From Paenibacillus lactis (lineage in GTDB: Bacteria > Bacillota > Bacilli > Paenibacillales > Paenibacillaceae): a stretch of 64,000 nt of DNA. The notes under the pieces were generated by a model. The model had not been told where the DNA came from. It did no database searches and saw only the letters and a program-made list of their open reading frames with translations. Location of the stretch: assembly GCF_017873605.1 (NCBI RefSeq), contig NZ_JAGGKI010000003.1, positions 248,001-312,000 on the forward strand, read 5' to 3'. The position numbers and the translations under genes were made by a program. Positions within the stretch are counted from its first letter, which is position 1. Every line of letters starts with the position of its first letter. Shown here piece after piece: positions 1 through 64,000 of the stretch.

Positions 1-561
1 AAATTTGGGGTTTCGTACGAGCAGAGCGCCCAGCATCACCTTGGTCTTTTGTCCACCGCTGAGCTCTTTATAGGGGACAGGCCATACGTCCGGCCCGATG
101 CCGAGCATCGTCATGGCCTTCTCGACTTCAGTCTCCCACTGGAAGCCTCCACCGGACTCATAGCGCTCTAACAGATTCCCGTACTGCTCAACCAGCCGAT
201 CCATAGCATCAGCGTCAGTTGCCTGCATCTGCTTCTCTATAGCTGCAAGCTGCTGCTTAAGCTCCCAAAGGGACGATTCGCTGCGGCTGCGAACCATTTC
301 GAGCGCCGTCATCTCGGATTCGTCAGGCTCATCCTGCTGCCGCATCCAGCCCCATCGTTCCCTTGGCAGTACAGCCTCGACCGTCCCGTTCGTCGGCTGG
401 CGCTCTCCTGCCAGGATCGACAGCAACGTGGATTTCCCCATTCCGTTTCGTCCATACAGGGCGATGCGCTCCCCCTCTGCCACCTCCAGGTGTATCCCCT
501 CGAACAGCGGCTTTCCCTGCAGCTCCATTCCTATATCCTTAGCCTTTAAGATCATCGTCAT
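1..561 (-). CDS. ABC-F family ATPase, N-terminal part (runs off the left edge)
   Basis: The first 187 codons are visible. They form one ABC nucleotide-binding domain with Walker A (GRNGMGKST, near residue 37) and the signature LSGGQKT near residue 173. There are no membrane segments, as expected for soluble ABC-F proteins that act on ribosomes. A GGGAGG site lies 10 bases before the ATG at 561; a second ATG two codons in is possible. The gene has a roughly 400-nt leader with a terminator hairpin just before the start, which fits an antibiotic-inducible ribosome-protection member (VmlR/Vga/Msr type). That subfamily is inferred from the leader, not from the protein. The second ATPase domain is outside the window. 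Confidence 0.85.
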   Translation of the reverse strand, partial: MTMILKAKDIGMELQGKPLFEGIHLEVAEGERIALYGRNGMGKSTLLSILAGERQPTNGTVEAVLPRERWGWMRQQDEPDESEMTALEMVRSRSESSLWELKQQLAAIEKQMQATDADAMDRLVEQYGNLLERYESGGGFQWETEVEKAMTMLGIGPDVWPVPYKELSGGQKTKVMLGALLVRNPKF

Positions 562-590
562 ATAACCTCATCCTCCCTGAAAAATCCATT

Positions 591-620
591 AAAAAAACCG
601 CAGGCCATGGCCTACGGCGG
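591..620 (-). terminator. Terminator/attenuator hairpin in the ABC-F leader
   Basis: On the minus strand a 9-bp stem (CCGTAGGCC / GGCCTGCGG, one G-U pair) is followed by seven T. It lies about 30 nt upstream of the ABC-F start and downstream of the predicted promoter, so it would stop leader transcription before the gene. I therefore read it as an attenuator, not as the end of another gene. Confidence 0.6.
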
Positions 621-621
621 A

Positions 622-675
622 TCATCGAGAAAGAGATGCGGATGTGTTTATGAAATGGACGGATTGATTCGACAC
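622..675 (-). other. Possible 17-codon leader ORF (uORF) before the ABC-F gene
   Basis: A GTG start follows a GGAGGGG tract with very short spacing, and the ORF ends just before the attenuator. Its purine-rich tract sits in one arm (680-686) of a 7-bp stem whose other arm (636-642) lies inside the ORF. This resembles translation-coupled attenuation of resistance genes, but the spacing is poor, so it is speculative. Confidence 0.25.
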
Positions 676-973
676 CCCCTCCGCATTCAGCACACGCGCT
701 GTCTAGTCAAAATACAGGCTGTTGTGTTCGGATTCCGAACATCCGAATAGAAACCCGCTGACCGTGGGTGGGAATTGCTGTTCAACCCGGAATGAAGTCC
801 TTTAAATCAGGAAATAAAAAAAGGCACCCCGAATCCCATTTTTCAGACACACCAAATCTCTTCTCCAGCACCGTAGAGAAACGCCTGCAACATCATTGCA
901 GTTGTCAGAGAAAAGGGTATCTTACTTCATCGGACTATGGTTACCTCGCATTCTTGGAATTGAATTCACCGAC

Positions 974-1002
974 ATTGTAACAAATCTGGTTGTCAATGGC
1001 AA
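974..1002 (-). promoter_or_regulatory. Predicted promoter of the ABC-F gene
   Basis: TTGCCA (997-1002) and TACAAT (974-979) are separated by 17 bp on the minus strand, downstream of the tRNA terminator. This gives a leader of about 400 nt before the ABC-F start. The assignment rests on sequence match only. Confidence 0.45.
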
Positions 1003-1042
1003 GCATGAAATCAGCAAGCGGACCATCACGTTTAAACGACAC

Positions 1043-1067
1043 AAAAAATCCCTTGATTCTCAAGGGT
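1043..1067 (-). terminator. Terminator after the tRNA pair
   Basis: CCCTTGA-gaa-TCAAGGG is followed by a T run on the minus strand, directly downstream of the tRNA-Gly 3' end. Confidence 0.75.
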
Positions 1068-1084
1068 TCTAGTCTACTAAAGTA

Positions 1085-1158
1085 TGGAGCGGGTGATGGG
1101 AATCGAACCCACGCTACCAGCTTGGAAGGCTGGAGTTCTACCATTGAACTACACCCGC
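1085..1158 (-). tRNA. tRNA-Gly (anticodon TCC)
   Basis: A 74-nt cloverleaf. The acceptor stem is GCGGGTG/CACCCGC, the discriminator is T, and CCA is encoded (RC of 1085-1087). The anticodon loop is CTTCCAA, giving TCC. The T arm GTGGGTTCGATTCCCAT is typical. It is co-oriented with the adjacent tRNA-Pro and probably co-transcribed with it. Confidence 0.95.
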
Positions 1159-1233
1159 ATATCAACCCACAAAAGCGGCGCTATGCTTCAGAGCATATTC
1201 GATTACTTTTGCGGGGCCTATTTCGTAAGCCAA

Positions 1234-1307
1234 TCGGGACGACACGATTTGAACATGCGACCCCCTGGTCCCAAACCAGGTGCTCTACCAAGCTGAGCTA
1301 CGTCCCG
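1234..1307 (-). tRNA. tRNA-Pro (anticodon TGG)
   Basis: A 74-nt cloverleaf with acceptor stem CGGGACG/CGTCCCG and discriminator A. The anticodon loop is TTTGGGA, giving TGG. CCA is not encoded, since the next bases are TTG. It lies 75 bp upstream of tRNA-Gly on the same strand. Confidence 0.95.
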
Positions 1308-1401
1308 ATAATCCAGTAACTGTCGTGAAGACAAAAATAAATATACCATGCTGTATTCATAATTTCAACATGTATTTTATGGAAATTATCATCTCGGAAA
1401 A

Positions 1402-1442
1402 TAAAGCAGCAGCTTCCCTCCTCAAGAGTTTCGCTGCTGCCT
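1402..1442 (-). terminator. Terminator of the aldolase-like gene
   Basis: GCAGCAGC and GCTGCTGC arms with an 18-nt loop are followed by TTTATTTT on the minus strand, just past the stop of the gene at 1479-2444. Confidence 0.65.
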
Positions 1443-1478
1443 ATCCATCTCAATAGCCACCGAATGTTAGGGCGATTG

Positions 1479-2444
1479 TTATTTCTTTTTGTCGAAGGTT
1501 ACTTCCGGTGTCGTCAGCTTATCGTAAAAATCTACAACTTTATCCTTGTCCTCCGATGCCCGAAGCGCCATGGCCGACCGCGGATGTTCGTCCAGCGTAC
1601 CGGTAATCATGTAAGGAATGATGTAACCCCACTCCTCCTTCTCCCGCAGCGGGATCATGAAGCGCTCAATGATATCCAGAACCGGGCGAAGCTCGTACTT
1701 GGTTCCCTTCAAATGGGTGACGAGCAGCTCCGTAGGACAATTGCCAGCAGCCCGTCCCATTCCGTACACGGACGCATCCAGCAGCTCCACACCCAGGTCA
1801 GCTGCAACGAGTGTATTCGAAAACGCAAGCTGCATGTTGTTATGCGTATGCACACCAAGGCGCTTATTCGGCAGATGCGTTTTAAATTTATTGACGAGGT
1901 ATTCGATATCCTTATGATCCAGACTTCCATAGGAGTCCACGATGTAAACGACATCGACGACGCTTTCCTTGATCAGCTCAAAAGCCTCCAGCAGTTCATT
2001 CTCCATTACGTTGGAGAGCGCCATAATGTTAAGGGTAGTCTCGTAGCCCCGATCATGGAAGGTCTGTACAAGCGCAAGCGCCTTATCCACATCCTTGATA
2101 TAGCAGGCGACCCGGATCAGATCCAGCAGGCTTTCCTCGCGCGGCAAAATATCATCCTCGTCCACACGACCGATATCGACGAGAGCGGAGAGCTTGGTTT
2201 TGCCTTTATGCGGGATGACTTCCTTCAGAAAATCATCATCCAAGAAGCGCCATGGACCGGCTTGATCTGCGCCCTTCAGCAGCTTTGGCGAATTTTTATA
2301 ACCGATTTCCATATAGTCCACGCCAGCCTCATTCAGGCCCGCATACAATTGCTGTACAAATTCAACGCTAAAATCCCAGTTATTCACCAATCCGCCGTCA
2401 CGAATGGTGCAGTCCACAATCTTTGTCTGACTACTCTTGATCAT
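1479..2444 (-). CDS. Aldolase catalytic domain protein (DRE-TIM / HMGL-like)
   Basis: 321 aa. The N-terminus KIVDCTIRDGGLVNNWDFS carries the D-x-T-x-R-D signature of DRE-TIM metallolyases (HMG-CoA lyase, isopropylmalate synthase and 4-hydroxy-2-oxovalerate aldolase group). The metal-binding HTHNNMQLAFSN lies near residue 200. It is shorter than isopropylmalate synthases and has no regulatory C-domain, so it is a stand-alone TIM barrel of this family; its substrate cannot be told from sequence. The start ATG follows GGAG at normal spacing. It is monocistronic, with its own terminator, between the tRNAs and a sensor kinase. Confidence 0.8.
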   Translation of the reverse strand: MIKSSQTKIVDCTIRDGGLVNNWDFSVEFVQQLYAGLNEAGVDYMEIGYKNSPKLLKGADQAGPWRFLDDDFLKEVIPHKGKTKLSALVDIGRVDEDDILPREESLLDLIRVACYIKDVDKALALVQTFHDRGYETTLNIMALSNVMENELLEAFELIKESVVDVVYIVDSYGSLDHKDIEYLVNKFKTHLPNKRLGVHTHNNMQLAFSNTLVAADLGVELLDASVYGMGRAAGNCPTELLVTHLKGTKYELRPVLDIIERFMIPLREKEEWGYIIPYMITGTLDEHPRSAMALRASEDKDKVVDFYDKLTTPEVTFDKKK

Positions 2445-2612
2445 TCTAAGCTAAACTCCTCTCGGCAAGTTTCTCTTCATCATACTTGAATCCGATGAGA
2501 AATGTAAAGAAGAAAGTCCCCCTATTATAAGAAAGCTTTTTTTCCGAAAAAAGAAAAAGACCATTCCATCGGAACAGCCGCTTTCTGCTTATGGAGCTTG
2601 GCTCCGATTGGG

Positions 2613-3761
2613 TTATATCCTTACATTTGGTGCTTTTGGGCCCTCAGTTGCCTCCAGCTTCGGAAATGTGATCACGAACTCGGTCCCTTCACCGATCTGG
2701 CTGTCCACGGCAATCGAGCCGCCGTGATTGCGAATAATGCTGTAACTGACGGACAGACCCAGTCCCGTACCGCTCTCCTTCGTCGTAAAAAACGGATTGA
2801 ACAGATGGTTCAGCGTATTCTGATCCATGCCGGCCCCGTTATCCGATATGCAGATGCTAATGTTTTTACCGTTGTCGCGGGCTGAAATATCAATCATGCC
2901 GGTAAAATTCTCGACCTTTTGTTCATTGATTGCATCAAGGGCGTTTTTGATAATGTTGAGAATCACCTGTTTGATCTGCTTCACATCGACAGATATAAAC
3001 GCCGGTGGCATCTCTTCTGTATGTAGGTTAATTTGGCAGCCCTTCATCAGCGCCTCGCTCTCGGTAAGAAGCACGACTTCCTTGAGCAGCGAGGATACGG
3101 CTACAACCTTGGTTTCCGGAGCGGATGGCTTGGAGGAATTCAGAAATTCGTATATAATATCATTTGCCCGATCGATCTCCGTCAGTATAATCCGGGCATA
3201 TTCTTCCTTGCCGAGACTCACCAGATGGGGGCGAAGCAGTTGGATGAAGCCCCGGATCGAAGTCAGCGGATTTCGTATTTCGTGGGCGATGGAGGCGGAG
3301 ATTTTACCGAGCATGGCAAGCTTGTCGTTCTGGTAGGCTGTCTGCTCAATTCGCTTGAAATCCGAAACATCCTTGACGCTGATTAAAAAATCCCCTTCCA
3401 TCTGGTCCCCATAGGTCATCGTGATGAGCCACGACCGACCATACTCGTCCACGAGTTCGTGGTAGCGCTTGCGATGGAACACGGTCTCCCTGAAAATGCG
3501 GAGGATTTTCTTCTTCTTAAATCGGGACAGCTGTTTATGACGCAGCAGCTGGGTTAATGTGCAACCGGTTAGCGATTTGCGGGGTACGCCAAGCAATTTT
3601 GCCATTTGAACATTGACAAAAGCAAGTACACCCTCACTATCAAAGAGGATGATCCCGCTGTCGAGATTCTCCAGTATGTTCTCATACTTGTTCCTAATTA
3701 GCTGGCTCGAATGAAATGACCGAATCGCCTGCAGCTCAGATTCACGGATTTGACTCAACAA
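2613..3761 (-). CDS. PAS-domain sensor histidine kinase (orphan)
   Basis: 382 aa and probably cytoplasmic, as no membrane segment is visible. A PAS domain spans about residues 22-135. The HisKA H-box is ASIAHEIRNP with phospho-His160. The ATPase domain has an N-box (N273), DNGAG near 307 and GTGLGLS near 331. The arrangement resembles the Spo0-phosphorelay kinases of bacilli (KinA/KinE type). No response regulator is adjacent, which also fits a phosphorelay kinase. The start is TTG with GGGGGAG upstream; the nearby ATG is in another frame. The input to the PAS domain is unknown. Confidence 0.85.
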   Translation of the reverse strand: MLSQIRESELQAIRSFHSSQLIRNKYENILENLDSGIILFDSEGVLAFVNVQMAKLLGVPRKSLTGCTLTQLLRHKQLSRFKKKKILRIFRETVFHRKRYHELVDEYGRSWLITMTYGDQMEGDFLISVKDVSDFKRIEQTAYQNDKLAMLGKISASIAHEIRNPLTSIRGFIQLLRPHLVSLGKEEYARIILTEIDRANDIIYEFLNSSKPSAPETKVVAVSSLLKEVVLLTESEALMKGCQINLHTEEMPPAFISVDVKQIKQVILNIIKNALDAINEQKVENFTGMIDISARDNGKNISICISDNGAGMDQNTLNHLFNPFFTTKESGTGLGLSVSYSIIRNHGGSIAVDSQIGEGTEFVITFPKLEATEGPKAPNVRI

Positions 3762-4052
3762 GATGGCTCCCCCTTTTCATGAAAAGTTGAACTCACCAAA
3801 CCGACAATCAATTGTTGCAAAAAACAGTTTGTCCGTCTTTGAATCATTAGCAGTCTGAATCTGCTTCCTTTCATGATAGTCATCATGGGAAAGAAACGTC
3901 AATCAGAAATCCTGTCGAAAAATGGATATCTTCATAAAAATACCAATATTCCGACTAAAGACATGCCTCTTATGTATGTTTAACTCTGCTTCAAACAACA
4001 ATAAGAAGTTTATACCCATTTTCCTCACATTTGAAACACCCTAAAATATACC
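3762..4052. other. Intergenic region upstream of the sensor kinase
   Basis: AT-rich DNA of about 290 bp. I see no ORF with a ribosome binding site and no clear repeat; it presumably holds the kinase promoter. Confidence 0.4.
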
Positions 4053-4083
4053 AAAAATAAAAAGCCCCGAAGAACGAGGCTTA
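4053..4083 (-). terminator. Terminator of the zinc-ribbon-like gene
   Basis: AAGCCTCG / CGGGGCTT arms with a short loop are followed by TTTATTTTT on the minus strand, 14 bp past the stop codon. Confidence 0.75.
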
Positions 4084-4096
4084 TACAGGTCACTGA

Positions 4097-4504
4097 TTAC
4101 GGCTGCTTCTGTAGGCGGAGTCTTCGCTGGCTCATGACAGCCAGTCGCCGTTTCAGTTCACCCTGCCACTTTTCGTCCTGCATCCATTTTGCAACGGCGA
4201 GGAGATCCAGCGACATATCGATCTGGCTTTGAACAACGGTAAGAGGATCCTCCGATTCCCGGTTGACCACATTTTCAAAAATCGCATCTTCATCTTCCAT
4301 CACATAATCCTGAAAATCTACTTGGGAGGCACCGTCCCCATGAGCATATTCGGCAAGGATCTCATATTCGTTCTCAACGCGATGATGTACTTCAACGCGA
4401 TGGCAGACCGGACACAGCAGCAGGGGAACATTATGTACTTGAGTGCGATAATGCTTAAGTGTACCCTTTGTACCCATCATACTAGCCCCACAGCAAAAAC
4501 TCAT
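4097..4504 (-). CDS. Small zinc-ribbon-like protein, unknown function
   Basis: 135 aa from the ATG at 4504, which has GGAGGG eight bases upstream; the reading frame extends to a GTG at 4513. The N-terminus has two CC/CxxC-like knuckles (FCCGAS and LLCPVCHRVEVHH) resembling the YgiT-type zinc finger. The middle is acidic and the C-terminus is basic, ending in RLRLQKQP. A promoter (4646-4675) precedes it and a terminator follows, so it is monocistronic. Function unknown; the zinc-binding claim rests on the Cys spacing. Confidence 0.65.
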   Translation of the reverse strand: MSFCCGASMMGTKGTLKHYRTQVHNVPLLLCPVCHRVEVHHRVENEYEILAEYAHGDGASQVDFQDYVMEDEDAIFENVVNRESEDPLTVVQSQIDMSLDLLAVAKWMQDEKWQGELKRRLAVMSQRRLRLQKQP

Positions 4505-4645
4505 ACCGTTCACCCTCCTCCATCAATTCTCCACCGTTTCCCATATTGTATTCGCTTTCATGCCCTCTAATTCCTTCAACCGTCGGTGGCTTCACAAAAT
4601 TTGGGCCTTTAAGCCTAATTGGTTACGAGAAGACTAGTTTTTCCT

Positions 4646-4675
4646 ATTATATATCAACGAAATATCGGTTGTCTA
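4646..4675 (-). promoter_or_regulatory. Predicted promoter of the zinc-ribbon-like gene
   Basis: TAGACA (4670-4675) and TATAAT (4646-4651) with an 18-bp spacer on the minus strand, about 140 nt upstream of the start codon. Confidence 0.45.
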
Positions 4676-4715
4676 AACACCAGTGTTCCCTGTTTCCGGC
4701 CCGAACACTCTGTCA

Positions 4716-4761
4716 AAAAAACCCCCATCTTCTGAACAAATTGTCAGATGATGAGGGTTTT
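4716..4761 (-). terminator. Terminator of the peroxiredoxin gene
   Basis: Long arms (AAACCCTCATCATCTGA against TCAGAAGATGGGGGTTT, imperfect) are followed by a T run on the minus strand just past the peroxiredoxin stop. Confidence 0.75.
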
Positions 4762-4778
4762 CGGATGTCAACAAAGGC

Positions 4779-5318
4779 TTACAGGTTCTTGTCGCCTGGT
4801 TTCCAGTTCATTGGGCACAATCCGCCGGATTGAAGCGCTTGAAGCACGCGCAGTGTTTCTTCTACGCTGCGGCCCACGTCGTTGTGGTTAACCACTTGGT
4901 ATTTCAGTTCGCCTTCTGGATCGATGATGAACAGGCCGCGAAGTGCAACACCTTCTTCTTCGATCAGAACGCCGTAGTCTCTTGCTACGTTCTTCGTGAT
5001 GTCCGAAGCGAGCGGGAAGTTCAATGCTCCCAGACCGTTAGCGTCTCTGGATGTGTTGATCCAAGCTTTGTGGCTGTGGATAGAGTCAACACTTACACCA
5101 AGAATTTCGGTATCCAATGCTTTGAATTGATCGTAAGCATCGCTCAGTGCCGTGATTTCAGTCGGGCACACGAAAGTGAAATCGAGCGGATAGAAGAAGA
5201 ATACGAGCCATTTACCGCGGTAGTCGGACAGGCTGACTTTTCCAAAATCTTTACCGTCTCCCGATACGGTTTCCATCGTGAAATCTGGAGCTGCTTTACC
5301 AACCAAACGTTCTGCCAT
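4779..5318 (-). CDS. 2-Cys peroxiredoxin (AhpC/TSA family)
   Basis: 179 aa, a cytoplasmic thiol peroxidase reducing H2O2 and organic hydroperoxides. The peroxidatic Cys51 lies in DFTFVCPTE and the resolving Cys168 in GGLCPMNW, the layout of typical 2-Cys peroxiredoxins. The start MAERLVGK is preceded by AAGGAGG; an upstream in-frame ATG at 5339 lacks a site. No ahpF reductase gene is adjacent, so electrons probably come from thioredoxin or an unlinked AhpF. A perfect PerR-type operator lies about 130 bp upstream, pointing to peroxide induction. Confidence 0.92.
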   Translation of the reverse strand: MAERLVGKAAPDFTMETVSGDGKDFGKVSLSDYRGKWLVFFFYPLDFTFVCPTEITALSDAYDQFKALDTEILGVSVDSIHSHKAWINTSRDANGLGALNFPLASDITKNVARDYGVLIEEEGVALRGLFIIDPEGELKYQVVNHNDVGRSVEETLRVLQALQSGGLCPMNWKPGDKNL

Positions 5319-5370
5319 GATTGAATTCCTCCTTAACATATGTAGAACATATTAAAATGTGTAACAAATC

Positions 5371-5425
5371 TATGTTCCCACGAACATTCACTAGAAATGT
5401 TATCATCGAGGCTTGGCAAAGTCAA
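5371..5425 (-). promoter_or_regulatory. Possible promoter of the peroxiredoxin gene
   Basis: TTGACT, a 17-bp spacer and TAACAT on the minus strand, 3' of the PerR-type box. An inverted repeat (ATGTTC...GAACAT, 5372-5387) lies in the untranslated leader. The -10 matches at only four of six positions. Confidence 0.4.
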
Positions 5426-5444
5426 GATTATAGAGGTTACTTTT

Positions 5445-5459
5445 TTATAATTATTATAA
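5445..5459. promoter_or_regulatory. PerR-type operator box
   Basis: TTATAATTATTATAA matches the known Bacillus PerR consensus (TTATAATNATTATAA) at every fixed position. It lies between leuB and the peroxiredoxin gene, about 130 bp upstream of the latter. PerR is a metal-dependent peroxide sensor that commonly controls peroxidases. Fur and Zur boxes are related, but the A/T pattern fits PerR best. Confidence 0.7.
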
Positions 5460-5488
5460 ATAAGAATTTTCCTTGAACAGTGAGCAGA

Positions 5489-6565
5489 TTATCGGATGGC
5501 CGCCGCGATCAGGTCGCCCATCTCCGTAGTGCTGAGCGCTTTGCTCTTATCGACGGCAATGTCTGCTGTCCGGTGTCCAGCATCCAATACTTCAGCTACC
5601 GCGCGTTCGATCGCGTCCGCCGCATCGGCATAGCCGAAGGTCAGGCGGTACATGAGCGCAACCGACAGAATGGTCGCGATCGGGTTGGCCAGCCCTTGTC
5701 CCGCAATATCCGGCGCCGAACCGTGAACCGGCTCGTACAGGCCGAATGCTCCTTCGCCCATGGATGCCGATGCCAGCATGCCGATGGATCCGGTCAGCAT
5801 TGCCGCCTCATCGCTCAGAATGTCTCCGAACATGTTCTCGGTCACGATGACGTCAAAGCTGGACGGGCGGCGCAGAAGCTGCATCGCACAGTTGTCCACC
5901 AGCACATGCTCCAGCTCCACATCCGGATATTCCGGCGCGATGCGGTTGACCGTTTCACGCCAGAGGCGGGAGGTTTCCAGCACGTTCGCTTTATCGACGG
6001 ACGCCAGCTTCTTGCGGCGCTTCTGGGCGATCTCGAACGCTTGGCGCACGATCCGCTCCACCTCGGCCGTATTGTAAACACAGGTATCGACCGCTTCTTC
6101 GCCGCCGGCACCTTCGCGTCTGAACTTCTCTCCGAAGTAGATGCCGCCTGTCAGCTCTCGCACGACCATCAGGTCCGTGCCTTCAAGCACTTCCGGCTTC
6201 AGCGTCGAGGCATCCTTCAAGCAGTCAAAAATGACAGCCGGACGCAGGTTCGAAAATAAACCGAGCTCTTTGCGAATGCCGAGCAATCCGGTTTCCGGGC
6301 GCAGCTCCTTCGGATTGTTGTCCCATTTCGGACCGCCTACCGCTCCAAGCAGCACGGCATCGGCGCTTTTGCACACGCTCAGCGTTTCCTCCGGAAGCGG
6401 CGTGCCTTTCTCGTCAATGGCGATGCCGCCAAACAGCGCGTGCTCCGTCGTGAAGGAATATCCGAAGACCTCTTCGGTCCGCTTTATAATTTTCTCCGCT
6501 TCCGCCACGACCTCAGGACCGATTCCGTCCCCGGCGATTACGGCAATTTTCTTCGTTTCTGCCAT
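5489..6565 (-). CDS. leuB: 3-isopropylmalate dehydrogenase
   Basis: 358 aa, the usual length. It oxidises and decarboxylates 3-isopropylmalate with NAD, the third step of leucine synthesis. Visible features are the Rossmann-like start [20 protein letters not shown], the substrate-binding stretch [22 protein letters not shown], and [19 protein letters not shown], which includes the conserved GSAPDIAG motif. AAGGAG precedes the ATG. It stands alone on the minus strand, 3.8 kb from ilvC and with no leuA, leuC or leuD nearby. Confidence 0.95.
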
Positions 6566-6786
6566 CGGTTAGTCACTCCTTATTTATAATACGCTTCTCG
6601 TAAAGTCATCTAGTTACTGTTGTAACATACTTCCCTCACGGTGACCAAGATATAGAAACTATGAACTTAATTTGTTTTGCCTATAAGTGGGGGAGTGATC
6701 CGTAGGGAACGCGTTGGCGATGTGACCGGAGGTATTACTGCTGGGGAGGGTGCTTCGAGGGGTGTTCCGAGGTAGTTCCGTGGGAT
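6566..6786. other. Intergenic region between leuB and the repeat array
   Basis: The first 60 bp should hold the leuB promoter, though no strong one is visible. From about 6700 the plus strand becomes G-rich with degenerate ttccg(a/t)gg(g/t) motifs grading into the 12-bp repeats. I support no gene here. Confidence 0.4.
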
Positions 6787-6834
6787 GTTTCGTGGGGAGT
6801 TTCGTGGGGAGTTTCGTGGGGAGTTTCGTGGGTT
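6787..6834. repeat. 12-bp tandem repeat, four copies
   Basis: Four consecutive copies of gtttcgtgggga, the last ending gtt. Because the unit is a multiple of three, it keeps a frame open (Phe-Arg-Gly-Glu), but no ribosome binding site or codon pattern suggests translation. It marks the left end of the larger array. Confidence 0.9.
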
Positions 6835-6839
6835 GCTCC

Positions 6840-7053
6840 GAGTACGTATCGTTCCTCCAATCGCTGTTGTCGCCGAATTTCATGATTATATATTTAGCGG
6901 TGGAATTTCGGCTCCAAAGGCGAACGCTCCGCTTTTCCGGAATCGATTCGTCCTCTCCGCTGCTTCGTAGCTCTTGGGGGCCCGCGTTCCCTTCGGCTCA
7001 CTTGGGGTGGGAAAGGGGATGGCTGCCTGGCTCCGCTTGGGCTGCCACCCTGG
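6840..7053. repeat. About 400-bp tandem repeat, unit A (shortest conserved core)
   Basis: Starts at gagtacgtatcgttcctcc and shares about 215 bp with units B and C at very high identity. The next unit starts 410 bp later. After about 7053 the sequence diverges from B and C. The frame open in B and C is broken here by a TAG (a single change, cgaag to cgtag), which argues against a protein. Confidence 0.85.
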
Positions 7054-7249
7054 GGAATATTGGGGGTTACGGCGATGGGGCCGACTGCCTGGCTGCACTT
7101 CGGCAGCCCTGAAACTTTAGGTGTCGCTTGGATGTGTGGACCACTTACTGGACGTAGTTGAGTATGTTTCTTGGCTGCTGGTGGGATTCCTCCACTGCTG
7201 TTAGGGTTGCTCCGGTTAGAATCTCACTGCTTACTGCTGGGGGGGCTCG

Positions 7250-7545
7250 GAGTACGTATCGTTCCTTCAATCGCTGTTGTCACCGAATTTCATGATTATA
7301 TATTTAGCGGTGGAATTTCGGCTCCAAAGGCGAACGCTCCGCTTTTCCGGAATCGATTCGTCCTCTCCGCTGCTTCGAAGCTCTTGGGGGCCCGCGTTCC
7401 CTTCGGCTCACTTGGGGTGGGAAGGGGATGGCTGCCTGGCTCCGCTTAGGCAGCCACCCTGGGTACTTTCAGGTGTTGCTTCGATGAGGCCGACTGCCTG
7501 AGCTGCACCCAGCAGCCACCTTGGGGACCTTCGGGTTTTGCGGCA
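7250..7545. repeat. About 400-bp tandem repeat, unit B
   Basis: Begins with the same gagtacgtatcgttcc core and matches unit C across nearly 300 bp, including a segment with the short inverted repeat ctgcct...aggcag. Only scattered substitutions separate B and C, so these two units duplicated more recently than A. Confidence 0.85.
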
Positions 7546-7649
7546 ATGCGTAGCTCTGCTGCCTGATTGGGTTCCCCCGATGGCGTATCTCACTGCTTGC
7601 TGCTGGGGAAGCTCGGATGATGTATCTTGACTGCTGCTGGGGTTGCTCC

Positions 7650-7945
7650 GAGTACGTATCCTTCCTCCAATCGCTGTTGTCGCCGAATTTCATGATTATA
7701 TATTTAGCGGTGGATATTCGGCTCCAAAGGCGAACGCTCCGCTTTTCCGGAATCGATTCGTCCTCTCCGCTGCTTCGAAGCTCTTGGGGGCCCGCGTTCC
7801 CTTCGGCTCACTTGGGGTGGGAATGGGGTGGCTGCCTGGCTCCGCTTAGGCAGCCACCCTGGGTACTTTCAGGTGTTGCTTCGATGAGGCCGACTGCCTG
7901 AGCTGCACCCAGCAGCCACCTTGGGGACCTTCGGTGTTGCGGCGA
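7650..7945. repeat. About 400-bp tandem repeat, unit C
   Basis: Begins 400 bp after unit B and is nearly identical to it for about 300 bp. The sequence that follows (7945-8105) has related but degenerate motifs (gcgatggagcg, gctgcctg) and ends in a strong hairpin. Confidence 0.85.
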
Positions 7946-8068
7946 TGGAGCGTCTTCTAACCTTCGGTTCAGCTGCCGCCCTGAGAATTCGGGTGTCGCT
8001 CCGATGGGGCCTGCTGCCTGTCTGTCCTTCACCAGCACACCAGGGGACTTCGGATGCCGATTCGAGGT

Positions 8069-8103
8069 GTTATGGCTGCTGGCCGTGCTTTGGCAGCCAT
8101 AAC
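8069..8103. other. Hairpin at the right end of the repeat array
   Basis: An 11-bp perfect stem, GTTATGGCTGC / GCAGCCATAAC, with a loop of about 13 nt. No T run follows on either strand, so it is not a standard terminator. It may be a boundary element of the array. Confidence 0.5.
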
Positions 8104-8126
8104 CCGGTCCAGAAGTGAGCATGGAA

Positions 8127-8163
8127 AACAAGCGAGCTGGAGGAGCCGCCAGCTTGCTTGTCC
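8127..8163 (-). terminator. Terminator of the lipoprotein gene
   Basis: ACAAGCAAGCTGG / CCAGCTCGCTTGT arms are followed by TTTT on the minus strand, directly past the stop at 8169. Confidence 0.75.
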
Positions 8164-8168
8164 GCCCG

Positions 8169-8951
8169 TTATAGCGTCTCCAACTCGCTTAGATCGGGCA
8201 CTTTAATGCGATGTTTTTTCCGGAAATCCTTATAAAGCTCCGCCTGAAGCGCCTCATAGCTTTCCGTCCCTTTCAGGTCTTCATCCGCAAGGATATGTCC
8301 CATAAGCTTATTCATGTAAATCGCCGCCTCGTACGCGCTGTATAACTCCTCGCTGTTCCAAAACTCCTCCTCGCTCAGTCCCGTGATTCGGATCCGCTGC
8401 TCCATAATGTATAAGGTCAGCTGCTCCGCGGATGTTTTCGGGCCGGTGTCCTTCATCGCACGCCTCTGCATGTCGATCATACCCTTGACTTCCTCCGGCG
8501 TTACGGTGATTCCAATTTGTTTTGCATGGTGCACGGTCAGCGCCTCGGTAATCATATGCCGCAGCACCTCCTCGCCCGAAGGTTTCTCGGTCAACTGATT
8601 TAGGGCATAGATCAGCTCTTTAGTTTTCAGGGTGAAGACATATTCCGCAAGCGAAATACGCACTTCCTCCGTCTCCATCATCCAAGGAGGCAGCCCTTCA
8701 TTCCGGATCTTATTCTGGATCGTTTGGATCGAATCAAAAGTATCCTGGACCAACCGCCTGGTGCCTTCTGTATATGCTGCATTTTGAATTGCGGGTATCT
8801 CATCCGACAACTCCGGCAATGCTCTATGGGCGTTCTCGTCCGTTTGGGCTGCAGGGGAATTGTCACAAGCGCTAATCGCAAGTAATACCGCCACCAATCC
8901 AAATAACGAGAGCTTTCGCAAGCGGATTGCGTTTCGGCAACGAGAACTCAT
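8169..8951 (-). CDS. Lipoprotein with SurA-N-like region
   Basis: 260 aa. The N-terminus has basic residues, a hydrophobic stretch (LFGLVAVLLAIS) and the lipobox AISAC, so it is predicted to be anchored outside the membrane. The mature part is helical and charged, with a segment near residues 125-200 (ALTVHHAKQIGITVTPEEVKGMID) resembling the SurA/PrsA N-terminal chaperone fold. No PPIase (parvulin) domain is visible, so it is not a complete PrsA. AAGGAGG precedes the ATG. Its role is probably in folding or handling secreted proteins; this is a weak inference. Confidence 0.7.
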   Translation of the reverse strand: MSSRCRNAIRLRKLSLFGLVAVLLAISACDNSPAAQTDENAHRALPELSDEIPAIQNAAYTEGTRRLVQDTFDSIQTIQNKIRNEGLPPWMMETEEVRISLAEYVFTLKTKELIYALNQLTEKPSGEEVLRHMITEALTVHHAKQIGITVTPEEVKGMIDMQRRAMKDTGPKTSAEQLTLYIMEQRIRITGLSEEEFWNSEELYSAYEAAIYMNKLMGHILADEDLKGTESYEALQAELYKDFRKKHRIKVPDLSELETL

Positions 8952-9091
8952 GCTCGTCCCTCCTTATAAAAATCCTCCGTTTCCTTTATTAACGTTACCC
9001 GCACCGCTTTGGTTACATTTCTCTGTTCATGCGCTACAATAGAAATGTAATCGTTTTTATTACCAATACCCACCAAGGAGATGATCCCCTC

Positions 9092-10072
9092 ATGCAGTAC
9101 ACCTCTCTAGGTAAATCCGGCATGAAAGTCAGCCGTCTGTGTCTCGGTACGATGAATTTCGGACCTGCCACGGATGAGAAGGAAGCTTTTCGCATCATGG
9201 ATGCGGCGGTGGATGCCGGCGTGAATTTTTTCGACACCGCTAATGTTTACGGCTGGGGCGAGAACGCCGGGCTGACCGAAACGATAATCGGGCGGTGGTT
9301 CAAGCAGGGCGGCGGCCGTCGGGAAAAGGTCATTTTGGCCACGAAATTTTACGGGTCGATGAGCGATCCACTCGACGGTCCCAATGATGCAGCCGGCTTG
9401 TCCGCCTACAAGCTCCGGCGCCATCTTGAAGGGTCGCTGAAGCGGCTGCAGACCGATCATATCGAGCTGTATCAAATGCATCACGTGGATTCATCCGTAA
9501 CATGGGACGAGCTCTGGGGAGCATTTGAGGTCGCGGTGCATCAGGGAAAAATCGGCTATGTCGGCTCCAGCAATTTCGCCGGTTGGCACATCGCCGTTGC
9601 TCAAGCCGCTGCCAAAAACCGGAACTTCCTTGGTCTGGTATCCGAGCAGCATAAGTACAGCCTGACCTGCCGGCTCCCTGAGCTTGAAGTGCTGCCAGCA
9701 GCGCAGAGCCTCGGTCTCGGCGTAATTCCTTGGAGTCCGCTCGACGGCGGATTGCTGGGGCGCAACGCGCTGAAGAAGATTGAGGGTTCGAGAAGCGGCG
9801 GCAATGCGGAGCGGATCGAGAAGCACCGTGCCCAGCTGGAGCAATTCGCCGCACTTTGCCAGGAGCTCGGAGAGCCGCAGGACAACGTGGCACTGGCCTG
9901 GCTTCTTAAAAATCCGGCCGTCACTGGGCCAATCATCGGTCCGCGTACTTTGGAACAATTCGAAAGCTCCTTGAGATGCCTCGAGGTGGAGCTCGACGAA
10001 TCGGCTATGAAGCGGCTGGATGAAATTTTCCCTGGTCCGGGTGGCCCTGCGCCGCAAGCTTACGCCTGGTAA
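9092..10072 (+). CDS. Aldo/keto reductase
   Basis: 326 aa, an NADPH-dependent carbonyl reductase with a TIM barrel. It begins MQYTSLGKSGMKVSRLCLGT, continues with DTANVYGWGENAG (catalytic Asp and Tyr), then the Lys region LATKFYG and YQMHHVDSSVTWDELWGA, and has the C-terminal NADPH-binding GPIIGPRTLEQ. This is the AKR subgroup related to YhdN and the potassium channel beta subunits. The ATG at 9092 has AAGGAG upstream; the longer frame from 9029 lacks one. It is a single gene with its own terminator, divergent from the lipoprotein gene. Substrate unknown. Confidence 0.9.
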   Translation: MQYTSLGKSGMKVSRLCLGTMNFGPATDEKEAFRIMDAAVDAGVNFFDTANVYGWGENAGLTETIIGRWFKQGGGRREKVILATKFYGSMSDPLDGPNDAAGLSAYKLRRHLEGSLKRLQTDHIELYQMHHVDSSVTWDELWGAFEVAVHQGKIGYVGSSNFAGWHIAVAQAAAKNRNFLGLVSEQHKYSLTCRLPELEVLPAAQSLGLGVIPWSPLDGGLLGRNALKKIEGSRSGGNAERIEKHRAQLEQFAALCQELGEPQDNVALAWLLKNPAVTGPIIGPRTLEQFESSLRCLEVELDESAMKRLDEIFPGPGGPAPQAYAW

Positions 10073-10244
10073 GACGCAAATCCCGGAACATCCTGTAAAA
10101 ATAACGCCACTTTGGACAAGTTGTTCACAATATGAGCCCCTCGCAGCGTTAAACGATTTCAGTCGGAGCGAAAGTACCGGAACACATCTGCTTACACGCT
10201 AGCTTTCTCCGGTGGGGCCATAACCGTCCTCGGCCAATACAAAT

Positions 10245-10284
10245 AAAAGGAGGAGCCGCCTTACTAGCGGTTCCTCCTTTTTTT
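10245..10284. terminator. Bidirectional terminator between the aldo/keto reductase and ilvC
   Basis: AAAAGGAGGAGCCGCC / GCGGTTCCTCCTTTTTTT. The T run is strong on the plus strand, and a weaker one (TTTTATTT) exists on the minus strand, so it can serve both convergent genes. Confidence 0.8.
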
Positions 10285-10365
10285 AAATCTGTCATTTCCA
10301 GGCTGTTCACCCGTCCCGTAGAAAAGGCTGGAAGCCATAGAATCTTCTAATGACATTGAATCTTC

Positions 10366-11391
<1,026 letters not shown>

Positions 11392-11396
11392 TCATG

Positions 11397-11456
11397 ATGA
11401 GCGGGTATTTCAATCGACCCGGCTTAGTGGCCCGGTCTGCTGAAACACCCGCTCAT
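11397..11456 (-). other. Large nested hairpin in the ilvN-ilvC gap
   Basis: The outer arms ATGAGCGGGTaTTTCA (11397-11412) and TGAAAcACCCGCTCAT (11441-11456) enclose a second inner stem (ACCCGG/CCCGGT region). No T run follows, so it is not a simple terminator. It could adjust relative ilvBN and ilvC levels by RNA processing or partial termination. Confidence 0.55.
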
Positions 11457-11528
11457 GCCATGCAGGTGTCTGCTGATATTGATGGTTTGAAGCTCAGAAG
11501 CGAAAAGCATCAAAAAGCGAACGGATGA

Positions 11529-12014
11529 TTACGCATTACCGCGAATCATCGCGGTAACCCCGGTCCGGGACAGCTCCTGGATCCCGTAAGGCTTCAGCAG
11601 CTCGATCATCGCATCGATCTTCACGGTATCGCCAACAACCTGAACCATCAGATTGGTGGTACCGATGTCAACGACCGAAGCCCGGAAGGTCTCGACAACG
11701 CCCATGATTTCAGGTCTGGCGGAAGGCTCCGCCTTGACCTTGATCAGGGCAAGCTCCCTTGCAACCATCGGCTTGGAGCTCAGGTTGATGACTTTGATGA
11801 CATCGATCAGCTTGTATAGCTGCTTCTCGATCTGCTCCAGCGTCGTGTCATCTCCTGTCGTCACGATAACCATCCGCGACAGCCCCTGCTCCTCCGATTG
11901 CCCCACGGTAATGCTCTCGATGTTGAAGCCTCTGCGGCCAAACAGTCCCGAAACCCGCTGCAGGACACCCGGCTGGTCGTTTACTAGTACGGCAATGGTA
12001 TGTTTTGTACTCAT
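11529..12014 (-). CDS. ilvN: Acetolactate synthase small (regulatory) subunit
   Basis: 161 aa. An ACT domain starts at the N-terminus (HTIAVLVNDQPGVLQRVSGLF) and binds valine to mediate feedback control; a second alpha/beta domain follows (residues about 75-160). It pairs with the IlvB product. I chose the ATG at 12014, one base past the ilvB stop, with GGGGG about nine bases before it; the in-frame ATG at 12023 overlaps the ilvB stop and has too little spacing. It is tightly coupled to ilvB and is also known as ilvH. Confidence 0.93.
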   Translation of the reverse strand: MSTKHTIAVLVNDQPGVLQRVSGLFGRRGFNIESITVGQSEEQGLSRMVIVTTGDDTTLEQIEKQLYKLIDVIKVINLSSKPMVARELALIKVKAEPSARPEIMGVVETFRASVVDIGTTNLMVQVVGDTVKIDAMIELLKPYGIQELSRTGVTAMIRGNA

Positions 12015-12015
12015 C

Positions 12016-13758
12016 TTACGCATCCCCCATCAGCATTTGATCGATCGTCGACCCTTGCGGTACCATCGGATACACGTTCTCGCCTTTCTCGACCACGAAC
12101 TCGACGAGCACCGGTCCCGGCGTTTCCATCGCTTCGGCCCAAGCGCGGTGCGCTTCGTCTTTCGTCGTGGCGCGAAGACCTTTCACACCGTAAGCTTCAG
12201 CAAGCTTGACGAAATCCGGGCTGCCCGCCAGATCGATGTGGCTGTAACGGTTGTCGTAGATCAGCTCCTGCCATTGGCGAACCATGCCAAGCACCTGGTT
12301 GTTGATGACCACGATTTTGACCGGAATGTTGTTGATGGCGCAGATCGCAAGCTCCTGGGAGCACATCTGCATGCCGCCGTCCCCGTTGATCGAGATGACG
12401 AGCCGGTCGGGATGGGCCATTTGGGCGCCGATGGCGGAAGGGAATCCGAAGCCCATCGTGCCGAGGCCGCCGGAGGTGATCCATGAACGCGGCTGGTTGA
12501 ATTTGTAATACTGGGCCGCCCACATCTGGTGCTGTCCGACGTCCGTCGTTACGATCGCTTCGCCCTTGGTCGTCTCGTTCAGCATTTCGATAACCCACTG
12601 CGGCTTGAGTACGGTATCCGAATCCACGTAGCGGTACGGATATTCCGCCTTCCACTTGCCGATCTGGTCTCTCCAAGCATCCGCCTTGCCTGCGTATCCG
12701 ACGAGCGGATTCAGCATTTCAAGCACGGTTTTGACATCCCCGACAATCGGGATATCGGTTGGCACGTTCTTGCCGATCTCCGCCGGATCGATGTCAATAT
12801 GAGCAATTTTGGCATTCGGTGCAAATCCGTTCAGTTTGCCGGTAACGCGATCATCGAATCTCGCTCCGATACTGATCAGCAGGTCGGATTGTTGAATGGC
12901 CTGGTTCGACGTGTACGTGCCATGCATGCCCGGCATGCCCGTCCAGAGCTCGTGTCCCGTCGGGAATCCGCCCAGCCCGAGCAGCGTCGTCGTGATCGGA
13001 ATGCCCGTCTTGTTGACGAATTCCAGCAGCCCTTCGTGTGCGCCGGAGTATATGACGCCGCCGCCGGCAAGAATCATTGGACGCTCGGCATCCTCGATCG
13101 CGCGGGCCAGCTTGTCGAGCTGCAGACGATTCGGTACCGTTCGCGGGTTATAGCCCCGCAGGTGGACGGTATCTTCCGGCTTGAACAGCGTCGTTGCCGC
13201 CGATACGTCCTTCGGAATATCGATCAGCACCGGCCCTTTACGTCCCGTGGACGCGATGTGGAAGGCCTCGTGGATGATCCGCGGCAGATCTTCGACATTC
13301 CGCACCAGATAGCTGTGTTTGGTGATCGGCATCGTGATGCCTGTAATATCCGCTTCCTGGAAGGCATCCGTTCCGATCAGCGTCGTTGCTACGTTACCGG
13401 TAATGACAACGAGCGGAACAGAATCCATATAGGCTGTTGCAATCCCGGTTACGAGGTTCGTTGCCCCCGGTCCCGAGGTCGCGATACATACACCTACTTT
13501 ACCGCTTGCCCGGGCATATCCGTCGGCTGCATGGATGGCGCCTTGCTCGTGACGAGTCAAGACATGGTTGAAATCCTCAAAACCATACATTGCATCGTAG
13601 ATATACAGGACGGCTCCGCCCGGATATCCGAAAACGCACTCGACACCTTCGAGCAGAAGACTCCGAAGCAAGATTTCCGATCCGGTAATCACTTCAGGCT
13701 TCATCCATTTCTCACGTAATTGTTCTGTAGACCGCACTTCTGGAGTTTGCGCGCTCAT
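12016..13758 (-). CDS. ilvB: Acetolactate synthase large (catalytic) subunit
   Basis: 580 aa, a thiamine diphosphate and FAD enzyme condensing two pyruvates, or pyruvate with 2-oxobutyrate. The N-terminal PYR domain has FGYPGGAVLYIYDAM and the catalytic Glu in RHEQGAIHAADGYA. The C-terminal ThDP motif GDGG...NN (NGDGGMQMC to VINNQVLGM) is present. GAGGAGG precedes the ATG. First gene of the ilvBNC operon; a T-box leader and a good promoter lie upstream, so expression should respond to uncharged tRNA. Confidence 0.97.
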   Translation of the reverse strand: MSAQTPEVRSTEQLREKWMKPEVITGSEILLRSLLLEGVECVFGYPGGAVLYIYDAMYGFEDFNHVLTRHEQGAIHAADGYARASGKVGVCIATSGPGATNLVTGIATAYMDSVPLVVITGNVATTLIGTDAFQEADITGITMPITKHSYLVRNVEDLPRIIHEAFHIASTGRKGPVLIDIPKDVSAATTLFKPEDTVHLRGYNPRTVPNRLQLDKLARAIEDAERPMILAGGGVIYSGAHEGLLEFVNKTGIPITTTLLGLGGFPTGHELWTGMPGMHGTYTSNQAIQQSDLLISIGARFDDRVTGKLNGFAPNAKIAHIDIDPAEIGKNVPTDIPIVGDVKTVLEMLNPLVGYAGKADAWRDQIGKWKAEYPYRYVDSDTVLKPQWVIEMLNETTKGEAIVTTDVGQHQMWAAQYYKFNQPRSWITSGGLGTMGFGFPSAIGAQMAHPDRLVISINGDGGMQMCSQELAICAINNIPVKIVVINNQVLGMVRQWQELIYDNRYSHIDLAGSPDFVKLAEAYGVKGLRATTKDEAHRAWAEAMETPGPVLVEFVVEKGENVYPMVPQGSTIDQMLMGDA

Positions 13759-13811
13759 CAGTCATCCTCCTCTCAAATATTGGCATGCTCTAATTTCCAC
13801 CATGATCCAAG

Positions 13812-14160
13812 CAACAAAAAAACCTTCCGTCTCCACACCCGGATTATCTCCGTGTGAGGGACGAAAGGTTCTGGCTTCCGTGGTACCACCCATGTTTGCT
13901 CTACACCTCGCAGTGTAAAGCCTCAGCAGGTATGAAGGCTCTCGCATAACACCAGCTCTTCAATATCTGCAGTCCGTAACGTGGACTTACACGATTTTCC
14001 CTAATAAATGCTGTTACGACTTAATGCGGTAAAGTCATAGCCTAGCATCTTTCAGGAAAACAGCTCCGAGGTGAGCTCGTATAAAAGGGATTTTGGTGGT
14101 GGTTTCAGCAGATCCATCCACTCTCTGAGCAAAAGAGCCCTTTAAACTTCGTCCTCATCA
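13812..14160 (-). promoter_or_regulatory. T-box leader of the ilv operon, specifier read as CUC (Leu)
   Basis: The minus strand has stem I (near 14080-14150), a specifier region ACGAGCTCACCTCGG (14066-14080), and the T-box core GGGTGGTACCACGG (about 13878-13892). A strong terminator follows (AACCTTTCGTC / GACGGAAGGTT plus seven T, 13817-13870). By alignment with known Bacillus ilv-leu leaders the specifier is CTC at 14073-14075, so uncharged tRNA-Leu should prevent termination. The T-box identification is firm; the codon assignment is less so. Confidence 0.9.
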
Positions 14161-14197
14161 TTGCCGATTGGATATATTCGTTAAAATGTTTAGAAAC

Positions 14198-14227
14198 ATT
14201 ATATGATCGTTCCAATCCAGAAGTCAA
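14198..14227 (-). promoter_or_regulatory. Promoter of the ilv T-box transcript
   Basis: TTGACT (14222-14227), an 18-bp spacer and TATAAT (14198-14203) on the minus strand, just upstream of T-box stem I. Confidence 0.75.
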
Positions 14228-14372
14228 CACATTTATTTTACTTCGCATGAGAGGTTTTCATTCACTACGCAATTCGAAGCTTCCGGCCATTGCCGCAAAA
14301 CACGCTCCCAGAGCCTGGTACATATGATAAATTGAGCAGCAAACCTCGGCGAGAGAAGGGAGAGAAATAACG

Positions 14373-14819
14373 ATGATCCGCTACTGGAAACCCGGGCAGG
14401 ATGACGTCATGATTCTGCAGCTGATCGAATCCGAGCTCGTCCCTCTTTCCCATATGAGCCCGAAGGAGATCCATGCGATTCGCAAAGATATCCCTGCCCG
14501 ATTACGGCGCGGCGTAACCCTGGTTGCAGCCGGACAGGAGGATCGAGTCCTCGCCTTCATCCACTTCCTGGTGCATGGCGAGCTGCTGTATATCGATATG
14601 CTGGCCGTCGCACCCGCCGTACAGCGAAAGCAATGGGGCATCCGCCTGATGGAGCATGCCGAACGTTTCGCTGTATCCCGCGGTTGCAAGCGAGCGAAGG
14701 TGATGGTAGACGTCGGGAACCGGGGCGGGCTCGCCTTTTACAGAAAGCTCGGTTATACGGTAACCCGAATCATCTCAACCAGCCAATGCTACGAAATGGA
14801 AAAAGTGTGGTATCCCTAG
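14373..14819 (+). CDS. GNAT family N-acetyltransferase
   Basis: 148 aa. The central GNAT core has a beta4 strand (LLYIDMLAVAPAVQRKQWGIRLMEHAERFA, with an acetyl-CoA loop variant QRKQWG instead of the usual Q/RxxGxG/A) and the C-terminal NRGGLAFYRKLGYTV. GGGAGA precedes the ATG. It is a single gene between the ilv T-box and the Gly-rich gene. Substrate unknown. The altered pyrophosphate loop might weaken acetyl-CoA binding. Confidence 0.8.
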   Translation: MIRYWKPGQDDVMILQLIESELVPLSHMSPKEIHAIRKDIPARLRRGVTLVAAGQEDRVLAFIHFLVHGELLYIDMLAVAPAVQRKQWGIRLMEHAERFAVSRGCKRAKVMVDVGNRGGLAFYRKLGYTVTRIISTSQCYEMEKVWYP

Positions 14820-14822
14820 TCT

Positions 14823-15137
14823 TTACCAGAAGAATCCGCCGAACGGTCCGCCAAACCCGCCGTAACCAGGGCCGTAGAATCCGCCATATCCGGGATATCC
14901 CCCATATCCGGGATACCCGCCGTAAGCGTAAGGCGCGGTGCCGATCGCAAGCAAGTCGAACAGCACGAGAGGAACGATGGCTTTGGTCTTTACCTGCTTG
15001 CCGCCCGGTTCAACGAACAGACGGCTCCCGGATACCTTAACCAATTTGCCTGTCACCATAGTTCCGTCTTTCTTATACGCAACAATCCGCTTGCCCACAT
15101 ACGACTTCAGTTTCGCCTTGTTGACAGGCTTTTCCAT
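14823..15137 (-). CDS. Small protein with Gly/Tyr/Pro-rich tail, possible spore-coat protein
   Basis: 104 aa from the ATG at 15137, which has AAGGAGG upstream; the frame extends to 15170. The N-terminal half (KSYVGKRIVAYKKDGTMVTGKL) looks like a small SH3/Sm-like barrel. The C-terminal 40 residues are a GGYPGYGG-type repeat rich in Gly, Tyr, Phe and Pro with no Lys or Arg. Such tails are common in Bacillales spore-coat and surface proteins, but I do not recognise this one. The last codons are four bases from the convergent acetyltransferase stop. Confidence 0.75.
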   Translation of the reverse strand: MEKPVNKAKLKSYVGKRIVAYKKDGTMVTGKLVKVSGSRLFVEPGGKQVKTKAIVPLVLFDLLAIGTAPYAYGGYPGYGGYPGYGGFYGPGYGGFGGPFGGFFW

Positions 15138-15299
15138 GAAAATCCCTCCTTGAGGTAATATACATTTCAATCTATTCCGGAAGGGGGAGGCTTGCCTGTT
15201 TCATGGCCCTAAACAGCAAATATAGACGGCGATTTCATGTATAAAGATACCGAATTAACCAGCATTGCCGAATCCTTAAGATATCCTGATATACGCAAA

Positions 15300-15326
15300 G
15301 AAACCGCCGAATAATTCGGCGGTCTT
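15300..15326 (-). terminator. Terminator of the infC-rpmI-rplT operon
   Basis: A perfect 9-bp stem, ACCGCCGAA / TTCGGCGGT, with a short loop just past the rplT stop; the T tract (TTTCTTT) is modest. Confidence 0.7.
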
Positions 15327-15339
15327 CATACATGTAGTA

Positions 15340-15699
15340 TTAAGCGTTCACTTTTTCTTTAGCAACGGTTGCCAAAGAGTTGAATGCGTTCAGATCGTTC
15401 ACAGCCAAATCAGCCAGCATTTTGCGGTTGATATCCACGCCAGCAAGCTTCAGGCCATGCATCATTTTGCTGTAGGACAGACCGTTTTGGCGAGCAGCCG
15501 CGTTAATACGAACGATCCACAATTTACGGAAATTGCGCTTCGTTTGACGGCGATCCCGGTATGCATAAACGAGGGATTTCATAACCTGCTCGTTTGCAGT
15601 TTTAAAAATACGGTGTTTGGAACCAAAATAACCTTTAGCAAGCTTCAATACTTTTTTATGTCGACGACGAACGACAAATCCGCCTTTAACTCGTGCCAT
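15340..15699 (-). CDS. rplT: 50S ribosomal protein L20
   Basis: 119 aa, exactly the family length. It begins [26 protein letters not shown], followed by the conserved [26 protein letters not shown]. It binds 23S rRNA early in 50S assembly. Last gene of the infC-rpmI-rplT operon, 30 bp after rpmI. In bacilli L20 also represses the operon through its leader, and a matching leader is present upstream. Confidence 0.98.
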
Positions 15700-15729
15700 A
15701 TCAAAAGACCTCCCAATAAATGTTGTTTA

Positions 15730-15930
15730 CTATTTCAAGTTAGCCAGACCTTGCTTCAAACGTTTAACATCTCCAGGCGCCATTACTGGGCTATTGGACA
15801 ATACGCGCTTCGCACGCTTGGATTTGTGGGACAGCAAGTGGTTTTTGTAAGCTTTGTAACGTTTAACTTTACCCGTACCAGTAATCTTGAAGCGGCCTTT
15901 CAGGCTGCTGTGTGTTTTCATTTTAGGCAT
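15730..15930 (-). CDS. rpmI: 50S ribosomal protein L35
   Basis: 66 aa, very basic. It begins MPKMKTHSSLKGRFKITGTGKVKR and carries SHKSKRAKRVL, both typical of L35. Middle gene of the operon, 26 bp after infC, with AGGAGGAAG upstream of the ATG. Confidence 0.98.
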   Translation of the reverse strand: MPKMKTHSSLKGRFKITGTGKVKRYKAYKNHLLSHKSKRAKRVLSNSPVMAPGDVKRLKQGLANLK

Positions 15931-15956
15931 TGTTGTACTTCCTCCTCTAATTTCTC

Positions 15957-16466
15957 TTAGGCTTTAGGAGCCAAAATCATAATCATGCTGCGGCCTTCCA
16001 GCTTCGGCTGACGTTCGACGACGCAGAGGTCCGCCACTTCCGTCTTCACGCGCTCCAGAATCTTCTGGCCGATGTTCGCATGGGTGATTTCACGACCGCG
16101 GAAACGCACGGAGCATTTCACTTTATCGCCGTCCTTCAAAAACTTAACGACATTGCGGAGCTTGGTCTGGAAATCATGCTCCTCAATGTTGGCCCGGAAC
16201 CATACTTCCTTGATATCCACGATCTTCTGGTTCTTGCGCGCTTCCTTCTCTTTCTTCTGCTGCTCATAGCGGAATTTACCGTAGTCCATGATGCGGCATA
16301 CCGGCGGTTTCGCCTGAGGGGCCACGTTCACCAGATCCAGATTGAGATCAATTGCCATCTGCAGTGCTTCACGAATCGGCTTGATCCCGATCTGTTCACC
16401 CTCCGGGCCGACCAAACGTACTTCCTTGGCCCGAATCTCGTCATTGATCATATGTTCCTTACTGAT
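15957..16466 (-). CDS. infC: Translation initiation factor IF-3 (ATC start codon)
   Basis: 169 aa when read from the ATC at 16464-16466, giving (M)SKEHMINDEIRAKEVRL. This aligns with the known Geobacillus IF-3 N-terminus SKDFIINEQIRAREVRL. A GGAGG lies nine bases upstream. The first ATG (16451) lacks a properly spaced site. IF-3 prevents subunit joining and rejects non-canonical start codons; rare starts in infC are known to give autoregulation. N- and C-domains with their linker are complete (PPVCRIMDYGKFRYEQQKK). First gene of the operon. Confidence 0.95.
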   Translation of the reverse strand: MSKEHMINDEIRAKEVRLVGPEGEQIGIKPIREALQMAIDLNLDLVNVAPQAKPPVCRIMDYGKFRYEQQKKEKEARKNQKIVDIKEVWFRANIEEHDFQTKLRNVVKFLKDGDKVKCSVRFRGREITHANIGQKILERVKTEVADLCVVERQPKLEGRSMIMILAPKA

Positions 16467-16469
16467 AGT

Positions 16470-16480
16470 CCTCCACCTCC
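16470..16480 (-). promoter_or_regulatory. Ribosome binding site deciding the ATC start of infC
   Basis: Two overlapping GGAGG tracts. The distal one (16476-16480) is nine bases from the ATC codon, a normal spacing, while neither is well placed for the downstream ATG. Confidence 0.7.
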
Positions 16481-16504
16481 AGATAACTTGTGATTCCTGC
16501 TTGC

Positions 16505-16645
16505 AAAAAAATAAAGGGATGACGGTTCAACCACCGACATCCCTATTTGATAACTCATTCAAAAATGAAACTTAATCCATTCATTGATTTCGTGATCAAA
16601 CCAGCCAACCTATGTCGGTCAGGTGAGAAGCGGTGCTTCTACTTG
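16505..16645 (-). promoter_or_regulatory. L20 leader (autoregulatory attenuator) of infC-rpmI-rplT
   Basis: The minus strand carries a folded region around 16590-16640 (CACCGCTTCTCACCTGACC... and GGTTGGCTGG) followed by a terminator (AGGGATG / CATCCCT with inner CGGT/ACCG, then a TTTATTTTTTT tract, 16505-16544). This is the layout of the known Bacillales L20 leader, where excess L20 protein promotes premature termination. Confidence 0.75.
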
Positions 16646-16677
16646 CAATCAGAATATTCTGTTACAAAGACTAGAAC

Positions 16678-16706
16678 AGTATAACAAGTACACTGGACTA
16701 TGTCAA
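16678..16706 (-). promoter_or_regulatory. Promoter of the infC operon
   Basis: A consensus TTGACA (16701-16706), 17-bp spacer and TATACT (16678-16683) on the minus strand. It lies between the glycosyltransferase stop and the L20 leader. Confidence 0.8.
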
Positions 16707-16725
16707 CACTGCTCGCAAAATTTAA

Positions 16726-17964
16726 TTAACCTTGCTTGCTCTGTACTTCCTCAAGCCGAACGACACGTGTATGCTCGGTATGACTCCATGTTTTGTTGTT
16801 CTGCGTGAAGAAGGCATAGACGGTAATCGGATACCAAGACAGCAGATAGATCGGGAACAGGACGAGGTACAGGTATACCTTCTTGAACTTCACCTTCTCC
16901 AGGATCATTGCGATCATGAAGGTGAACACGTTCGCCGCAATCGCCGTAAAGCTCAGCCAGATCGGCAAATGCCCGTACAGGTTCGCGATATTCGGACCGT
17001 CAAAGAACGAATTATCGACCCAAATGATGGCGGTCAGCACGAACGTCAGCAGGACGATATACACGTTGACCCCATACAGCGCCAAGTCGAGCTTCACGAG
17101 GCTGCGCTCCTTAATGGCACGCCACAGCAGCGGGAAGAAATAACGACGGGCAACCGTAAAGTGACCCTGCATCCAGCGCAGACGCTGCCTGGCCGAAGCC
17201 TTGAACGTCAGCGGCTTTTCGTCGAACACTTTGGCGTCATAGTTGAACTTCGGATATACGCCGCGCATCACGCTGCGCATCGTAAACTCCAAGTCCTCCA
17301 CCAAGCTCGTAGCTCCCCAGCCCATCTCCTTCAGGAGATTGGTCTCGAAGCACATGCCGGTGCCGCCAAGGAAATTGGCCATATTCAAATTGTGGCGGGA
17401 CAGCTGCCACAGACGGTTGATATACCAGTAGGATACGCCGTAAGCGGCCGTGATCCAGGAATCCTCAGGGTTCTTGGTGTCGATATATCCCTGGATGACC
17501 TTCGCTCCCGAGCAAAGGTCGTTATTCATTTCAATCAGGAAATTCGGATCCGCCAGATTGTCGGCGTCAAACATGACGACCGCATCGTACTGACGAGGCA
17601 TCGCCCAGAGCTCTTTGAGCATCCACTCGATGGCATACCCTTTCCCGCGAAGATTTTGATTCGTGCGCACGCACGCATTCATCCCATGCGAACGGACGAT
17701 GTCGGCTGTGCGGTCTGTACAGTTGTCGCAGATGACGAATACATCGTACAGTTCCTTCGGATAATTGAGCTGCTTCAGGTTCTCCATAAGAGCCCCGACA
17801 ACCTGCTCTTCGTTGTGTGCAGCCACAAGGACTGCAAAGGATTTATTCGGTGCAAAGTGCTTTTTCTTCTTTCTCTTGATCAGACCAAACAAAGAGAATA
17901 CGAACTGGTACACACCCACCGCGGCCAAAAATAATTGGAGCGCGATAAAGATGGCGTCTGTCAT
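16726..17964 (-). CDS. Membrane glycosyltransferase, family 2
   Basis: 412 aa. An N-terminal membrane helix (residues 5-28) is followed by a GT-A domain with AAHNEE (48-53), DNCTDRTADI, the metal-binding FDAD (132-135), the catalytic VEDLEF (222-227) and QRLRW (260-264). Three hydrophobic helices follow (about 295-315, 335-360, 368-390). The Q-x-x-R-W motif marks processive synthases of the poly-N-acetylglucosamine, hyaluronan and cellulose type, with polymerisation at the membrane. No other exopolysaccharide gene is adjacent, so the sugar is unknown. Confidence 0.88.
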   Translation of the reverse strand: MTDAIFIALQLFLAAVGVYQFVFSLFGLIKRKKKKHFAPNKSFAVLVAAHNEEQVVGALMENLKQLNYPKELYDVFVICDNCTDRTADIVRSHGMNACVRTNQNLRGKGYAIEWMLKELWAMPRQYDAVVMFDADNLADPNFLIEMNNDLCSGAKVIQGYIDTKNPEDSWITAAYGVSYWYINRLWQLSRHNLNMANFLGGTGMCFETNLLKEMGWGATSLVEDLEFTMRSVMRGVYPKFNYDAKVFDEKPLTFKASARQRLRWMQGHFTVARRYFFPLLWRAIKERSLVKLDLALYGVNVYIVLLTFVLTAIIWVDNSFFDGPNIANLYGHLPIWLSFTAIAANVFTFMIAMILEKVKFKKVYLYLVLFPIYLLSWYPITVYAFFTQNNKTWSHTEHTRVVRLEEVQSKQG

Positions 17965-18638
17965 GATTCTCCGTTACCCCCTTTTTTATAACCCGAGAAT
18001 GTGTTGTGTTTTTTTCTCTCTACATGTTTTTTCTTGCTCTTATGACCCTGTTGACTTTTGTCTTGTGTCTTTTCTAGATCTTAGCCTCGGTGCCGCGGGG
18101 CTGCTTTTCGCACGTCATACACGATTTTCCACACTTTCGTATCTTTTGTCAAAAGCGTGGAATGCTCTAATTTACCGAAAAACTTCGTAAAAGAGCTCAG
18201 CTTGCGGTCCAGCGTGGCAGCAAACTTCGTTTCAAACGGCTTTAGTTCTTATTTTCATCTGTTTTCTTGCTTTTTATTTCTTTTGGCCGCCTAATTTTTT
18301 TACCGCAAACTTGTCCGCCAATGAATAAACGTAACAGACAACCAAAAAGTTTTGATTCATCACGCTCTTTTCTTTAAATAAACTTTTTGCTGTCCGTTTG
18401 AATCATTGTAGCGGCTCCTTTTACCGAAGTCAAAAGTCCGCAGACCCTTCTTTTCTACAAAATCCGCATCGCCGTCAAGTGGCTTAAGTAGCAAGCAGGA
18501 TGCGGCAGCGCATGGCAGCATTGATTTCTTGATCCGGGACCATAGTCCCTCCTCATAGCAGCCGGAAATAGTTGCATTCTCTTCCTAAAGCCGATATGTT
18601 AAAGTTAAAGAATAACGCTGCAGAACGGGTGAAAAGTA
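17965..18638. other. Long divergent intergenic region between two glycosyltransferases
   Basis: About 670 bp, T-rich on the plus strand. I find no ORF with a ribosome binding site. A possible plus-strand promoter (TTGCAT 18572-18577, 17 bp, TATGTT 18595-18600) may serve the gene at 18639. The length and skew suggest regulatory sequence for both divergent genes. Confidence 0.4.
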
Positions 18639-19766
18639 GTGGCTAAAAAAAGAGTCTTGCTGTTATCTGAAGGGTTTGGTGCCGGTCATACGCAGGCCGC
18701 CCACGCACTCTCCAGCAGCCTGCGCCAATTGTCCCCTAGCGTACAAACGAAGGTACTAGAGCTCGGAAGCTTCCTAAACCCCAAGATCGCTCCGTTGATC
18801 ATTTCGGCTTACAGGAAGACGATCACGACACGCCCGAGACTCGTAGGGTACATGTACCGCCATCAGAAGTCCTTTAACCGGTTTACCGCTTTAGCGCTGC
18901 ACCGGATTTTCTATACAAGCACCAAGAACGTGGTAAGGGCGCTTCGGCCCGACATCATCGTGTGCACGCACTTCATTCCAAGCGCGGTGATATCCCGTTT
19001 GAAGCGGCTGGGCACCGATGTGCCTCTGTGTACCGTTATTACCGATTACGATGCCCATGATACGTGGATCAGTCCGGAAGTCGACCGCTACTTCGTCTCG
19101 ACGCCGGAAGTGAAGAGAAAGCTGCTGAACCGCGGCGTCTCCCAGGCGAAAATCCAGGTGACCGGCATTCCGATCCACCCCGACTTCTGGACGCATCCAA
19201 GCAAGGATGAAATCCGCGAGCGCTTCAATCTGTCCGATATGCCGACCGTTCTCGTTATGGGCGGCGGCTGGGGCATTATGAACGACGAGGTCGTTAACGA
19301 ATATTTGACCCGGTGGAGCAGGCAAGTCCAGATTATCTTCTGCCTTGGAAACAATGACAAGGCCCGGGAGGAGATGGAAGCCAACCCGCGCTTCCAGCAC
19401 CCGAATATCCGGCTGCTGGGCTTTACCCGCGAAATTGACAAGCTGATGGAAGTGTCCGATCTGCTCGTCACGAAGCCTGGCGGAATGACCTGTACGGAAG
19501 GGCTGGCCAAAGGCATTCCGATGCTGTTTCATCAGCCGCTTCCCGGACAGGAGGAAGAGAATTGCCAATATTTTACGGCTCAAGGCCTTGGGGAGCCGAT
19601 TACCTCGCTTGAGGTCATCGGCAAATGGATGAACATGCTGCTCCACCAATACGACCGCATCCAGGAACAGCGGGAGCGAAATTTGAAGGACATCGAGCGG
19701 TTTCATCCCATGCAAAGCGCGAAAAGCATCATCGACATGCTTGAAAATGAAAAGGTGTACTCCTAG
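18639..19766 (+). CDS. GT28-type glycosyltransferase (MGDG synthase / UgtP-like)
   Basis: 375 aa with a GTG start. The N-terminus RVLLLSEGFGAGHTQAAHAL is the G-x-GH-x-xAA acceptor-lipid motif of monogalactosyldiacylglycerol synthases and Bacillus UgtP. The C-domain has VMGGGWGIMND and the nucleotide-sugar loop LLVTKPGGMTCTEGLAKGIPML. Such enzymes glycosylate diacylglycerol at the inner membrane face. It lacks membrane segments, as expected for a peripheral enzyme. The precise sugar and lipid cannot be told. Confidence 0.88.
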   Translation: MAKKRVLLLSEGFGAGHTQAAHALSSSLRQLSPSVQTKVLELGSFLNPKIAPLIISAYRKTITTRPRLVGYMYRHQKSFNRFTALALHRIFYTSTKNVVRALRPDIIVCTHFIPSAVISRLKRLGTDVPLCTVITDYDAHDTWISPEVDRYFVSTPEVKRKLLNRGVSQAKIQVTGIPIHPDFWTHPSKDEIRERFNLSDMPTVLVMGGGWGIMNDEVVNEYLTRWSRQVQIIFCLGNNDKAREEMEANPRFQHPNIRLLGFTREIDKLMEVSDLLVTKPGGMTCTEGLAKGIPMLFHQPLPGQEEENCQYFTAQGLGEPITSLEVIGKWMNMLLHQYDRIQEQRERNLKDIERFHPMQSAKSIIDMLENEKVYS

Positions 19767-19789
19767 AAATTGGAGTACACCTTTTTTTG
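19752..19789 (+). terminator. Terminator overlapping the end of the GT28 gene
   Basis: A 10-bp perfect stem, GGTGTACTCC / GGAGTACACC, with seven T. The left arm lies in the last codons and the TAG stop is in the loop. Confidence 0.85.
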
Positions 19790-19950
19790 ACAAACCGCGT
19801 TTCCATCCCATGCCGCACGAAGCTGCATAATCGACCATTTTCCCGAGGATCCGGATGTGAATCGGTGCAAGTTCGATCTTTTTCTACTATTATAATTAGT
19901 CGTGTAACCGTTATCATAGGAAGTACACGGAGCTGGCATTGCGCCTTCTA

Positions 19951-20664
19951 CTATTTTCCGTATTTCTCCAGCCGGTTCGGTCGATAGCTTTCAAGCGCTG
20001 CTTCCCCCATAAGGACCTCGCAGCGATGAATCTTCATCCCCTGCCCGACAAACTTCGTCTCGTATTCGGTCATCACATGCTCTTCGTTCAACCCGTCGCG
20101 GTGTAAATCCAAGGAAATATTAGTCATCTGCAAACCGTAATCCGCGAAAGCATTCAACGAAAATTCGAACAGCGTGACCGAGTCCGTCTTAAAGTGAATC
20201 TGGCCTCTGTCGTTCAAAATCACCTTATATTTATCCAGGAACCGAGGATGCGTCAAACGGCGGCGCGCATGTCTCGATTTAGGCCACGGATCGCTGAAAT
20301 TCAAATAAATCCGTTCGATCTCTCCCGGAGCGAAAGCCTGCTCGACGTTCTCGATATTTAACAGCGCCAGCTTCAAGTTCGGCGGGGTATCCACTCCCTC
20401 CGAAGCCCATACGCCCCGGCCCTTCTCGCTTGCACGACGGATCAGCTCGTCGTACATATCGACGCCGATAAAATTGACATTCCGGTGCTTATAGCTCATC
20501 TGACTGATGAACTGGCCTTTGCCCATGCCAAATTCGACATGGATCGGAAGATCGTTGCCGAACAGCTCGGCCCACTTTCCTCTATATTGACCGGGGTCCA
20601 AAACGACCAGGTCTTCCTGCTGCTCCAGATTTTCCCGAATACCTTTTCTCCCGCGCAAACGCAT
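19951..20664 (-). CDS. trmB: tRNA (guanine-N7-)-methyltransferase
   Basis: 237 aa from the ATG at 20664, with GGAGG upstream (the frame extends to 20679). It methylates G46 in the tRNA variable loop using AdoMet. Class I methyltransferase motifs are visible: HVEFGMGKGQFI for AdoMet binding, NFIGVDMYDELI, and the TrmB signature LNFSDPWPKSRHARRRLTHPRFL. Single gene. Confidence 0.95.
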   Translation of the reverse strand: MRLRGRKGIRENLEQQEDLVVLDPGQYRGKWAELFGNDLPIHVEFGMGKGQFISQMSYKHRNVNFIGVDMYDELIRRASEKGRGVWASEGVDTPPNLKLALLNIENVEQAFAPGEIERIYLNFSDPWPKSRHARRRLTHPRFLDKYKVILNDRGQIHFKTDSVTLFEFSLNAFADYGLQMTNISLDLHRDGLNEEHVMTEYETKFVGQGMKIHRCEVLMGEAALESYRPNRLEKYGK

Positions 20665-20762
20665 CACATACCTCCACAAGCTTGTCCAATGAATTGGGAC
20701 GTCATATCCCGATACTGCATTATTGTGACGAAGTTACAGCCAAAAGTAAAGAGCCAATAGAA

Positions 20763-20812
20763 AAAGGAACCCTATCTTTCCCTCTCGGAAAAGAAACAGG
20801 TTCCTCTTTCTT
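20763..20812 (-). terminator. Terminator of the 59-aa gene
   Basis: AGGAACC / GGTTCCT arms with an inner TTCC/GGAA stem are followed by TTTTT on the minus strand. Confidence 0.65.
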
Positions 20813-20854
20813 ATATTGGAATTGGGGTTCCGCGGTAGTTAAACTGTGAAATAT

Positions 20855-21034
20855 TTACCTTTCCTGTGCTTGAAAATCAAATGTCTTCTCAAAGGCGGCC
20901 CGAATTTTACGTTGTGCCGAAGCCTTCACATCATGGTCGGCGTTAAATTCCACGCCGGTCAGAGCCAAAGCTTCATTCGGGGTAAGTTCCACAGCGATTT
21001 TATCTCTGTCAGACTTCACTGTCGATGAATTCAT
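20855..21034 (-). CDS. Small conserved-looking protein, unknown
   Basis: 59 aa from the ATG at 21034, with GAGGTGA seven bases upstream. The sequence (KIAVELTPNEALALTGVEFNAD) is balanced in composition, has a predicted strand-helix pattern and is followed by a terminator, so it looks like a real short gene. I do not recognise the family. Single gene on the minus strand between trmB and ytqA. Confidence 0.6.
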   Translation of the reverse strand: MNSSTVKSDRDKIAVELTPNEALALTGVEFNADHDVKASAQRKIRAAFEKTFDFQAQER

Positions 21035-21366
21035 TCGCAATCACCTCACGGTATTATTGTATCCATGACGTCTTACAAATATGAATCCTCTCCGTATATA
21101 TACCCGTACCAAAACAGCCTGAAACAGATATTTATTTTTCTAATTTAAATATACCAACTAAGGGAGGCCCATTCAAGTAACAATGAAGAATTAGGCTGTA
21201 AGACCCCCATATGACGATAAAGGCTGTTTTTTGCTACAATAGACGTAAGCCGCAAATCAAAGAAAAAGCAGCCGAAAAAGCCCGTATCCTTTTGGAGAAA
21301 TCCCGGGGCCTGGCCTTAGCTGCTTACAACGTATTCAGCCCATCGATGTGCTGTAAAGGAGAAGCG
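21035..21366. other. Intergenic region before the ytqA-ytqB pair
   Basis: AT-rich. The plus-strand frame open from 21211 lacks a ribosome binding site before 21367. No clear promoter or repeat is seen. Confidence 0.4.
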
Positions 21367-22320
21367 ATGAGTACAACAGTGATTCAGACCCCAAGATTAT
21401 GGGGGGATAAACGATTTCATACATGGAATTACGAGATGCGCAGCCAATTCCAGGACAAAGTGTTCAAGGTCATGCTGGATGCCGGCTTTACTTGTCCCAA
21501 CCGCGACGGAACGATTGCCAAGGGCGGCTGCACCTTCTGCAGCGCACGCGGATCCGGCGATTTTGCCGGGAGCCGTCGGGATGACCTGGTCACCCAGTTC
21601 AATACGATCCGGGACAGACAGCATCTGAAATGGCCGAACGCGAAGTACATCGGGTACTTTCAGGCCTACACCAACACCTATGCTCCGGTCGAAGTGCTTC
21701 GCGAATATTATGAAGTGATCCTTAAGCAGCCCGGCGTGGTTGGATTGTCGATCGCAACGCGCCCGGACTGCCTGCCTGACGATGTCATCGAATATTTGGC
21801 CGAGCTGAACGAACGAACTTATCTATGGGTGGAGATGGGGCTGCAGACCATTCACGACTCAACTTCCGAGCTGATCAACCGCGCCCATGACACCGAATGC
21901 TACCTCAGGGCCGTTGAGAAGCTGCGTAAGCATAACATCCGTGTGTGCACCCATATCATCTACGGTCTTCCGCAGGAGGACCATGAAATGATGCTTGCTA
22001 CCGGCAAGGCGGTCTCAAAGATGGATGTCCAGGGCATCAAAATCCATCTGCTGCACCTGATGCGCAAAACCCCGATGGTGAAGCAGTATGAAGCTGGATT
22101 GCTGCGATTCCTTGAACGTGACGAGTACGTGAATTTGATCGTCGACACGCTGGAATTCCTGCCGCCTGAGATGATCATCCACCGCCTGACCGGGGACGCG
22201 CCGCGGGAGCTGCTCATCGGGCCGATGTGGAGCCTCGACAAATGGCCGGTTCTCAACGGCATCGATGCCGAGCTGAAACGCCGGGATACATGGCAGGGCA
22301 AGCTGTGGAGGGATGCGTAA
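21367..22320 (+). CDS. ytqA: Radical SAM protein, YtqA/MnmL family (TIGR01212)
   Basis: 317 aa from the ATG at 21367, with AAAGGAG upstream. The radical SAM cysteines are in TCPNRDGTIAKGGCTFC, near residues 38-54, followed by the YFQAYTNTYAP typical of this Elp3-related family. In Bacillus subtilis YtqA and YtqB have been linked to completing mnm5s2U at the tRNA wobble position by an MnmC-independent route. Here the stop overlaps the start of ytqB (TAATG), so they are translationally coupled. Confidence 0.9.
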   Translation: MSTTVIQTPRLWGDKRFHTWNYEMRSQFQDKVFKVMLDAGFTCPNRDGTIAKGGCTFCSARGSGDFAGSRRDDLVTQFNTIRDRQHLKWPNAKYIGYFQAYTNTYAPVEVLREYYEVILKQPGVVGLSIATRPDCLPDDVIEYLAELNERTYLWVEMGLQTIHDSTSELINRAHDTECYLRAVEKLRKHNIRVCTHIIYGLPQEDHEMMLATGKAVSKMDVQGIKIHLLHLMRKTPMVKQYEAGLLRFLERDEYVNLIVDTLEFLPPEMIIHRLTGDAPRELLIGPMWSLDKWPVLNGIDAELKRRDTWQGKLWRDA

Positions 22321-22910
22321 TGGGTTTCCTTTCCGTGTTGAGCTTTGCGCATAAGCTCGTGTCGGAGCGGCTTCGGGCGGGGGAGGCTGCGCTGGATGCC
22401 ACAGCCGGTACGGGCGCCGACACCCTGTTTCTGGCACGCTGCGTCGGCTCGAAAGGCAAAGTATACGCCTTCGATATTCAAGAGGAAGCACTGGAGCTGA
22501 CGCGCAGCAGGCTTGCCAAGGAGCCTCAAGCATCCATTGGAGAGGTATCACTGCGCCTTGAAAGCCATGCCCGCATGAATAGCTGCGTTCCCGAGCAGCT
22601 TCATGGCCGGATCGGAGCCGTCATGTTTAATCTAGGCTATCTCCCGGCAGACACGGCAGATAAGCAGATTATGACTGTGCCTGAAAGCACCATTGCCGCT
22701 CTTGAGTCTTCCTTGCAGCTGCTGCGGCCCGGCGGCATCATCACCATCGTGCTGTATCCCGGCCACCGGGGCGGCGACACGGAGGCCGCCGCTGTTGAGG
22801 ACTGGGCCGCAAGCCTGCCATGGAGCACGGCTCAGACGATCGTGTACCGGGGACTGCAGCGGCCGGATGCGCCATATCTTATTGCGCTGGAACGAAAAAA
22901 GCCGTTATGA
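22320..22910 (+). CDS. ytqB: SAM-dependent methyltransferase, YtqB/MnmM family
   Basis: 196 aa. The ATG at 22320 shares its A with the ytqA stop. The AdoMet motif is LDATAGTGADTLFLA, with FDIQEEAL as the acidic motif II; MFNLGYLPADTADKQIMT is the family signature. Known role: methylation of nm5 to mnm5 on tRNA U34 in Gram-positive bacteria. The pair ytqA-ytqB is a conserved operon in bacilli, supporting a joint role. Confidence 0.9.
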   Translation: MGFLSVLSFAHKLVSERLRAGEAALDATAGTGADTLFLARCVGSKGKVYAFDIQEEALELTRSRLAKEPQASIGEVSLRLESHARMNSCVPEQLHGRIGAVMFNLGYLPADTADKQIMTVPESTIAALESSLQLLRPGGIITIVLYPGHRGGDTEAAAVEDWAASLPWSTAQTIVYRGLQRPDAPYLIALERKKPL

Positions 22911-22981
22911 TAAGAGTTCAATGAGGCACAACCATTTTATCAACCATCAATACCATCATGATGAAAGGCAGTTGATTAACA

Positions 22982-23950
22982 ATGACGAAACCTTATCCAC
23001 TATTGTTTCAACCCGAATTTAAAGAGCGTGTATGGGGCGGCCGCGCGCTGGAGCAGTTCGGCCTGGAGCTTCCCGAAGGGCATATCGGCGAAGGCTGGAT
23101 GATCGCGGACCATCCGAACGGCACGACTACGATCGTAAACGGTGAGCTGGCTGGCCGCGGCCTCGACCAGATCCGCGAACAGCTCGGACGCGAATGGTTC
23201 GGCGCGAAAGGCTTTTCCGAAGTGAACGGACGTTTCCCGCTCTTGATCAAGCTCCTTGACTGCAACGACAATCTGTCCGTACAGGTACATCCGACCGATG
23301 ATTACGAAGGTCTTCCGAAGGGAGAACTCGGCAAGACGGAAATGTGGTATGTGCTTGATGCAAAGCCGGACGCCAAGATCATTTACGGTCTGAAGGAAGG
23401 CGTTACCCGCGACGTTCTGAAGGAAGCGATGGAAAACGGCACCGTCATGGAGCAGCTTCAAGAGGTGCCCGTGAAAGCCGGCGATACGTTCTACATACCG
23501 GCAGGCACCGTTCATGCCCTGTGCGCAGGGGTTGTGGTCGCGGAGATCCAACAAAATTCGGATACCACCTATCGGATTTACGACTACAACCGTCCAGGGC
23601 TCGACGGCAAGCCGCGCGAGCTTCACATTGAGGATTCCCTCAATGTCACAGCCTATGAAGGATCAGGGGCCACGAAAATGAGCACGGAAGGCGCTGTTCC
23701 GGGGGAATGGCTCCAGCTCGCGCAATCGCCATACTTCATCGTGGAGAAAGGCGTCGTTAACGGAGCATGGGAGCTCTCGACATCCGAGGACAGCTTTACC
23801 ATTATCGTCGTCTGTGACGGAAAGGGAATCCTGCGTTGGGACGGGGGCTCGATCGACTATACGTCCGGCCAATGCTTCCTGCTCCCTGCTAACCTGGGGA
23901 CTTACACCCTGGACGGGGAATCCACGGTTCTTCGTTCCTATCTTCCTTAA
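22982..23950 (+). CDS. manA: Mannose-6-phosphate isomerase, class I
   Basis: 322 aa, the short Firmicute form. It interconverts mannose-6-P and fructose-6-P. A cupin fold with Zn ligands is visible: LSVQVHPTDDYE, KTEMWYVLDA and the later AGTVHALCAGV. The start lies 71 bp after ytqB on the same strand with GAAAGG upstream. No mannose transporter is adjacent. Confidence 0.93.
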   Translation: MTKPYPLLFQPEFKERVWGGRALEQFGLELPEGHIGEGWMIADHPNGTTTIVNGELAGRGLDQIREQLGREWFGAKGFSEVNGRFPLLIKLLDCNDNLSVQVHPTDDYEGLPKGELGKTEMWYVLDAKPDAKIIYGLKEGVTRDVLKEAMENGTVMEQLQEVPVKAGDTFYIPAGTVHALCAGVVVAEIQQNSDTTYRIYDYNRPGLDGKPRELHIEDSLNVTAYEGSGATKMSTEGAVPGEWLQLAQSPYFIVEKGVVNGAWELSTSEDSFTIIVVCDGKGILRWDGGSIDYTSGQCFLLPANLGTYTLDGESTVLRSYLP

Positions 23951-24028
23951 GCAGCACGGCTCCATTCATCAAAGACATACGAGGCAATGGAAGGTAAATT
24001 ATTGTCTGTATGGAGGTGCAAGTCCTAG

Positions 24029-25168
24029 ATGCAAAGCGAATCGTTTACCATGTTGAATGCTGAAGCCATGCCGATCCATGTATATAAATGGCTTCCGGAC
24101 AGCGAGACCCGGATTCGGGCAGTCGTCCAGATCGCCCACGGCATGTGTGAAACCGGCAAGCGCTATGAGGAGCTCGCTGCCTTGCTTACCGGCCACGGAT
24201 TTGCGGTATACGCGAACGACCACCGGGGGCACGGGCTGACGGCCGGGAACCTCGAGCATCTCGGCGACGCCGGAGAGAATGGGTTCGAAGGCATGATTGA
24301 GGATCAGCTGCTGCTCGCTTCCGAGCTTCGGAAGGAATACCCGGGCCTGCCTCTGTTCTTAATGGGGCACAGCATGGGCTCCTTCCTCACCCAGAAAATC
24401 ATGTGCATTCACGGCGATCGTTTCGACGGCTTCATCCTCTCCGGCACGAACGGGCCCCAGAAGATGCTGCGGCTCGGGATTCAGCTTGCATCGGCGCAGA
24501 TGCGCCTTCAGGGCAGCACCCACCGCAGCTTAATGCTGAATGCCATCGTGTTCGGGCCCTACAACAAGGGCTTTGGCGTTATCCGCACCCCATTTGACTG
24601 GCTGTCCCGGGACGAGACCGAGGTCGACAAATACATTGACGACCCCTATTGCGGGCAAGTATGCAGCGCCCGTTTCTTCCGGGATTTCTTCCGGCTGCTG
24701 CTGCAGCTCCACAAGCCACAGCTGATGAAAGGGCTCCGCAAGGATAAGCCGGTCTATGTCTTCTCCGGCGAGGAGGACCCGGTCGGTCAGCGCGGCAAGG
24801 GCGTCCGGCAGCTTATCGAGCTGTATCGGGAATACGGCATTGCGGACCTGGAATACCGGCTGTATCCCGGCGGCCGTCACGAAATGCTGCATGAGATCAA
24901 CCGGGATGAAGTCGCCGCGAATCTGCTGGACTGGTTGGAGCGGCATACGCCTGCAGACACCCTTGGGGATGCTGCAAGTATCGAAGACGCCAATGTGAGG
25001 GACGCGAGTGATGCGAGTGCTGAAGACGCGAATGCATCAGACACGAGTGCTGAAGACACGCGTACCGAAAACGTGAGCCCCAAAGACGCGCGCAGCGAAA
25101 ACGCGCTTGCGAAAGACGCGAGTGCCGAAGACAAGAGTTCAGCAGACGCGCCCCCCAAAGACGCTTGA
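24029..25168 (+). CDS. Alpha/beta hydrolase, lysophospholipase-like, with Asp/Ala-repeat tail
   Basis: 379 aa. The first ~310 residues are a Hydrolase_4 (monoacylglycerol lipase-like) domain with VQIAHGMCE, DHRGHG and the nucleophile Ser115 in GHSMGS; the acid is likely Asp in GEEDPVG and the base His in GGRHEML. Residues from about 311 to 379 are an unusual tail of D-A-S-A-E-D-type repeats with Lys, Thr and Asn, absent from normal family members. GGAGG lies upstream of the ATG. It could follow manA in one transcript. The tail is acidic and probably disordered. Confidence 0.88.
   Translation: MQSESFTMLNAEAMPIHVYKWLPDSETRIRAVVQIAHGMCETGKRYEELAALLTGHGFAVYANDHRGHGLTAGNLEHLGDAGENGFEGMIEDQLLLASELRKEYPGLPLFLMGHSMGSFLTQKIMCIHGDRFDGFILSGTNGPQKMLRLGIQLASAQMRLQGSTHRSLMLNAIVFGPYNKGFGVIRTPFDWLSRDETEVDKYIDDPYCGQVCSARFFRDFFRLLLQLHKPQLMKGLRKDKPVYVFSGEEDPVGQRGKGVRQLIELYREYGIADLEYRLYPGGRHEMLHEINRDEVAANLLDWLERHTPADTLGDAASIEDANVRDASDASAEDANASDTSAEDTRTENVSPKDARSENALAKDASAEDKSSADAPPKDA
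24990..25165 (+). repeat. Degenerate 15-18 bp repeats encoding the hydrolase tail
   Basis: In-frame units related to gacgcgagtgctgaa are repeated with drift (gacacgagtgctgaa, gacgcgagtgccgaa). All keep the reading frame and favour Asp, Ala, Ser and Glu codons. Confidence 0.75.
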
Positions 25169-25221
25169 TTGAACTCGGCAGTGGAATCGATGGTCGTCAT
25201 GGGTAGTTGAAAGCGAATGTA

Positions 25222-25267
25222 AAAAAGGGATGCCTATTGGTCCATGGACCAGGGGCATCCCTTTTGC
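25222..25267. terminator. Terminator after the hydrolase gene (possibly bidirectional)
   Basis: AAAAGGGATGCC / GGCATCCCTTTT arms with an inner GGTCC/GGACC stem. It sits between the plus-strand hydrolase and the minus-strand 58-aa gene and can serve both. Confidence 0.8.
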
Positions 25268-25330
25268 TATAACGCGAAGTGCAACTTGAGCGTCTATCCA
25301 GTAACCTCGCAAATGCAATTTAGACTATAT

Positions 25331-25507
25331 TTACTCGTCATCCGGAGTTCGGTCAATGACGAACTGGGTGACTTCCGTATAATCGCCCCGTTGGATCTCC
25401 TCGTCGGTGGCCTCCTCGCGCAAATCATCATTCGTTTCCATGCCTGGGGCGATGGTCGGCTCCTCTTGGGTGCTTTGATCAGGACGGCGCTCTTGCTTTT
25501 CGTTCAT
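25331..25507 (-). CDS. Small acidic protein, unknown
   Basis: 58 aa. The ATG at 25507 follows AGGAGGGGG at good spacing. The protein is strongly acidic (MNEKQERRPDQSTQEEPT at the start, VTQFVIDRTPDDE at the end), without Cys or hydrophobic segments, and is probably disordered. A terminator lies downstream. I do not recognise the family. Confidence 0.7.
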   Translation of the reverse strand: MNEKQERRPDQSTQEEPTIAPGMETNDDLREEATDEEIQRGDYTEVTQFVIDRTPDDE

Positions 25508-25855
25508 CCCGAGTCCCCCTCCTTTTTCATCGTATTATGCCACTAGCGTACCGATTATCGGATCGAATTATACTGTAGCAGCATCAACTCTCTAGAAAGG
25601 GGCACACCGTTAACCTGTTTGAGGAGTGACAGTTACCTATTAATGAGAATTTACAGTCACTGATCGTTACCTAGTCTATGAGGAGATACAGTTACCTGAA
25701 AACTATTTGATTTTAACCACTTGAGGTTTCTGCAGGTTACCTTGGAGCTCATATAAGACCCTAATGGGGACTCGTTCGCCGCTTTTCTCCACACACGTCC
25801 CGAACAGGGACTTGTTCGCGCTCCAGGCGCCTTATTCTCTTTTCCCGGAGCTCCT
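25508..25855. other. Intergenic region with short degenerate repeats
   Basis: Within 25610-25740 the words GTTACCT and TGAG(g/a)a recur (gacaGTTACCTattaaTGAG, GTTACCTagtctaTGAG, acaGTTACCTgaaa). Further on, gggactcgttcgccg and agggacttgttcgcg form another loose pair. No ORF with a ribosome binding site is seen. Confidence 0.45.
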
Positions 25856-27655
25856 TTAACCAAGGAGCTCCCCGCCTGCAGCCGCCCCCGCCAGCGGCAT
25901 CGTGAAATACCGCGGCTGGCCGCGATCATCCTGCTGGTACAGCACGAGCAGCAGCGTGGCTGCACGCCCTTGCTCCCGGTCGAGCGGGATACCGGTCCCG
26001 CCGCCGCGGATAACATCCTGTAGGTCGAAGGGCAGCAGCTCGATCATTGCATGCTTCTGCAGCTCTCTCTCCGTAATGCCAAGCTCGGCGAAGCCGTCAG
26101 ACAGCTCGGTTGGCTGCTCCAGGATCCGCCGTACGTTGGCCGACCACTCCGCTTTATTTTGCGTGTGCTCCCACCATATTTTACGCGGCTTATACTTATG
26201 GCCCAGGAAATAATCGAATTTCATCAGCCCGGTAATGATGTCCATGTTCGGCGTTTGGCGATCTTCCAAAAAAGCCGTCAAGCGGGTGAACAGGTCCTCG
26301 AGCTGATGGCCGATTTTTTGCCAGCCCTGGCCCTCCCAATAATCTCCAAACTCCTGGAAGAAATCGAATGGAGAAGCAAATTCGTGCCGGATTAAGTAGT
26401 TGACCGTGTGGTCCATCCGGTGCGCGTTCCAATACTTCTCCAGCACATCCTCCAGCCGCTTTAATCGTACGATATCCGAGAAGGGCAGCACATCGCTGCT
26501 CAAAATTTCGTATGGCGCATGATCCATGTACGTATAGTTATATTTCTCGGCATCAATGCGGAGCCCCGTTCCTCGAAGCATCTTCAAAAAGCCCAGCTGC
26601 AGCTCCTCTGGCCCCAAGGCGAACACATCATTAAAGGTTTTACGGAAGGTATCATAGTCCTCCAGCGGCAGGCCTGCAATCAGATCCAGATGCTGGTCAA
26701 TCTTGCCGCTTTCCTTGATCATCGTTACCGTCCGGGACAGCTTCGCAAAGTTCTGCCGCCGCTTCACCAGCTCGTTCGTCGGATCGTTCGTGGATTGAAC
26801 GCCGATCTCGAAGCGGAATATGCCTGGCGGCGCATTCTTCGACAAGTAGTCGAGCACCTCCGGCCTCATAATATCGGCCGTAATCTCGAACTGGAACACG
26901 CAGCCGCCGTGGTTCTTGATGAGGAACTCGAACATTTCCAGCGCATAATCCCGTTTAATGTTAAAGGTCCGGTCCACGAACTTGATGAGCTTCGCGCCAT
27001 TCTCGATCAGATACAAAATGTCGGCCTTCGTCCGCTCAATATCATAATAACGCACGCCGACCTCGATGCTCGAAAGACAGAACTGGCAGCTGAAAGGACA
27101 ACCCCGGCTCGTCTCAAAATACACCACCCGTTTGCCGAGATGCGGAATGTCCTCCGGAAAGCGGTGCGGCGAGGGCAGCTCGGCCAGTATGCTTTTCGGC
27201 CTGCCGGGATTGATGATGACCTCATCCTGCTTGCGATAAGCGATGCCGTACACAAAATGGAATTTGCGGTCCCCTTCGATCGTCTGAAGCAAATGGTGGA
27301 ACGTCTCCTCCCCTTCGCCCATGACGATAAAATCGACGTTAACGAGCCGCTTCATCCAATAATCCGTATCGTAGGAAACTTCCGGTCCGCCGAGAACGAT
27401 CGTAACCTCGGGCATAATCTTCTTGACGATATCAATCACTTTAATGGTCTCTTCGATGTTCCAAATATAACAGGAAAATCCGATCACATCCGGTTGGCGC
27501 TGAAACAGGTCGGAGACGATGTTCATAACCGGGTCCTTAATGGTGTATTCCGCCAGTTCGATATCAAAATCCTTCTCGCTGTAAGCCTTCAAGCAGCGTA
27601 TGGCAAGAGATGTGTGTATATATTTTGCGTTCAAGGTAGATAAAATGACTTTCAT
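25856..27655 (-). CDS. B12-binding domain radical SAM protein (DUF4080 type)
   Basis: 599 aa. The N-terminal ~140 residues resemble a cobalamin-binding Rossmann domain (VIGFSCYIWNIEETIKV, VLGGPEVSY). The radical SAM domain carries the cluster motif in SRGCPFSCQFCLSS near residue 185, followed by a TIM-barrel-like region and a C-terminal helical extension. Family members of unknown reaction are common in Firmicutes. A link to the B12 salvage genes 20 kb away is plausible, since it may need cobalamin, but is only inference. GAGAAGG lies upstream of the ATG. Confidence 0.85.
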   Translation of the reverse strand: MKVILSTLNAKYIHTSLAIRCLKAYSEKDFDIELAEYTIKDPVMNIVSDLFQRQPDVIGFSCYIWNIEETIKVIDIVKKIMPEVTIVLGGPEVSYDTDYWMKRLVNVDFIVMGEGEETFHHLLQTIEGDRKFHFVYGIAYRKQDEVIINPGRPKSILAELPSPHRFPEDIPHLGKRVVYFETSRGCPFSCQFCLSSIEVGVRYYDIERTKADILYLIENGAKLIKFVDRTFNIKRDYALEMFEFLIKNHGGCVFQFEITADIMRPEVLDYLSKNAPPGIFRFEIGVQSTNDPTNELVKRRQNFAKLSRTVTMIKESGKIDQHLDLIAGLPLEDYDTFRKTFNDVFALGPEELQLGFLKMLRGTGLRIDAEKYNYTYMDHAPYEILSSDVLPFSDIVRLKRLEDVLEKYWNAHRMDHTVNYLIRHEFASPFDFFQEFGDYWEGQGWQKIGHQLEDLFTRLTAFLEDRQTPNMDIITGLMKFDYFLGHKYKPRKIWWEHTQNKAEWSANVRRILEQPTELSDGFAELGITERELQKHAMIELLPFDLQDVIRGGGTGIPLDREQGRAATLLLVLYQQDDRGQPRYFTMPLAGAAAGGELLG

Positions 27656-27744
27656 GATTCACGATCCTTCTCTTCAAATTCCGTACAGGCAGCGAGCGAT
27701 CCGCAGGTCTAACGCCTCTTCATCGCAGGGATTGCGACTGCCTC

Positions 27745-29625
27745 TCACTCATAATCATACAAGTCATCACTTTCCGCCGTAACCCCCGGGCCATTTTGAA
27801 AAAACTCCAGAAACGGCCGACCGTACTTGCGGAATTTCACTTCCCCTACACCTTTGACCTGCAGCATTTCGTCCTCGGTCTGCGGGCAGACCACGCTCAT
27901 TTCGCGCAGCGTTGCATCATTGAAAATGATGTAGGAAGGTACATGCTCCTTGCTCGCCAACTCCCGCCGGATGAGGCGAAGCTGCTCGAACACCGTCTCG
28001 TTGACCGCCGATGGCGATGAATCGCGGCGGCTGGCGCTGCGCGTGCTGCCGGCGGTGCGTGCAGGTCTCGGCACGCGCTGCATGACCTCGCGCTGGCCCT
28101 TGAGCACTTCAGCAGCCCCGCTCTGCAGCTTCACGACCGGATATTGTCCCTCTGTCAGCGCCAAATAGCCCTCCGAGATGAGCACATTGATCGTCTCGGA
28201 TATTTCCTTCTCGGTTCGATTCGACATGACGCCATAGGTGGGCAGGCGGTCAAAGCCGTATTCCAGAACCTTTTTGGCACGTGAGCCCTTTAAAACCGCT
28301 GCCACCATAGACACGCCAAACCGCTCGCGCATCCGATGAATGCAGGAGAAGATCTTCTGCGCATCCACGGTAATATCGATCAGCTCCCGATCGTCCGTGC
28401 AGGAGCTGCATGTGCCGCACGGCTTATCGTCGTGCTCCTCCCCAAAATAATCCAGCATGGCACTGCGCAGGCAGCGCGTTGTATAGCAGTAATCGATCAT
28501 TTGCTGTAACTTGCGGTATTCATTATGCTTGCGCTCCGAATCCTGCGGGTTCTGTTCGATCAGAAACTTCTGGGTCATGATGTCCTGCGCGCTGAACAGC
28601 AGGATGCACTGGCTCGGCTCGCCGTCCCTTCCCGCACGGCCCGCCTCCTGCACGTAGGACTCCATATTTTTCGGCATATTGTAATGGATAACGTAACGCA
28701 CATTCGATTTGTCGATCCCCATGCCGAACGCATTCGTGGCGACGATCACCCGAATATCGTCATACAGGAACGCTTCCTGGCTCTCGGCCCGCTCGGCATC
28801 GCTCATCCCGGCATGGTACCGGCCTGCGAGCAATCCATGGGCCTGCAGCCGTTGACACAGATCATCGACCTCTTTGCGGGTGGCCGCGTAGATGATGCCC
28901 GGCTGGTGGGTGTGCGAAGCCGCGTAATTCAGTACGAACTCCCGCTTATTCTCCCCGCGCAGCACCGACATTTCAAGATTGTCGCGGCCAAGCCCTGTAA
29001 CGAATACCTGCGGGTCATCTAGGCGGAGAAGACGCTGCATATCCTCCATGACCTCCGGTGTGGCCGTTGCCGTGAATGCCGCAACAATCGGCCTTCCGGG
29101 CAGCTCCGCGACAAATGGCGCAACTGAAAGATAGCTTGTCCGGAAGTCATGCCCCCACTGAGACACACAGTGCGCCTCGTCTACGGCGACGATGGAGATA
29201 TCCAGGCTGGCCATTTCCTCCCGGAACCAGTCCAGCTCAAGCCGTTCCGGCGCGACGTACAGCAGCTTCAAATCCCCCCGCTTGGCCGCGCGAATGCGCT
29301 CGTTCACTTCTTTGCCGCTCAGCGTACTGTTGATGTAAGCGGCGTTGATGCCCGCCGTCGTCAATGCATCCACCTGGTCCTTCATCAAGGATATCAGAGG
29401 CGAGATGACAAGCGTCAGCCCCGGATGCATCAGGGCAGGAATTTGGTAGCAGATGGATTTTCCGCCGCCGGTCGGCATAATGCCGAGCGTATCCCTTCCG
29501 TGCAGCAGGCTGTCCACGATCTTCTTCTGCCCTTCCCGAAAATCCGGATAACCATAATACCGCTGTAGGTACTCCCGAGCGGCGTCCATATTCATGGATT
29601 CTCTATCATTCGTTTCCACATTCAT
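27745..29625 (-). CDS. recQ: ATP-dependent DNA helicase RecQ
   Basis: 626 aa, full length. The helicase core has Walker A (MPTGGGKSICYQ), DEAHCVSQWGHDFR, and the C-terminal helicase motif QEAGRAGRDGEPS. The zinc domain (CYTTRC...CGTCSSC) and the RQC winged helix follow, and a C-terminal HRDC domain (FEQLRLIRRELASKEHVPSYII). It unwinds DNA 3' to 5' in recombination and repair. AAGGAG precedes the first ATG. It is 89 bp upstream of the radical SAM gene and may be co-transcribed with it. Confidence 0.96.
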   Translation of the reverse strand: MNVETNDRESMNMDAAREYLQRYYGYPDFREGQKKIVDSLLHGRDTLGIMPTGGGKSICYQIPALMHPGLTLVISPLISLMKDQVDALTTAGINAAYINSTLSGKEVNERIRAAKRGDLKLLYVAPERLELDWFREEMASLDISIVAVDEAHCVSQWGHDFRTSYLSVAPFVAELPGRPIVAAFTATATPEVMEDMQRLLRLDDPQVFVTGLGRDNLEMSVLRGENKREFVLNYAASHTHQPGIIYAATRKEVDDLCQRLQAHGLLAGRYHAGMSDAERAESQEAFLYDDIRVIVATNAFGMGIDKSNVRYVIHYNMPKNMESYVQEAGRAGRDGEPSQCILLFSAQDIMTQKFLIEQNPQDSERKHNEYRKLQQMIDYCYTTRCLRSAMLDYFGEEHDDKPCGTCSSCTDDRELIDITVDAQKIFSCIHRMRERFGVSMVAAVLKGSRAKKVLEYGFDRLPTYGVMSNRTEKEISETINVLISEGYLALTEGQYPVVKLQSGAAEVLKGQREVMQRVPRPARTAGSTRSASRRDSSPSAVNETVFEQLRLIRRELASKEHVPSYIIFNDATLREMSVVCPQTEDEMLQVKGVGEVKFRKYGRPFLEFFQNGPGVTAESDDLYDYE

Positions 29626-29991
29626 GGATAAAAACTCCTTATATCACTACTTTGCAACTAATTTATTCGTCCTGTCGCCCGATCGAGCTGGATCGATTGC
29701 CATCTTTGGCATGCCCCGGACCACGAACCGTTCCCACAGGGAAGAGATCGCACCGTGTAAGCTGAAGCCGCATGATCGCGTCCTTCTTACCGGGCAGGGG
29801 TTCGAGCGGCTGCCGACCGTTAACAAACATACCATCCTTTAAGTTTAACGGTGTTTCAATGAATGGGCAACCGGATCAGGCAGGAAAAAGCATGGGGGTT
29901 AAAGAAGATAGTAGATCATCAGAAAACTAGGCATCGGTCTGTCATGACGGGTCTCGCAAATCTTATCATCAAAAGTTGGTGATTCTACAAA
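29626..29991. other. Divergent intergenic region between recQ and the AraC regulator
   Basis: About 365 bp. Short frames on both strands lack ribosome binding sites. No repeat or clear promoter is seen. Confidence 0.4.
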
Positions 29992-30777
29992 ATGAACGAA
30001 GAGCATGGCGAAATCATTGCCCAAGCCATCCAATATATGAAGGAGCATCTGGACGAGCCTTTAACTACCCGGCAGCTGGCGGATCAGGCGGGGTATAGTC
30101 CGTTTCATTTTTCAAGAATATTCAAAAAAGCCACGGGCATATCGGTAAGGCAATATCTATCCGCCCTCCGGGTTGAATCCGGCAAATCGGAGCTGCTGAA
30201 AGCCCCCTCCCTGCTGGTCAAGATCGGGATGCATGTCGGACTTACAAGCCCGGGCACCTTCAATACGCGTTTCAAGCAATTTGTCGGTCTCTCTCCGAGC
30301 AAATTCCGTTCCGTCTCCGAGTCCCTTCATCAATATGTCAATCAATATAGACATAAGCCGCTCAGCTTCAAAGACGAAAAATCGGGGAGACTGCCGCGGG
30401 TTCATTGCCGGATCGAGGCCCCTTCTGCTTTTCACGGCATCATCTACGTGGGGCTCTTCCCAAGACCTGTACCTGATCAGAAACCCGCCGCCGGCACCGC
30501 CGTTAACCTGAAGCGGAGAACCTGCGTCATTACCGGGATTCCTCCAGGCACATATTACGTACTGGCAGCCGGTATTCCGTGGAGCCTGAATCCGAAGGAC
30601 TACTATTTGCTGAACCATTCGCTGCGAGGCAAGCTGGACACGCCTGTTCATATCAATGAAACGACGGATATTAGCGTGGCCATCACGCTTAGGGAGCCCC
30701 AGCCGTATGATCCGCCCATCGTCGTGAATTTGCCGCTGCTGCTGTTCGAAAAGGACCGGAGCAACTCAGCAAAGTAG
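29992..30777 (+). CDS. AraC-family transcriptional regulator
   Basis: 261 aa. The DNA-binding domain is N-terminal: two helix-turn-helix motifs in residues 8-106 (TTRQLADQAGYSPFHFSRIFKKATG and FNTRFKQFVGLSPSKFRS). The C-terminal ~150 residues (IEAPSAFHGIIYVGLFPRP onward) form a beta-rich domain that may bind a ligand. That order is the reverse of classic AraC. The following SRPBCC gene is a possible but unproven target. Start has no strong ribosome binding site (GTTGGTGA). Confidence 0.85.
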   Translation: MNEEHGEIIAQAIQYMKEHLDEPLTTRQLADQAGYSPFHFSRIFKKATGISVRQYLSALRVESGKSELLKAPSLLVKIGMHVGLTSPGTFNTRFKQFVGLSPSKFRSVSESLHQYVNQYRHKPLSFKDEKSGRLPRVHCRIEAPSAFHGIIYVGLFPRPVPDQKPAAGTAVNLKRRTCVITGIPPGTYYVLAAGIPWSLNPKDYYLLNHSLRGKLDTPVHINETTDISVAITLREPQPYDPPIVVNLPLLLFEKDRSNSAK

Positions 30778-30878
30778 AAGAATTCCCCTCCGATTTTCCC
30801 CGTTATAATGGGACGAAGAGGAATGTATTAGGATAAATCCGTTGTCAGGGTTACCGGTTGAATGGAGGAGAAGTGGAT

Positions 30879-31340
30879 ATGATCATCACGCAGGAAGCAC
30901 AGATCCAGGCTGACATAACGCTCGTATGGCGCGCGTGGACGGAATCTGCACGCATTACGGAATGGTTTGCGCCGGCAGCCGATATTGAAGCCCGGGAGGG
31001 AGGAAAATTCGAGCTTTACTTCAACCCCGGGGATAAAAGCAGCATGAGCACAACCGGATGCACTATCCTGAAGTATCAGGAGCCGCACACGTTAGCTTTT
31101 GAATGGAAAGGGCCCGATCCGTTTGCGGACATCATGAACCGCAGCGATGAGCTTACTTGGGTTGAAGTCATTCTCGCCCAAGAGACGGAAGAGACACGGG
31201 TAACGCTTAAGCATCATGGCTGGAAGGACTCTGCCGACTGGCAAGCAGCGAGGTCGTGGCATGTTAAAGCGTGGGAGGATATGCTCGCAAGCCTGAAATC
31301 CCGCATGGAATCGGGACAGGGCCTTCTCTGCTGCCAATAG
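30879..31340 (+). CDS. SRPBCC / AHSA1-domain protein
   Basis: 153 aa from the ATG at 30879, with GGAGGAG upstream; the frame extends to 30858. It shows the AHSA1 pattern: TLVWRAWTESARITEWFAP, FELYFNPG, and the C-terminal SWHVKAWEDMLASL. Such proteins form a helix-grip cavity for a hydrophobic ligand. It lies 101 bp after the AraC regulator on the same strand. The function is not defined by sequence. Confidence 0.85.
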   Translation: MIITQEAQIQADITLVWRAWTESARITEWFAPAADIEAREGGKFELYFNPGDKSSMSTTGCTILKYQEPHTLAFEWKGPDPFADIMNRSDELTWVEVILAQETEETRVTLKHHGWKDSADWQAARSWHVKAWEDMLASLKSRMESGQGLLCCQ

Positions 31341-31673
31341 CTTCAGGAGCGAATAATTGGGGGATAATTTTGGGGAAATCAAGATAGCTTTGGCAGCAAA
31401 CCAAAGGTTCATCTTGCAAGCGTATCTTCAAAACATCCCCTACCATAGAAGGATACTTTGCGACCGCAAGGTATCCTTCTTTTCGCGTTATGGAAATTCC
31501 GCTCCACAAGGGGCCCAAATTTAATCCCCTCATCCAATCCTTTTGTTACTCCCCGCCTTAATTCGGGTAAGAACATCATGATATCTGGCGACATCCCGAA
31601 GCATCGACTAGGAATCGTCATGATGGGAAAGAATAACACGAACCTGATATATCAATCACAAGGGGAAATTCAT
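31341..31673. other. Intergenic region before speD
   Basis: Contains the SRPBCC gene terminator (31448-31484). The speD frame stays open upstream to 31458 but without ribosome binding sites. No other gene is seen. Confidence 0.4.
31448..31484 (+). terminator. Terminator of the SRPBCC gene
   Basis: GAAGGATACTT / AAGGTATCCTTC arms followed by TTTT on the plus strand. Confidence 0.75.
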
Positions 31674-32480
31674 ATGGATATTACACCGGAACAGCGTGTC
31701 ACCTTACATGGCTTCAACAACCTGACCAAATCTCTCAGCTTCAATATGTACGATGTATGCTATACGAAAACGAGGGAGGAGCGGGAGGCTTATCTCGAAT
31801 ACATTGACGAGCAGTATAATGCCGACCGGCTGACGAAAATTCTAAGCCATGTCGCCGATATCATCGGCGCGCATGTGCTGAACATCGCCAAGCAGGATTA
31901 CGTTCCGCAGGGGGCCAGCGTAACGGTCCTGGTATCCGAAGGCCCGGTCGTCGAGGTCCCCGAGGAATCATATGATGAATCACCGGGTCCGCTGCCGGAC
32001 AACGTGATGCTTCAGCTCGACAAGAGCCATATTACCGTGCATACGTACCCCGAATTCCATCCGGATGAAGGCATCAGCACCTTCCGCGCCGATATCGACG
32101 TGTCCACCTGCGGCGAAATATCGCCGCTGAAAGCGCTGAATTATTTGATCCACTCCTTCGATACGGATATCATGACCATCGACTACAAAATCCGCGGCTT
32201 CACTCGCGATATTCACGGCCATAAGCTGTTTATCGACCATGAGATCAGCTCGATCCAGAACTATATCCCGGACGAGGTCAAAGAGATGTTCGATATGATC
32301 GACGTCAACGTGTACCAGGAGAATCTGTTCCACACCAAATGCAAGCTGAAGCAATTCGACCTGGATAACTACTTGTTCGGATACACGAAAGACAAGCTGT
32401 CCCCTCAAGAGCAGAAGGAAATTACCGAGCGATTGACGCTCGAAATGAACGAAATTTACTACGGCAAAAATATGGATTGA
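31674..32480 (+). CDS. speD: S-adenosylmethionine decarboxylase proenzyme (long, E. coli type)
   Basis: 268 aa from the ATG at 31674, with AAGGGG upstream. It makes decarboxylated AdoMet for spermidine synthesis. The proenzyme self-cleaves before Ser118 in [13 protein letters not shown] to form the pyruvoyl group. The length fits the ~264-aa gamma-proteobacterial class, not the ~120-aa Bacillus subtilis class. No speE is adjacent. Confidence 0.92.
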
Positions 32481-32497
32481 GCCCTTCTCTTCACCTA

Positions 32498-32545
32498 AAA
32501 AAGCCTCCGGCAGATGAACAGCATATCTGCCGGAGGCTATTTGTG
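32498..32545. terminator. Bidirectional terminator between speD and the MBL hydrolase
   Basis: AGCCTCCGGCAGAT / ATCTGCCGGAGGCT, a 14-bp perfect stem. A strong T run is on the minus strand; a weak tract is on the plus strand. Confidence 0.85.
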
Positions 32546-32605
32546 CTGCATTGCCAAGGCAATTGCCCCGGCGAGACATGCTGATCTGGCCGCAAACCTT
32601 GTCCG

Positions 32606-33412
32606 TTAGAATTGTACTGAAAATCCATCAAAGCGGTGGATGCCTGTCCCGAAGCGGACCAGATCCTTCTCCTTAAGCTCCCTGGCGGCCTCCCGGACAA
32701 CCTCCAGCAGCTCCGGAGGAAGCCCGAGCCGGTTATGCCCCCCGTAAATTTGCGTTACGCCTTCGATAGCCGCAATCCGTTCCAATGAGCGGACGAGATC
32801 CTCCGGACTCGTCGTCGGATAGAACGCGTATACGGGAGTTTCGTCATACAGCAAATCCCCGGTGAACAGATAGCCTCTGCTCGTATCGAGAACAGCGATA
32901 TGTCCGGGAGAATGGCCCGGGGTATGATAGATCACCAGCCTTCGATTCCCCAATTCAATCTCGTCCCCGTCCCGCAGCAGACCTGTAGGGCGTCCTTGGT
33001 ACGGTGTATACGTAACGGGATTGAATGAAGCCGGCACCGGTCTCGTAATGTCACGCGAAATATCCTTCCGGATCTGTTCGATCGACAGCTTCTTGATTCC
33101 GCTGACAAGCCAGTCCTCCTCGGCCTCATGCACGTAGATTTCATCGTACTGGCCGTGGCTTCCGATGTGGTCGGCGTGAACGTGAGTCGTCAGCACCATA
33201 ATGGGAAGGTCGGTTAGCTGATCGGTCATCCGCCTGATATTATCGATGCCGAGCCCCGTATCGATAAGCGCTGCCCGTTCACTGCCGAGCAGCAAATAGG
33301 AGTGGACCTTTTCCCAATGGCCGAATTCACTGATTGCATAGGTCGCCTCGTCCAGCTCGGATACCGTAAACCAGGCATCATCGATGACGATGTTATGCCG
33401 CTTGTTTTCCAT
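32606..33412 (-). CDS. MBL-fold metallo-hydrolase
   Basis: 268 aa from the ATG at 33412, with GGAGG at the end of the upstream gene; the frame extends farther but into that gene. The zinc motif is THVHADHIGSHG, with further ligands in YHTPGHSPGH, LFTGDLLYDE and YGGHNRLG. It resembles glyoxalase II- or quorum-quencher-like hydrolases. It follows the winged-helix regulator by seven bases in one transcript, so that regulator probably controls it. Substrate unknown. Confidence 0.88.
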   Translation of the reverse strand: MENKRHNIVIDDAWFTVSELDEATYAISEFGHWEKVHSYLLLGSERAALIDTGLGIDNIRRMTDQLTDLPIMVLTTHVHADHIGSHGQYDEIYVHEAEEDWLVSGIKKLSIEQIRKDISRDITRPVPASFNPVTYTPYQGRPTGLLRDGDEIELGNRRLVIYHTPGHSPGHIAVLDTSRGYLFTGDLLYDETPVYAFYPTTSPEDLVRSLERIAAIEGVTQIYGGHNRLGLPPELLEVVREAARELKEKDLVRFGTGIHRFDGFSVQF

Positions 33413-33419
33413 ATGTATT

Positions 33420-34052
33420 CTATCCTCCATCCTGCTGTCGTTCTTGACTGTCCGTCCCTTCGTCTCCATCGGGAAACGCGATCAAGGACATCCGGTAGCT
33501 TTTCTCATCTTCGGATCGCGAAGCCTCGCTTGCTTCCGTATTCCGCATGGTGAAATGCTTGTCCATCAGCTGCTTGAATTCTTCAATAAACGCGTGGAAG
33601 CTCTCCTCCGTTGCATAGAAGCTGTAAGTGGAGGCAATGTTCTTTCTCTTGCTCTCATGGGTGGGATCCAAGGCAAAGGATGCTGCTGGCGCATGCTCGA
33701 CTTGGGATCGCGTAGTATCGAGCGTCTCAAGAAATACCTGCCTTGAGGTTTCGACCAAATCCAGGCTGGGCAGCAGATGCTCCTCGGGAATAAACCGGCT
33801 TGCAGCAGCCCGGTAATATTTCTGAACGATGCCGTTCTTCTCCTCTTTCCGGACAACCCGGATAACGCCGTGCTTCTCCAGCTCCCTGAGATGAAAATAG
33901 ATATTATTGCGGGTAATCCCAAGCATTTCTGCCAGCTGCTGGCCGGTATATTCATTTTTCACAAGATTCATCAGCATTTTCGTCCGCAAGGGATCGGCAA
34001 TCGCTTTAAGCTGCTCATGCGTTGAAATTTTGTAGACTGCAGTAAAATCCAT
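33420..34052 (-). CDS. Winged-helix (ArsR/HTH_20-type) regulator
   Basis: 210 aa. A winged helix occupies residues 10-85 (LKAIADPLRTKMLMNLVKNEYTGQQLAEMLGITRNNIYFHLRELEKHGVI). The C-terminal 120 residues are helical with no metal-binding Cys pair. The first gene of a two-gene unit with the MBL hydrolase. An overlapping double palindrome lies 18 bases upstream of its start, the expected site for autoregulation. The inducing signal is unknown. Confidence 0.88.
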   Translation of the reverse strand: MDFTAVYKISTHEQLKAIADPLRTKMLMNLVKNEYTGQQLAEMLGITRNNIYFHLRELEKHGVIRVVRKEEKNGIVQKYYRAAASRFIPEEHLLPSLDLVETSRQVFLETLDTTRSQVEHAPAASFALDPTHESKRKNIASTYSFYATEESFHAFIEEFKQLMDKHFTMRNTEASEASRSEDEKSYRMSLIAFPDGDEGTDSQERQQDGG

Positions 34053-34386
34053 TTATCCACCTCCGTATTTTTTACCGGTAAAATTAATTTTACTGTTATG
34101 GATGATCATATCCGGTTTCCTCCCATTGGTCAATACTTCCAGTCTCTTTCATTTTGGGTTATCTTCACTCTTACAAGTCATGTTCATCCTCTCGAACCCT
34201 CCAATCTCCTGGAATTGCCGCCGAACGGGAACCTTTAGATGGGGCTGCCGGCCGAACGGGACGTTCTTCAAAACCGCTGTCGTCCGCCTTGATCTATCGC
34301 TCGCAAATTTTCGAATACAGAATGAAGTATGGTATATTAACCACGAATGGAAGGATGTTCAATGAATCGTAAAAAGGATGTGCACG
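34053..34386. other. Divergent intergenic region
   Basis: Holds the palindromic operator at 34070-34093. Further right the word gCCGAACGGGA occurs twice (near 34223 and 34251). TATATT near 34333 may be a -10 for the plus-strand gene at 34387. No ORF with a ribosome binding site is supported. Confidence 0.4.
34070..34093. promoter_or_regulatory. Candidate operator: two overlapping palindromes
   Basis: TTTTACCGGTAAAA (34070-34083) is a perfect 14-bp palindrome and GTAAAATTAATTTTAC (34078-34093) a perfect 16-bp one; they share a GTAAAA half-site. They lie just upstream of the winged-helix regulator gene, so three half-sites could bind two dimers. Confidence 0.6.
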
Positions 34387-34902
34387 ATGTTTGACCCGAC
34401 GGTATTTGAAAATTTAAAAGTAGGCATTGAGAACGTAATATACGACTTGGACAATCTGGATGAGCTCGTCCTCATTACCGGTCGGGAGGATCTGCTGGAC
34501 ATGGCCGTCATGTCGAGAAGCTTCAGCCTGACGTTTGAATTGAGGGGTCTGAAGGAGGCAGCTGCGGAAATTCGGCTTGATGCCGGACTTCAGGAGCTTG
34601 CGGCCGAGATATTGGAAACACCGGGGAAGCAGCCGGGCTGCGAGCTGAAAGTCCGCTTTTATAAAAACGTGAAGAGGATTGAAGATGAATGCGCGGCAAT
34701 TTCCCGGATCGTTGCCGCCATATGGGAACCCGAGATTCCCCCGGTGCAGACCGTAACCTACATCGTTGGAGAAGAAGCAGATGGATATCGCAGCATGACC
34801 GAGGTACGGTTCTCGCGCACCATTAACGAGGAGCAGATGGAGGACATCCCGAATTTGGCGGATCATATGCTCCAGACGCTGGAACAGTTGAATCGGATCT
34901 AA
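34387..34902 (+). CDS. Conserved-looking protein, unknown function
   Basis: 171 aa. The ATG at 34387 has AAGGA upstream; another ATG at 34378 has none. The protein is acidic and soluble (MFDPTVFENLKVGIENVIYD at the start), with a strand-rich middle (CELKVRFYKNV, TVTYIVG) and a helical end (DIPNLADHMLQTLEQL). No catalytic motif is visible. I recall similar uncharacterised Bacillales proteins but cannot name a family. Single gene. Confidence 0.7.
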   Translation: MFDPTVFENLKVGIENVIYDLDNLDELVLITGREDLLDMAVMSRSFSLTFELRGLKEAAAEIRLDAGLQELAAEILETPGKQPGCELKVRFYKNVKRIEDECAAISRIVAAIWEPEIPPVQTVTYIVGEEADGYRSMTEVRFSRTINEEQMEDIPNLADHMLQTLEQLNRI

Positions 34903-34952
34903 GTGCTGTTAGATTGAGATGGGGGCGAGGGTTCTTCTTCCTTGTCTCCCAA

Positions 34953-34992
34953 GCAAAAAAATCCTGACGGATGGTATCCGCCAGGATTTATC
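34953..34992 (-). terminator. Terminator of the CatE-like gene
   Basis: AAATCCTG-CGGAT / ATCCG-CAGGATTT stem with seven T on the minus strand, directly at the stop. Confidence 0.8.
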
Positions 34993-34993
34993 T

Positions 34994-35848
34994 TTATGCG
35001 ACCAGCAGCCGGATCCAAATCTCCGACGGATCCTGAACGAACCAAGCGCCCTCCCGTTGTACAGGAGTAAAGCCTGCCTCGCGGATTCTCCCGGTTACTG
35101 CTTGAAGCTCCTCGTCGCTTGGAAGCAAGATGGTGAAGCTTTCGATACCGGCTGCACGGCGCGGCGTATTCGGAATGCCGATACCGGCCCATGTGTTTAA
35201 CCCGATATGATGATGATATCCGCCTGCGGAGATAAACAGGGCGGCTCCGCCGTAATGGGCGGTCAGCTCAAACCCAAGCGTATCGCAGTAGAACGCACGG
35301 GCCTGGTGAAGATCCGATACATGGAAATGCACATGTCCGATGACGGTGTTCTCGGGAAGTCCGTTCCATTCCTTATCCGCGGACAGAGCAAGCAATCCAT
35401 CGATATCAACCGGATCGGTTGTCATGATGTATTCCCCTTGAGCATCCCGCTTCCAGGTTTCGCGAGGCCGGTCGGCGTAGATCTCGATGCCGTTGCCATC
35501 CGGATCATTAATGTAGAGCGCTTCGCTGACCAGATGGTCCCCTTGACCGACTGAAATATGATGGGCGAGCAAATTCCGCAGCGCAAGCCCCAGACTAACC
35601 CGGTCCGGTACCAGAATGGCGAAATGGTACAACCCGGCTGTACGTGTCTTGGACTCCTCGAACCCCTCAATCTCCTCAAGCGTTAACAGGGTTTCTCTGC
35701 CGTCTGCCGTAAGCTCGGCAACTCTGCCGTGCTGTCGCAGCATTCTTAAACCTACCACTTCCGTATAAAAACGAACCGATTGCGCCAAATCGCTAATGCG
35801 CAGCGAGACGGCGCCCAGCTTCGTCGCTGGATGCAAAACAGCCGACAT
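34994..35848 (-). CDS. catE: VOC-family dioxygenase, CatE-like (catechol 2,3-dioxygenase type)
   Basis: 284 aa from the ATG at 35848, with GGAGTGAGG upstream. Two vicinal-oxygen-chelate repeats are present: LGAVSLRISDLAQSVRFYTEVVG, then IGHVHFHVSDLHQARAFYCDTLG. Possible iron ligands are His in GLYHFAIL, His in IGHVHFHV and the C-terminal Glu region. Length and motifs match Bacillus CatE, which cleaves catechol and is induced by quinone and thiol stress. The upstream promoter overlaps a palindrome, suggesting repressor control. Substrate is not proven. Confidence 0.8.
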   Translation of the reverse strand: MSAVLHPATKLGAVSLRISDLAQSVRFYTEVVGLRMLRQHGRVAELTADGRETLLTLEEIEGFEESKTRTAGLYHFAILVPDRVSLGLALRNLLAHHISVGQGDHLVSEALYINDPDGNGIEIYADRPRETWKRDAQGEYIMTTDPVDIDGLLALSADKEWNGLPENTVIGHVHFHVSDLHQARAFYCDTLGFELTAHYGGAALFISAGGYHHHIGLNTWAGIGIPNTPRRAAGIESFTILLPSDEELQAVTGRIREAGFTPVQREGAWFVQDPSEIWIRLLVA

Positions 35849-36203
35849 TCCCTCACTCCTGACTCTTCCTTTATTTAAAAAACGAAAACGTGCCCCGTGA
35901 TAAAACAAGCTCTTACCAAAACTTTCAAACGAAAGCTGCGGGCAGAATGGAACCTCATCGGTTACAGCGTGCCCTTTTTGCGAAATAATAACGAAGATCG
36001 ATGTTTATGAAGAACTATTTTTATATAATTATTATAGTTACTAAATTTTATAAAGTCAAATCATCCGTTTCCCCGAACGCCTACCCCTTATTGCCACAGC
36101 TTGCAGTCAAGCTTCGGATCGATGATACCGTATGTATGCTCCCCGTGCATGAAAGAGCATGATTCACCCAAAATGAACGCATTTATAAAACTCTCTCCAT
36201 GAC
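35849..36203. other. Intergenic region upstream of the CatE-like gene
   Basis: Contains the CatE leader and promoter (36014-36059). The rest (36060-36203) shows no ORF with a ribosome binding site. Confidence 0.4.
36014..36059 (-). promoter_or_regulatory. Promoter and overlapping operator of the CatE-like gene
   Basis: TTGACT (36054-36059), 17 bp and TATAAT (36031-36036) on the minus strand. The -10 lies within an inverted repeat with arms AACTAT and ATAGTT. The same stretch contains ATAATTATTAT (36025-36035), the core of a PerR-type box, so a PerR/Fur or a MarR/DUF24 regulator is possible. The leader is about 175 nt. Confidence 0.65.
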
Positions 36204-36250
36204 AAAAAGGAGCCTCCTTGGCAACAACGCTAAGAGAAGGCTCCTTTTCG
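36204..36250 (-). terminator. Terminator of the 54-aa membrane protein gene
   Basis: AAAAGGAGCCT / AGGCTCCTTTTT arms with a loop of about 25 nt, 14 bp past the stop on the minus strand. Confidence 0.65.
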
Positions 36251-36263
36251 GGAATCCGGGCGC

Positions 36264-36428
36264 TTAGAACATCGGGAAAACATATTTAATCAGGAAATAC
36301 AAAAATCCGAAAAAGATAATCAGATATGCCACATACTTGATTAACGTAGATGCCACCCTGCTGGAGTCATTCCTCTCCTCCACGTTACGGGTTTCGATTT
36401 CTACATCGCGATCAACGCGCCTGCTCAT
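36264..36428 (-). CDS. Small single-pass membrane protein
   Basis: 54 aa from the ATG at 36428, with GGAGG eight bases upstream (an adjacent ATG at 36431 is possible). The first 27 residues are charged (MSRRVDRDVEIETRNVEER), then one helix (KYVAYLIIFFGFLYFLIKYVF) reaches the C-terminus. It is a tail-anchored-type protein with the N-terminus probably cytoplasmic. A terminator follows. Function unknown. Confidence 0.75.
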   Translation of the reverse strand: MSRRVDRDVEIETRNVEERNDSSRVASTLIKYVAYLIIFFGFLYFLIKYVFPMF

Positions 36429-36545
36429 CATCTCCACCTCCATCCGTTCTACGCATGCGTAAGATGCTGGAATGCTCTCGAAGCTTACTACTCATTACAC
36501 GCGCGTGCACGGCTTGAACCAGGCGGCAAGGCCACCCTTATGCGT

Positions 36546-37469
36546 CTATAGAATACCGATCAAAAGAGGCAGCAAGATGAAGGACGCCAGAGTTGTCCAT
36601 AGGATGCAGCGCGATACGAGCTTTGGCGCAGCATCATATTCCTCCGCCAGAATGACGGCATTAACCGCTGCCGGCATGGCCGACAGGATGAGGATGACGG
36701 CGAACAGCGTTCCCTTGATCGACAATGCGGCCAGCAGTCCCCACGCCACAAGCGGGGCGACGAGCATCCGCATGCTCATGCCGGACCAGAATCCGATCTT
36801 CGATACCGAACGGGCTGCATCGCTGTCACGAACGCCAACCATCTGTGCCCCCAGGATCACCAGCGCCAGCGGGGCATAAGCGGCTGACAGCATCGATATT
36901 CCCGTATCCAGTCCTTGAGGAGGCTCGAATCCGGTCACGCGAATGAGCACAGCCAGCATAGCGGCATATACCGAAGGAAGCGTAAAGACGGATTTTACGG
37001 CTTTGGCTGCCGAGAAATGGGATCTCGCCGCCAAATAAACGCCTAGCGTATTCATAATGATAATCTGTACGATCACATAGACGGAGGCTTTATCAAGACC
37101 TGCCTGTCCGAAAGCGAGTAGAACGAGCGGCAGACCGTAATTCACGCTGTTGGTAAAGATCGTGGTCAGTGCAAGACCGGACCGTTCCGCCTGGGACAGA
37201 CCGAGCATTTTTCCGGCTAACGAACTGAGAAGCCACAGCACAACAACATTCAAAAGACAGAAAATGATCGTGACGTTCACTTCGCCAGAGGTTATGGAAG
37301 CATTCGCCAAGGTTTCGAAGATGAGTGCCGGACTCATGACATAGAGAGACAGGGCCGAGAGCGCCTTCGTCTCAAGACCCTTGAACCGTTTCAGAAGCGC
37401 ACCGCCGATCACGGGCAAAGAGATTGGCAGGAACACGCCGACCATCGTAGTTAAGAAAGAAGAAATCAC
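36546..37469 (-). CDS. AEC-family transporter (auxin efflux carrier type)
   Basis: 307 aa from a GTG at 37469, with AAGGGTGA upstream; a second GTG at 37478 has no good site. About ten hydrophobic segments in two halves, with the conserved start of the family (FLPISLPVIGGALLKRF), TIFTNSVNYGLPL in the middle and LILSAMPAAVNAVILAEEY near the end. It is a membrane carrier for organic anions or similar. Substrate unknown. Single gene. Confidence 0.85.
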   Translation of the reverse strand: MISSFLTTMVGVFLPISLPVIGGALLKRFKGLETKALSALSLYVMSPALIFETLANASITSGEVNVTIIFCLLNVVVLWLLSSLAGKMLGLSQAERSGLALTTIFTNSVNYGLPLVLLAFGQAGLDKASVYVIVQIIIMNTLGVYLAARSHFSAAKAVKSVFTLPSVYAAMLAVLIRVTGFEPPQGLDTGISMLSAAYAPLALVILGAQMVGVRDSDAARSVSKIGFWSGMSMRMLVAPLVAWGLLAALSIKGTLFAVILILSAMPAAVNAVILAEEYDAAPKLVSRCILWTTLASFILLPLLIGIL

Positions 37470-37605
37470 AAAGCTCACCCTTATCCAAAAACTGTCGCTG
37501 TTCCCTCCATCCTACTCCATCCTGAAGCTCACGTCCAAGACGCAATGACTATAGCTCTAATAGGCGAGCGTTATACATTTTACCCGGGGGCATCCCAATT
37601 GCCGC

Positions 37606-37890
37606 TTGAAATTGGCAATTCGTTTGGGTGATGAGCATTGGCAAGCCGAAATTATCAGTACGCTGAAGCAGATGCAGGAACCGCCGGAGATGTGCTCAGA
37701 CAAAGAGGAATATTCCGAGCAAGAGCTGTGGCAATGCATCGATCAAATCAACAACCGGATGCACCAGCTGTACGCCGAATTGAAGGCAACCCAAGATGAG
37801 AGCATGCAGCGTAAATTGCTCGACCAGATGTGGGAGCTGAAAATCGCGCGAATCGAGGTATTTCGGAAACTAAAATCGATTTATCAATAA
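37606..37890 (+). CDS. Small helical protein, start uncertain
   Basis: 94 aa when read from a TTG at 37606. The frame is open upstream to a TAG at about 37560 but contains no ATG, and no convincing ribosome binding site precedes any candidate. The C-terminal 70 residues are strongly helical and charged (DQINNRMHQLYAELKATQ, MWELKIARIEVFRKLKSI), suggesting a coiled coil. It may be a real gene with a rare start or the 3' part of a broken one. Confidence 0.45.
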   Translation: MKLAIRLGDEHWQAEIISTLKQMQEPPEMCSDKEEYSEQELWQCIDQINNRMHQLYAELKATQDESMQRKLLDQMWELKIARIEVFRKLKSIYQ

Positions 37891-37903
37891 CTGTAACGTT
37901 ACC

Positions 37904-37946
37904 TAAAAACGGCGGTGTCCTAATTCAGGACGCCGCCGTCGTTTGC
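37904..37946. terminator. Bidirectional terminator between the helical protein and a GNAT gene
   Basis: ACGGCGG-GTCCT / AGGAC-CCGCCGT arms with a 5-nt loop. The T run is better on the minus strand, where it ends the GNAT gene. Confidence 0.75.
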
Positions 37947-37960
37947 TCGAGAGGAATGCA

Positions 37961-38449
37961 TTATCTGGCTGTATTCTGCAGCGAGAGGTTGTAGCATATG
38001 AACTCGCTGTCCTCCACGTATCCGGCCGATTCATAGAGCCGTCGCGCAGCGAGGTTCCCGGGATGGGTTGACAATGTAAGCCCGGCGGCCCCTGACCGCA
38101 CAGCGTGCTCCTTGGCTTGATTAAGCAGCATCCGTCCGATCCCATGCCCCCGGAATTCCTTCGCGACATAAAGATCGTTCAAGATCCATAACCGGGACAT
38201 CGAAAGGGAAGAGAAGGACGGATACAGCTGCACAAAGCCTGCAGCTTCCCACGCGGCGTCTGCGGGCTCCTGAAATGCAGCCGCAACGAAGATGACGGAG
38301 TCCCGCAGCTCTAGCCGCTCCCCGATAAACCGGGCCGCTCCGGCCGCATCATCCGGCTTACCGTAAAACATGCGATATTGATTAAACAAAGCTGCGACAG
38401 CGTTCAAATCACAGCCGTCAGCCTGATGGATCCGAAGCTTCGATCCCAT
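37961..38449 (-). CDS. GNAT family N-acetyltransferase
   Basis: 162 aa. The acetyl-CoA core is LWILNDLYVAKEFRGHGIGRMLLNQAKEHA, with the R/Q-x-x-G-x-G/A loop as RGHGIG, and the C-terminal NLAARRLYESAGYVED. The whole family length is present. Single gene. Substrate unknown. Confidence 0.88.
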   Translation of the reverse strand: MGSKLRIHQADGCDLNAVAALFNQYRMFYGKPDDAAGAARFIGERLELRDSVIFVAAAFQEPADAAWEAAGFVQLYPSFSSLSMSRLWILNDLYVAKEFRGHGIGRMLLNQAKEHAVRSGAAGLTLSTHPGNLAARRLYESAGYVEDSEFICYNLSLQNTAR

Positions 38450-38619
38450 GAAACTTTCATTCCTTTCTTTCGCATGACGTGATAATCCCTAGTTTAGCGA
38501 AAGCTTCAGTCTTATGGGTATGGAGAGATCCGGCGAAGATTTGCATTTCGGAACAATCCTTGCCCTCTGCGCATCTCCTGCCTCCTTTTGCTGTTCCCTA
38601 ACGTTCTCTCCCACGCTGG

Positions 38620-39201
38620 TCATTGCGAGCAGTAACGCTCTCGATATTCATCCTCCAGCATGCTCATCCAGATTGAATCATGGTAGCGGTGATTGAAATA
38701 CAGCGCATCCCGCTGCACGCCTTCTCTCTTAAAGCCCACCTTCTCATAGGCTTTGATCGCCCGCCCGTTGTAATCGAACACCTGGAGCTCAATCCGGTGA
38801 AGATTCAGAATGCCGAAGCCATATTCCAGCAGCAGCTTGATCGATTCCGGTCCGTATCCCTTACCGAGATGCTGCTCCGAATCAATCGCAATCCGCAAGT
38901 TGGCATTCCGGTTAACTTGATCGATGTCCTGCAGCGCAATATCGCCGATTACCGCATCGTCATCCCGAAGCGCAATCAGAAGCAGCACGGCTGCATTGTC
39001 CCCTGATTTGGCCTCGATATACCGGCGGACCTCCTCAAGCGTGAATGCCCGCCGGGTCCCTGTCAGCCGCCTGATCTCCGGGTTGAACAGCATTTGAAAA
39101 TATCCTTCGGCATCCTCAGCCGATACGGGTCTTAGATACACCCGTTCTCCCTCCAGCAAACGTACCGGCCGAGGGTTCCATAACGTGGATGGTATGCTCA
39201 T
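38620..39201 (-). CDS. GNAT acetyltransferase, RimJ/RimL type
   Basis: 193 aa. It starts PRPVRLLEGERVYLRPVSAEDAEGYFQMLFNPEIRRLTG, the pattern of the ribosomal-protein alanine acetyltransferase group (Acetyltransf_3). The core is IAIDSEQHLGKGYGPESIKLLLEYGFGILNLHRIELQV, and the end is YEKVGFKREGVQRDALYFNHRYHDSIWMSML. AGGAGG precedes the ATG. Divergent from the MocR-like gene. Could act on a small molecule or peptide; no evidence favours a ribosomal protein. Confidence 0.88.
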   Translation of the reverse strand: MSIPSTLWNPRPVRLLEGERVYLRPVSAEDAEGYFQMLFNPEIRRLTGTRRAFTLEEVRRYIEAKSGDNAAVLLLIALRDDDAVIGDIALQDIDQVNRNANLRIAIDSEQHLGKGYGPESIKLLLEYGFGILNLHRIELQVFDYNGRAIKAYEKVGFKREGVQRDALYFNHRYHDSIWMSMLEDEYRERYCSQ

Positions 39202-39311
39202 ATTAAATGTGCCCTCCTGTTTTGTTTCCAGCTTAAATCCCTTATACTATATCAATGAATTGACCATAGCTGAATATACAGTTTTGAATCTATAAAAGGG
39301 ACAGATTTTGC

Positions 39312-40763
39312 ATGAAACAGATTCAGGTTCCGATCCACCAAACAGAGATGATGTCCGCTCTCGCGGGCTCCTCCGCGCCACTGTACGTCCAGGCGTATCA
39401 GTACATGAAGCGGGAGATTATCGCCAGCCGATGGCTCAATCAAGCCCGTCTGCCCTCCGTTCGCAAGCTGGCTGAGCTTCTTGGAATCAGCACGACGCCC
39501 GTCGAAATGGCTTACCAGCAGCTGCTCGCCGAAGGGTTTATCGTCAGCAGACCGCGAAGCGGGTATTTTGTGCAGACGCCGGACGATATCTTTCCGCTCC
39601 CGGCAGCACCGCCCCCGACGAACGGCCCGAAGCTCAAGCGACATCATCATTTTCCGTTTGATTTTCATATGTCCAAAAATGAGTATCGTCATTTTCCCGT
39701 CGCAGCCTGGAGGAAAGCATACAGCCGATGCCTGCAGGAGGAGTGCGCAGCGGAGATGCTGTTTTACGGCGATCCACAGGGAGAAGAGGGCCTTCGCCGT
39801 GAAATTGCAGCCTACGCAAAAAGCGTGCGCGGGGTTCAATGCACGCCCGAGCAGGTCATTATCGGTTCGGATCCCTATCCTCTGCTGGATATCATCTGCC
39901 GCCTGCTACGCCCATACGGGGACCGGGTCGGCGTTGAAAATCCGGGCTATCCCCAGTATCCCGAAGCGTTCAGGCAAAACGGCTTTCAGGTCATGCCGCT
40001 GGCCGTGCACGAGGACGGCATCCGCCATGAAGACCTTCAAGGGAGCGGGGTCAAGCTAGTAACGGTGTCGCCATCGCATCAGTTCCCGACCGGCGTCACC
40101 ATGCCGATCTCGCGGCGGCTGGCTCTGCTTCAATGGGCTCACGAGACCGAAGGGTTTATTATCGAGGATGACTACGACGGAGAATTCCGGTATTACGGCA
40201 GGCCCATTCCTTGCCTGCAGGGCCTCCGGTCCGACGGCCGGGTCATCTATATGAGCGGGTTCTCACAGGTTCTGTCCCCCGCGATCGGGGTCCATTATAT
40301 GATACTGCCCGCAGTCCTGCTGCCGGCATACCATCATTTGAAATTCCACTTGTTCCTGGAATGCACCGCCTCCAGACTGCAGCAGCTGGCCCTCGAACGC
40401 TTTATGAAAGAAGGCTATGTAGACCGGCATCTCCGCAAAATGAGGATGCTGCTCAGAAAGAAGCATGATCGCCTGATTGCTTCGATCCAGCGATACTTCG
40501 GAGAACGGGCCGTCATTAGCGGGAATGGAGCGGGATTTCATCTCATGCTGTCCATCACGCATCCGCTGTCCGCCCATGAGCTCGAGACCCTGGCCGAACA
40601 CGCGGGAATCCGCGTAAGCGCTGCGGATTATACGTGGCTCCCTGACACCCGTAGCTGCACGGCAACGGATCGCAGATCATTCATCGTCGGGTTCGGCGGT
40701 CTTCTGGAGGAAGAGATCGACGAAGGAATGAAGCGGCTTGCATCCTGCTGGCTGTCAACGTGA
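39312..40763 (+). CDS. MocR-type regulator (GntR HTH plus aminotransferase fold) lacking the PLP lysine
   Basis: 483 aa. A GntR winged helix (residues 22-90, LPSVRKLAELLGISTTPVEMAYQQLL) is fused to a class I aminotransferase domain (about 110-480). The fold motifs YGDPQGEEGLRREIA, ENPGYPQYPEAF and IIEDDYDGEFRYYG are kept. In family members the PLP-binding Lys lies in GTFSK; here the aligned sequence is SGFSQ, with Gln319 (40266-40268). It therefore should not form the usual Schiff base with PLP. Divergent from a GNAT gene. It could respond to another ligand. Confidence 0.88.
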   Translation: MKQIQVPIHQTEMMSALAGSSAPLYVQAYQYMKREIIASRWLNQARLPSVRKLAELLGISTTPVEMAYQQLLAEGFIVSRPRSGYFVQTPDDIFPLPAAPPPTNGPKLKRHHHFPFDFHMSKNEYRHFPVAAWRKAYSRCLQEECAAEMLFYGDPQGEEGLRREIAAYAKSVRGVQCTPEQVIIGSDPYPLLDIICRLLRPYGDRVGVENPGYPQYPEAFRQNGFQVMPLAVHEDGIRHEDLQGSGVKLVTVSPSHQFPTGVTMPISRRLALLQWAHETEGFIIEDDYDGEFRYYGRPIPCLQGLRSDGRVIYMSGFSQVLSPAIGVHYMILPAVLLPAYHHLKFHLFLECTASRLQQLALERFMKEGYVDRHLRKMRMLLRKKHDRLIASIQRYFGERAVISGNGAGFHLMLSITHPLSAHELETLAEHAGIRVSAADYTWLPDTRSCTATDRRSFIVGFGGLLEEEIDEGMKRLASCWLST

Positions 40764-40785
40764 CGAATTTCATCTACATAAAAAA

Positions 40786-40834
40786 ACAACAAAAAGGACT
40801 GCCCATGACTCGCATGGAACAGTCCTGCCGGATA
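40786..40834 (-). terminator. Terminator of the Pat-like acetyltransferase gene
   Basis: AGGACTG / CAGTCCT arms with an inner CATG/CATG stem are followed by TTTTTGTTGTTTTTTT on the minus strand. Confidence 0.65.
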
Positions 40835-40931
40835 AAGGGTTGGATCGATGATGCAGCCAGGATCGCCTGCCAGGCAGGAGCCTCACTGCATGCAAGAAGG
40901 CTTTCAATACGCCAATCCTCCGGATGCCGGC

Positions 40932-41435
40932 TTAAACCGAACGGCCCACGATGACAAGATCCCGCTTAACCCCGTCCAGCTCGGCAACGCCCGGGAGAAG
41001 CCCCCACTGTTCGAAGCCGAATTTCCGGAGCAGCTTAAGGGAGGGCTCATTGTGGCCAAATACGAATCCGACCAGATTGCTGACGCGAAGCCGCGGACAT
41101 TCCTCCAGCGCCTTGGCGATCAGGATGCTGCCCGCGCCGATCCCCCGAAACTTCTCATTCACGTAGATGCTGATTTCGGCTGTTCCGTTATAAGCAGGAC
41201 GCCCGTAAAAGGATTGAAAGCTCATCCAGGCGACGATTTCGCTTCCAAAACGCATAACCCACAGCGGACGGTGGTCCTCGCTGTGCTCTTCGAACCAGCG
41301 AATGCGGCTCTCCACCGTCACCGGCTCCAGATCGGCGGTAACCTTTCGGCTTTCGATCGTAGAATTGTAGATGTCGACAATAGCCGGCAAATCCTCCATT
41401 ACGGCATAATCGATCTGATATTGATGCGCTGTCAT
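40932..41435 (-). CDS. GNAT acetyltransferase, phosphinothricin/methionine-sulfoximine type
   Basis: 167 aa. It has the Pat/MddA pattern: [54 protein letters not shown] with the acetyl-CoA loop RGIGAG, and the ending [24 protein letters not shown]. Such enzymes acetylate phosphinothricin-like or methionine sulfoximine and sulfone substrates. Single gene with its own terminator. Confidence 0.88.
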
Positions 41436-41547
41436 GTGCTACCTCCGAGTCGATGAATGTTGAATGTCAGATTGTGATGACGATGACTGCTATGAGGTCT
41501 ATTGTACAGGAGGAAGCGGGATTACGCCTTATTTTTCTGATCAGGGA

Positions 41548-42090
41548 TTAATTTACAAATGTGTTGCGCACCCGCTCGGACCGGATGAAATACGGAATCC
41601 AGATGCAGGCATAAATCATGGAGCGGACAATTTGGGTTGCAGATTGCCCGTCGTCGGTCTCGGCCAGCAGTTCGATTTGACTGGCAACGGCGAAGTCTGC
41701 AATGCCGAACAAAAGGCTGGCGATAATATAGCCGATCATCAATTTCGGGAATGCCCTTTTCTTGCCGTACATCAGGAACAATGCAATAATGAGGCCAATC
41801 ACAAATAAAACATTCATTACCGTCTCGAACAGAATTAGCGGGGCCAGCATGGCGTCATAATAAGGAGATGACGGATCTGTGAGCACATCCCATACTTCGG
41901 ACTCATAAAGCGGCAGCACATTCGTAATGAGCAGGGCGGTAATCGTAATCAATGAAAAATAAATGGAGATCTGAACGAGGACCAGCCAGCCCCCAAGCCC
42001 TTCAACCGGTGGTTTCAGCGAATAGCTCTTCTGCTTCCCCGGCTCATGCGGCGGCATCTGCCCGTTCTCTTGAAACGGATTCGGATCCAT
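41548..42090 (-). CDS. DUF2569 domain membrane protein
   Basis: 180 aa. The N-terminus is hydrophilic and Pro-rich (MDPNPFQENGQMPPHEPG), then the DUF2569 signature PPVEGLGGWLVLVQISIYF starts the first of four hydrophobic helices (about 33-58, 83-107, 118-136, 155-170). Function unknown. Single gene. Confidence 0.85.
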   Translation of the reverse strand: MDPNPFQENGQMPPHEPGKQKSYSLKPPVEGLGGWLVLVQISIYFSLITITALLITNVLPLYESEVWDVLTDPSSPYYDAMLAPLILFETVMNVLFVIGLIIALFLMYGKKRAFPKLMIGYIIASLLFGIADFAVASQIELLAETDDGQSATQIVRSMIYACIWIPYFIRSERVRNTFVN

Positions 42091-42249
42091 GAATAAGTAC
42101 TCCTTCCAGCATTATGTAATTTCTAACTATGGATCATTATATAGAAAGGACTAGCTCTCATAAAGGGAAACTTTACTTCGGCAGCCGAACGATATACCCT
42201 TACATTAGTAGCTATACGACCGTTGTTACCATGAAAGGAATGAACCCTG

Positions 42250-43338
42250 ATGAATGAACGTTTAAACACGCTGCTCCAATCCATGAATTCGCACGGCTGG
42301 GATCATGCGCTGATCACGGATCCCAAGCATGTCTATTACTTGACCGGATTTGCCAGCGATCCCCATGAGCGTTTTCTCGGCCTGCTCCTCTCATCCGGGA
42401 GCGAGCCGGTTCTGATCGTTCCCGCCCTGGATGCCGCCGCTGCCGAAGCTGCATCGTCCGTCAAGAACATCGTGACGCATCAGGATACCGATAATCCGTA
42501 TGCTGTGCTACAGCGCTCCCTTCGCGGCTCTGCCGGCACGGTGGCTGTGGAGAAGGAGCAATTGACCGTCTCCCGCTTCGAGCAGCTGCAGCAGCATGTG
42601 GACGCCTCAGCCTTCAAGGATGCCGGTCCCGTTCTTCGCGAGCTGCGGGTGCGGAAATCGCCGGAAGAGGTATCGCTGATCAAGCATGCCGTCAAGCTGG
42701 TGGAAGATGTGCTGCGGCAAGGCTTGAAAAAGGCAAGCATCGGCGTTAGCGAACTGGAGCTTGTGGCTGAGCTGGAATATTTGATGAAGAAGCTCGGAGC
42801 CGATGCCCCTTCGTTCGCGACGATGGTGCTGTCCGGGCCAAATACGGCCCTTCCTCACGGCGTGCCGGGGGGCAGACGGATCGAAGCGGGAGATCTGCTT
42901 ATGTTCGACCTGGGCGTATATGCTGGCGGCTATGCATCGGATATTACCCGCACCTTTGCTGTCGGCGACTTGAAGCCGGATGCCGTTCGCATCTACGATA
43001 CCGTTCTGGCCGCGAATCAAGCCGCTATTCAGGCGGTGAAGCCCGGTGTTACATACGGATCGATCGACCGGGCGGCAAGAGCCGTCATTGAGCATGCGGG
43101 TTACGGACCCGCCTTCGTTCATCGCCTTGGTCACGGCCTCGGGATGGACGTCCATGAATACCCGTCCGTGCATGGGCTGAATGAGGATGTGCTGCAGGCC
43201 GGCGCTGTGTTTACCATCGAGCCCGGCGTATATGTACAAGATGTTGGCGGCGTACGCATCGAGGACGATGTGCTCGTTACCGAGACCGGCATCGAGGTGC
43301 TGACATCATTTCCGAAGGAGCTGACCGTCATCGGTTAA
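42250..43338 (+). CDS. Xaa-Pro aminopeptidase / dipeptidase (M24)
   Basis: 362 aa. The N-terminal creatinase-like domain (residues 1-130) is followed by a pita-bread metallopeptidase. Metal ligands are visible: Asp in LMFDLGVYAGGYASD and ITRTF region, His in HRLGHGLGMDVHEYPSV, Glu in FTIEPGVYV and Glu in GGVRIEDDVLV. It removes N-terminal residues next to proline from peptides in the cytoplasm. AAAGGAA precedes the ATG. A strong terminator follows. Confidence 0.92.
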   Translation: MNERLNTLLQSMNSHGWDHALITDPKHVYYLTGFASDPHERFLGLLLSSGSEPVLIVPALDAAAAEAASSVKNIVTHQDTDNPYAVLQRSLRGSAGTVAVEKEQLTVSRFEQLQQHVDASAFKDAGPVLRELRVRKSPEEVSLIKHAVKLVEDVLRQGLKKASIGVSELELVAELEYLMKKLGADAPSFATMVLSGPNTALPHGVPGGRRIEAGDLLMFDLGVYAGGYASDITRTFAVGDLKPDAVRIYDTVLAANQAAIQAVKPGVTYGSIDRAARAVIEHAGYGPAFVHRLGHGLGMDVHEYPSVHGLNEDVLQAGAVFTIEPGVYVQDVGGVRIEDDVLVTETGIEVLTSFPKELTVIG

Positions 43339-43390
43339 TCCAGGTCCGCTCCTTAGCCAAGCAATTGAACGAATAGCCGTTCATACGACA

Positions 43391-43441
43391 AAAGGGCCAC
43401 CCGGCAAGGCGTTATGTTCGCCTTGCCGGGTGGCCTTCTTT
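43391..43441 (+). terminator. Terminator of the Xaa-Pro peptidase gene
   Basis: AGGGCCACCCGGCAAGGCG / CGCCTTGCCGGGTGGCCTT, a stem of about 18 bp, followed by TTCTTT. Confidence 0.85.
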
Positions 43442-43513
43442 AACTTTGGATACCGCTCTAGCTTCCATTGGGTACAACTAACTGGCATTCTTTCATGGCT
43501 TCCATTGGGCCAT

Positions 43514-43645
43514 GCTACATTAGGTGCACCGAACACACGGCTATATTGGGATGAACCGAATTCACGGCCACATTTAGGTGCACCGAACTCACAGCTACTT
43601 TGGGATGCACCGATTCACGGTTACATTGGGTGCAGTGTGCACACA
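43514..43645. repeat. Degenerate 26-27 bp tandem repeat, five copies
   Basis: Five back-to-back units of the form gctacattaggtgcaccga(a)cacacg start at 43514, 43540, 43567, 43594 and 43620. They differ at several positions and the last decays. The unit length is not a fixed multiple of three. Confidence 0.8.
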
Positions 43646-43709
43646 ACTCCCCACTATACACGATGCAGGGGCCGGGGCGCCCCAGGATGGTTGTTGAATC
43701 CCCGAGCGT

Positions 43710-45104
43710 TTACTCCTGGACCATATCAAGCTGAATGTTCTTGTCGTTATATACATCCTTATCCACTTCATTCATCACTTTCCCCGTAATAACGCCTGCC
43801 GTCATGGAATCATTGACGTTCAGCGCCGTCCGACCCATATCGATGAGCGGCTCAACAGAAATGAGCAGTCCAGCCAGCGCTACCGGCAGGTTCATCGTGG
43901 ACAGAACGATAAGCGATGCGAACGTAGCCCCGCCGCCGACGCCGGCGACACCGAATGAGCTGATCATGACGACGACGATCAAGGTCAGGATGAAGGACCA
44001 CGAGGTCGGATCAACGCCGGCGGTCGGCGCGATCATAACGGCCAGCATGGCAGGATAAATGCCGGCGCAGCCGTTCTGCCCGATCGTAGCGCCGAGCGAT
44101 GCGGACAGATTCGCTATCCCCTCCGATACGCCGAGCTTCTTGCTCTGCGTCTGGACATTAAGCGGGATGGTCGCCGCGCTGGAACGCGAGGTGAACGCAA
44201 AGGTCAGCGTCGGAAAGACCTTTTTCACATACGTAAACGGATTGAAGCCGAACAAGGCGAGCAGCACAAGATGGACAATGAACATGACAATCAATGCCAC
44301 GTAGGAAGCTAATACAAAATCAATCAGGTTCAAAATAACCTGCAGATTCGTCGTTGCGATCGTCTTGGCCATCAACGCAAGAATGCCGTATGGCGTCAGG
44401 CGAAGCACAAGCGTCACGATGCGCATGACAACCCCGTAGACCGCGGAGATCATGCCCCGGAATGTATCGGCCTGCTCTTTATTTTTCCGATCCAGGCCGA
44501 GTACGGCAATCCCGATGAAGGCCGAGAAAATAACGACCGCGATCGTGGACGTTCTTCTCGCGCCCGTCATATCCTCAAACGGATTGCTCGGTATGAAATC
44601 AAGGATCTGCTGCGGCAGCGTACGATCCTCGATGTCTCCAAGCCGCTCCTGCAGCAGCGCGCCCTGCTCTTCCTCTGCTGCTCCGCCCTGAATGTTGACT
44701 GCAGACAGGTCGAAGGACAGCGCGGTCGTGATCCCGACGGTCGCAGCCACCGCGGTCGTCAGCATAAGCACGGCGATGATGAGCCCGCTCATTTTGCCGA
44801 GATTACGGCCGCCCTTCAGCTTGGTAATGGCCGAGATGATCGATACCATGATTAGCGGAATGACCATCATCTGCAGCAGACGGACGTAGCCATATCCGAC
44901 TAAATTGAACCAATCCGCCGAATCGGCTACGACATCGGAGTTCGAAGTGTAAACGAGCTGCAGAACGACGCCGAACAGAACGCCCAGACCCAAGCCCGCG
45001 AAGACACGCTTGGTAAACGAGTAATGCTTTTTCTGCATCCAGTACAAAATACCGACCAGCAGAATCAAAACAAGGACATTGATAACGACCCAAAGCGTTT
45101 CCAT
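43710..45104 (-). CDS. tcyP: L-cystine symporter (DAACS family, TcyP-like)
   Basis: 464 aa. A sodium:dicarboxylate-type carrier with about eight to ten membrane segments. The family motif TFAFTSRSSAATIPLNVQTQ (serine-rich loop) lies near residue 310, and a second loop GVAGVGGGATFASLIVLST near 385. The start METLWVVINVLVLILLVGIL and the insertion GGAAEEEQGALLQERLGDIED are as in Bacillus TcyP. Expected role: uptake of cystine. Regulation by sulfur is likely but no box is recognised. Confidence 0.88.
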   Translation of the reverse strand: METLWVVINVLVLILLVGILYWMQKKHYSFTKRVFAGLGLGVLFGVVLQLVYTSNSDVVADSADWFNLVGYGYVRLLQMMVIPLIMVSIISAITKLKGGRNLGKMSGLIIAVLMLTTAVAATVGITTALSFDLSAVNIQGGAAEEEQGALLQERLGDIEDRTLPQQILDFIPSNPFEDMTGARRTSTIAVVIFSAFIGIAVLGLDRKNKEQADTFRGMISAVYGVVMRIVTLVLRLTPYGILALMAKTIATTNLQVILNLIDFVLASYVALIVMFIVHLVLLALFGFNPFTYVKKVFPTLTFAFTSRSSAATIPLNVQTQSKKLGVSEGIANLSASLGATIGQNGCAGIYPAMLAVMIAPTAGVDPTSWSFILTLIVVVMISSFGVAGVGGGATFASLIVLSTMNLPVALAGLLISVEPLIDMGRTALNVNDSMTAGVITGKVMNEVDKDVYNDKNIQLDMVQE

Positions 45105-45314
45105 CCTTTGCTTCCTCCATTCTCATCTCGGATTAAGTTGTACCATCCTTGTGGGGATAAGTGCGCTAGTATGTATTCATTTCCAACTCACCGCCCACTC
45201 TAAACATTACATTACCCGTTCTTCCCGATTCTTATCGGAATTTGGTTCTTTCCGGCATCGGATCAATTCGATTATACAGATCGGATTACCAAGACAAATT
45301 CATTTACTTCTATC

Positions 45315-46139
45315 TTATCCCCAACGCTGGAGGAGCAGAACCACAAATAACAGAATGGCTGCTTCAAGCAGTTCATTCAGTGCGCCGTAGGTGTCTCCCG
45401 TCAGGCCGCCAAGGCGCCGGCTCATACGTCCTGCCACGGCCGCTCCGATCAGCCAGGTCAGGAACGGCGCAAGCACGAGTGCCGATAATCCGCTGATCCA
45501 AAGTTGAGTTGAATCCGTGACCAGCCCCAGGGTGACGATGACCACGAGCGTGACCAGAACCGCCATCAAGCCGGCCTGCAGCCTCCGCAGGTTGGATAAT
45601 CCGCTGAATAATGCAGCCAGCCCTTCACTGCCTCTTGCTACAGGCCAGCGGTACATTGCGTGCACCATAAACCAACGGCTCCAGACGGGTGCGAGCACAA
45701 GCAGAAGAGCTTCCTGCTTCCAGACACCGCCCGACAGCTCAAAAATCGATTGAATCAGCGAAACCTTCAGCAGCAGAAGCAGCGTACAAGCGATAACCCC
45801 CATCGCGCCTACCCGGCTATCTTTCATAATCTCGAGCATCCGCTCCCGCGACCGATGGCTGAGGAGGGCGTCCGTGCTGTCCATCCATCCGTCCAAATGA
45901 AGACCGCCGGTCAGCCCCACCCACGCGGTCAATGTGATCACCGAGGCCGGAAAGACCGGGAGAGCAAAGCTTAATCCCCATCCCAGCAGCGCCACCGTCA
46001 GGCCGATCGCGCCCCCTACCAGCGGATAAAAGACAACGCTCCGCTGCTGAACCTCCGGGGTAAAGGGAATCTCCCGCCGGATCGGAAACCTTGATAAAAA
46101 TTGAAAAGCGGCCGCAGCCGCTTCCATCAACCTGTTCAT
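45315..46139 (-). CDS. cobS: Adenosylcobinamide-GDP ribazoletransferase
   Basis: 274 aa, a membrane enzyme with about six helices. It joins AdoCbi-GDP to alpha-ribazole(-P), closing the nucleotide loop of B12. The signature GLHLDGWMDSTDALLSH (metal-binding Asp residues) is near residue 58; RVGAMGVIA and MVHAMYRWPVARGSEGL follow. It is the last gene of the riboswitch-led group; its ATG overlaps the cobU stop (ATGA, 46136-46139). Confidence 0.94.
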   Translation of the reverse strand: MNRLMEAAAAAFQFLSRFPIRREIPFTPEVQQRSVVFYPLVGGAIGLTVALLGWGLSFALPVFPASVITLTAWVGLTGGLHLDGWMDSTDALLSHRSRERMLEIMKDSRVGAMGVIACTLLLLLKVSLIQSIFELSGGVWKQEALLLVLAPVWSRWFMVHAMYRWPVARGSEGLAALFSGLSNLRRLQAGLMAVLVTLVVIVTLGLVTDSTQLWISGLSALVLAPFLTWLIGAAVAGRMSRRLGGLTGDTYGALNELLEAAILLFVVLLLQRWG

Positions 46140-46711
46140 ATTCGATACTCCCTGCTCTTGATTTCAATCGGAATCCCTGCTGTTACGAGAAATACCTCAT
46201 GACAGACCTGGGCCAGCCGCTGGTTCATCATCCCAGCCCAATCGCGGAATATTCGGCCGAGCGGATACTCGGGAACGATCCCCGAGCCCACTTCATTCGT
46301 TACGAGAATTACCGTTCCCGGATACGCCTGAACGGCTCGGACAAGCCTGCCGATATCCAACTGCAGCCGTTCCTCCATGGCCGCGGTTCCTTCCGGCTCG
46401 ACCTGGAGCAGCACATTCGTAAGCCACAGCGTCAGGCAATCCACGACGACCGCCGAGGCATCCGATGCCGATTGGCCGAGCGTTTCGAGCAGTTCGGGCA
46501 AGGCCACGGGCTCTTCGACCGTCTCCCACCGATAATCCGCATCGCCGCGGCGGTCCTGATGAATCCGAATCCGTTCCTTCATTTCATCGTCATACGCCTG
46601 AGCCGTCGCTATATAAATGCCCGAGGGCGACCGTTTCATGCAGAGCTTCTCGGCGAACGAGCTCTTGCCGCTCCGGGCGCCTCCCGTTACGAGCGAGCTT
46701 AATGGGTTCAT
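46136..46711 (-). CDS. cobU: Adenosylcobinamide kinase / adenosylcobinamide-phosphate guanylyltransferase
   Basis: 191 aa from the ATG at 46711, with GGAGGGG upstream. It has the P-loop VTGGARSGKSSFAE at the N-terminus, YIATAQAYDDEMKERI, and the central IHQDRRG with the catalytic His. It phosphorylates AdoCbi and transfers GMP from GTP. Its start overlaps the cobT stop and its stop overlaps the cobS start, so the three genes are translationally coupled. Confidence 0.94.
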   Translation of the reverse strand: MNPLSSLVTGGARSGKSSFAEKLCMKRSPSGIYIATAQAYDDEMKERIRIHQDRRGDADYRWETVEEPVALPELLETLGQSASDASAVVVDCLTLWLTNVLLQVEPEGTAAMEERLQLDIGRLVRAVQAYPGTVILVTNEVGSGIVPEYPLGRIFRDWAGMMNQRLAQVCHEVFLVTAGIPIEIKSREYRI

Positions 46712-47775
46712 ATTTCCCCTCCGCTTATTCCCGCGCTTTCGAAGGTTGCCATCTCGCTCATAATCCGGCAGGCGGCTTCTATCATATGAAGGCATAACAC
46801 GCCCCCGGTTCCTTCGCCAAGGCGCATGTCCATATGCAGCATCGGAGACAGTTCCAGCGCTTGCAGCAGCAAGGCATGTCCACGCTCCTTCGAATGATGG
46901 GAAGCAATCATATAGGAACGCGATTCGGGACAAATCGCCGCAGCAATCAGAGCGGCGGCACTGGATATGAAGCCGTCGATAACGACAGGGCAGCCCTTGG
47001 CCGCCGCGCCGAGAATGAGTCCGGCCAGACCGCCGATCTCATACCCGCCGACCTTGGCCAGCACATCCACCGGATCTTCCGCCATGGGACGATTGACCGT
47101 GATCGCCTGCTCGACAACGCGGATCTTATGCATCAGCCGCTCGTCGCTAACGCCGGTTCCCCGTCCAACGACCTCAGCCGGGGGCTTGCCGGACAGAACC
47201 GCGAAGACCGCGGCGCTCGGCGTCGTATTGCCGATGCCCATTTCCCCGGTCACGAACAACCGGGTTCCATGGGAGTAGAGCTCGGCGGCTACCTCGGCGC
47301 CGGTCATAATCGCCTGTTCCGCCTCCGCCCTTGTCATCGCAGGCCCTTTTGCAATATTTTTCGTTCCCTTATTAATTTTACGGGAAAGGAGACGTTCATG
47401 GGACAGGTCCGCCGCAACGCCGATATCCACGCACAGCACGTCCGCGCCCGCTTGGCGGGCCAATACGTTGACGGCAGCGCCGCCGTTCAGGAAATTCATG
47501 ACCATCTGGGGCGTTACCTCCGACGGGAAGGCGCTGACGCCCTCCTCGCACACCCCATGGTCGCCGGCCATGACCACAACGGCCTTTTTCTTGAATGAGG
47601 GCTTGATCGTCCCCGTAATTCCCGCGAGCTGAATCGCCAGCGATTCCAGCTTGCCGAGGCTCCCGGGAGGTTTCGTCAGCTTGTCCAAATAGGCGGCGGC
47701 TTCCGCCTGCGCCCGGGCATCGGGCGCGGTGATTGTTCCAACCGATCGCGTCAATCGGTCCATGAGCTCCTTCAT
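46708..47775 (-). CDS. cobT: Nicotinate-nucleotide:dimethylbenzimidazole phosphoribosyltransferase
   Basis: 355 aa, the usual length. It activates the lower-ligand base to alpha-ribazole phosphate using nicotinate mononucleotide. Motifs: LTKPPGSLGKLE near residue 33, VVMAGDHGVCEEGVSAFP, EMGIGNTTPSAA, and the C-terminal GEGTGGVL containing the catalytic Glu. AGGAGG-like site upstream. No base synthesis gene such as bluB is in the window, so the base may be made elsewhere or scavenged. Confidence 0.95.
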   Translation of the reverse strand: MKELMDRLTRSVGTITAPDARAQAEAAAYLDKLTKPPGSLGKLESLAIQLAGITGTIKPSFKKKAVVVMAGDHGVCEEGVSAFPSEVTPQMVMNFLNGGAAVNVLARQAGADVLCVDIGVAADLSHERLLSRKINKGTKNIAKGPAMTRAEAEQAIMTGAEVAAELYSHGTRLFVTGEMGIGNTTPSAAVFAVLSGKPPAEVVGRGTGVSDERLMHKIRVVEQAITVNRPMAEDPVDVLAKVGGYEIGGLAGLILGAAAKGCPVVIDGFISSAAALIAAAICPESRSYMIASHHSKERGHALLLQALELSPMLHMDMRLGEGTGGVLCLHMIEAACRIMSEMATFESAGISGGEI

Positions 47776-47861
47776 GCACGAAGCCTCCTTTTTACTTATC
47801 TCGCTTGCATTTACTTTATCTGAATCCGCGTGTCCCGGGCAAGGACAAGGCTTGCCTTTCC

Positions 47862-48650
47862 TTATTTTCTCGTCCGGTTCGCGGTGAGCAGCACCTGCGG
47901 CGCGCCGTTCTCGGGGTGCTTGACGACGGAAGGCATGACCCGGAAAATCCGGCTGATATACGCCTCGGTCAGCACTTCCTCCGGTGACCCCATTCCTGCA
48001 ACGCGCCCCTCATGAAGCACGAGCAGCTTATCGCAAAACTGAGCGGCCAGGTTCAAATCGTGCAGGACACTGATTACGGTAATTTCCGATGCCTGTCTCC
48101 AAGCGTCTACCATCTCCATGAATTGAAGCTGATAATGAATATCGAGGTAGGTCGTCGGTTCATCCAGCATCAGGAGCGACGGTTCCTGCACCATCACCTT
48201 GCCGAGCGCAACGCGCTGCCGCTGGCCGCCGCTCAGCTCCGTAAGACGCCGCTCCTGAATATCGCGAAGCTCCAGCTTCTCCATGATGCTGTCAATCAGG
48301 GGTGCCGCATCCTGCTCCTCCCGGCCAAGCCAGTTCAGGAATGGATAGCGCCCCATCTCGAGCACTTCCCGCACCGTAAAATCAGTCGGGTCCAGCCCCT
48401 CCTGCTGGAGCACGGCTACGATTCGGGCGAGCGCCTTGCGGCTGTAGCTTCCGATTTCTCGGTCCAAAAGGCGCACACTGCCCTTGGAAGGACGCTCCAC
48501 TCCGGACAGCAGCTGCATTAGCGTAGACTTGCCGCTGCCGTTCGGCCCGATGATGCCCCACCATTCGCCTTTTCCGACCCGAAGCTCGACCTCCGACAAT
48601 ACCTGCGTGCGGCCATAGGCCTTCGACAGCCCTTGGGCAACGAGCATCAT
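47862..48650 (-). CDS. btuD: Corrinoid ABC transporter ATP-binding protein (BtuD-like)
   Basis: 262 aa. Complete ABC ATPase: Walker A GPNGSGKST, signature LSGGQRQRVALGKV, Walker B LLMLDEPT, and H-loop VISVLHDLNLAAQFCDK. This is the FepC/BtuD subfamily serving metal-chelate and B12 importers. Its start overlaps the btuC stop (ATGA). Its position inside a riboswitch-led B12 group specifies corrinoid, though heme or siderophore relatives look the same. Confidence 0.9.
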   Translation of the reverse strand: MMLVAQGLSKAYGRTQVLSEVELRVGKGEWWGIIGPNGSGKSTLMQLLSGVERPSKGSVRLLDREIGSYSRKALARIVAVLQQEGLDPTDFTVREVLEMGRYPFLNWLGREEQDAAPLIDSIMEKLELRDIQERRLTELSGGQRQRVALGKVMVQEPSLLMLDEPTTYLDIHYQLQFMEMVDAWRQASEITVISVLHDLNLAAQFCDKLLVLHEGRVAGMGSPEEVLTEAYISRIFRVMPSVVKHPENGAPQVLLTANRTRK

Positions 48651-49693
48651 GAGAATCCCTCCCTGCGCCGCTTCTTGTTCCGGTAGAGCAAATACGCGAA
48701 GAAGGGAGCGCCGATAAACGCAGTGACCACTCCGAGCGGAATTTCAGTCGGAGCGAGCACCGATCGCGCCGCCGTATCGCACCACACCATGAAAATAGCG
48801 CCTCCCAGCGCGGATATCGGAATAATGACACGGTAATCCGAGCCCGTCATGAGCCGGATCATATGCGGCACCACCAGTCCAACGAAACCGATCACGCCCG
48901 AGACCGAAACGGCCGCGGCTGCAAGAAGCGTAGCTACGACCAAGACGCTGGTCTTCAGCCGGTCCACGTTCAGCCCCATATGGGCAGCCTGCCTTTCGCC
49001 GAGCGACAGCAGATTCAAAGCCCGCGAGCGGCTCCACAAATAAATAAGCCCTACCCCAAAATACGGGAAAAGGATGGCCACGTAGGACCATCCGCGCATG
49101 CTCAAGCTTCCCATCGTCCAGAACAGGATCTGGTTCACCGTGTCTTTGGACATCACCGTCAGGAAGGATACGACAGCGCCGAGAAAGGATTGCATCACGA
49201 CCCCGGACAAGATAAGTCCGTGCACCGGCAGCTTCCCCTGATCCCGTGCCAGCAGCAGAACGACCCACAGCGTGCCCGCACCGGTCAGAAACGCAACCAG
49301 CGGCAATGTATAACCTCCGGCAAAGGAATACTCCATTCCGAAAAAAATGAGGGACGCCGCCCCGAGCGCGGCCCCGGACGACACGCCCAGCGTAAACGGA
49401 TCAGCCAGCGGATTGCGCAGCACGCCTTGAAACGCCGCTCCTGCCACCGCAAGCGAGGCGCCGACCAGCATTCCTAGCAGAATGCGCGGGAGCCTCACCT
49501 TCATCAAAATCTGCTCGGAGGATACCTCCCAGCCCGGGACGATCGCATCGCCGAGCCACGGCAGCCGATGCAGCAGCATCGCTCCGATCTCGCTAACAGG
49601 CAGGTGGACCGAGCCGATTCCGAGGCTGACGATCAAAGTCAACAGCAGCAGGACAATGCCGGCCGATCCGTAACCCGCCAGTTTTTGTCTCAT
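48647..49693 (-). CDS. btuC: Corrinoid ABC transporter permease (FecCD/BtuC family)
   Basis: 348 aa with about ten membrane segments. FecCD signatures: PRILLGMLVGASLAVAGAAFQGVLRNPLADPFTLGVSSGAALGAA near residue 70 and the C-terminal IGFVGLVVPHMIRLMTGSDYR. The btuF stop and this start overlap (ATGA), as do its stop and btuD. Function is taken from the operon. Confidence 0.92.
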   Translation of the reverse strand: MRQKLAGYGSAGIVLLLLTLIVSLGIGSVHLPVSEIGAMLLHRLPWLGDAIVPGWEVSSEQILMKVRLPRILLGMLVGASLAVAGAAFQGVLRNPLADPFTLGVSSGAALGAASLIFFGMEYSFAGGYTLPLVAFLTGAGTLWVVLLLARDQGKLPVHGLILSGVVMQSFLGAVVSFLTVMSKDTVNQILFWTMGSLSMRGWSYVAILFPYFGVGLIYLWSRSRALNLLSLGERQAAHMGLNVDRLKTSVLVVATLLAAAAVSVSGVIGFVGLVVPHMIRLMTGSDYRVIIPISALGGAIFMVWCDTAARSVLAPTEIPLGVVTAFIGAPFFAYLLYRNKKRRREGFS

Positions 49694-50700
49694 GGTGTCA
49701 TCAATTCCGGATAAATGGCTTTGGCCACTTCAATCAGGCCTTGCGTAACGCGCGGTCCCGGACGGCTGAGCAGATTATCGTCCATCGCAATGACCCGGTC
49801 GTTCTTGATCGCTTCGATCTGATCCCAACCGTCCCGCTCTTTAATCATCTGATCCAGCGTTTTCTTGGTGGCTTCGTCGACAACATTGCTTGAATACAGG
49901 ATGACATCCGGATTCGCCGCAATAATGTTCTCCTCACTGATCTCGAACCAGCCCTCCGTATCCCCGGCTGCGTTGACGCCGCCAGCCAGCGTGATCATCT
50001 CATCCATGAACTCGCCTTTGCCGACGGTCCAGCCCGGCGAGAACTCGACATACACTTTCTTCTTGTCCTCTTCCTTCACGGATTTCACCGCTTCCGTAAC
50101 ACTTGCCAGCTCCTGCCGCATTTGCTCGACCACAGTCTGCGCTTCCTCCTGACGGTCGGTAATTTGTCCGACCAGCGTAATGGAAGACATCACTTCTTCA
50201 ATCGTGGACGGATCGTTAACGAACAATTTCACGCCCATCCCGCGGAGCTTCTCCGCGTTTTCCGCATTCATCGACGCACTGAAGACGACATCGGCCTCAG
50301 CTGCGATTACAGCCTCTTCATTCACCTGGAAGCCTCCCATTTTCGGCTTGGATTTCGCGGCTTCCGGATAATCATCCAAATCGGATACGCCTACGATCTC
50401 CTCATCCAGTCCGAGGGCAAACAGCTTTTCCGTCTCGGACGGGGCCAGGGATACGATACGGGTCGGCGCCTTCTCGAAGGTGACCTCTGTTCCGGTCGCA
50501 TCTTTGACGGTGAGCGGATACTGCGTCTTCAGCGCCCCCTGCTCCTCCGCAGGCTGTTCAGCCGGCTTCTCCTGCTGGGCAGGCGTTTCCGAAGGCGCAC
50601 TGTTCGGCGCGGCATCCTCGGCGCTACCGCAGGCGATCAGCGACAGCGCCATCAGCATCGCCACGATCAATACGGACCATGATTTCAACATTGCTTTCAT
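49690..50700 (-). CDS. btuF: Corrinoid-binding lipoprotein (BtuF-like)
   Basis: 336 aa from the ATG at 50700, with GGGGG upstream; the frame extends to 50745. Signal peptide with lipobox LSLIACGSAED, then a Pro/Glu/Ala-rich linker (residues 25-60). The periplasmic-binding-protein fold follows: RIVSLAPSETEKLFALGLDEEIVGVS is the classic BtuF/FhuD start. First gene of the riboswitch-controlled group, about 430 nt after the aptamer. It captures corrinoids for the BtuCD importer. Confidence 0.92.
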   Translation of the reverse strand: MKAMLKSWSVLIVAMLMALSLIACGSAEDAAPNSAPSETPAQQEKPAEQPAEEQGALKTQYPLTVKDATGTEVTFEKAPTRIVSLAPSETEKLFALGLDEEIVGVSDLDDYPEAAKSKPKMGGFQVNEEAVIAAEADVVFSASMNAENAEKLRGMGVKLFVNDPSTIEEVMSSITLVGQITDRQEEAQTVVEQMRQELASVTEAVKSVKEEDKKKVYVEFSPGWTVGKGEFMDEMITLAGGVNAAGDTEGWFEISEENIIAANPDVILYSSNVVDEATKKTLDQMIKERDGWDQIEAIKNDRVIAMDDNLLSRPGPRVTQGLIEVAKAIYPELMTP

Positions 50701-50930
50701 TTTCTTGTTTCCCCCTACGTCATCATTGAGAACCCTAGCCTGCATATTTCACAACTTCAATTCCGATCCTTACCGGGTATGAAAACGACTGTCCTCGCAT
50801 GTATAAGGAGAACTCGCCGGGTTCCACCGCACCTAATCCTCCGGGTACCCCTGCCATCCGATAGGACGAAAATACCGGTGTGCCCCGGCAGCGGGATCAG
50901 GTGGCCGGCATCGCCTCTTCGTTCTCCAGC

Positions 50931-50971
50931 AAAAATCCCCGACTCCTTGACGAATAAGGAATCGGGGATTA
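50931..50971 (-). terminator. Terminator serving as riboswitch expression platform
   Basis: AATCCCCGA-TCCTT / AAGGA-TCGGGGATT arms with TTTTTG on the minus strand. It lies between the cobalamin aptamer and btuF, so ligand binding probably favours this hairpin and stops transcription. Confidence 0.75.
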
Positions 50972-51127
50972 CGTTTCAGCTTCAGGACACCTGCAAACAT
51001 ATAGCATTGATCATCAACAAAGCAGCTTATTGCCGGAAAACCGTACCTCGACAGCTCCTGCCGCTCCCGCGATCAAAACGGGTCCAAGTGAACGTAATCC
51101 TCTCCTCGAAGGACCGTCATTCATTGC

Positions 51128-51282
51128 CGAGGGCAGGTCTCCTGACTTACAGGCCTAACGACTTCTCCGCCTTCCCAAGCGCATTAGCGCTCAGTGGCAT
51201 AAGGGGAAGTCTCCTGCTTCACAGTGGCGGGACCGTGCCGGATTTGCACCGGCTTCCCTATTAACCCGAAAGGCAGGCCGTC
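51128..51282 (-). promoter_or_regulatory. Cobalamin riboswitch
   Basis: The minus strand has the core GCCGGTGCAAATCCGGCACG, then GGTCCCGCCACTGTGA, CTTATGCCACTG, and the B12-box AAGTCAGGAGACCTGCC at the 3' side. These are the conserved elements of the AdoCbl riboswitch class. The outer stem is made by GGCCTGCC and the B12-box end. It controls btuF-btuC-btuD-cobT-cobU-cobS. Confidence 0.95.
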
Positions 51283-51361
51283 AATACCGGCTGCCTGTCC
51301 AGGACCCTCGCAAATCATATGAATCATGCTTATATAGCCAAGCTGGATTTCTCTGAACAAG

Positions 51362-51390
51362 ATTATAGGGGATAACCCCTGCCCTTACAA
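51362..51390 (-). promoter_or_regulatory. Promoter of the riboswitch transcript
   Basis: TTGTAA (51385-51390), 17 bp and TATAAT (51362-51367) on the minus strand, about 75 nt upstream of the aptamer. Confidence 0.6.
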
Positions 51391-51496
51391 CTAAAGGATT
51401 CACCCATTCTTCGAGTATAATGGTACTGAAAGTTCTTGTTATCGTTCATTATTCGCCTGAAATCACATCTTTTTGAAAAAGGGAAGTGAATCCGTG

Positions 51497-52012
51497 ATGA
51501 ATATTCCTTCAAACCATAAGCCGGAGAGGCTCCGTCTGACCGTCCTCGAACCCGAGCATCTTCCGGTGCTGGGCCAATTCTCCCTCCCGGAGCACCAGCG
51601 AAGATTCACTTCGCTTCCGGACGAAGCGTTGAAGAAGCTCGGCAATCCCCCTACAGAAGACAAGCTGCCGGTCGTTCTGCTCGCGGCGGATAAGCCCGTC
51701 GCCTTCTTCATCCTGGATCGCGGGGAACGTATCGCGCGTTATACGCCGAACCAAAGCGCCGTGCTCCTTCGCGCCCTGTCCGTTGATCACAAGGAGCAGG
51801 GGCGGGGCTATGGGCAAGCTGCCATGCGCCTGCTGCCCGAATTCATTCGCTCGCGCCTGCCGGGAGTGAACGAGGTTGCCCTGGCGGTGAATGCCCGTAA
51901 CGAGCATGCCCGTCACGTCTATATCCGAGCCGGCTACCGGGACCGGGGATACCGGGTTATGGGCGTGCAAGGCATCCAGCATATACTGCATCTCGATCTG
52001 GCGCTCCATTGA
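51497..52012 (+). CDS. GNAT family N-acetyltransferase
   Basis: 171 aa from the ATG at 51497; the frame opens at 51473 with a TTG. The core is LLRALSVDHKEQGRGYGQAAMRLLPEFI with the loop QGRGYG, followed by NEVALAVNARNEHARHVYIRAGYRDRGYRV. It is on the plus strand between the two halves of the B12 locus, facing the cobC gene. No reason to link it to B12. Substrate unknown. Confidence 0.85.
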   Translation: MNIPSNHKPERLRLTVLEPEHLPVLGQFSLPEHQRRFTSLPDEALKKLGNPPTEDKLPVVLLAADKPVAFFILDRGERIARYTPNQSAVLLRALSVDHKEQGRGYGQAAMRLLPEFIRSRLPGVNEVALAVNARNEHARHVYIRAGYRDRGYRVMGVQGIQHILHLDLALH

Positions 52013-52065
52013 TGTGTCCTCTTATGGATTGCCTACGCTGCTTGCCCATTGGTATGGCAGGGCTG

Positions 52066-53067
52066 TCAGCCCATTATCTTACCCTGCCAGCTCTGTCCGT
52101 TCCATGCCAGCTTCAGCCTCAGCTCCTCACCCGGCAGGATGCGCAGGCTCCAAAAAGGGGTATCCGGAACCGTAGCCGCCGCGATCTGGCGAATCACGCC
52201 GCCATGCGTGACGACCAGCAAGTCGGGAATTCTTTTGGAATCCCGGCCCCTGGCTTCACCGTTCTCGTCATTCTCAAAGCTGCGGCATAGATCTTGGTGC
52301 AATCCCGCCAAAAAATGCTGAATCCGGGACGCGAAGGCTTCCCAGCTCTCTCCGCCCGGCGGAGTAACAGCTGCAGGGTTCTCAATCCAGCGGCGATATA
52401 ACGGGTTATTCTTCAAATCCTCGTAGGTTTTCCCCTCCCACTCCCCGAAATGAAGCTCGCGCAGCCTGCGGTCATACACCGCTCCCGGAATTGGCAAAAC
52501 TTCCGTATTCCCGATTAGACCCGGGCTATGGACCTCGTCACCAGTCAGCAAATAGCGAAGGGTCTGCTTGCATCTGAGCAGGTCGCTGCAGTATACGCGT
52601 GCCCATTGCAGGCCTTGGAGCCGCCGCGCCAGCGGGGCCAGCTGTTCCAGCTCCGCGGAGATCACGCCCTGATCCTCATGGCCAAGGTATCGCCGCTCCT
52701 GATTCCACCGCGTAACGCCGTGCCGGACCAGGTGCAGGACAACCTGCAGCGGACTCGTATCTTTTTCAAGTAGTTGAATATCCCTCTTATCCTCCGTATG
52801 GTATGCAAAGTGTGCAGGATGTGCATTTTTCACGTCCTTTGCATCCTTTGCGTCCTTTGCGTCTTTTGCGTCTTTTGCGTCTTTTGCGTCTTTTGCATCA
52901 ATCGCGTCTATCGCCTCATTCACGTCGTTCGCTTCGTTCAAGGCTTTTGCCTGATCCCCATCGATCGCTTCCAATGCGGCGTTTGCGTCAATTGCCTTAT
53001 TGCTTTGTATTGCATCCAGTCCTACGTCCTCATCGTTTGCATTCACGATATCCTTCGGCTCCCTCAT
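52066..53067 (-). CDS. cobC: Alpha-ribazole phosphatase-like histidine phosphatase with N-terminal repeat extension
   Basis: 333 aa. Residues from about 115 form a histidine phosphatase: LHLVRHGVTRWNQERRYLG with the catalytic His, LRELHFGEWEGKTYED, and VTHGGVIRQIAAATV with the second His. The first ~110 residues are a hydrophilic extension of Asp, Ala, Asn and Lys, containing seven tandem Asp-Ala-Lys units, which CobC relatives lack. The ATG at 53067 overlaps the cbiB stop (ATGA) with GGGGGAG upstream. No start with a ribosome binding site lies after the repeats, so the extension is probably translated. Confidence 0.85.
   Translation of the reverse strand: MREPKDIVNANDEDVGLDAIQSNKAIDANAALEAIDGDQAKALNEANDVNEAIDAIDAKDAKDAKDAKDAKDAKDAKDVKNAHPAHFAYHTEDKRDIQLLEKDTSPLQVVLHLVRHGVTRWNQERRYLGHEDQGVISAELEQLAPLARRLQGLQWARVYCSDLLRCKQTLRYLLTGDEVHSPGLIGNTEVLPIPGAVYDRRLRELHFGEWEGKTYEDLKNNPLYRRWIENPAAVTPPGGESWEAFASRIQHFLAGLHQDLCRSFENDENGEARGRDSKRIPDLLVVTHGGVIRQIAAATVPDTPFWSLRILPGEELRLKLAWNGQSWQGKIMG
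52837..52899. repeat. 9-bp tandem repeat, seven copies, inside cobC
   Basis: Seven head-to-tail copies of (c/t)tttgc(g/a)tc on the plus strand. Read on the minus strand they encode Asp-Ala-Lys in frame. More degenerate units extend on both sides. Confidence 0.9.
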
Positions 53068-54041
53068 ACCCATGCTCCCCCGCCTGCGGCGATAACGATC
53101 GCCAATACGGCGGTGCCGATCACGGTAAAAATCACCGAAGCCGCGAGGAGCAGCCGGGTCGTGATGCGGATGTCCTCCGCATTCAGCGCCCGCTCCGGAT
53201 CTCCCATATATGCCCGGAACGAAACGATCCCTTGATAAGAATTTTCCCCGCCAAGGCGAATGCCGAGCGCACCGGCCACCGCCGATTCCGGAAATCCGCT
53301 GTTTGGGCTCGGGTGTTTCCTCGCATCTCTTCGGACCATTGCGATGGACTTGCGCCATGGCAAGGAGAACATCGCGGCCGAGATGGCCACCAGCCCCGCC
53401 GTCAGCCGGGCGGGAATCCAGTTCGCGACATCATCCAGCCGGGCCGATGCCCAGCCAATATGCTCGTATTTCTCATTCTTATACCCGACCATCGAATCAA
53501 GCGTGTTCACCGCCCGGTAAGCCATCGCCAAGGGCGCCCCGCCGATGAGGGCATACAGCAGCGGGGAGATGACCGCATCGACGATATTTTCCGCCACCGT
53601 CTCCACCGTTCCCCGCACGATTTCCGGCTCATCCAAATGGGCCGTGTCCCTTCCTACGATCATGCCCAGCGAGCGGCGGGCAGCCGGTAGATCGCCGGCA
53701 CGAAGGTGGCCGTAAACCTCAAGGCCGGCATCGCGCAGCCCTTTTACCGCGATGGTTGTCGCAATGAGCACCGCCTCTGCACCTGCGGCCAGCCAAGGAT
53801 GAATAAAGGCACACAGCATCAGGAGCAGCAGCGTGATTGCATATGAACCGCCTGCAACGATCAGCGGGAGCAGAATGCCGGCTCGCTTCAAGCCTGCCGG
53901 CGATTGGGTACGGGAGCGAATCAGCTTCTCCACTGCGCGGATCGCTTTACCCATGCCGATAACCGGGTGCGGAAGCCATCTGGGGTCACCGATCAGCAGG
54001 TCGATTACAACGGCCGCCCATAGGATCCAGACCGCGGTCAT
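53064..54041 (-). CDS. cbiB: Adenosylcobinamide-phosphate synthase
   Basis: 325 aa, a membrane protein with about four to six helices. It attaches aminopropanol (phosphate) to adenosylcobyric acid. Motifs: DLLIGDPRWLPHPVIGMGKAI at the N-terminus, IVGRDTAHLDEPEIVRGTVETVAENIVDAVISPL, and KHPSPNSGFPESAVAGALGIRLGG. Its start overlaps the cbiZ stop and its stop overlaps cobC, so the three are coupled. Some systems call this gene cobD. Confidence 0.95.
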   Translation of the reverse strand: MTAVWILWAAVVIDLLIGDPRWLPHPVIGMGKAIRAVEKLIRSRTQSPAGLKRAGILLPLIVAGGSYAITLLLLMLCAFIHPWLAAGAEAVLIATTIAVKGLRDAGLEVYGHLRAGDLPAARRSLGMIVGRDTAHLDEPEIVRGTVETVAENIVDAVISPLLYALIGGAPLAMAYRAVNTLDSMVGYKNEKYEHIGWASARLDDVANWIPARLTAGLVAISAAMFSLPWRKSIAMVRRDARKHPSPNSGFPESAVAGALGIRLGGENSYQGIVSFRAYMGDPERALNAEDIRITTRLLLAASVIFTVIGTAVLAIVIAAGGGAWV

Positions 54042-54775
54042 GACCGCTCATCTCTTTCTGTCCGAAGGCTTTCGGTAACGCTGTTATACACGAGGCGTCC
54101 AATCATACCGCCAAGATCGGTTGCGGTGCCGGCATAGCGGTGCTCCACCCCGTAGGCTTCATTCCCGCTGACGGCGAGCACGATCGCATCGGTCGTCGTC
54201 CCGGTAGCAGCAGCCCCGGTTTCGTGATCCGCAATCCCCAAATCACCGAGCGCTGCCGCTTTCGCTTCCGTAGCGGTCAGGATCGCGTTCACCATGCAGG
54301 CAGGCGTCATCCTCCCGTCGATCATCAGCATGATATTGATCGTGCCAGGCTGATAGGCGGCGAAGGTGGTCCGGTTGATGCCTGCCCGCGCAGCATTGCC
54401 TGTTCCGGCCGTTGTGCAGCACAGAATGGAAGCCTGGGAGCCGCCCTCCTCCCAGATTGACGTATATTTCAGCCGGACGGCGGTTAATAACCCGGCCGTC
54501 GCATCCTCCGGGTATCCGCAGCCGCGAATGAAGCTGTGCATGTCCTTCACGGGATCACTGCAATCGTAGCGCCGGTCCACATACCGGTTAACGATATGAT
54601 TCAGTCTTGCATAGCCTCCGCCATACACCGCGCTGCCCAAGGCATCCGCCGGCTGCGGGAGCGATATGCGGATATGCGGGTGCTCCGGGTAGCCCTCGGA
54701 TGAAACGATCAGGCCGGGCCATACGGCGGACGAATATCTGCACGGCTCCGTCATGTGCAAAAAAGGTACTGCCAC
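54038..54775 (-). CDS. cbiZ: Adenosylcobinamide amidohydrolase
   Basis: 245 aa with a GTG start and GGGAGA upstream. The family signature is visible: SSEGYPEHPHIRISLPQPADALGSAVYGGG, CCTTAGTGNAARAG, and TINIMLMIDGRMTPACMVNAILTATEAKAAAL, followed by GTTTDAIVLAVSG. CbiZ hydrolyses the amide of AdoCbi to cobyric acid, the first step of corrinoid salvage in archaea and some bacteria. Coupled to cbiB (ATGA overlap), its logical next step. Confidence 0.9.
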   Translation of the reverse strand: MAVPFLHMTEPCRYSSAVWPGLIVSSEGYPEHPHIRISLPQPADALGSAVYGGGYARLNHIVNRYVDRRYDCSDPVKDMHSFIRGCGYPEDATAGLLTAVRLKYTSIWEEGGSQASILCCTTAGTGNAARAGINRTTFAAYQPGTINIMLMIDGRMTPACMVNAILTATEAKAAALGDLGIADHETGAAATGTTTDAIVLAVSGNEAYGVEHRYAGTATDLGGMIGRLVYNSVTESLRTERDERS

Positions 54776-55076
54776 GTCTATCTCTCCCTGCTCTAAACAT
54801 TTGAAATGGCTCCCCGGTTAAAGTCACTGCGAAGTGACGGGGGAGTTTAAAGATCGTGCATACTTCTCCCTGTATGCACGATGCTTGGTGGGGCATGCTT
54901 GGAGGGCTGGTTGTCCATATTCCCCACCCGCTTGGCTCGTTCCTCGCCATCACTGCAGTATTCAAGGGAGACTGGTGAATTCGAGATGCATATCTGTTCT
55001 TCGAACCCGATTGTCCCTCAGGTAACGCTAGCTTAGGCTTGCTGCCTCGACACTGTGGAACGTAGGTCGCCGCCCT
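54776..55076. other. Gap between cobD and cbiZ with two hairpins
   Basis: GTCACT/AGTGAC lies inside a looser CTCCCC/GGGGAG stem (54811-54846), and ATCGTGCAT / ATGCACGAT (54853-54882) has a 12-nt loop followed by CTTT on the minus strand. The second may be a weak terminator between cobD and cbiZ. I see no B12 aptamer and no gene here. Confidence 0.5.
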
Positions 55077-56201
55077 TCACGCCTCCGGCCGAGCCGAGCC
55101 CTGGAGCACTTCCGCAGCGGTTTGCAGCAGCCTGCTGTTGGATTCCCCATCCTTTACAGCCAGGCGGAAATGGCGTTCTCCCAGTCCGGGATACATGGCG
55201 CAGCTGCGAATCAGGACACCGCGCATGCCCATTGCCGTTTGAAATGCCGCTGCCGTCCAACCGGTCGGCAGCTCTCCCAGCAAATAGTTGACTTCCCCTG
55301 GCGTCACGTCCACACCGAGCGCCTGCAGCCCGTCGGTGAGCCTCAAACGCTCGCCATGGATCAGCTCCAGGGTTCGCCGCTCATACTCGCTGCCGCTTCT
55401 TAGACAGGCTTCCCCTGCCAGCAGGGCCAGTCCGTTGACGCTCCATGTCACTTGCATGGCTGACATGGACTGGATGACGTCCGGATGGCCGACCGCATAA
55501 CCGAGGCGCAGTCCCGGTATCGCATAGAACTTGGTCATCGATCTTATAATGACGGTCCTTGAATAAGAGGACAGCTCCGGCAGCAGCGTCTGCCTCTCTC
55601 CATGCGGAATGAAATCCATGAACGCTTCATCCAGCACGAGCCACGTACCCAGCCGCTGCGCCTCCCCTGCGATTGCCCGGATGTCTTCCAGGCTGTACTG
55701 TACGCCGTTCGGGTTGTTCGGCTGTCCCAGGAACACCAGGTCACAGCCGGACAACAGCTCCATGATCCGCCGGCTGGACGCGCGCCATGCCCCTTCCATC
55801 TCGCCGCTTACGGAGCGTATATCCGCTCCGAACTTAAGAGCCAATTCGCGGTATTCCGAGAAACAGGGATCCACGACGCCGACAATCTCAGGCCTTAGTG
55901 CCAGCAAGAGCAGGGCCATGCATTCGGCGGCACCGTTTCCGACCAGAATATTTTCGGTCCCGGCTCCCACGTGCTCGGCAAGCATCGCCTTGAACCGGCG
56001 ATGCCCCGGGTCGGGGTAACGAATGACCGCTCTCAGACCATCCCGCAATGCTGCGATAACTTCCACCGGAGGGCCTAATGGATTAATGTTGGCACTGTAG
56101 TCGAGAATAGCCTCCGCCCTTTGTCCAAACCTCGCCGCGGCCGTCTCGATATCGCCTCCGTGACCGTATACTTCGATCCAAGACTGCTTGGTTTCCGTCA
56201 T
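55077..56201 (-). CDS. cobD: L-threonine-O-3-phosphate decarboxylase
   Basis: 374 aa, class I/II PLP enzyme of the HisC group. It decarboxylates threonine phosphate to aminopropanol phosphate for CbiB. Motifs: WIEVYGHGGDIETAAARFG and ILDYSANINPLGPP at the start, the QPNNPNGVQY loop, LDEAFMDF, and the PLP-Lys in SMTKFYAIPGLRLGYAVG. These separate it from histidinol-phosphate aminotransferase. It is 301 bp upstream of cbiZ. No riboswitch was found in front. Confidence 0.9.
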   Translation of the reverse strand: MTETKQSWIEVYGHGGDIETAAARFGQRAEAILDYSANINPLGPPVEVIAALRDGLRAVIRYPDPGHRRFKAMLAEHVGAGTENILVGNGAAECMALLLLALRPEIVGVVDPCFSEYRELALKFGADIRSVSGEMEGAWRASSRRIMELLSGCDLVFLGQPNNPNGVQYSLEDIRAIAGEAQRLGTWLVLDEAFMDFIPHGERQTLLPELSSYSRTVIIRSMTKFYAIPGLRLGYAVGHPDVIQSMSAMQVTWSVNGLALLAGEACLRSGSEYERRTLELIHGERLRLTDGLQALGVDVTPGEVNYLLGELPTGWTAAAFQTAMGMRGVLIRSCAMYPGLGERHFRLAVKDGESNSRLLQTAAEVLQGSARPEA

Positions 56202-56362
56202 TTCTCACGCCTCCTGTACTTGCTGCTCGCAATGCCATCATTATGTGGGTACCTTCACCCAAACGTCAATACGGAATGCTTTGTCTTTCGCACTGCAATT
56301 GGTTTACAATAAGTGAATAAGAAGCAATTCCAATCTAAATACATGTAACGACGGAGGATGTT

Positions 56363-57364
56363 ATGCTGTTTATCGATAATCAGGGAATCCACGATCCCGC
56401 CATCAATCTGGCGATTGAAGAATACGCCTTGAAGCACTTGTCCATGGACGAGAGCTACCTTCTCTTTTACATTAATAAGCCTTCCATCATTATCGGGAAG
56501 CATCAGAATACGATTGAGGAAATCAATCAGGAGTACGTCCGCAACAACAACATCCAGGTCGTTCGCCGGCTGTCCGGCGGAGGCGCGGTGTATCATGACC
56601 TCGGCAACCTCAATTTCAGCTTTATTACGAAGGATGACGGCCAATCCTTCCACAATTTCCTGAAGTTCACGCAGCCTGTCATCGACTTTTTGCGAAAAAT
56701 GGGCGTGCCTGCAGAATTAAGCGGCCGCAATGACCTTCAGGTCGGCGAGAAGAAGATATCGGGCAATGCCCAATTCTCCACCCGCGGGCGCATGTTCAGC
56801 CACGGAACGCTCATGTTCGATTTGAACCTGGATGATGTACAAGCTTCCTTGAACGCTAATCCGGAAAAATTCAAATCCAAGAGCACGAAATCGGTGCGCA
56901 GCCGCGTAGCCAACATCAAAGAGCTGCTCGGCACCGACATGACGATCGAGGAGTTCCGCGCAGAGCTGCTGCGTTCCATTTTTGGCATGGAGCCGGATCA
57001 GGTGCCGCAGTATGTGCTGCAGGACAAGGATTGGGAGATCATCAATCAAATCTCCAAAGAGCGTTATCAGAATTGGGATTGGAACTACGGCCTGTCGCCG
57101 GAGAGCAACGTAAAGCATGCCAAGAAATTTCCGGTCGGCATTATTGATATCCGGATGGATATCCGTGAGGGGCATATCGGAGAAATTAAAATTTACGGGG
57201 ATTTCTTCGGTGTAGGCGATGTCGCCGATATCGAAAACCTCCTCCGCGGCAAAAAATACGAGGAGCAAACCGTTCGCGCCGCCTTGTCCGGCGTTGACGT
57301 CAAGCACTATTTCGGCAACCTCGAAATGGACGATCTGGTAGGACTCATCTTCCTCGAGGAATAG
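56363..57364 (+). CDS. lplJ: Lipoate-protein ligase
   Basis: 333 aa. It activates free lipoate with ATP and transfers it to E2 and GcvH domains. Motifs: RRLSGGGAVYHDLGNLNFSF (lipoate-adenylate binding loop), GRNDLQVGEKKISGNAQ with the catalytic Lys, and a C-terminal accessory domain (VGIIDIRMDIREGHIGEIKIYGDFFG). GGAGGATGTT precedes the ATG. Divergent from cobD. Length matches Bacillus LplJ. Confidence 0.94.
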   Translation: MLFIDNQGIHDPAINLAIEEYALKHLSMDESYLLFYINKPSIIIGKHQNTIEEINQEYVRNNNIQVVRRLSGGGAVYHDLGNLNFSFITKDDGQSFHNFLKFTQPVIDFLRKMGVPAELSGRNDLQVGEKKISGNAQFSTRGRMFSHGTLMFDLNLDDVQASLNANPEKFKSKSTKSVRSRVANIKELLGTDMTIEEFRAELLRSIFGMEPDQVPQYVLQDKDWEIINQISKERYQNWDWNYGLSPESNVKHAKKFPVGIIDIRMDIREGHIGEIKIYGDFFGVGDVADIENLLRGKKYEEQTVRAALSGVDVKHYFGNLEMDDLVGLIFLEE

Positions 57365-57387
57365 CATCCTCCCCAAGCGGCACAAAC

Positions 57388-57448
57388 AGACCCGCCCTTC
57401 AGCGAAAGCGCAATCGCTCGCTGCTGTGGGCGGGTCTTCTCTTTGTCC
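57388..57448 (+). terminator. Terminator of lplJ
   Basis: AGACCCGCC / GGCGGGTCT arms enclosing a second CAGCG/CGCTG-type stem, followed by TCTCTTTG. Confidence 0.7.
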
Positions 57449-57508
57449 GTTTTATCCGCATACATCTAACGGACCGAGGTTGTTCCTTAAGGCTTCCTCC
57501 GAACGGGA

Positions 57509-58222
57509 TTAGCCCGATGCCATGAACACGTACCACAACAGCACCAGCGTCAGCAGAATGCAAATATTCTCCACCGTGCGGCCCCAGCGGCTCCCCGTGC
57601 TCATGATCTTCAGCTTGATTCGCCATTTCAGCGGCGGCAGCGGCCGAATGCCTCGATTCGTCAAGGCATCGGAGAGCAAATGGATGGAATACGACAAGCC
57701 CCCGGCAAACCACAGGCTTTCCGCTCCCTCCTTGCCCTGTGAGGCAAAATACAGGAGCGCGCACCAGCCGCAAGCGGCGTAAATCGTGTGCGTGAACCCG
57801 CGATGGGTGACAAGCGAGGCCACGATCAGTACGCTGCCTGCAATCAGGTTCCATGGACTGAAGCCTTGTCCGAAGGCGATAAGGCCAAGCCCGATCAGAA
57901 ACATGACGACATGCCGAAGCGTCCTGCTTGGCAGAAAGGATACAACCCCGATTAGTCCGGCCAAGGCGAAATTCCAGGGCGCATAGTCGCGGCCATAGAA
58001 CAATACGAATAGAGCCGCCCCGATCATGGCCAGCTGCAGCAGGCGCAGTATTTCGGCAGGAATGGCCTTGCGAACCAGCAGGGAATTCGGCTCGTCAATA
58101 TCGGGAAGCAGCGAGCTGACTAAGGCCACCGCGGCGGCGGGCAGCGTCACCTGAACCCCGCTCATGCCCATAACCGATAACGTGACCCCTGTGCTGATAA
58201 TTAAATGTGCTCTTCCCATCAT
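57509..58222 (-). CDS. Membrane metal-dependent hydrolase (YdjM/DUF457 type)
   Basis: 237 aa with about six membrane helices. The family pattern is MMGRAHLIISTGVTLSV with His6, SSLLPDIDEPNS, THRGFTHTIYAA and GGLSYSIHLLSDALTNRGI, in which the His and Asp residues should bind metal inside the membrane. Related to YdjM and the LexA-regulated membrane-bound hydrolases. Physiological role unknown. Single gene. Confidence 0.88.
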   Translation of the reverse strand: MMGRAHLIISTGVTLSVMGMSGVQVTLPAAAVALVSSLLPDIDEPNSLLVRKAIPAEILRLLQLAMIGAALFVLFYGRDYAPWNFALAGLIGVVSFLPSRTLRHVVMFLIGLGLIAFGQGFSPWNLIAGSVLIVASLVTHRGFTHTIYAACGWCALLYFASQGKEGAESLWFAGGLSYSIHLLSDALTNRGIRPLPPLKWRIKLKIMSTGSRWGRTVENICILLTLVLLWYVFMASG

Positions 58223-58388
58223 GATGCAATTCTTCCTTTCTCAGCTCTTCCATGTGTCTTGGAGTCCTATAATAGCGCTGTATACCCGCTTCACAATCAC
58301 CCGAAAGCGAATATACGTTCGGTTTAATAGTATAGCAAAATCATCCTCTTTTTGTCCAGACCTTCCATCTGAGGACCCCTTGAAACGG

Positions 58389-58417
58389 TTGTCCGATTCT
58401 TCATTTTGGGATACAAT
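58389..58417 (+). promoter_or_regulatory. Predicted promoter of the EamA transporter gene
   Basis: TTGTCC (58389-58394), 17 bp and TACAAT (58412-58417). It gives a leader of about 160 nt. Confidence 0.55.
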
Positions 58418-58429
58418 TTGATCACTTGC

Positions 58430-58533
58430 CTGCACTGCGATGCCAGACCCAGCCAAGAAATGACGTCTGATCCCGAGCGCTTGGGGTGCAGCAGCTTTAA
58501 CGACTAGCCCGCTCCGGTCGCATCCGGGCTTTT
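58430..58533 (+). promoter_or_regulatory. Structured leader of the EamA gene (candidate cis-regulator)
   Basis: CTGCAC (58430-58435) pairs with GTGCAG (58486-58491), enclosing CAGAC/GTCTG (58444-58448 with 58465-58469) and CCC/GGG (58472-58474 with 58483-58485): a three-way junction. A hairpin AGCCCG / CGGGCT (58506-58530) with TTTTC follows, then the coding region. The order aptamer-like fold, terminator-like hairpin, gene suggests a riboswitch or attenuator, but I cannot match it to a known class. Confidence 0.4.
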
Positions 58534-58582
58534 CATTATGCTAGATAACATTTACATACGAATTTGAAAGGATGACACCATC

Positions 58583-59497
58583 GTGAACCGATCTCGCGCT
58601 GCCGATCTCAGCCTCCTTCTGGTCGCCATGATGTGGGGATGTACGTTTCTCATCGTTCAGCATGCGGTACGCGTGCTTCCGCCCATGGCTTTCAACAGCG
58701 TCCGTTTTCTCGGCGCCGCCTTGCTGCTGGCCATCATCATTACCGTCTTCTATCGGAGCCAATGGAAGGAAATGACCCTTAAAATGCTCCTGCACTCGTG
58801 CGTGCTGGGCCTTTTTTTATTCATAGGCTATGCCTTTCAAACCGCGGGATTGCTGTACACAACGACCTCGAACGCGGGGTTCATCACCGGACTATCCGTT
58901 GTGCTGGTGCCCTTCCTGTCCTTTGCTCTGCTTCGGCATTCGATTTCCAAGTATACCTGGTTCAGCGCGCTGCTTGCAGCGGCAGGGCTGTACTTGTTGA
59001 CCTTCTCCGGATCGGGCATGAGCCTGAACCGCGGTGACCTCCTCATCTTTGTATGCGCAATCGGTTTTGCGCTGCATATCGGTTATACGGGGATCTATGC
59101 CGGACGCTACCCTGCCCTGCCGCTCGCGGCGCTGCAAATGGCGGTCGTCGGACTGCTTAGCCTCGCCGCTTCTGCCTTGACGGAGCCTGTTTCGGATCCC
59201 GCTGCCCTCTTTGAGCAGCTGACCCGGCCCCATGTGCTGTGGGCACTGGCCGTATCGATCGGGCCCACAAGCGCTTTTGCCTTCTGGATCCAGACGGTAT
59301 GCCAGAAGTATACGACGCCGTCCAGGGTCGCGATCATTTTCGCGACAGAGCCTGTTTTTGCCGCGCTGACCGGCATTTTGTTCGCGGGCGAGCGGCTTAC
59401 ATTCATCGGCGGTATCGGCTGTGTATGCATTTTGGCCGGGATGGTGGTTGCGGAATTGAAATCCGTGCCGCCAAAGGTACAATCGGAGGCCGTTTAG
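58583..59497 (+). CDS. EamA/DMT-family transporter
   Basis: 304 aa with a GTG start and GAAAGGATG upstream. Ten hydrophobic helices arise from two EamA repeats (LLVAMMWGCTFLIVQHAV and later LLIFVCAIGFALHIGYTGIY). The N-terminal MWG-x-x-F and the C-terminal FATEPVFAALTGILFAGERLT are typical. It is a drug/metabolite exporter or metabolite permease of unknown substrate. It is followed 59 bp later by a HAD phosphatase in the same direction. Confidence 0.92.
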   Translation: MNRSRAADLSLLLVAMMWGCTFLIVQHAVRVLPPMAFNSVRFLGAALLLAIIITVFYRSQWKEMTLKMLLHSCVLGLFLFIGYAFQTAGLLYTTTSNAGFITGLSVVLVPFLSFALLRHSISKYTWFSALLAAAGLYLLTFSGSGMSLNRGDLLIFVCAIGFALHIGYTGIYAGRYPALPLAALQMAVVGLLSLAASALTEPVSDPAALFEQLTRPHVLWALAVSIGPTSAFAFWIQTVCQKYTTPSRVAIIFATEPVFAALTGILFAGERLTFIGGIGCVCILAGMVVAELKSVPPKVQSEAV

Positions 59498-59556
59498 AGG
59501 TACAATAGAAGGCAGATACAGATAGAGACCAGAGACCGACCAAAGGAGAGAAGACC

Positions 59557-60363
59557 ATGACAACCTACAAACTGATGGCCATCGATATCGACGACACGCT
59601 GATCAATGATGACAAGGAGGTTACGCCCGGGGTCCAGCAAGCACTGGAAGAGGCCGTTTCGAAGGGCGTCGTTGTCACGCTCGCTACGGGGCGTGCCTAT
59701 GCATCAGCCCAAGCGATAGCCAGACAAACCGGACTTAACGTTCCGATCATTACCTATCAAGGTGCCCTCATCAAAAACCTGCTGGACGAAAAGGTGCTGT
59801 ACGAGCGCTATTTCCCGATCGATGCCGCCGTTAAGCTCTATGAATACTGCGTGGAGCACAATCTTCATCTGCAGACCTATATCGACGACAAGCTCTATGC
59901 CCGTGAGGAAAACCAAAAGCTGATCGACTACTGCGCACTGAACCGGACCCCTTATTATATAGAGCCGGACTTTATGAAGATGGTGAAGCAGCCAACCCCG
60001 AAAATGCTTATTATCGATGATCCGGACGTGTTGGACGAGCTCATCCCTATCTTCCGCGAGCTGCTGGGCGAAGACGTGCATATTACGAAATCGAAGCCGC
60101 ATTTTCTGGAGTTCATGCATAAAGAGGGGACGAAAGGCCATGCGCTTACGTTCCTGGCCAATCATTTCGGCTGCGACCTGAAAGAAACCATCGCGATCGG
60201 GGACTCCTGGAATGACCATGAAATGCTCGAAGCGGCAGGACTTGGCGTTGCGATGGGCAATGCCATTGAGCCGCTGAAAGTAATCGCCGATTTTGTGACG
60301 AAGAGCAATAACGAGGACGGCGTCAAGCACGTCATTGATACCTTTATCCTCAACCCGAGCTAA
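59557..60363 (+). CDS. Cof-type HAD hydrolase
   Basis: 268 aa. Motif I is MAIDIDDTLIND with the nucleophile Asp, motif II VVTLATGRAYAS, and motif IV AIGDSWNDHEML; the C2-type cap lies between (residues 85-185). This is the Cof/YwpJ group of sugar-phosphate or flavin-phosphate phosphatases. AAAGGAG precedes the ATG. It may be co-transcribed with the EamA transporter. Substrate unknown. Confidence 0.93.
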   Translation: MTTYKLMAIDIDDTLINDDKEVTPGVQQALEEAVSKGVVVTLATGRAYASAQAIARQTGLNVPIITYQGALIKNLLDEKVLYERYFPIDAAVKLYEYCVEHNLHLQTYIDDKLYAREENQKLIDYCALNRTPYYIEPDFMKMVKQPTPKMLIIDDPDVLDELIPIFRELLGEDVHITKSKPHFLEFMHKEGTKGHALTFLANHFGCDLKETIAIGDSWNDHEMLEAAGLGVAMGNAIEPLKVIADFVTKSNNEDGVKHVIDTFILNPS

Positions 60364-60378
60364 TGTATATAATGCTGC

Positions 60379-60414
60379 AACAAGCCTCCGTCTCTGACGG
60401 GGGCTTGTTCTATG
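60379..60414 (+). terminator. Terminator of the HAD gene
   Basis: AACAAGCCTCCGTC / GACGGGGGCTTGTT with a 3-nt loop, followed by a short T-containing tract. Confidence 0.75.
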
Positions 60415-60460
60415 TTCACGAACCTGTATCAAGCGAATTCCTCTACCCCTCCGACTTCAG

Positions 60461-61225
60461 CTAACGGTCCCGCTCCGGATCAAATGTATGAATCGGCTTG
60501 TGCTCCGCGGACTCGTCCGCCCCCATGAGCCCCACCTCAATGCACAACTCCATCAATTTCTGAATCCCGATATACTGCCGACGATTCCGCTGATGAATGC
60601 CGGCCAGCGCTTGCTTCAGCAGCTTTCTGGCATGGTCGATGCTCTGGTTCTCCACCACCTGGACAATCTCTTTGATTTTATCGAGAAAAAATACGGTCGT
60701 TCGCAGCGATCGGATCAGCAGAACTTGACGAACATGCTTCGGCGTATACAGCCGGTATCCGTTCTCGGGATTCCGATCGGGTGTCAGCACCCCCTCCTTC
60801 TCCCAATGACGGATGGCTGAGGGTTCCACATGCGTTGCTTCGGCCACCTCACCGATGGTCATGACCGGCTTCAGCTTCTTCTGATTCTCAATGGGCAGCT
60901 CCGGATTTTCCAGCATGGCCAGCGTTTCGTCGGCGGTTTTCTTCTCCTGCATAAGCTTGACTTGCTCCGCATTCACGAGCCATAACGCTGCGTCCAGCTC
61001 TCCATTTTGTACATGACGAAGCACCTCGTAGGTAACTGCGTATCCGAATCCGGGAAACATGGCCCGAAGGCAGCGGAAATAAGCGAGATGCACTTGCGTA
61101 TATAAACGGTACCCGTTCGCGCTCCGTTCCGGTGCAGGCACGACGCCCCAGGATTCATAATGTCTTAACGCGCTTGTGCTGATCCCGAGTTCATCGGCAA
61201 TTTCCTTCGGCTTGTAAAAAGGCAT
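60461..61225 (-). CDS. Regulator with two MerR-type DNA-binding domains
   Basis: 254 aa. The first MerR helix-turn-helix lies at residues 5-45 (KPKEIADELGISTSALRHYESWGVV, ANGYRLYT). A second lies at 122-162 (MTIGEVAEATHVEPSAIRHWEKEGVL, ENGYRLYT). Each is followed by a helical region; the last (RTTVFFLDKIKEIVQVVENQ) looks like the usual dimerisation coiled coil. Normal MerR proteins have one domain. No metal-binding Cys set is seen. Probable autoregulatory sites lie upstream. Confidence 0.88.
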   Translation of the reverse strand: MPFYKPKEIADELGISTSALRHYESWGVVPAPERSANGYRLYTQVHLAYFRCLRAMFPGFGYAVTYEVLRHVQNGELDAALWLVNAEQVKLMQEKKTADETLAMLENPELPIENQKKLKPVMTIGEVAEATHVEPSAIRHWEKEGVLTPDRNPENGYRLYTPKHVRQVLLIRSLRTTVFFLDKIKEIVQVVENQSIDHARKLLKQALAGIHQRNRRQYIGIQKLMELCIEVGLMGADESAEHKPIHTFDPERDR

Positions 61226-61285
61226 GCGGCTTCCCTCCCTCTTCCGATTGAGAACCTACTGTACCAGAAACACGAGGCTCTTGCA

Positions 61286-61323
61286 AACCTTAAAATTCAA
61301 CCTTAAAGCTCTTTGATAAGGTT
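61286..61323. promoter_or_regulatory. Candidate operator: three AACCTTA/TAAGGTT sites
   Basis: AACCTTA occurs at 61286-61292 and 61299-61305, and its inverse TAAGGTT at 61317-61323. The last two form a 7+11+7 dyad. The cluster lies 60-100 bp upstream of the double-MerR gene, where its promoter should be. Confidence 0.5.
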
Positions 61324-61407
61324 CCAAAATATAAAAGCACGGAATCGAAAGGGGCACAAGCTACCCATCTTCTCACTTGCATCAATGTTGTATAGTGGTT
61401 GGTATAC

Positions 61408-61475
61408 CGTGTATCGATTCGTTCCCTCCGCTGCTTCGATGCCCGATCCTGCCCCGCTCCCTTCGAATCACCTAA
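61408..61475. repeat. Degenerate solo copy of the 6.8-8 kb repeat core
   Basis: The stretch tatcgattcgttccctccgc...ttcgatgcccgat...cgctcccttcgaatcacc aligns with aatcgattcgtcctctccgc...ttcgaagctcttg...cgttcccttcggctcact in units A-C. The match covers roughly 60 bp with many differences and no flanking repeat sequence. It shows the family is dispersed. Confidence 0.5.
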
Positions 61476-61484
61476 ACAAGAAAT

Positions 61485-61517
61485 AGCCGCGCACGGACAA
61501 CATCCGGGCACGGCCAT
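61485..61517 (-). terminator. Weak terminator of the PhnP-like gene
   Basis: GCCGTGCCCGG / CCGTGCGCGGC arms (two mismatches) followed by TATTTCTTGTTT on the minus strand, 56 bp past the stop. Confidence 0.5.
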
Positions 61518-61572
61518 CTGGTTTCGATCTGTATAGGGGTGAAGCCCAACGGATTTGCTGCGCTCCTACCCT

Positions 61573-62349
61573 TTACTTGTGCAAGCCCACCGTCATGCCC
61601 GCCTTCGCCACGCGAACCCCTTCGGGCAGCGGGAGGGCCTTCCGCAGGTCCACATCATGGGACATATGGGTATAGATCGTCTGGCGCGGCTTTACCTCGG
61701 ACAGCAGCTCCGCGGCTTCCCTCATGTCATAGACGGAGCGCGTCTCAAAAGGTGCCGTTTCATGCACGAAGCTGGTCCCCAGCACAAGCAGATCGAGGCC
61801 GTGCAGGGGTTCCTTTTCCCCGGCGCTCAGGTTAATGGAATCGGAGTTGTATACCCAATGATAATCGCCCTTGCGGAATCGGTACGCGTAACTGAAGCCG
61901 TTCTTGCCATGGTTTACTTTCCAGCAGGTTATGGCCCAGCCGCATAGCGTCACTCCATCATCCACAGCGGTCATCTCCATCTGCCGCGGCAGCCACGGGT
62001 ATTGCCGGACAATCTGCTCCACCACCTCGGCCGGCGCGTATAGCCGCCCTTTCTCCCCAAGCCACCGGCACGCATCGCTCCATTCCGGAAGTCCGCCGAT
62101 ATGGTCGAAATGGGCATGGGTAATCAGCATGTCCCTCACCTTTCGCTTGCCGAGGCGCTCCATCATGAAGCGCCAATCCGGTCCGCAATCGATGATGAAT
62201 TCCTCTCCGCCGCCCTCCACCAGCACCGAGGAACGAAGCCGGCGATTCATCCCCGTCTCTCGTGCCTCCCTACAGACCTGGCAATCACAATACACCCGAG
62301 GGACTCCCATCGCATCCCCCGTGCCTAAAAAAGTAAGCCGATCCTCCAT
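61573..62349 (-). CDS. MBL-fold hydrolase, PhnP-like
   Basis: 258 aa from the ATG at 62349, with GGAGG eight bases upstream; an ATG two codons earlier overlaps the site. It starts LTFLGTGDAMGVPRVYCDCQVC, whose CxC/C cluster resembles the structural zinc site of PhnP. The catalytic zinc motif is THAHFDHIGG, with THMSHD near the C-terminus. PhnP is a phosphoribosyl 1,2-cyclic phosphodiesterase; without other phn genes here the substrate stays uncertain. Confidence 0.88.
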   Translation of the reverse strand: MEDRLTFLGTGDAMGVPRVYCDCQVCREARETGMNRRLRSSVLVEGGGEEFIIDCGPDWRFMMERLGKRKVRDMLITHAHFDHIGGLPEWSDACRWLGEKGRLYAPAEVVEQIVRQYPWLPRQMEMTAVDDGVTLCGWAITCWKVNHGKNGFSYAYRFRKGDYHWVYNSDSINLSAGEKEPLHGLDLLVLGTSFVHETAPFETRSVYDMREAAELLSEVKPRQTIYTHMSHDVDLRKALPLPEGVRVAKAGMTVGLHK

Positions 62350-62503
62350 CTGCATCTCCTCCGTTCTAACCGCATCTATCTAACTAGGAGTTCCTGGTTT
62401 CTTGGTGAACGCTTGTCCCGCGGATCTCGTTCCCGGGTACGGATCGCGTCGCTCCAAACCTCCCTTGCCCAAAAGCAAGCGAAAGCAGCCCTTCAAATGA
62501 ACA

Positions 62504-62538
62504 AAAAACCGCCCCGGCCCATGCCAAGCGGTCTCCTG
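62504..62538 (-). terminator. Terminator of the TIR-operon
   Basis: ACCGC / GCGGT arms with an inner GGC/GCC-type pairing and a TTTTTTG tract on the minus strand, about 50 bp past the small ORF. Confidence 0.55.
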
Positions 62539-62586
62539 TCTTTTATTCTTATCAAGCCTTAGCAATCCATTTAGCAACCTTATGAT

Positions 62587-62826
62587 CTAAGCAAATGAGG
62601 GCTTATTATCATCAACGGCTCCGCTGATAACCTTGACATATTTCTTATCTACACCTTCAACCGAAGGGCCGACATATACGCTATTCTTGCTCTGGCGCCT
62701 TACCTTTCGATTACGCGATTTCAGCGTACTCAGCATCGGCACCGGTCCCCGAACCACCCAGCTCCCATTGGCGGACTCTTGCGGCTGACTTGATGAAGTT
62801 GTTTTTTTCCTCTCATTCCTGCTCAT
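62587..62826 (-). CDS. Small basic protein coupled to the TIR-like gene
   Basis: 79 aa, rich in Lys, Arg and Ser in the first half (MSRNERKKTTSSSQPQE, LKSRNRKVRRQSKNS) and strand-like at the end (SVYVGPSVEGVDKKYVKVISG). No Cys, no membrane segment, no recognised family. Its ATG overlaps the TIR gene stop (ATGA, 62823-62826), so it is translated with it and is the likely partner. It is followed by the operon terminator. Confidence 0.7.
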   Translation of the reverse strand: MSRNERKKTTSSSQPQESANGSWVVRGPVPMLSTLKSRNRKVRRQSKNSVYVGPSVEGVDKKYVKVISGAVDDNKPSFA

Positions 62827-63848
62827 GGCGAATCCCCTCCAACTAAATGCCTGATGGTACGAAGCAGCTCACGGTTCTGTTCCACAATCTCCGCGAGTTC
62901 GTCCTCCGAAAGAACGTCATGTCCTGTAAAATGCACCGACAGCACATGATTCTCCCCTAAAGGATAGCAGAACACATACACCTGCGCAACTTCCTCTTCG
63001 TGATAAAATGCCCATTTTCCACTATTATAGACATCCATCACATAAATCGACTGGTTGCTCGGGGAACGATTCTCGCCAAACGGGAAAAATCTCCCTCTTC
63101 CTACATTACCCCCAATATGCCCGATTCCCTCATCTCCTTTTCGTGCCCAGAAGGCTGCCCCCGTTACCCGGTAATCGCCTTTGCCGGGCGGCAGCAGGGA
63201 ATTGCGTACGGCTTCACTCAGCGCATGATACTTCTCGGCTTCATCCGTTACATGCACATTCCGGTTATATTCCCAGAAAAAATGCAGCACGCTCTGCTTG
63301 CGCCTAAGCTCCAATTCCTTCTGCTCAATCACGTCGTTCGGGCTGATATAAGCTCCTTCCGCTTCGATTGCATGCATAATATGCCCGCATGCGACATCCA
63401 CCGCCGATTTATAATCGTTGTCGCTTCGCAGCTCGTATTCCAGCAGCGTAATGCCCTGCAGATCGGAGAGCAGATGATATTCCTTAACCGTCACGTCCTG
63501 CACGGACTCCTCATCCGGCTCCACGTGATCGGGAATGATGCAGAACACCCTTCGCCTTCCGAGCCTTCCCCAGAACAGGCCCATTTCAAACAGTGTATTG
63601 TCGCGGGTTACAAAGACATGCTTGCCTCGAATCAACGCCACATCGTCTGGAGCAAATACGAACACACCAAAGTCACTGGACGCAAGCTGCTTCTCCAAAG
63701 CCTCCATCGTATACATGTTCGCCCCGAACGTACCGCCATACCAGGGTGTCACCTGTGCCGTCCGTTTGAGCTGTTCGTGGATCGCTCGGGCATACTTGAT
63801 GGACTCTCTGGAGGAGCCGATGAATAATTTCGGTTTCGGCATGGACAT
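62823..63848 (-). CDS. TIR-like NADase domain fused to a GAF-like domain
   Basis: 341 aa from the ATG at 63848. A TTG at 63854 sits seven bases after GGGAG and may be the true start. Residues 5-160 match the TIR-like nucleotide-binding family (PF10137 type): KLFIGSSRES, a helix of ~20 residues, FGVFVFAPDD, and NTLFEMGLFWGRLGRRRVF with the candidate catalytic Glu88. This family supplies NAD-cleaving effectors in CBASS (Cap12) and Pycsar systems. Residues ~180-335 look like a GAF sensor (YRVTGAAFWAR, SIYVMDVYNSGKWAF, NHVLSVHFTGHDVLSEDELAEI). No cyclase gene is visible beside it. Confidence 0.82.
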   Translation of the reverse strand: MSMPKPKLFIGSSRESIKYARAIHEQLKRTAQVTPWYGGTFGANMYTMEALEKQLASSDFGVFVFAPDDVALIRGKHVFVTRDNTLFEMGLFWGRLGRRRVFCIIPDHVEPDEESVQDVTVKEYHLLSDLQGITLLEYELRSDNDYKSAVDVACGHIMHAIEAEGAYISPNDVIEQKELELRRKQSVLHFFWEYNRNVHVTDEAEKYHALSEAVRNSLLPPGKGDYRVTGAAFWARKGDEGIGHIGGNVGRGRFFPFGENRSPSNQSIYVMDVYNSGKWAFYHEEEVAQVYVFCYPLGENHVLSVHFTGHDVLSEDELAEIVEQNRELLRTIRHLVGGDSP

Positions 63849-63895
63849 AGGCAATCCGAGTCTCCCTTTGTTATACATTTTAGTCTTATTCGATC

Positions 63896-63925
63896 ATTAT
63901 AACAAAGTTGCCTATTTTTGGGTAA
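63896..63925 (-). promoter_or_regulatory. Predicted promoter of the TIR-GAF gene
   Basis: TTACCC (63920-63925), an 18-bp spacer and TATAAT (63896-63901) on the minus strand. It gives a leader of about 40 nt. The -35 is weak. Confidence 0.45.
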
Positions 63926-64000
63926 AAATAATGGGAGGGTCTGAATCGTTATTGTATATTATGCCCGGGGATCAAATACAGACCCAATGAATACCCATGA

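Follow-up and report, generated by a model that had tools for sequence, protein, structure and literature searches.

Can a MocR-type transcription regulator still sense a ligand after losing the lysine that binds pyridoxal phosphate (PLP)? The question is raised by a gene in the window, that is, the whole 64,000-nucleotide stretch of Paenibacillus lactis DNA analyzed here. In the available part of one report, a conserved lysine is described in all MocR-like regulators (PMC2018728), and the accessible text of another gives Asp279 and Lys312 as conserved in all its MocR clusters (PMC6677901). The window gene carries a glutamine codon at this site. Its relevant features, with counts from the clade of 86 relatives delineated below, are as follows:

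39312..40763, + strand: MocR-type regulator of 483 amino acids with Gln replacing the PLP lysine (Pfam GntR and Aminotran_1_2; GabR/PdxR fold)
40266..40268, + strand: codon CAG of Gln319, at the GabR Lys312 position (phmmer alignment; Gln in 86/86 of the clade)
40287..40289, + strand: codon GGG of Gly326, at the GabR Arg319 position (Cys in 71, Gly in 12 and Ser in 3 of the 86)
39870..39872, + strand: codon GAT of Asp187, an acid in the phosphate-binding loop (Asp/Glu in 84/86 of the clade, 0/30 outside)
39666..39668, + strand: codon CAT of His119, aligned with GabR His114 (His in 85/86 of the clade)
40167..40172, + strand: Asp286-Asp287, retained pocket acids corresponding to GabR Asp279 and the next residue (85/86 and 86/86)

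Both domains of a MocR protein are recognizable in the translation: an N-terminal GntR winged helix-turn-helix (PF00392, 51.1 bits against a cut-off of 27) and a C-terminal fold type I aminotransferase-like domain (PF00155, 63.9 bits against 19.7). GabR of Bacillus subtilis (4n0b, 5x03) has the same two domains and fold, and PdxR of Bacillus clausii (7pq9, 7zn5) is the best PDB sequence match (E 1.3e-82). In the phmmer alignments, Gln319 pairs with the FSK-motif lysine of both GabR (4n0b) and PdxR (7pq9). Seven residues farther on, Gly326 pairs with the arginine of the R-x-x-Y motif, which is GabR Arg319, the PLP-phosphate arginine. The alignments thus bear out the preliminary description, made from the letters alone, in which Gln was read in place of the PLP lysine and the downstream R-L-G-Y motif was reported lost; the ENPGYPQYP and DDYDGEFRYYG motifs that it described as kept are both found in the protein. 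Every one of GabR Lys312, Arg319, Arg207 and Arg430 is replaced in the alignment, the last two being the arginines that hold the GABA carboxylate; position 215 is Leu in 71/86 members of the clade. The window protein therefore combines both MocR domains and a MocR-like operator pattern with the absence of the Schiff-base lysine and the phosphate arginine. It is a descendant of MocR proteins that has lost the residues on which their cofactor depends.

Names assigned by profile point elsewhere. The NCBIfam PdxR model NF052282 gives the protein 457.3 bits against a cut-off of 320 and, together with the B. clausii PdxR match in the PDB, would make it an ordinary PdxR-type B6 regulator. This is highly improbable: Gln and Gly in the window protein stand where B. 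clausii PdxR carries its FSK lysine and arginine, and the conserved partner gene, described below, encodes a GNAT acetyltransferase. Linkage to pdxS was also sought within the same genome, where pdxS lies on a different contig (C22) from the window (C3), and assignment as PdxR by context was accordingly rejected. A score so far above the cut-off despite the missing lysine is a likely source of misnaming.

To delineate the group, 116 distinct MocR-type proteins drawn from genus and family searches and from the window's own genome were aligned, with the fragment L030 omitted. Position 319 is Gln in 86 of them and Lys in 30, the latter (K-type) being a nonrandom sample of the 21 nearest by score and 9 paralogues from the window's genome. 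These nine, all the other aligned MocR-type proteins of that genome, have both the Lys and the Arg. With columns 319 and 326 excluded from the tree, the 86 Gln proteins form one side of a single branch (SH-aLRT 99), such that one change is enough; the tree is from a quick search and has long branches among the distant K-type rows. On this evidence, the lysine-less regulators are best described as a conserved lineage of single origin, with members in Paenibacillus, its relatives and Brevibacillus.

The lineage is widespread. Matches at E 1e-80 or better were found in 56/100 genomes of the genus, and matches at E 1e-110 or better in at least 90/394 genomes of the family, in 9/19 genera. The latter count is a lower bound because at most four candidates per genome were scored at E 1e-110; an order-wide profile search recovered four family members that the family search had missed, and the family-search matches in G235, G236 and G263 were left out of the follow-up. 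Among the matches listed in the order-wide search (392 genomes), scores are either at least 669 bits or at most 580, an interrupted copy in G048 excepted. Gln319, His119 and an acid at 187 are common to the ten proteins fetched from above this gap, of which six belong to other families, and each of the ten has the GNAT gene nearby (8 divergent, 2 downstream). Of ten proteins from below the gap, eight carry Lys and two Arg, and the GNAT accompanies none of them. Named records extend the Gln type to Brevibacillus, Chengkuizengella and one Bacillus sp.: Gln is present in 16/80 named loci, all 16 with a GNAT nearby (15 divergent, 1 convergent), and a GNAT was found beside 0/64 named loci without Gln. 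Some of these loci come from the same genomes as loci in the other counts.

Outside the clade, other MocR-type proteins without the lysine were observed (L190, L195, L196, L203, L197, L299 and L300). Arg takes its place in Atopococcus, Acidobacteriales, Granulicella, Steroidobacter and two members of the order, and Asn in Peptostreptococcus. Lysine loss in MocR-type proteins may thus be recurrent. The protein of locus L302 retains the lysine, whereas Cys replaces its phosphate arginine, which resembles a half-way state.

A sequencing error at the codon, which the preliminary description had named as a possible refutation, or a pseudogene would be the simplest reading of a single anomalous gene. 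Decayed copies do occur: the regulator of the closest relative (L030) is split into two frames, that of L081 is interrupted near the N-terminus, and L248 retains only remnants of the regulator beside an intact operator. The window's own frame is intact, however, and the contrast between Gln throughout a monophyletic clade of 86 and Lys in 30/30 other MocR-type proteins led us to reject error or chance mutation; for the clade as a whole the reading is refuted, and for this gene we give it next to no credence. Selection points the same way. Of 20 close pairs, 19 give a dN/dS of 0.08-0.20, a result that also holds when the aminotransferase-like domain is taken by itself; L133 and L136, the remaining pair, differ by too few changes. 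Such values indicate that the aminotransferase-like domain is not decaying.

The pocket of the clade differs from that of its relatives in more than the lysine. Arg occupies position 326 in 30/30 of the K-type proteins and in no clade member, and position 119, where the clade has His, is mostly Asn, Arg or Ala outside. Apart from the two acids in the list above, Tyr213, His256 and His410 are retained in 86/86 clade members each, and Tyr288 in most. Over ten pocket-equivalent sites, picked by the GabR alignment after inspection of the sequences, 86/86 clade members carry a net charge of -2 or -3 and 30/30 K-type proteins one of -1 to +1. A conserved lysine elsewhere in the pocket, the other refutation foreseen for the glutamine claim, was sought across the clade. 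Only Lys384 reaches at least 90% conservation (85/86); it sits in a long helix predicted at 369-399, and each of the 30 K-type proteins likewise has Lys or Arg there, so Lys384 was rejected as a substitute and the claim stands. The predicted fold is nonetheless that of a MocR effector domain: the AlphaFold model of the window protein (pLDDT 89.8) superimposes on the C-terminal domain of GabR with Z 48.4 and an rmsd of 1.5 A over 362 residues, and its domain on B. clausii PdxR with Z 46.2 and 1.9 A.

The gene to which the regulator is tied lies immediately upstream in the opposite orientation:

38620..39201, - strand: partner GNAT acetyltransferase, SpeG/RimL-like, divergent from the regulator (Pfam Acetyltransf_3; linkage; fold)

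An orthologue of this GNAT is immediately divergent in 84/87 clade copies (the 86 plus the split L030), including L076, where the GNAT itself is in two pieces. In the remaining three (L109-L111), it lies 4.6 kb from the regulator, still divergent. The arrangement was seen in 0/25 K-type loci, within flanks of 3 kb (1.5 kb in two); one of the 25 has a 26% match on the same strand. The GNAT is present in 174/394 family genomes, many of which have no such regulator, and hence does not need it. Regions from 20 of the 174 were fetched; for example, five window-type loci (L231-L235) keep the GNAT and the neighboring genes but have no MocR.

As to its function, the closest PDB folds among the matches listed are SpeG spermidine acetyltransferases (TM to target 0.91-0.94 and 27-28% identity for the first rows), and the best profile match is 6vfm. 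The partner thus resembles the SpeG spermidine N-acetyltransferase in fold and family, but its N-terminal loop aligns poorly, and it passed no cut-off among the NCBIfam models, scoring 73.5 bits against 218 for the SpeG equivalog PRK15130. Two further GNAT genes flank the regulator-GNAT pair (40932-41435 and 37961-38449), so that a 3.5-kb span holds three different GNATs; genes of the 40932-41435 type are found again in window-type loci. Farther along the window, translations at 45315-47775 (-) resemble, by eye, cobalamin late genes of the CobS, CobU and CobT types. The association of a MocR-type regulator with an acetyltransferase is not unprecedented in itself, as RimI- and RimL-type acetyltransferases are listed in MocR regulons in the portion of PMC5320631 available. 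In that same portion, the regulators are PLP-dependent MocR proteins, mostly accompanied by B6 genes.

The region between the two genes contains the candidate operator:

39202..39311, no strand: divergent promoter region of 110 bp, common to the regulator and the GNAT
39261..39266, + strand: site corresponding to the left, inverted box; it reads TGACCA in the window, diverged from the TGTATA that prevails in the clade
39275..39281, + strand: operator box TATACAG, direct box 1
39299..39306, + strand: second direct operator box (box 2), GGACAGAT, whose first base is 24 bp past that of box 1

The dyad TGTATA-N8-TATACA is found with at most 2 mismatches in 71/84 clade loci, against about 1.4/84 in shuffles that preserved base composition only. 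In the direct pair, GGACAGAT starts 24 bp (78/84 loci) or 25 bp (4/84) after the start of TATACA, and TATACA plus GGACAGAT at this spacing occur with at most 2/14 mismatches in 78/84. The strings for all boxes were chosen after inspection of the sequences. In the window, the direct pair is intact and the dyad has 3/12 mismatches, all in the inverted half, a divergence seen across the window's own subclade. A change in the DNA-reading head that might explain it was sought, and only columns 41 and 50 differ at the thresholds we set. With up to 3 mismatches allowed, the window's genome contains a single copy of its 22-base operator. The putative operator would thus be a MocR-type box array, consisting of a direct pair of boxes plus, for most clade members, an inverted box; the consulted section of PMC5320631 describes binding of mixed direct and inverted repeats by B. 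clausii PdxR.

The boxes follow the regulator, which marks the GNAT as a target. Among the 16 fetched GNAT loci with no detectable regulator, the direct pair is absent (at least 4 mismatches) from all 16 and the dyad from 15, with L237 keeping it at 2 mismatches. For the dyad, comparison of 71/84 with 1/16 gives a Fisher value of 2e-9, which is not a true probability because the loci are related, and in many of the regulator-less loci the whole upstream region has changed, making box loss weaker evidence than the count suggests. Conversely, L246 and L247, two of the three loci with a moved regulator (4.6 kb off), have a perfect dyad and direct pair next to the GNAT, as does L248, with its regulator remnants. 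In L250, where a diverged regulator once more carries Gln, both elements are nearly perfect. By eye, a second version of the array, with spacer 7, precedes the moved regulator in L109-L111, and a degenerate reversed copy precedes the GNAT in L285 and L286, where the latter is downstream on the same strand. The dyad could instead represent two overlapping -10 elements, and GGACAGAT the ribosome-binding site of the regulator. Against this, GGACAGAT keeps a constant distance from TATACA but not from the called start of the regulator, where the spacing differs greatly between loci; L246 and L247, moreover, retain an intact pair next to the GNAT although their regulator is 4.6 kb away. Control of the GNAT by the regulator is thus a well-supported prediction from linkage and boxes, and the regulator probably autoregulates as well.

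What, then, does the altered domain do? The preliminary description, which did not extend to the clade, the partner GNAT or the operator, had suggested possible ligand sensing with no PLP Schiff base involved. This suggestion fits the computed data: clade-wide loss of the lysine and the arginine, the acid in the phosphate loop, the GabR-like model and purifying selection are all consistent with it. The account that we favor, and hold to be reasonably probable, is that a PLP-free MocR descendant represses the GNAT and itself until noncovalent binding of a ligand, possibly a cationic amine, in what was the PLP pocket. The aminotransferase-like domain, with its GabR/PdxR-like fold, would presumably dimerize. 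With a lysine Schiff base precluded and the phosphate arginine gone, PLP would have been given up, and the regulator is likely to lack it. The regulator would bind the box array in the promoter shared with the SpeG-like GNAT, repressing both genes, and a ligand entering the pocket would release it from DNA with no covalent chemistry; both repression and noncovalent sensing are inferred. In the available part of PMC8739950, an engineered EnuR Lys302His variant without PLP remains dimeric and acts as a constitutive repressor; a MocR protein without the lysine is thus able to repress. Like the clade, this mutant has no lysine at the cofactor site and still binds DNA; as described there, it is a laboratory construct unresponsive to inducer, whereas the change in the clade is natural, fixed and accompanied by other pocket changes.

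The same mutant is also in line with a repressor locked on DNA, in which the domain is a dimerization scaffold that binds no ligand and the GNAT is tuned by the level of the regulator or by other factors. That several loci keep the GNAT after regulator loss is compatible with such a role. We consider it rather unlikely, as the strict conservation of Gln319, the new His119 and acid at 187, and the retained Asp286, Tyr213, His256 and His410 all exceed the needs of a scaffold; the pocket of the clade is conserved and altered in character rather than eroded, which favors noncovalent sensing over a locked repressor.

Retention of Asp286 (which would contact the pyridine nitrogen), Tyr213 and, mostly, Tyr288 also makes noncovalent binding of a cofactor possible. 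Lysine-less fold type I sugar dehydratases such as ColD bind PMP or a PLP-amine adduct without a Schiff base. By the same means, the regulator might bind PMP or a ready-made PLP-amine adduct and so monitor B6 or amine status, with Gln319 perhaps hydrogen bonding the cofactor amine. Loss of the phosphate arginine in 86/86 members and the phosphate-loop acid in 84/86 argue against this, and it seems to us less credible still than the locked repressor.

Under the favored account of noncovalent sensing, a cationic amine would suit both the acidic pocket and the SpeG-like partner as the ligand, perhaps one that the GNAT acetylates; the ligand type is conjecture. The most specific form of the proposal, a PLP-aldimine sensor turned PLP-free receptor whose emptied acidic pocket admits a cationic amine that relieves repression of its own acetyltransferase, is offered as a tentative possibility.

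We recognized no report of a lysine-less or PLP-independent MocR protein in our literature search; an earlier mention is possible, the reviews Bramucci 2011 and Tramonti 2018 having been outside its scope. The MocR literature, as far as represented in the available parts of PMC6677901 and PMC2018728, treats the lysine as general, and the clade departs from it. A profile-based label of MocR or PdxR can accordingly mislead about the cofactor. Because this lysine-less clade occurs in nature, is conserved and has one linked target gene, it makes PLP-free sensing by a MocR effector domain directly testable, allows one to ask which parts of that domain carry the signal, and may reveal the substrate that the partner GNAT family acetylates.
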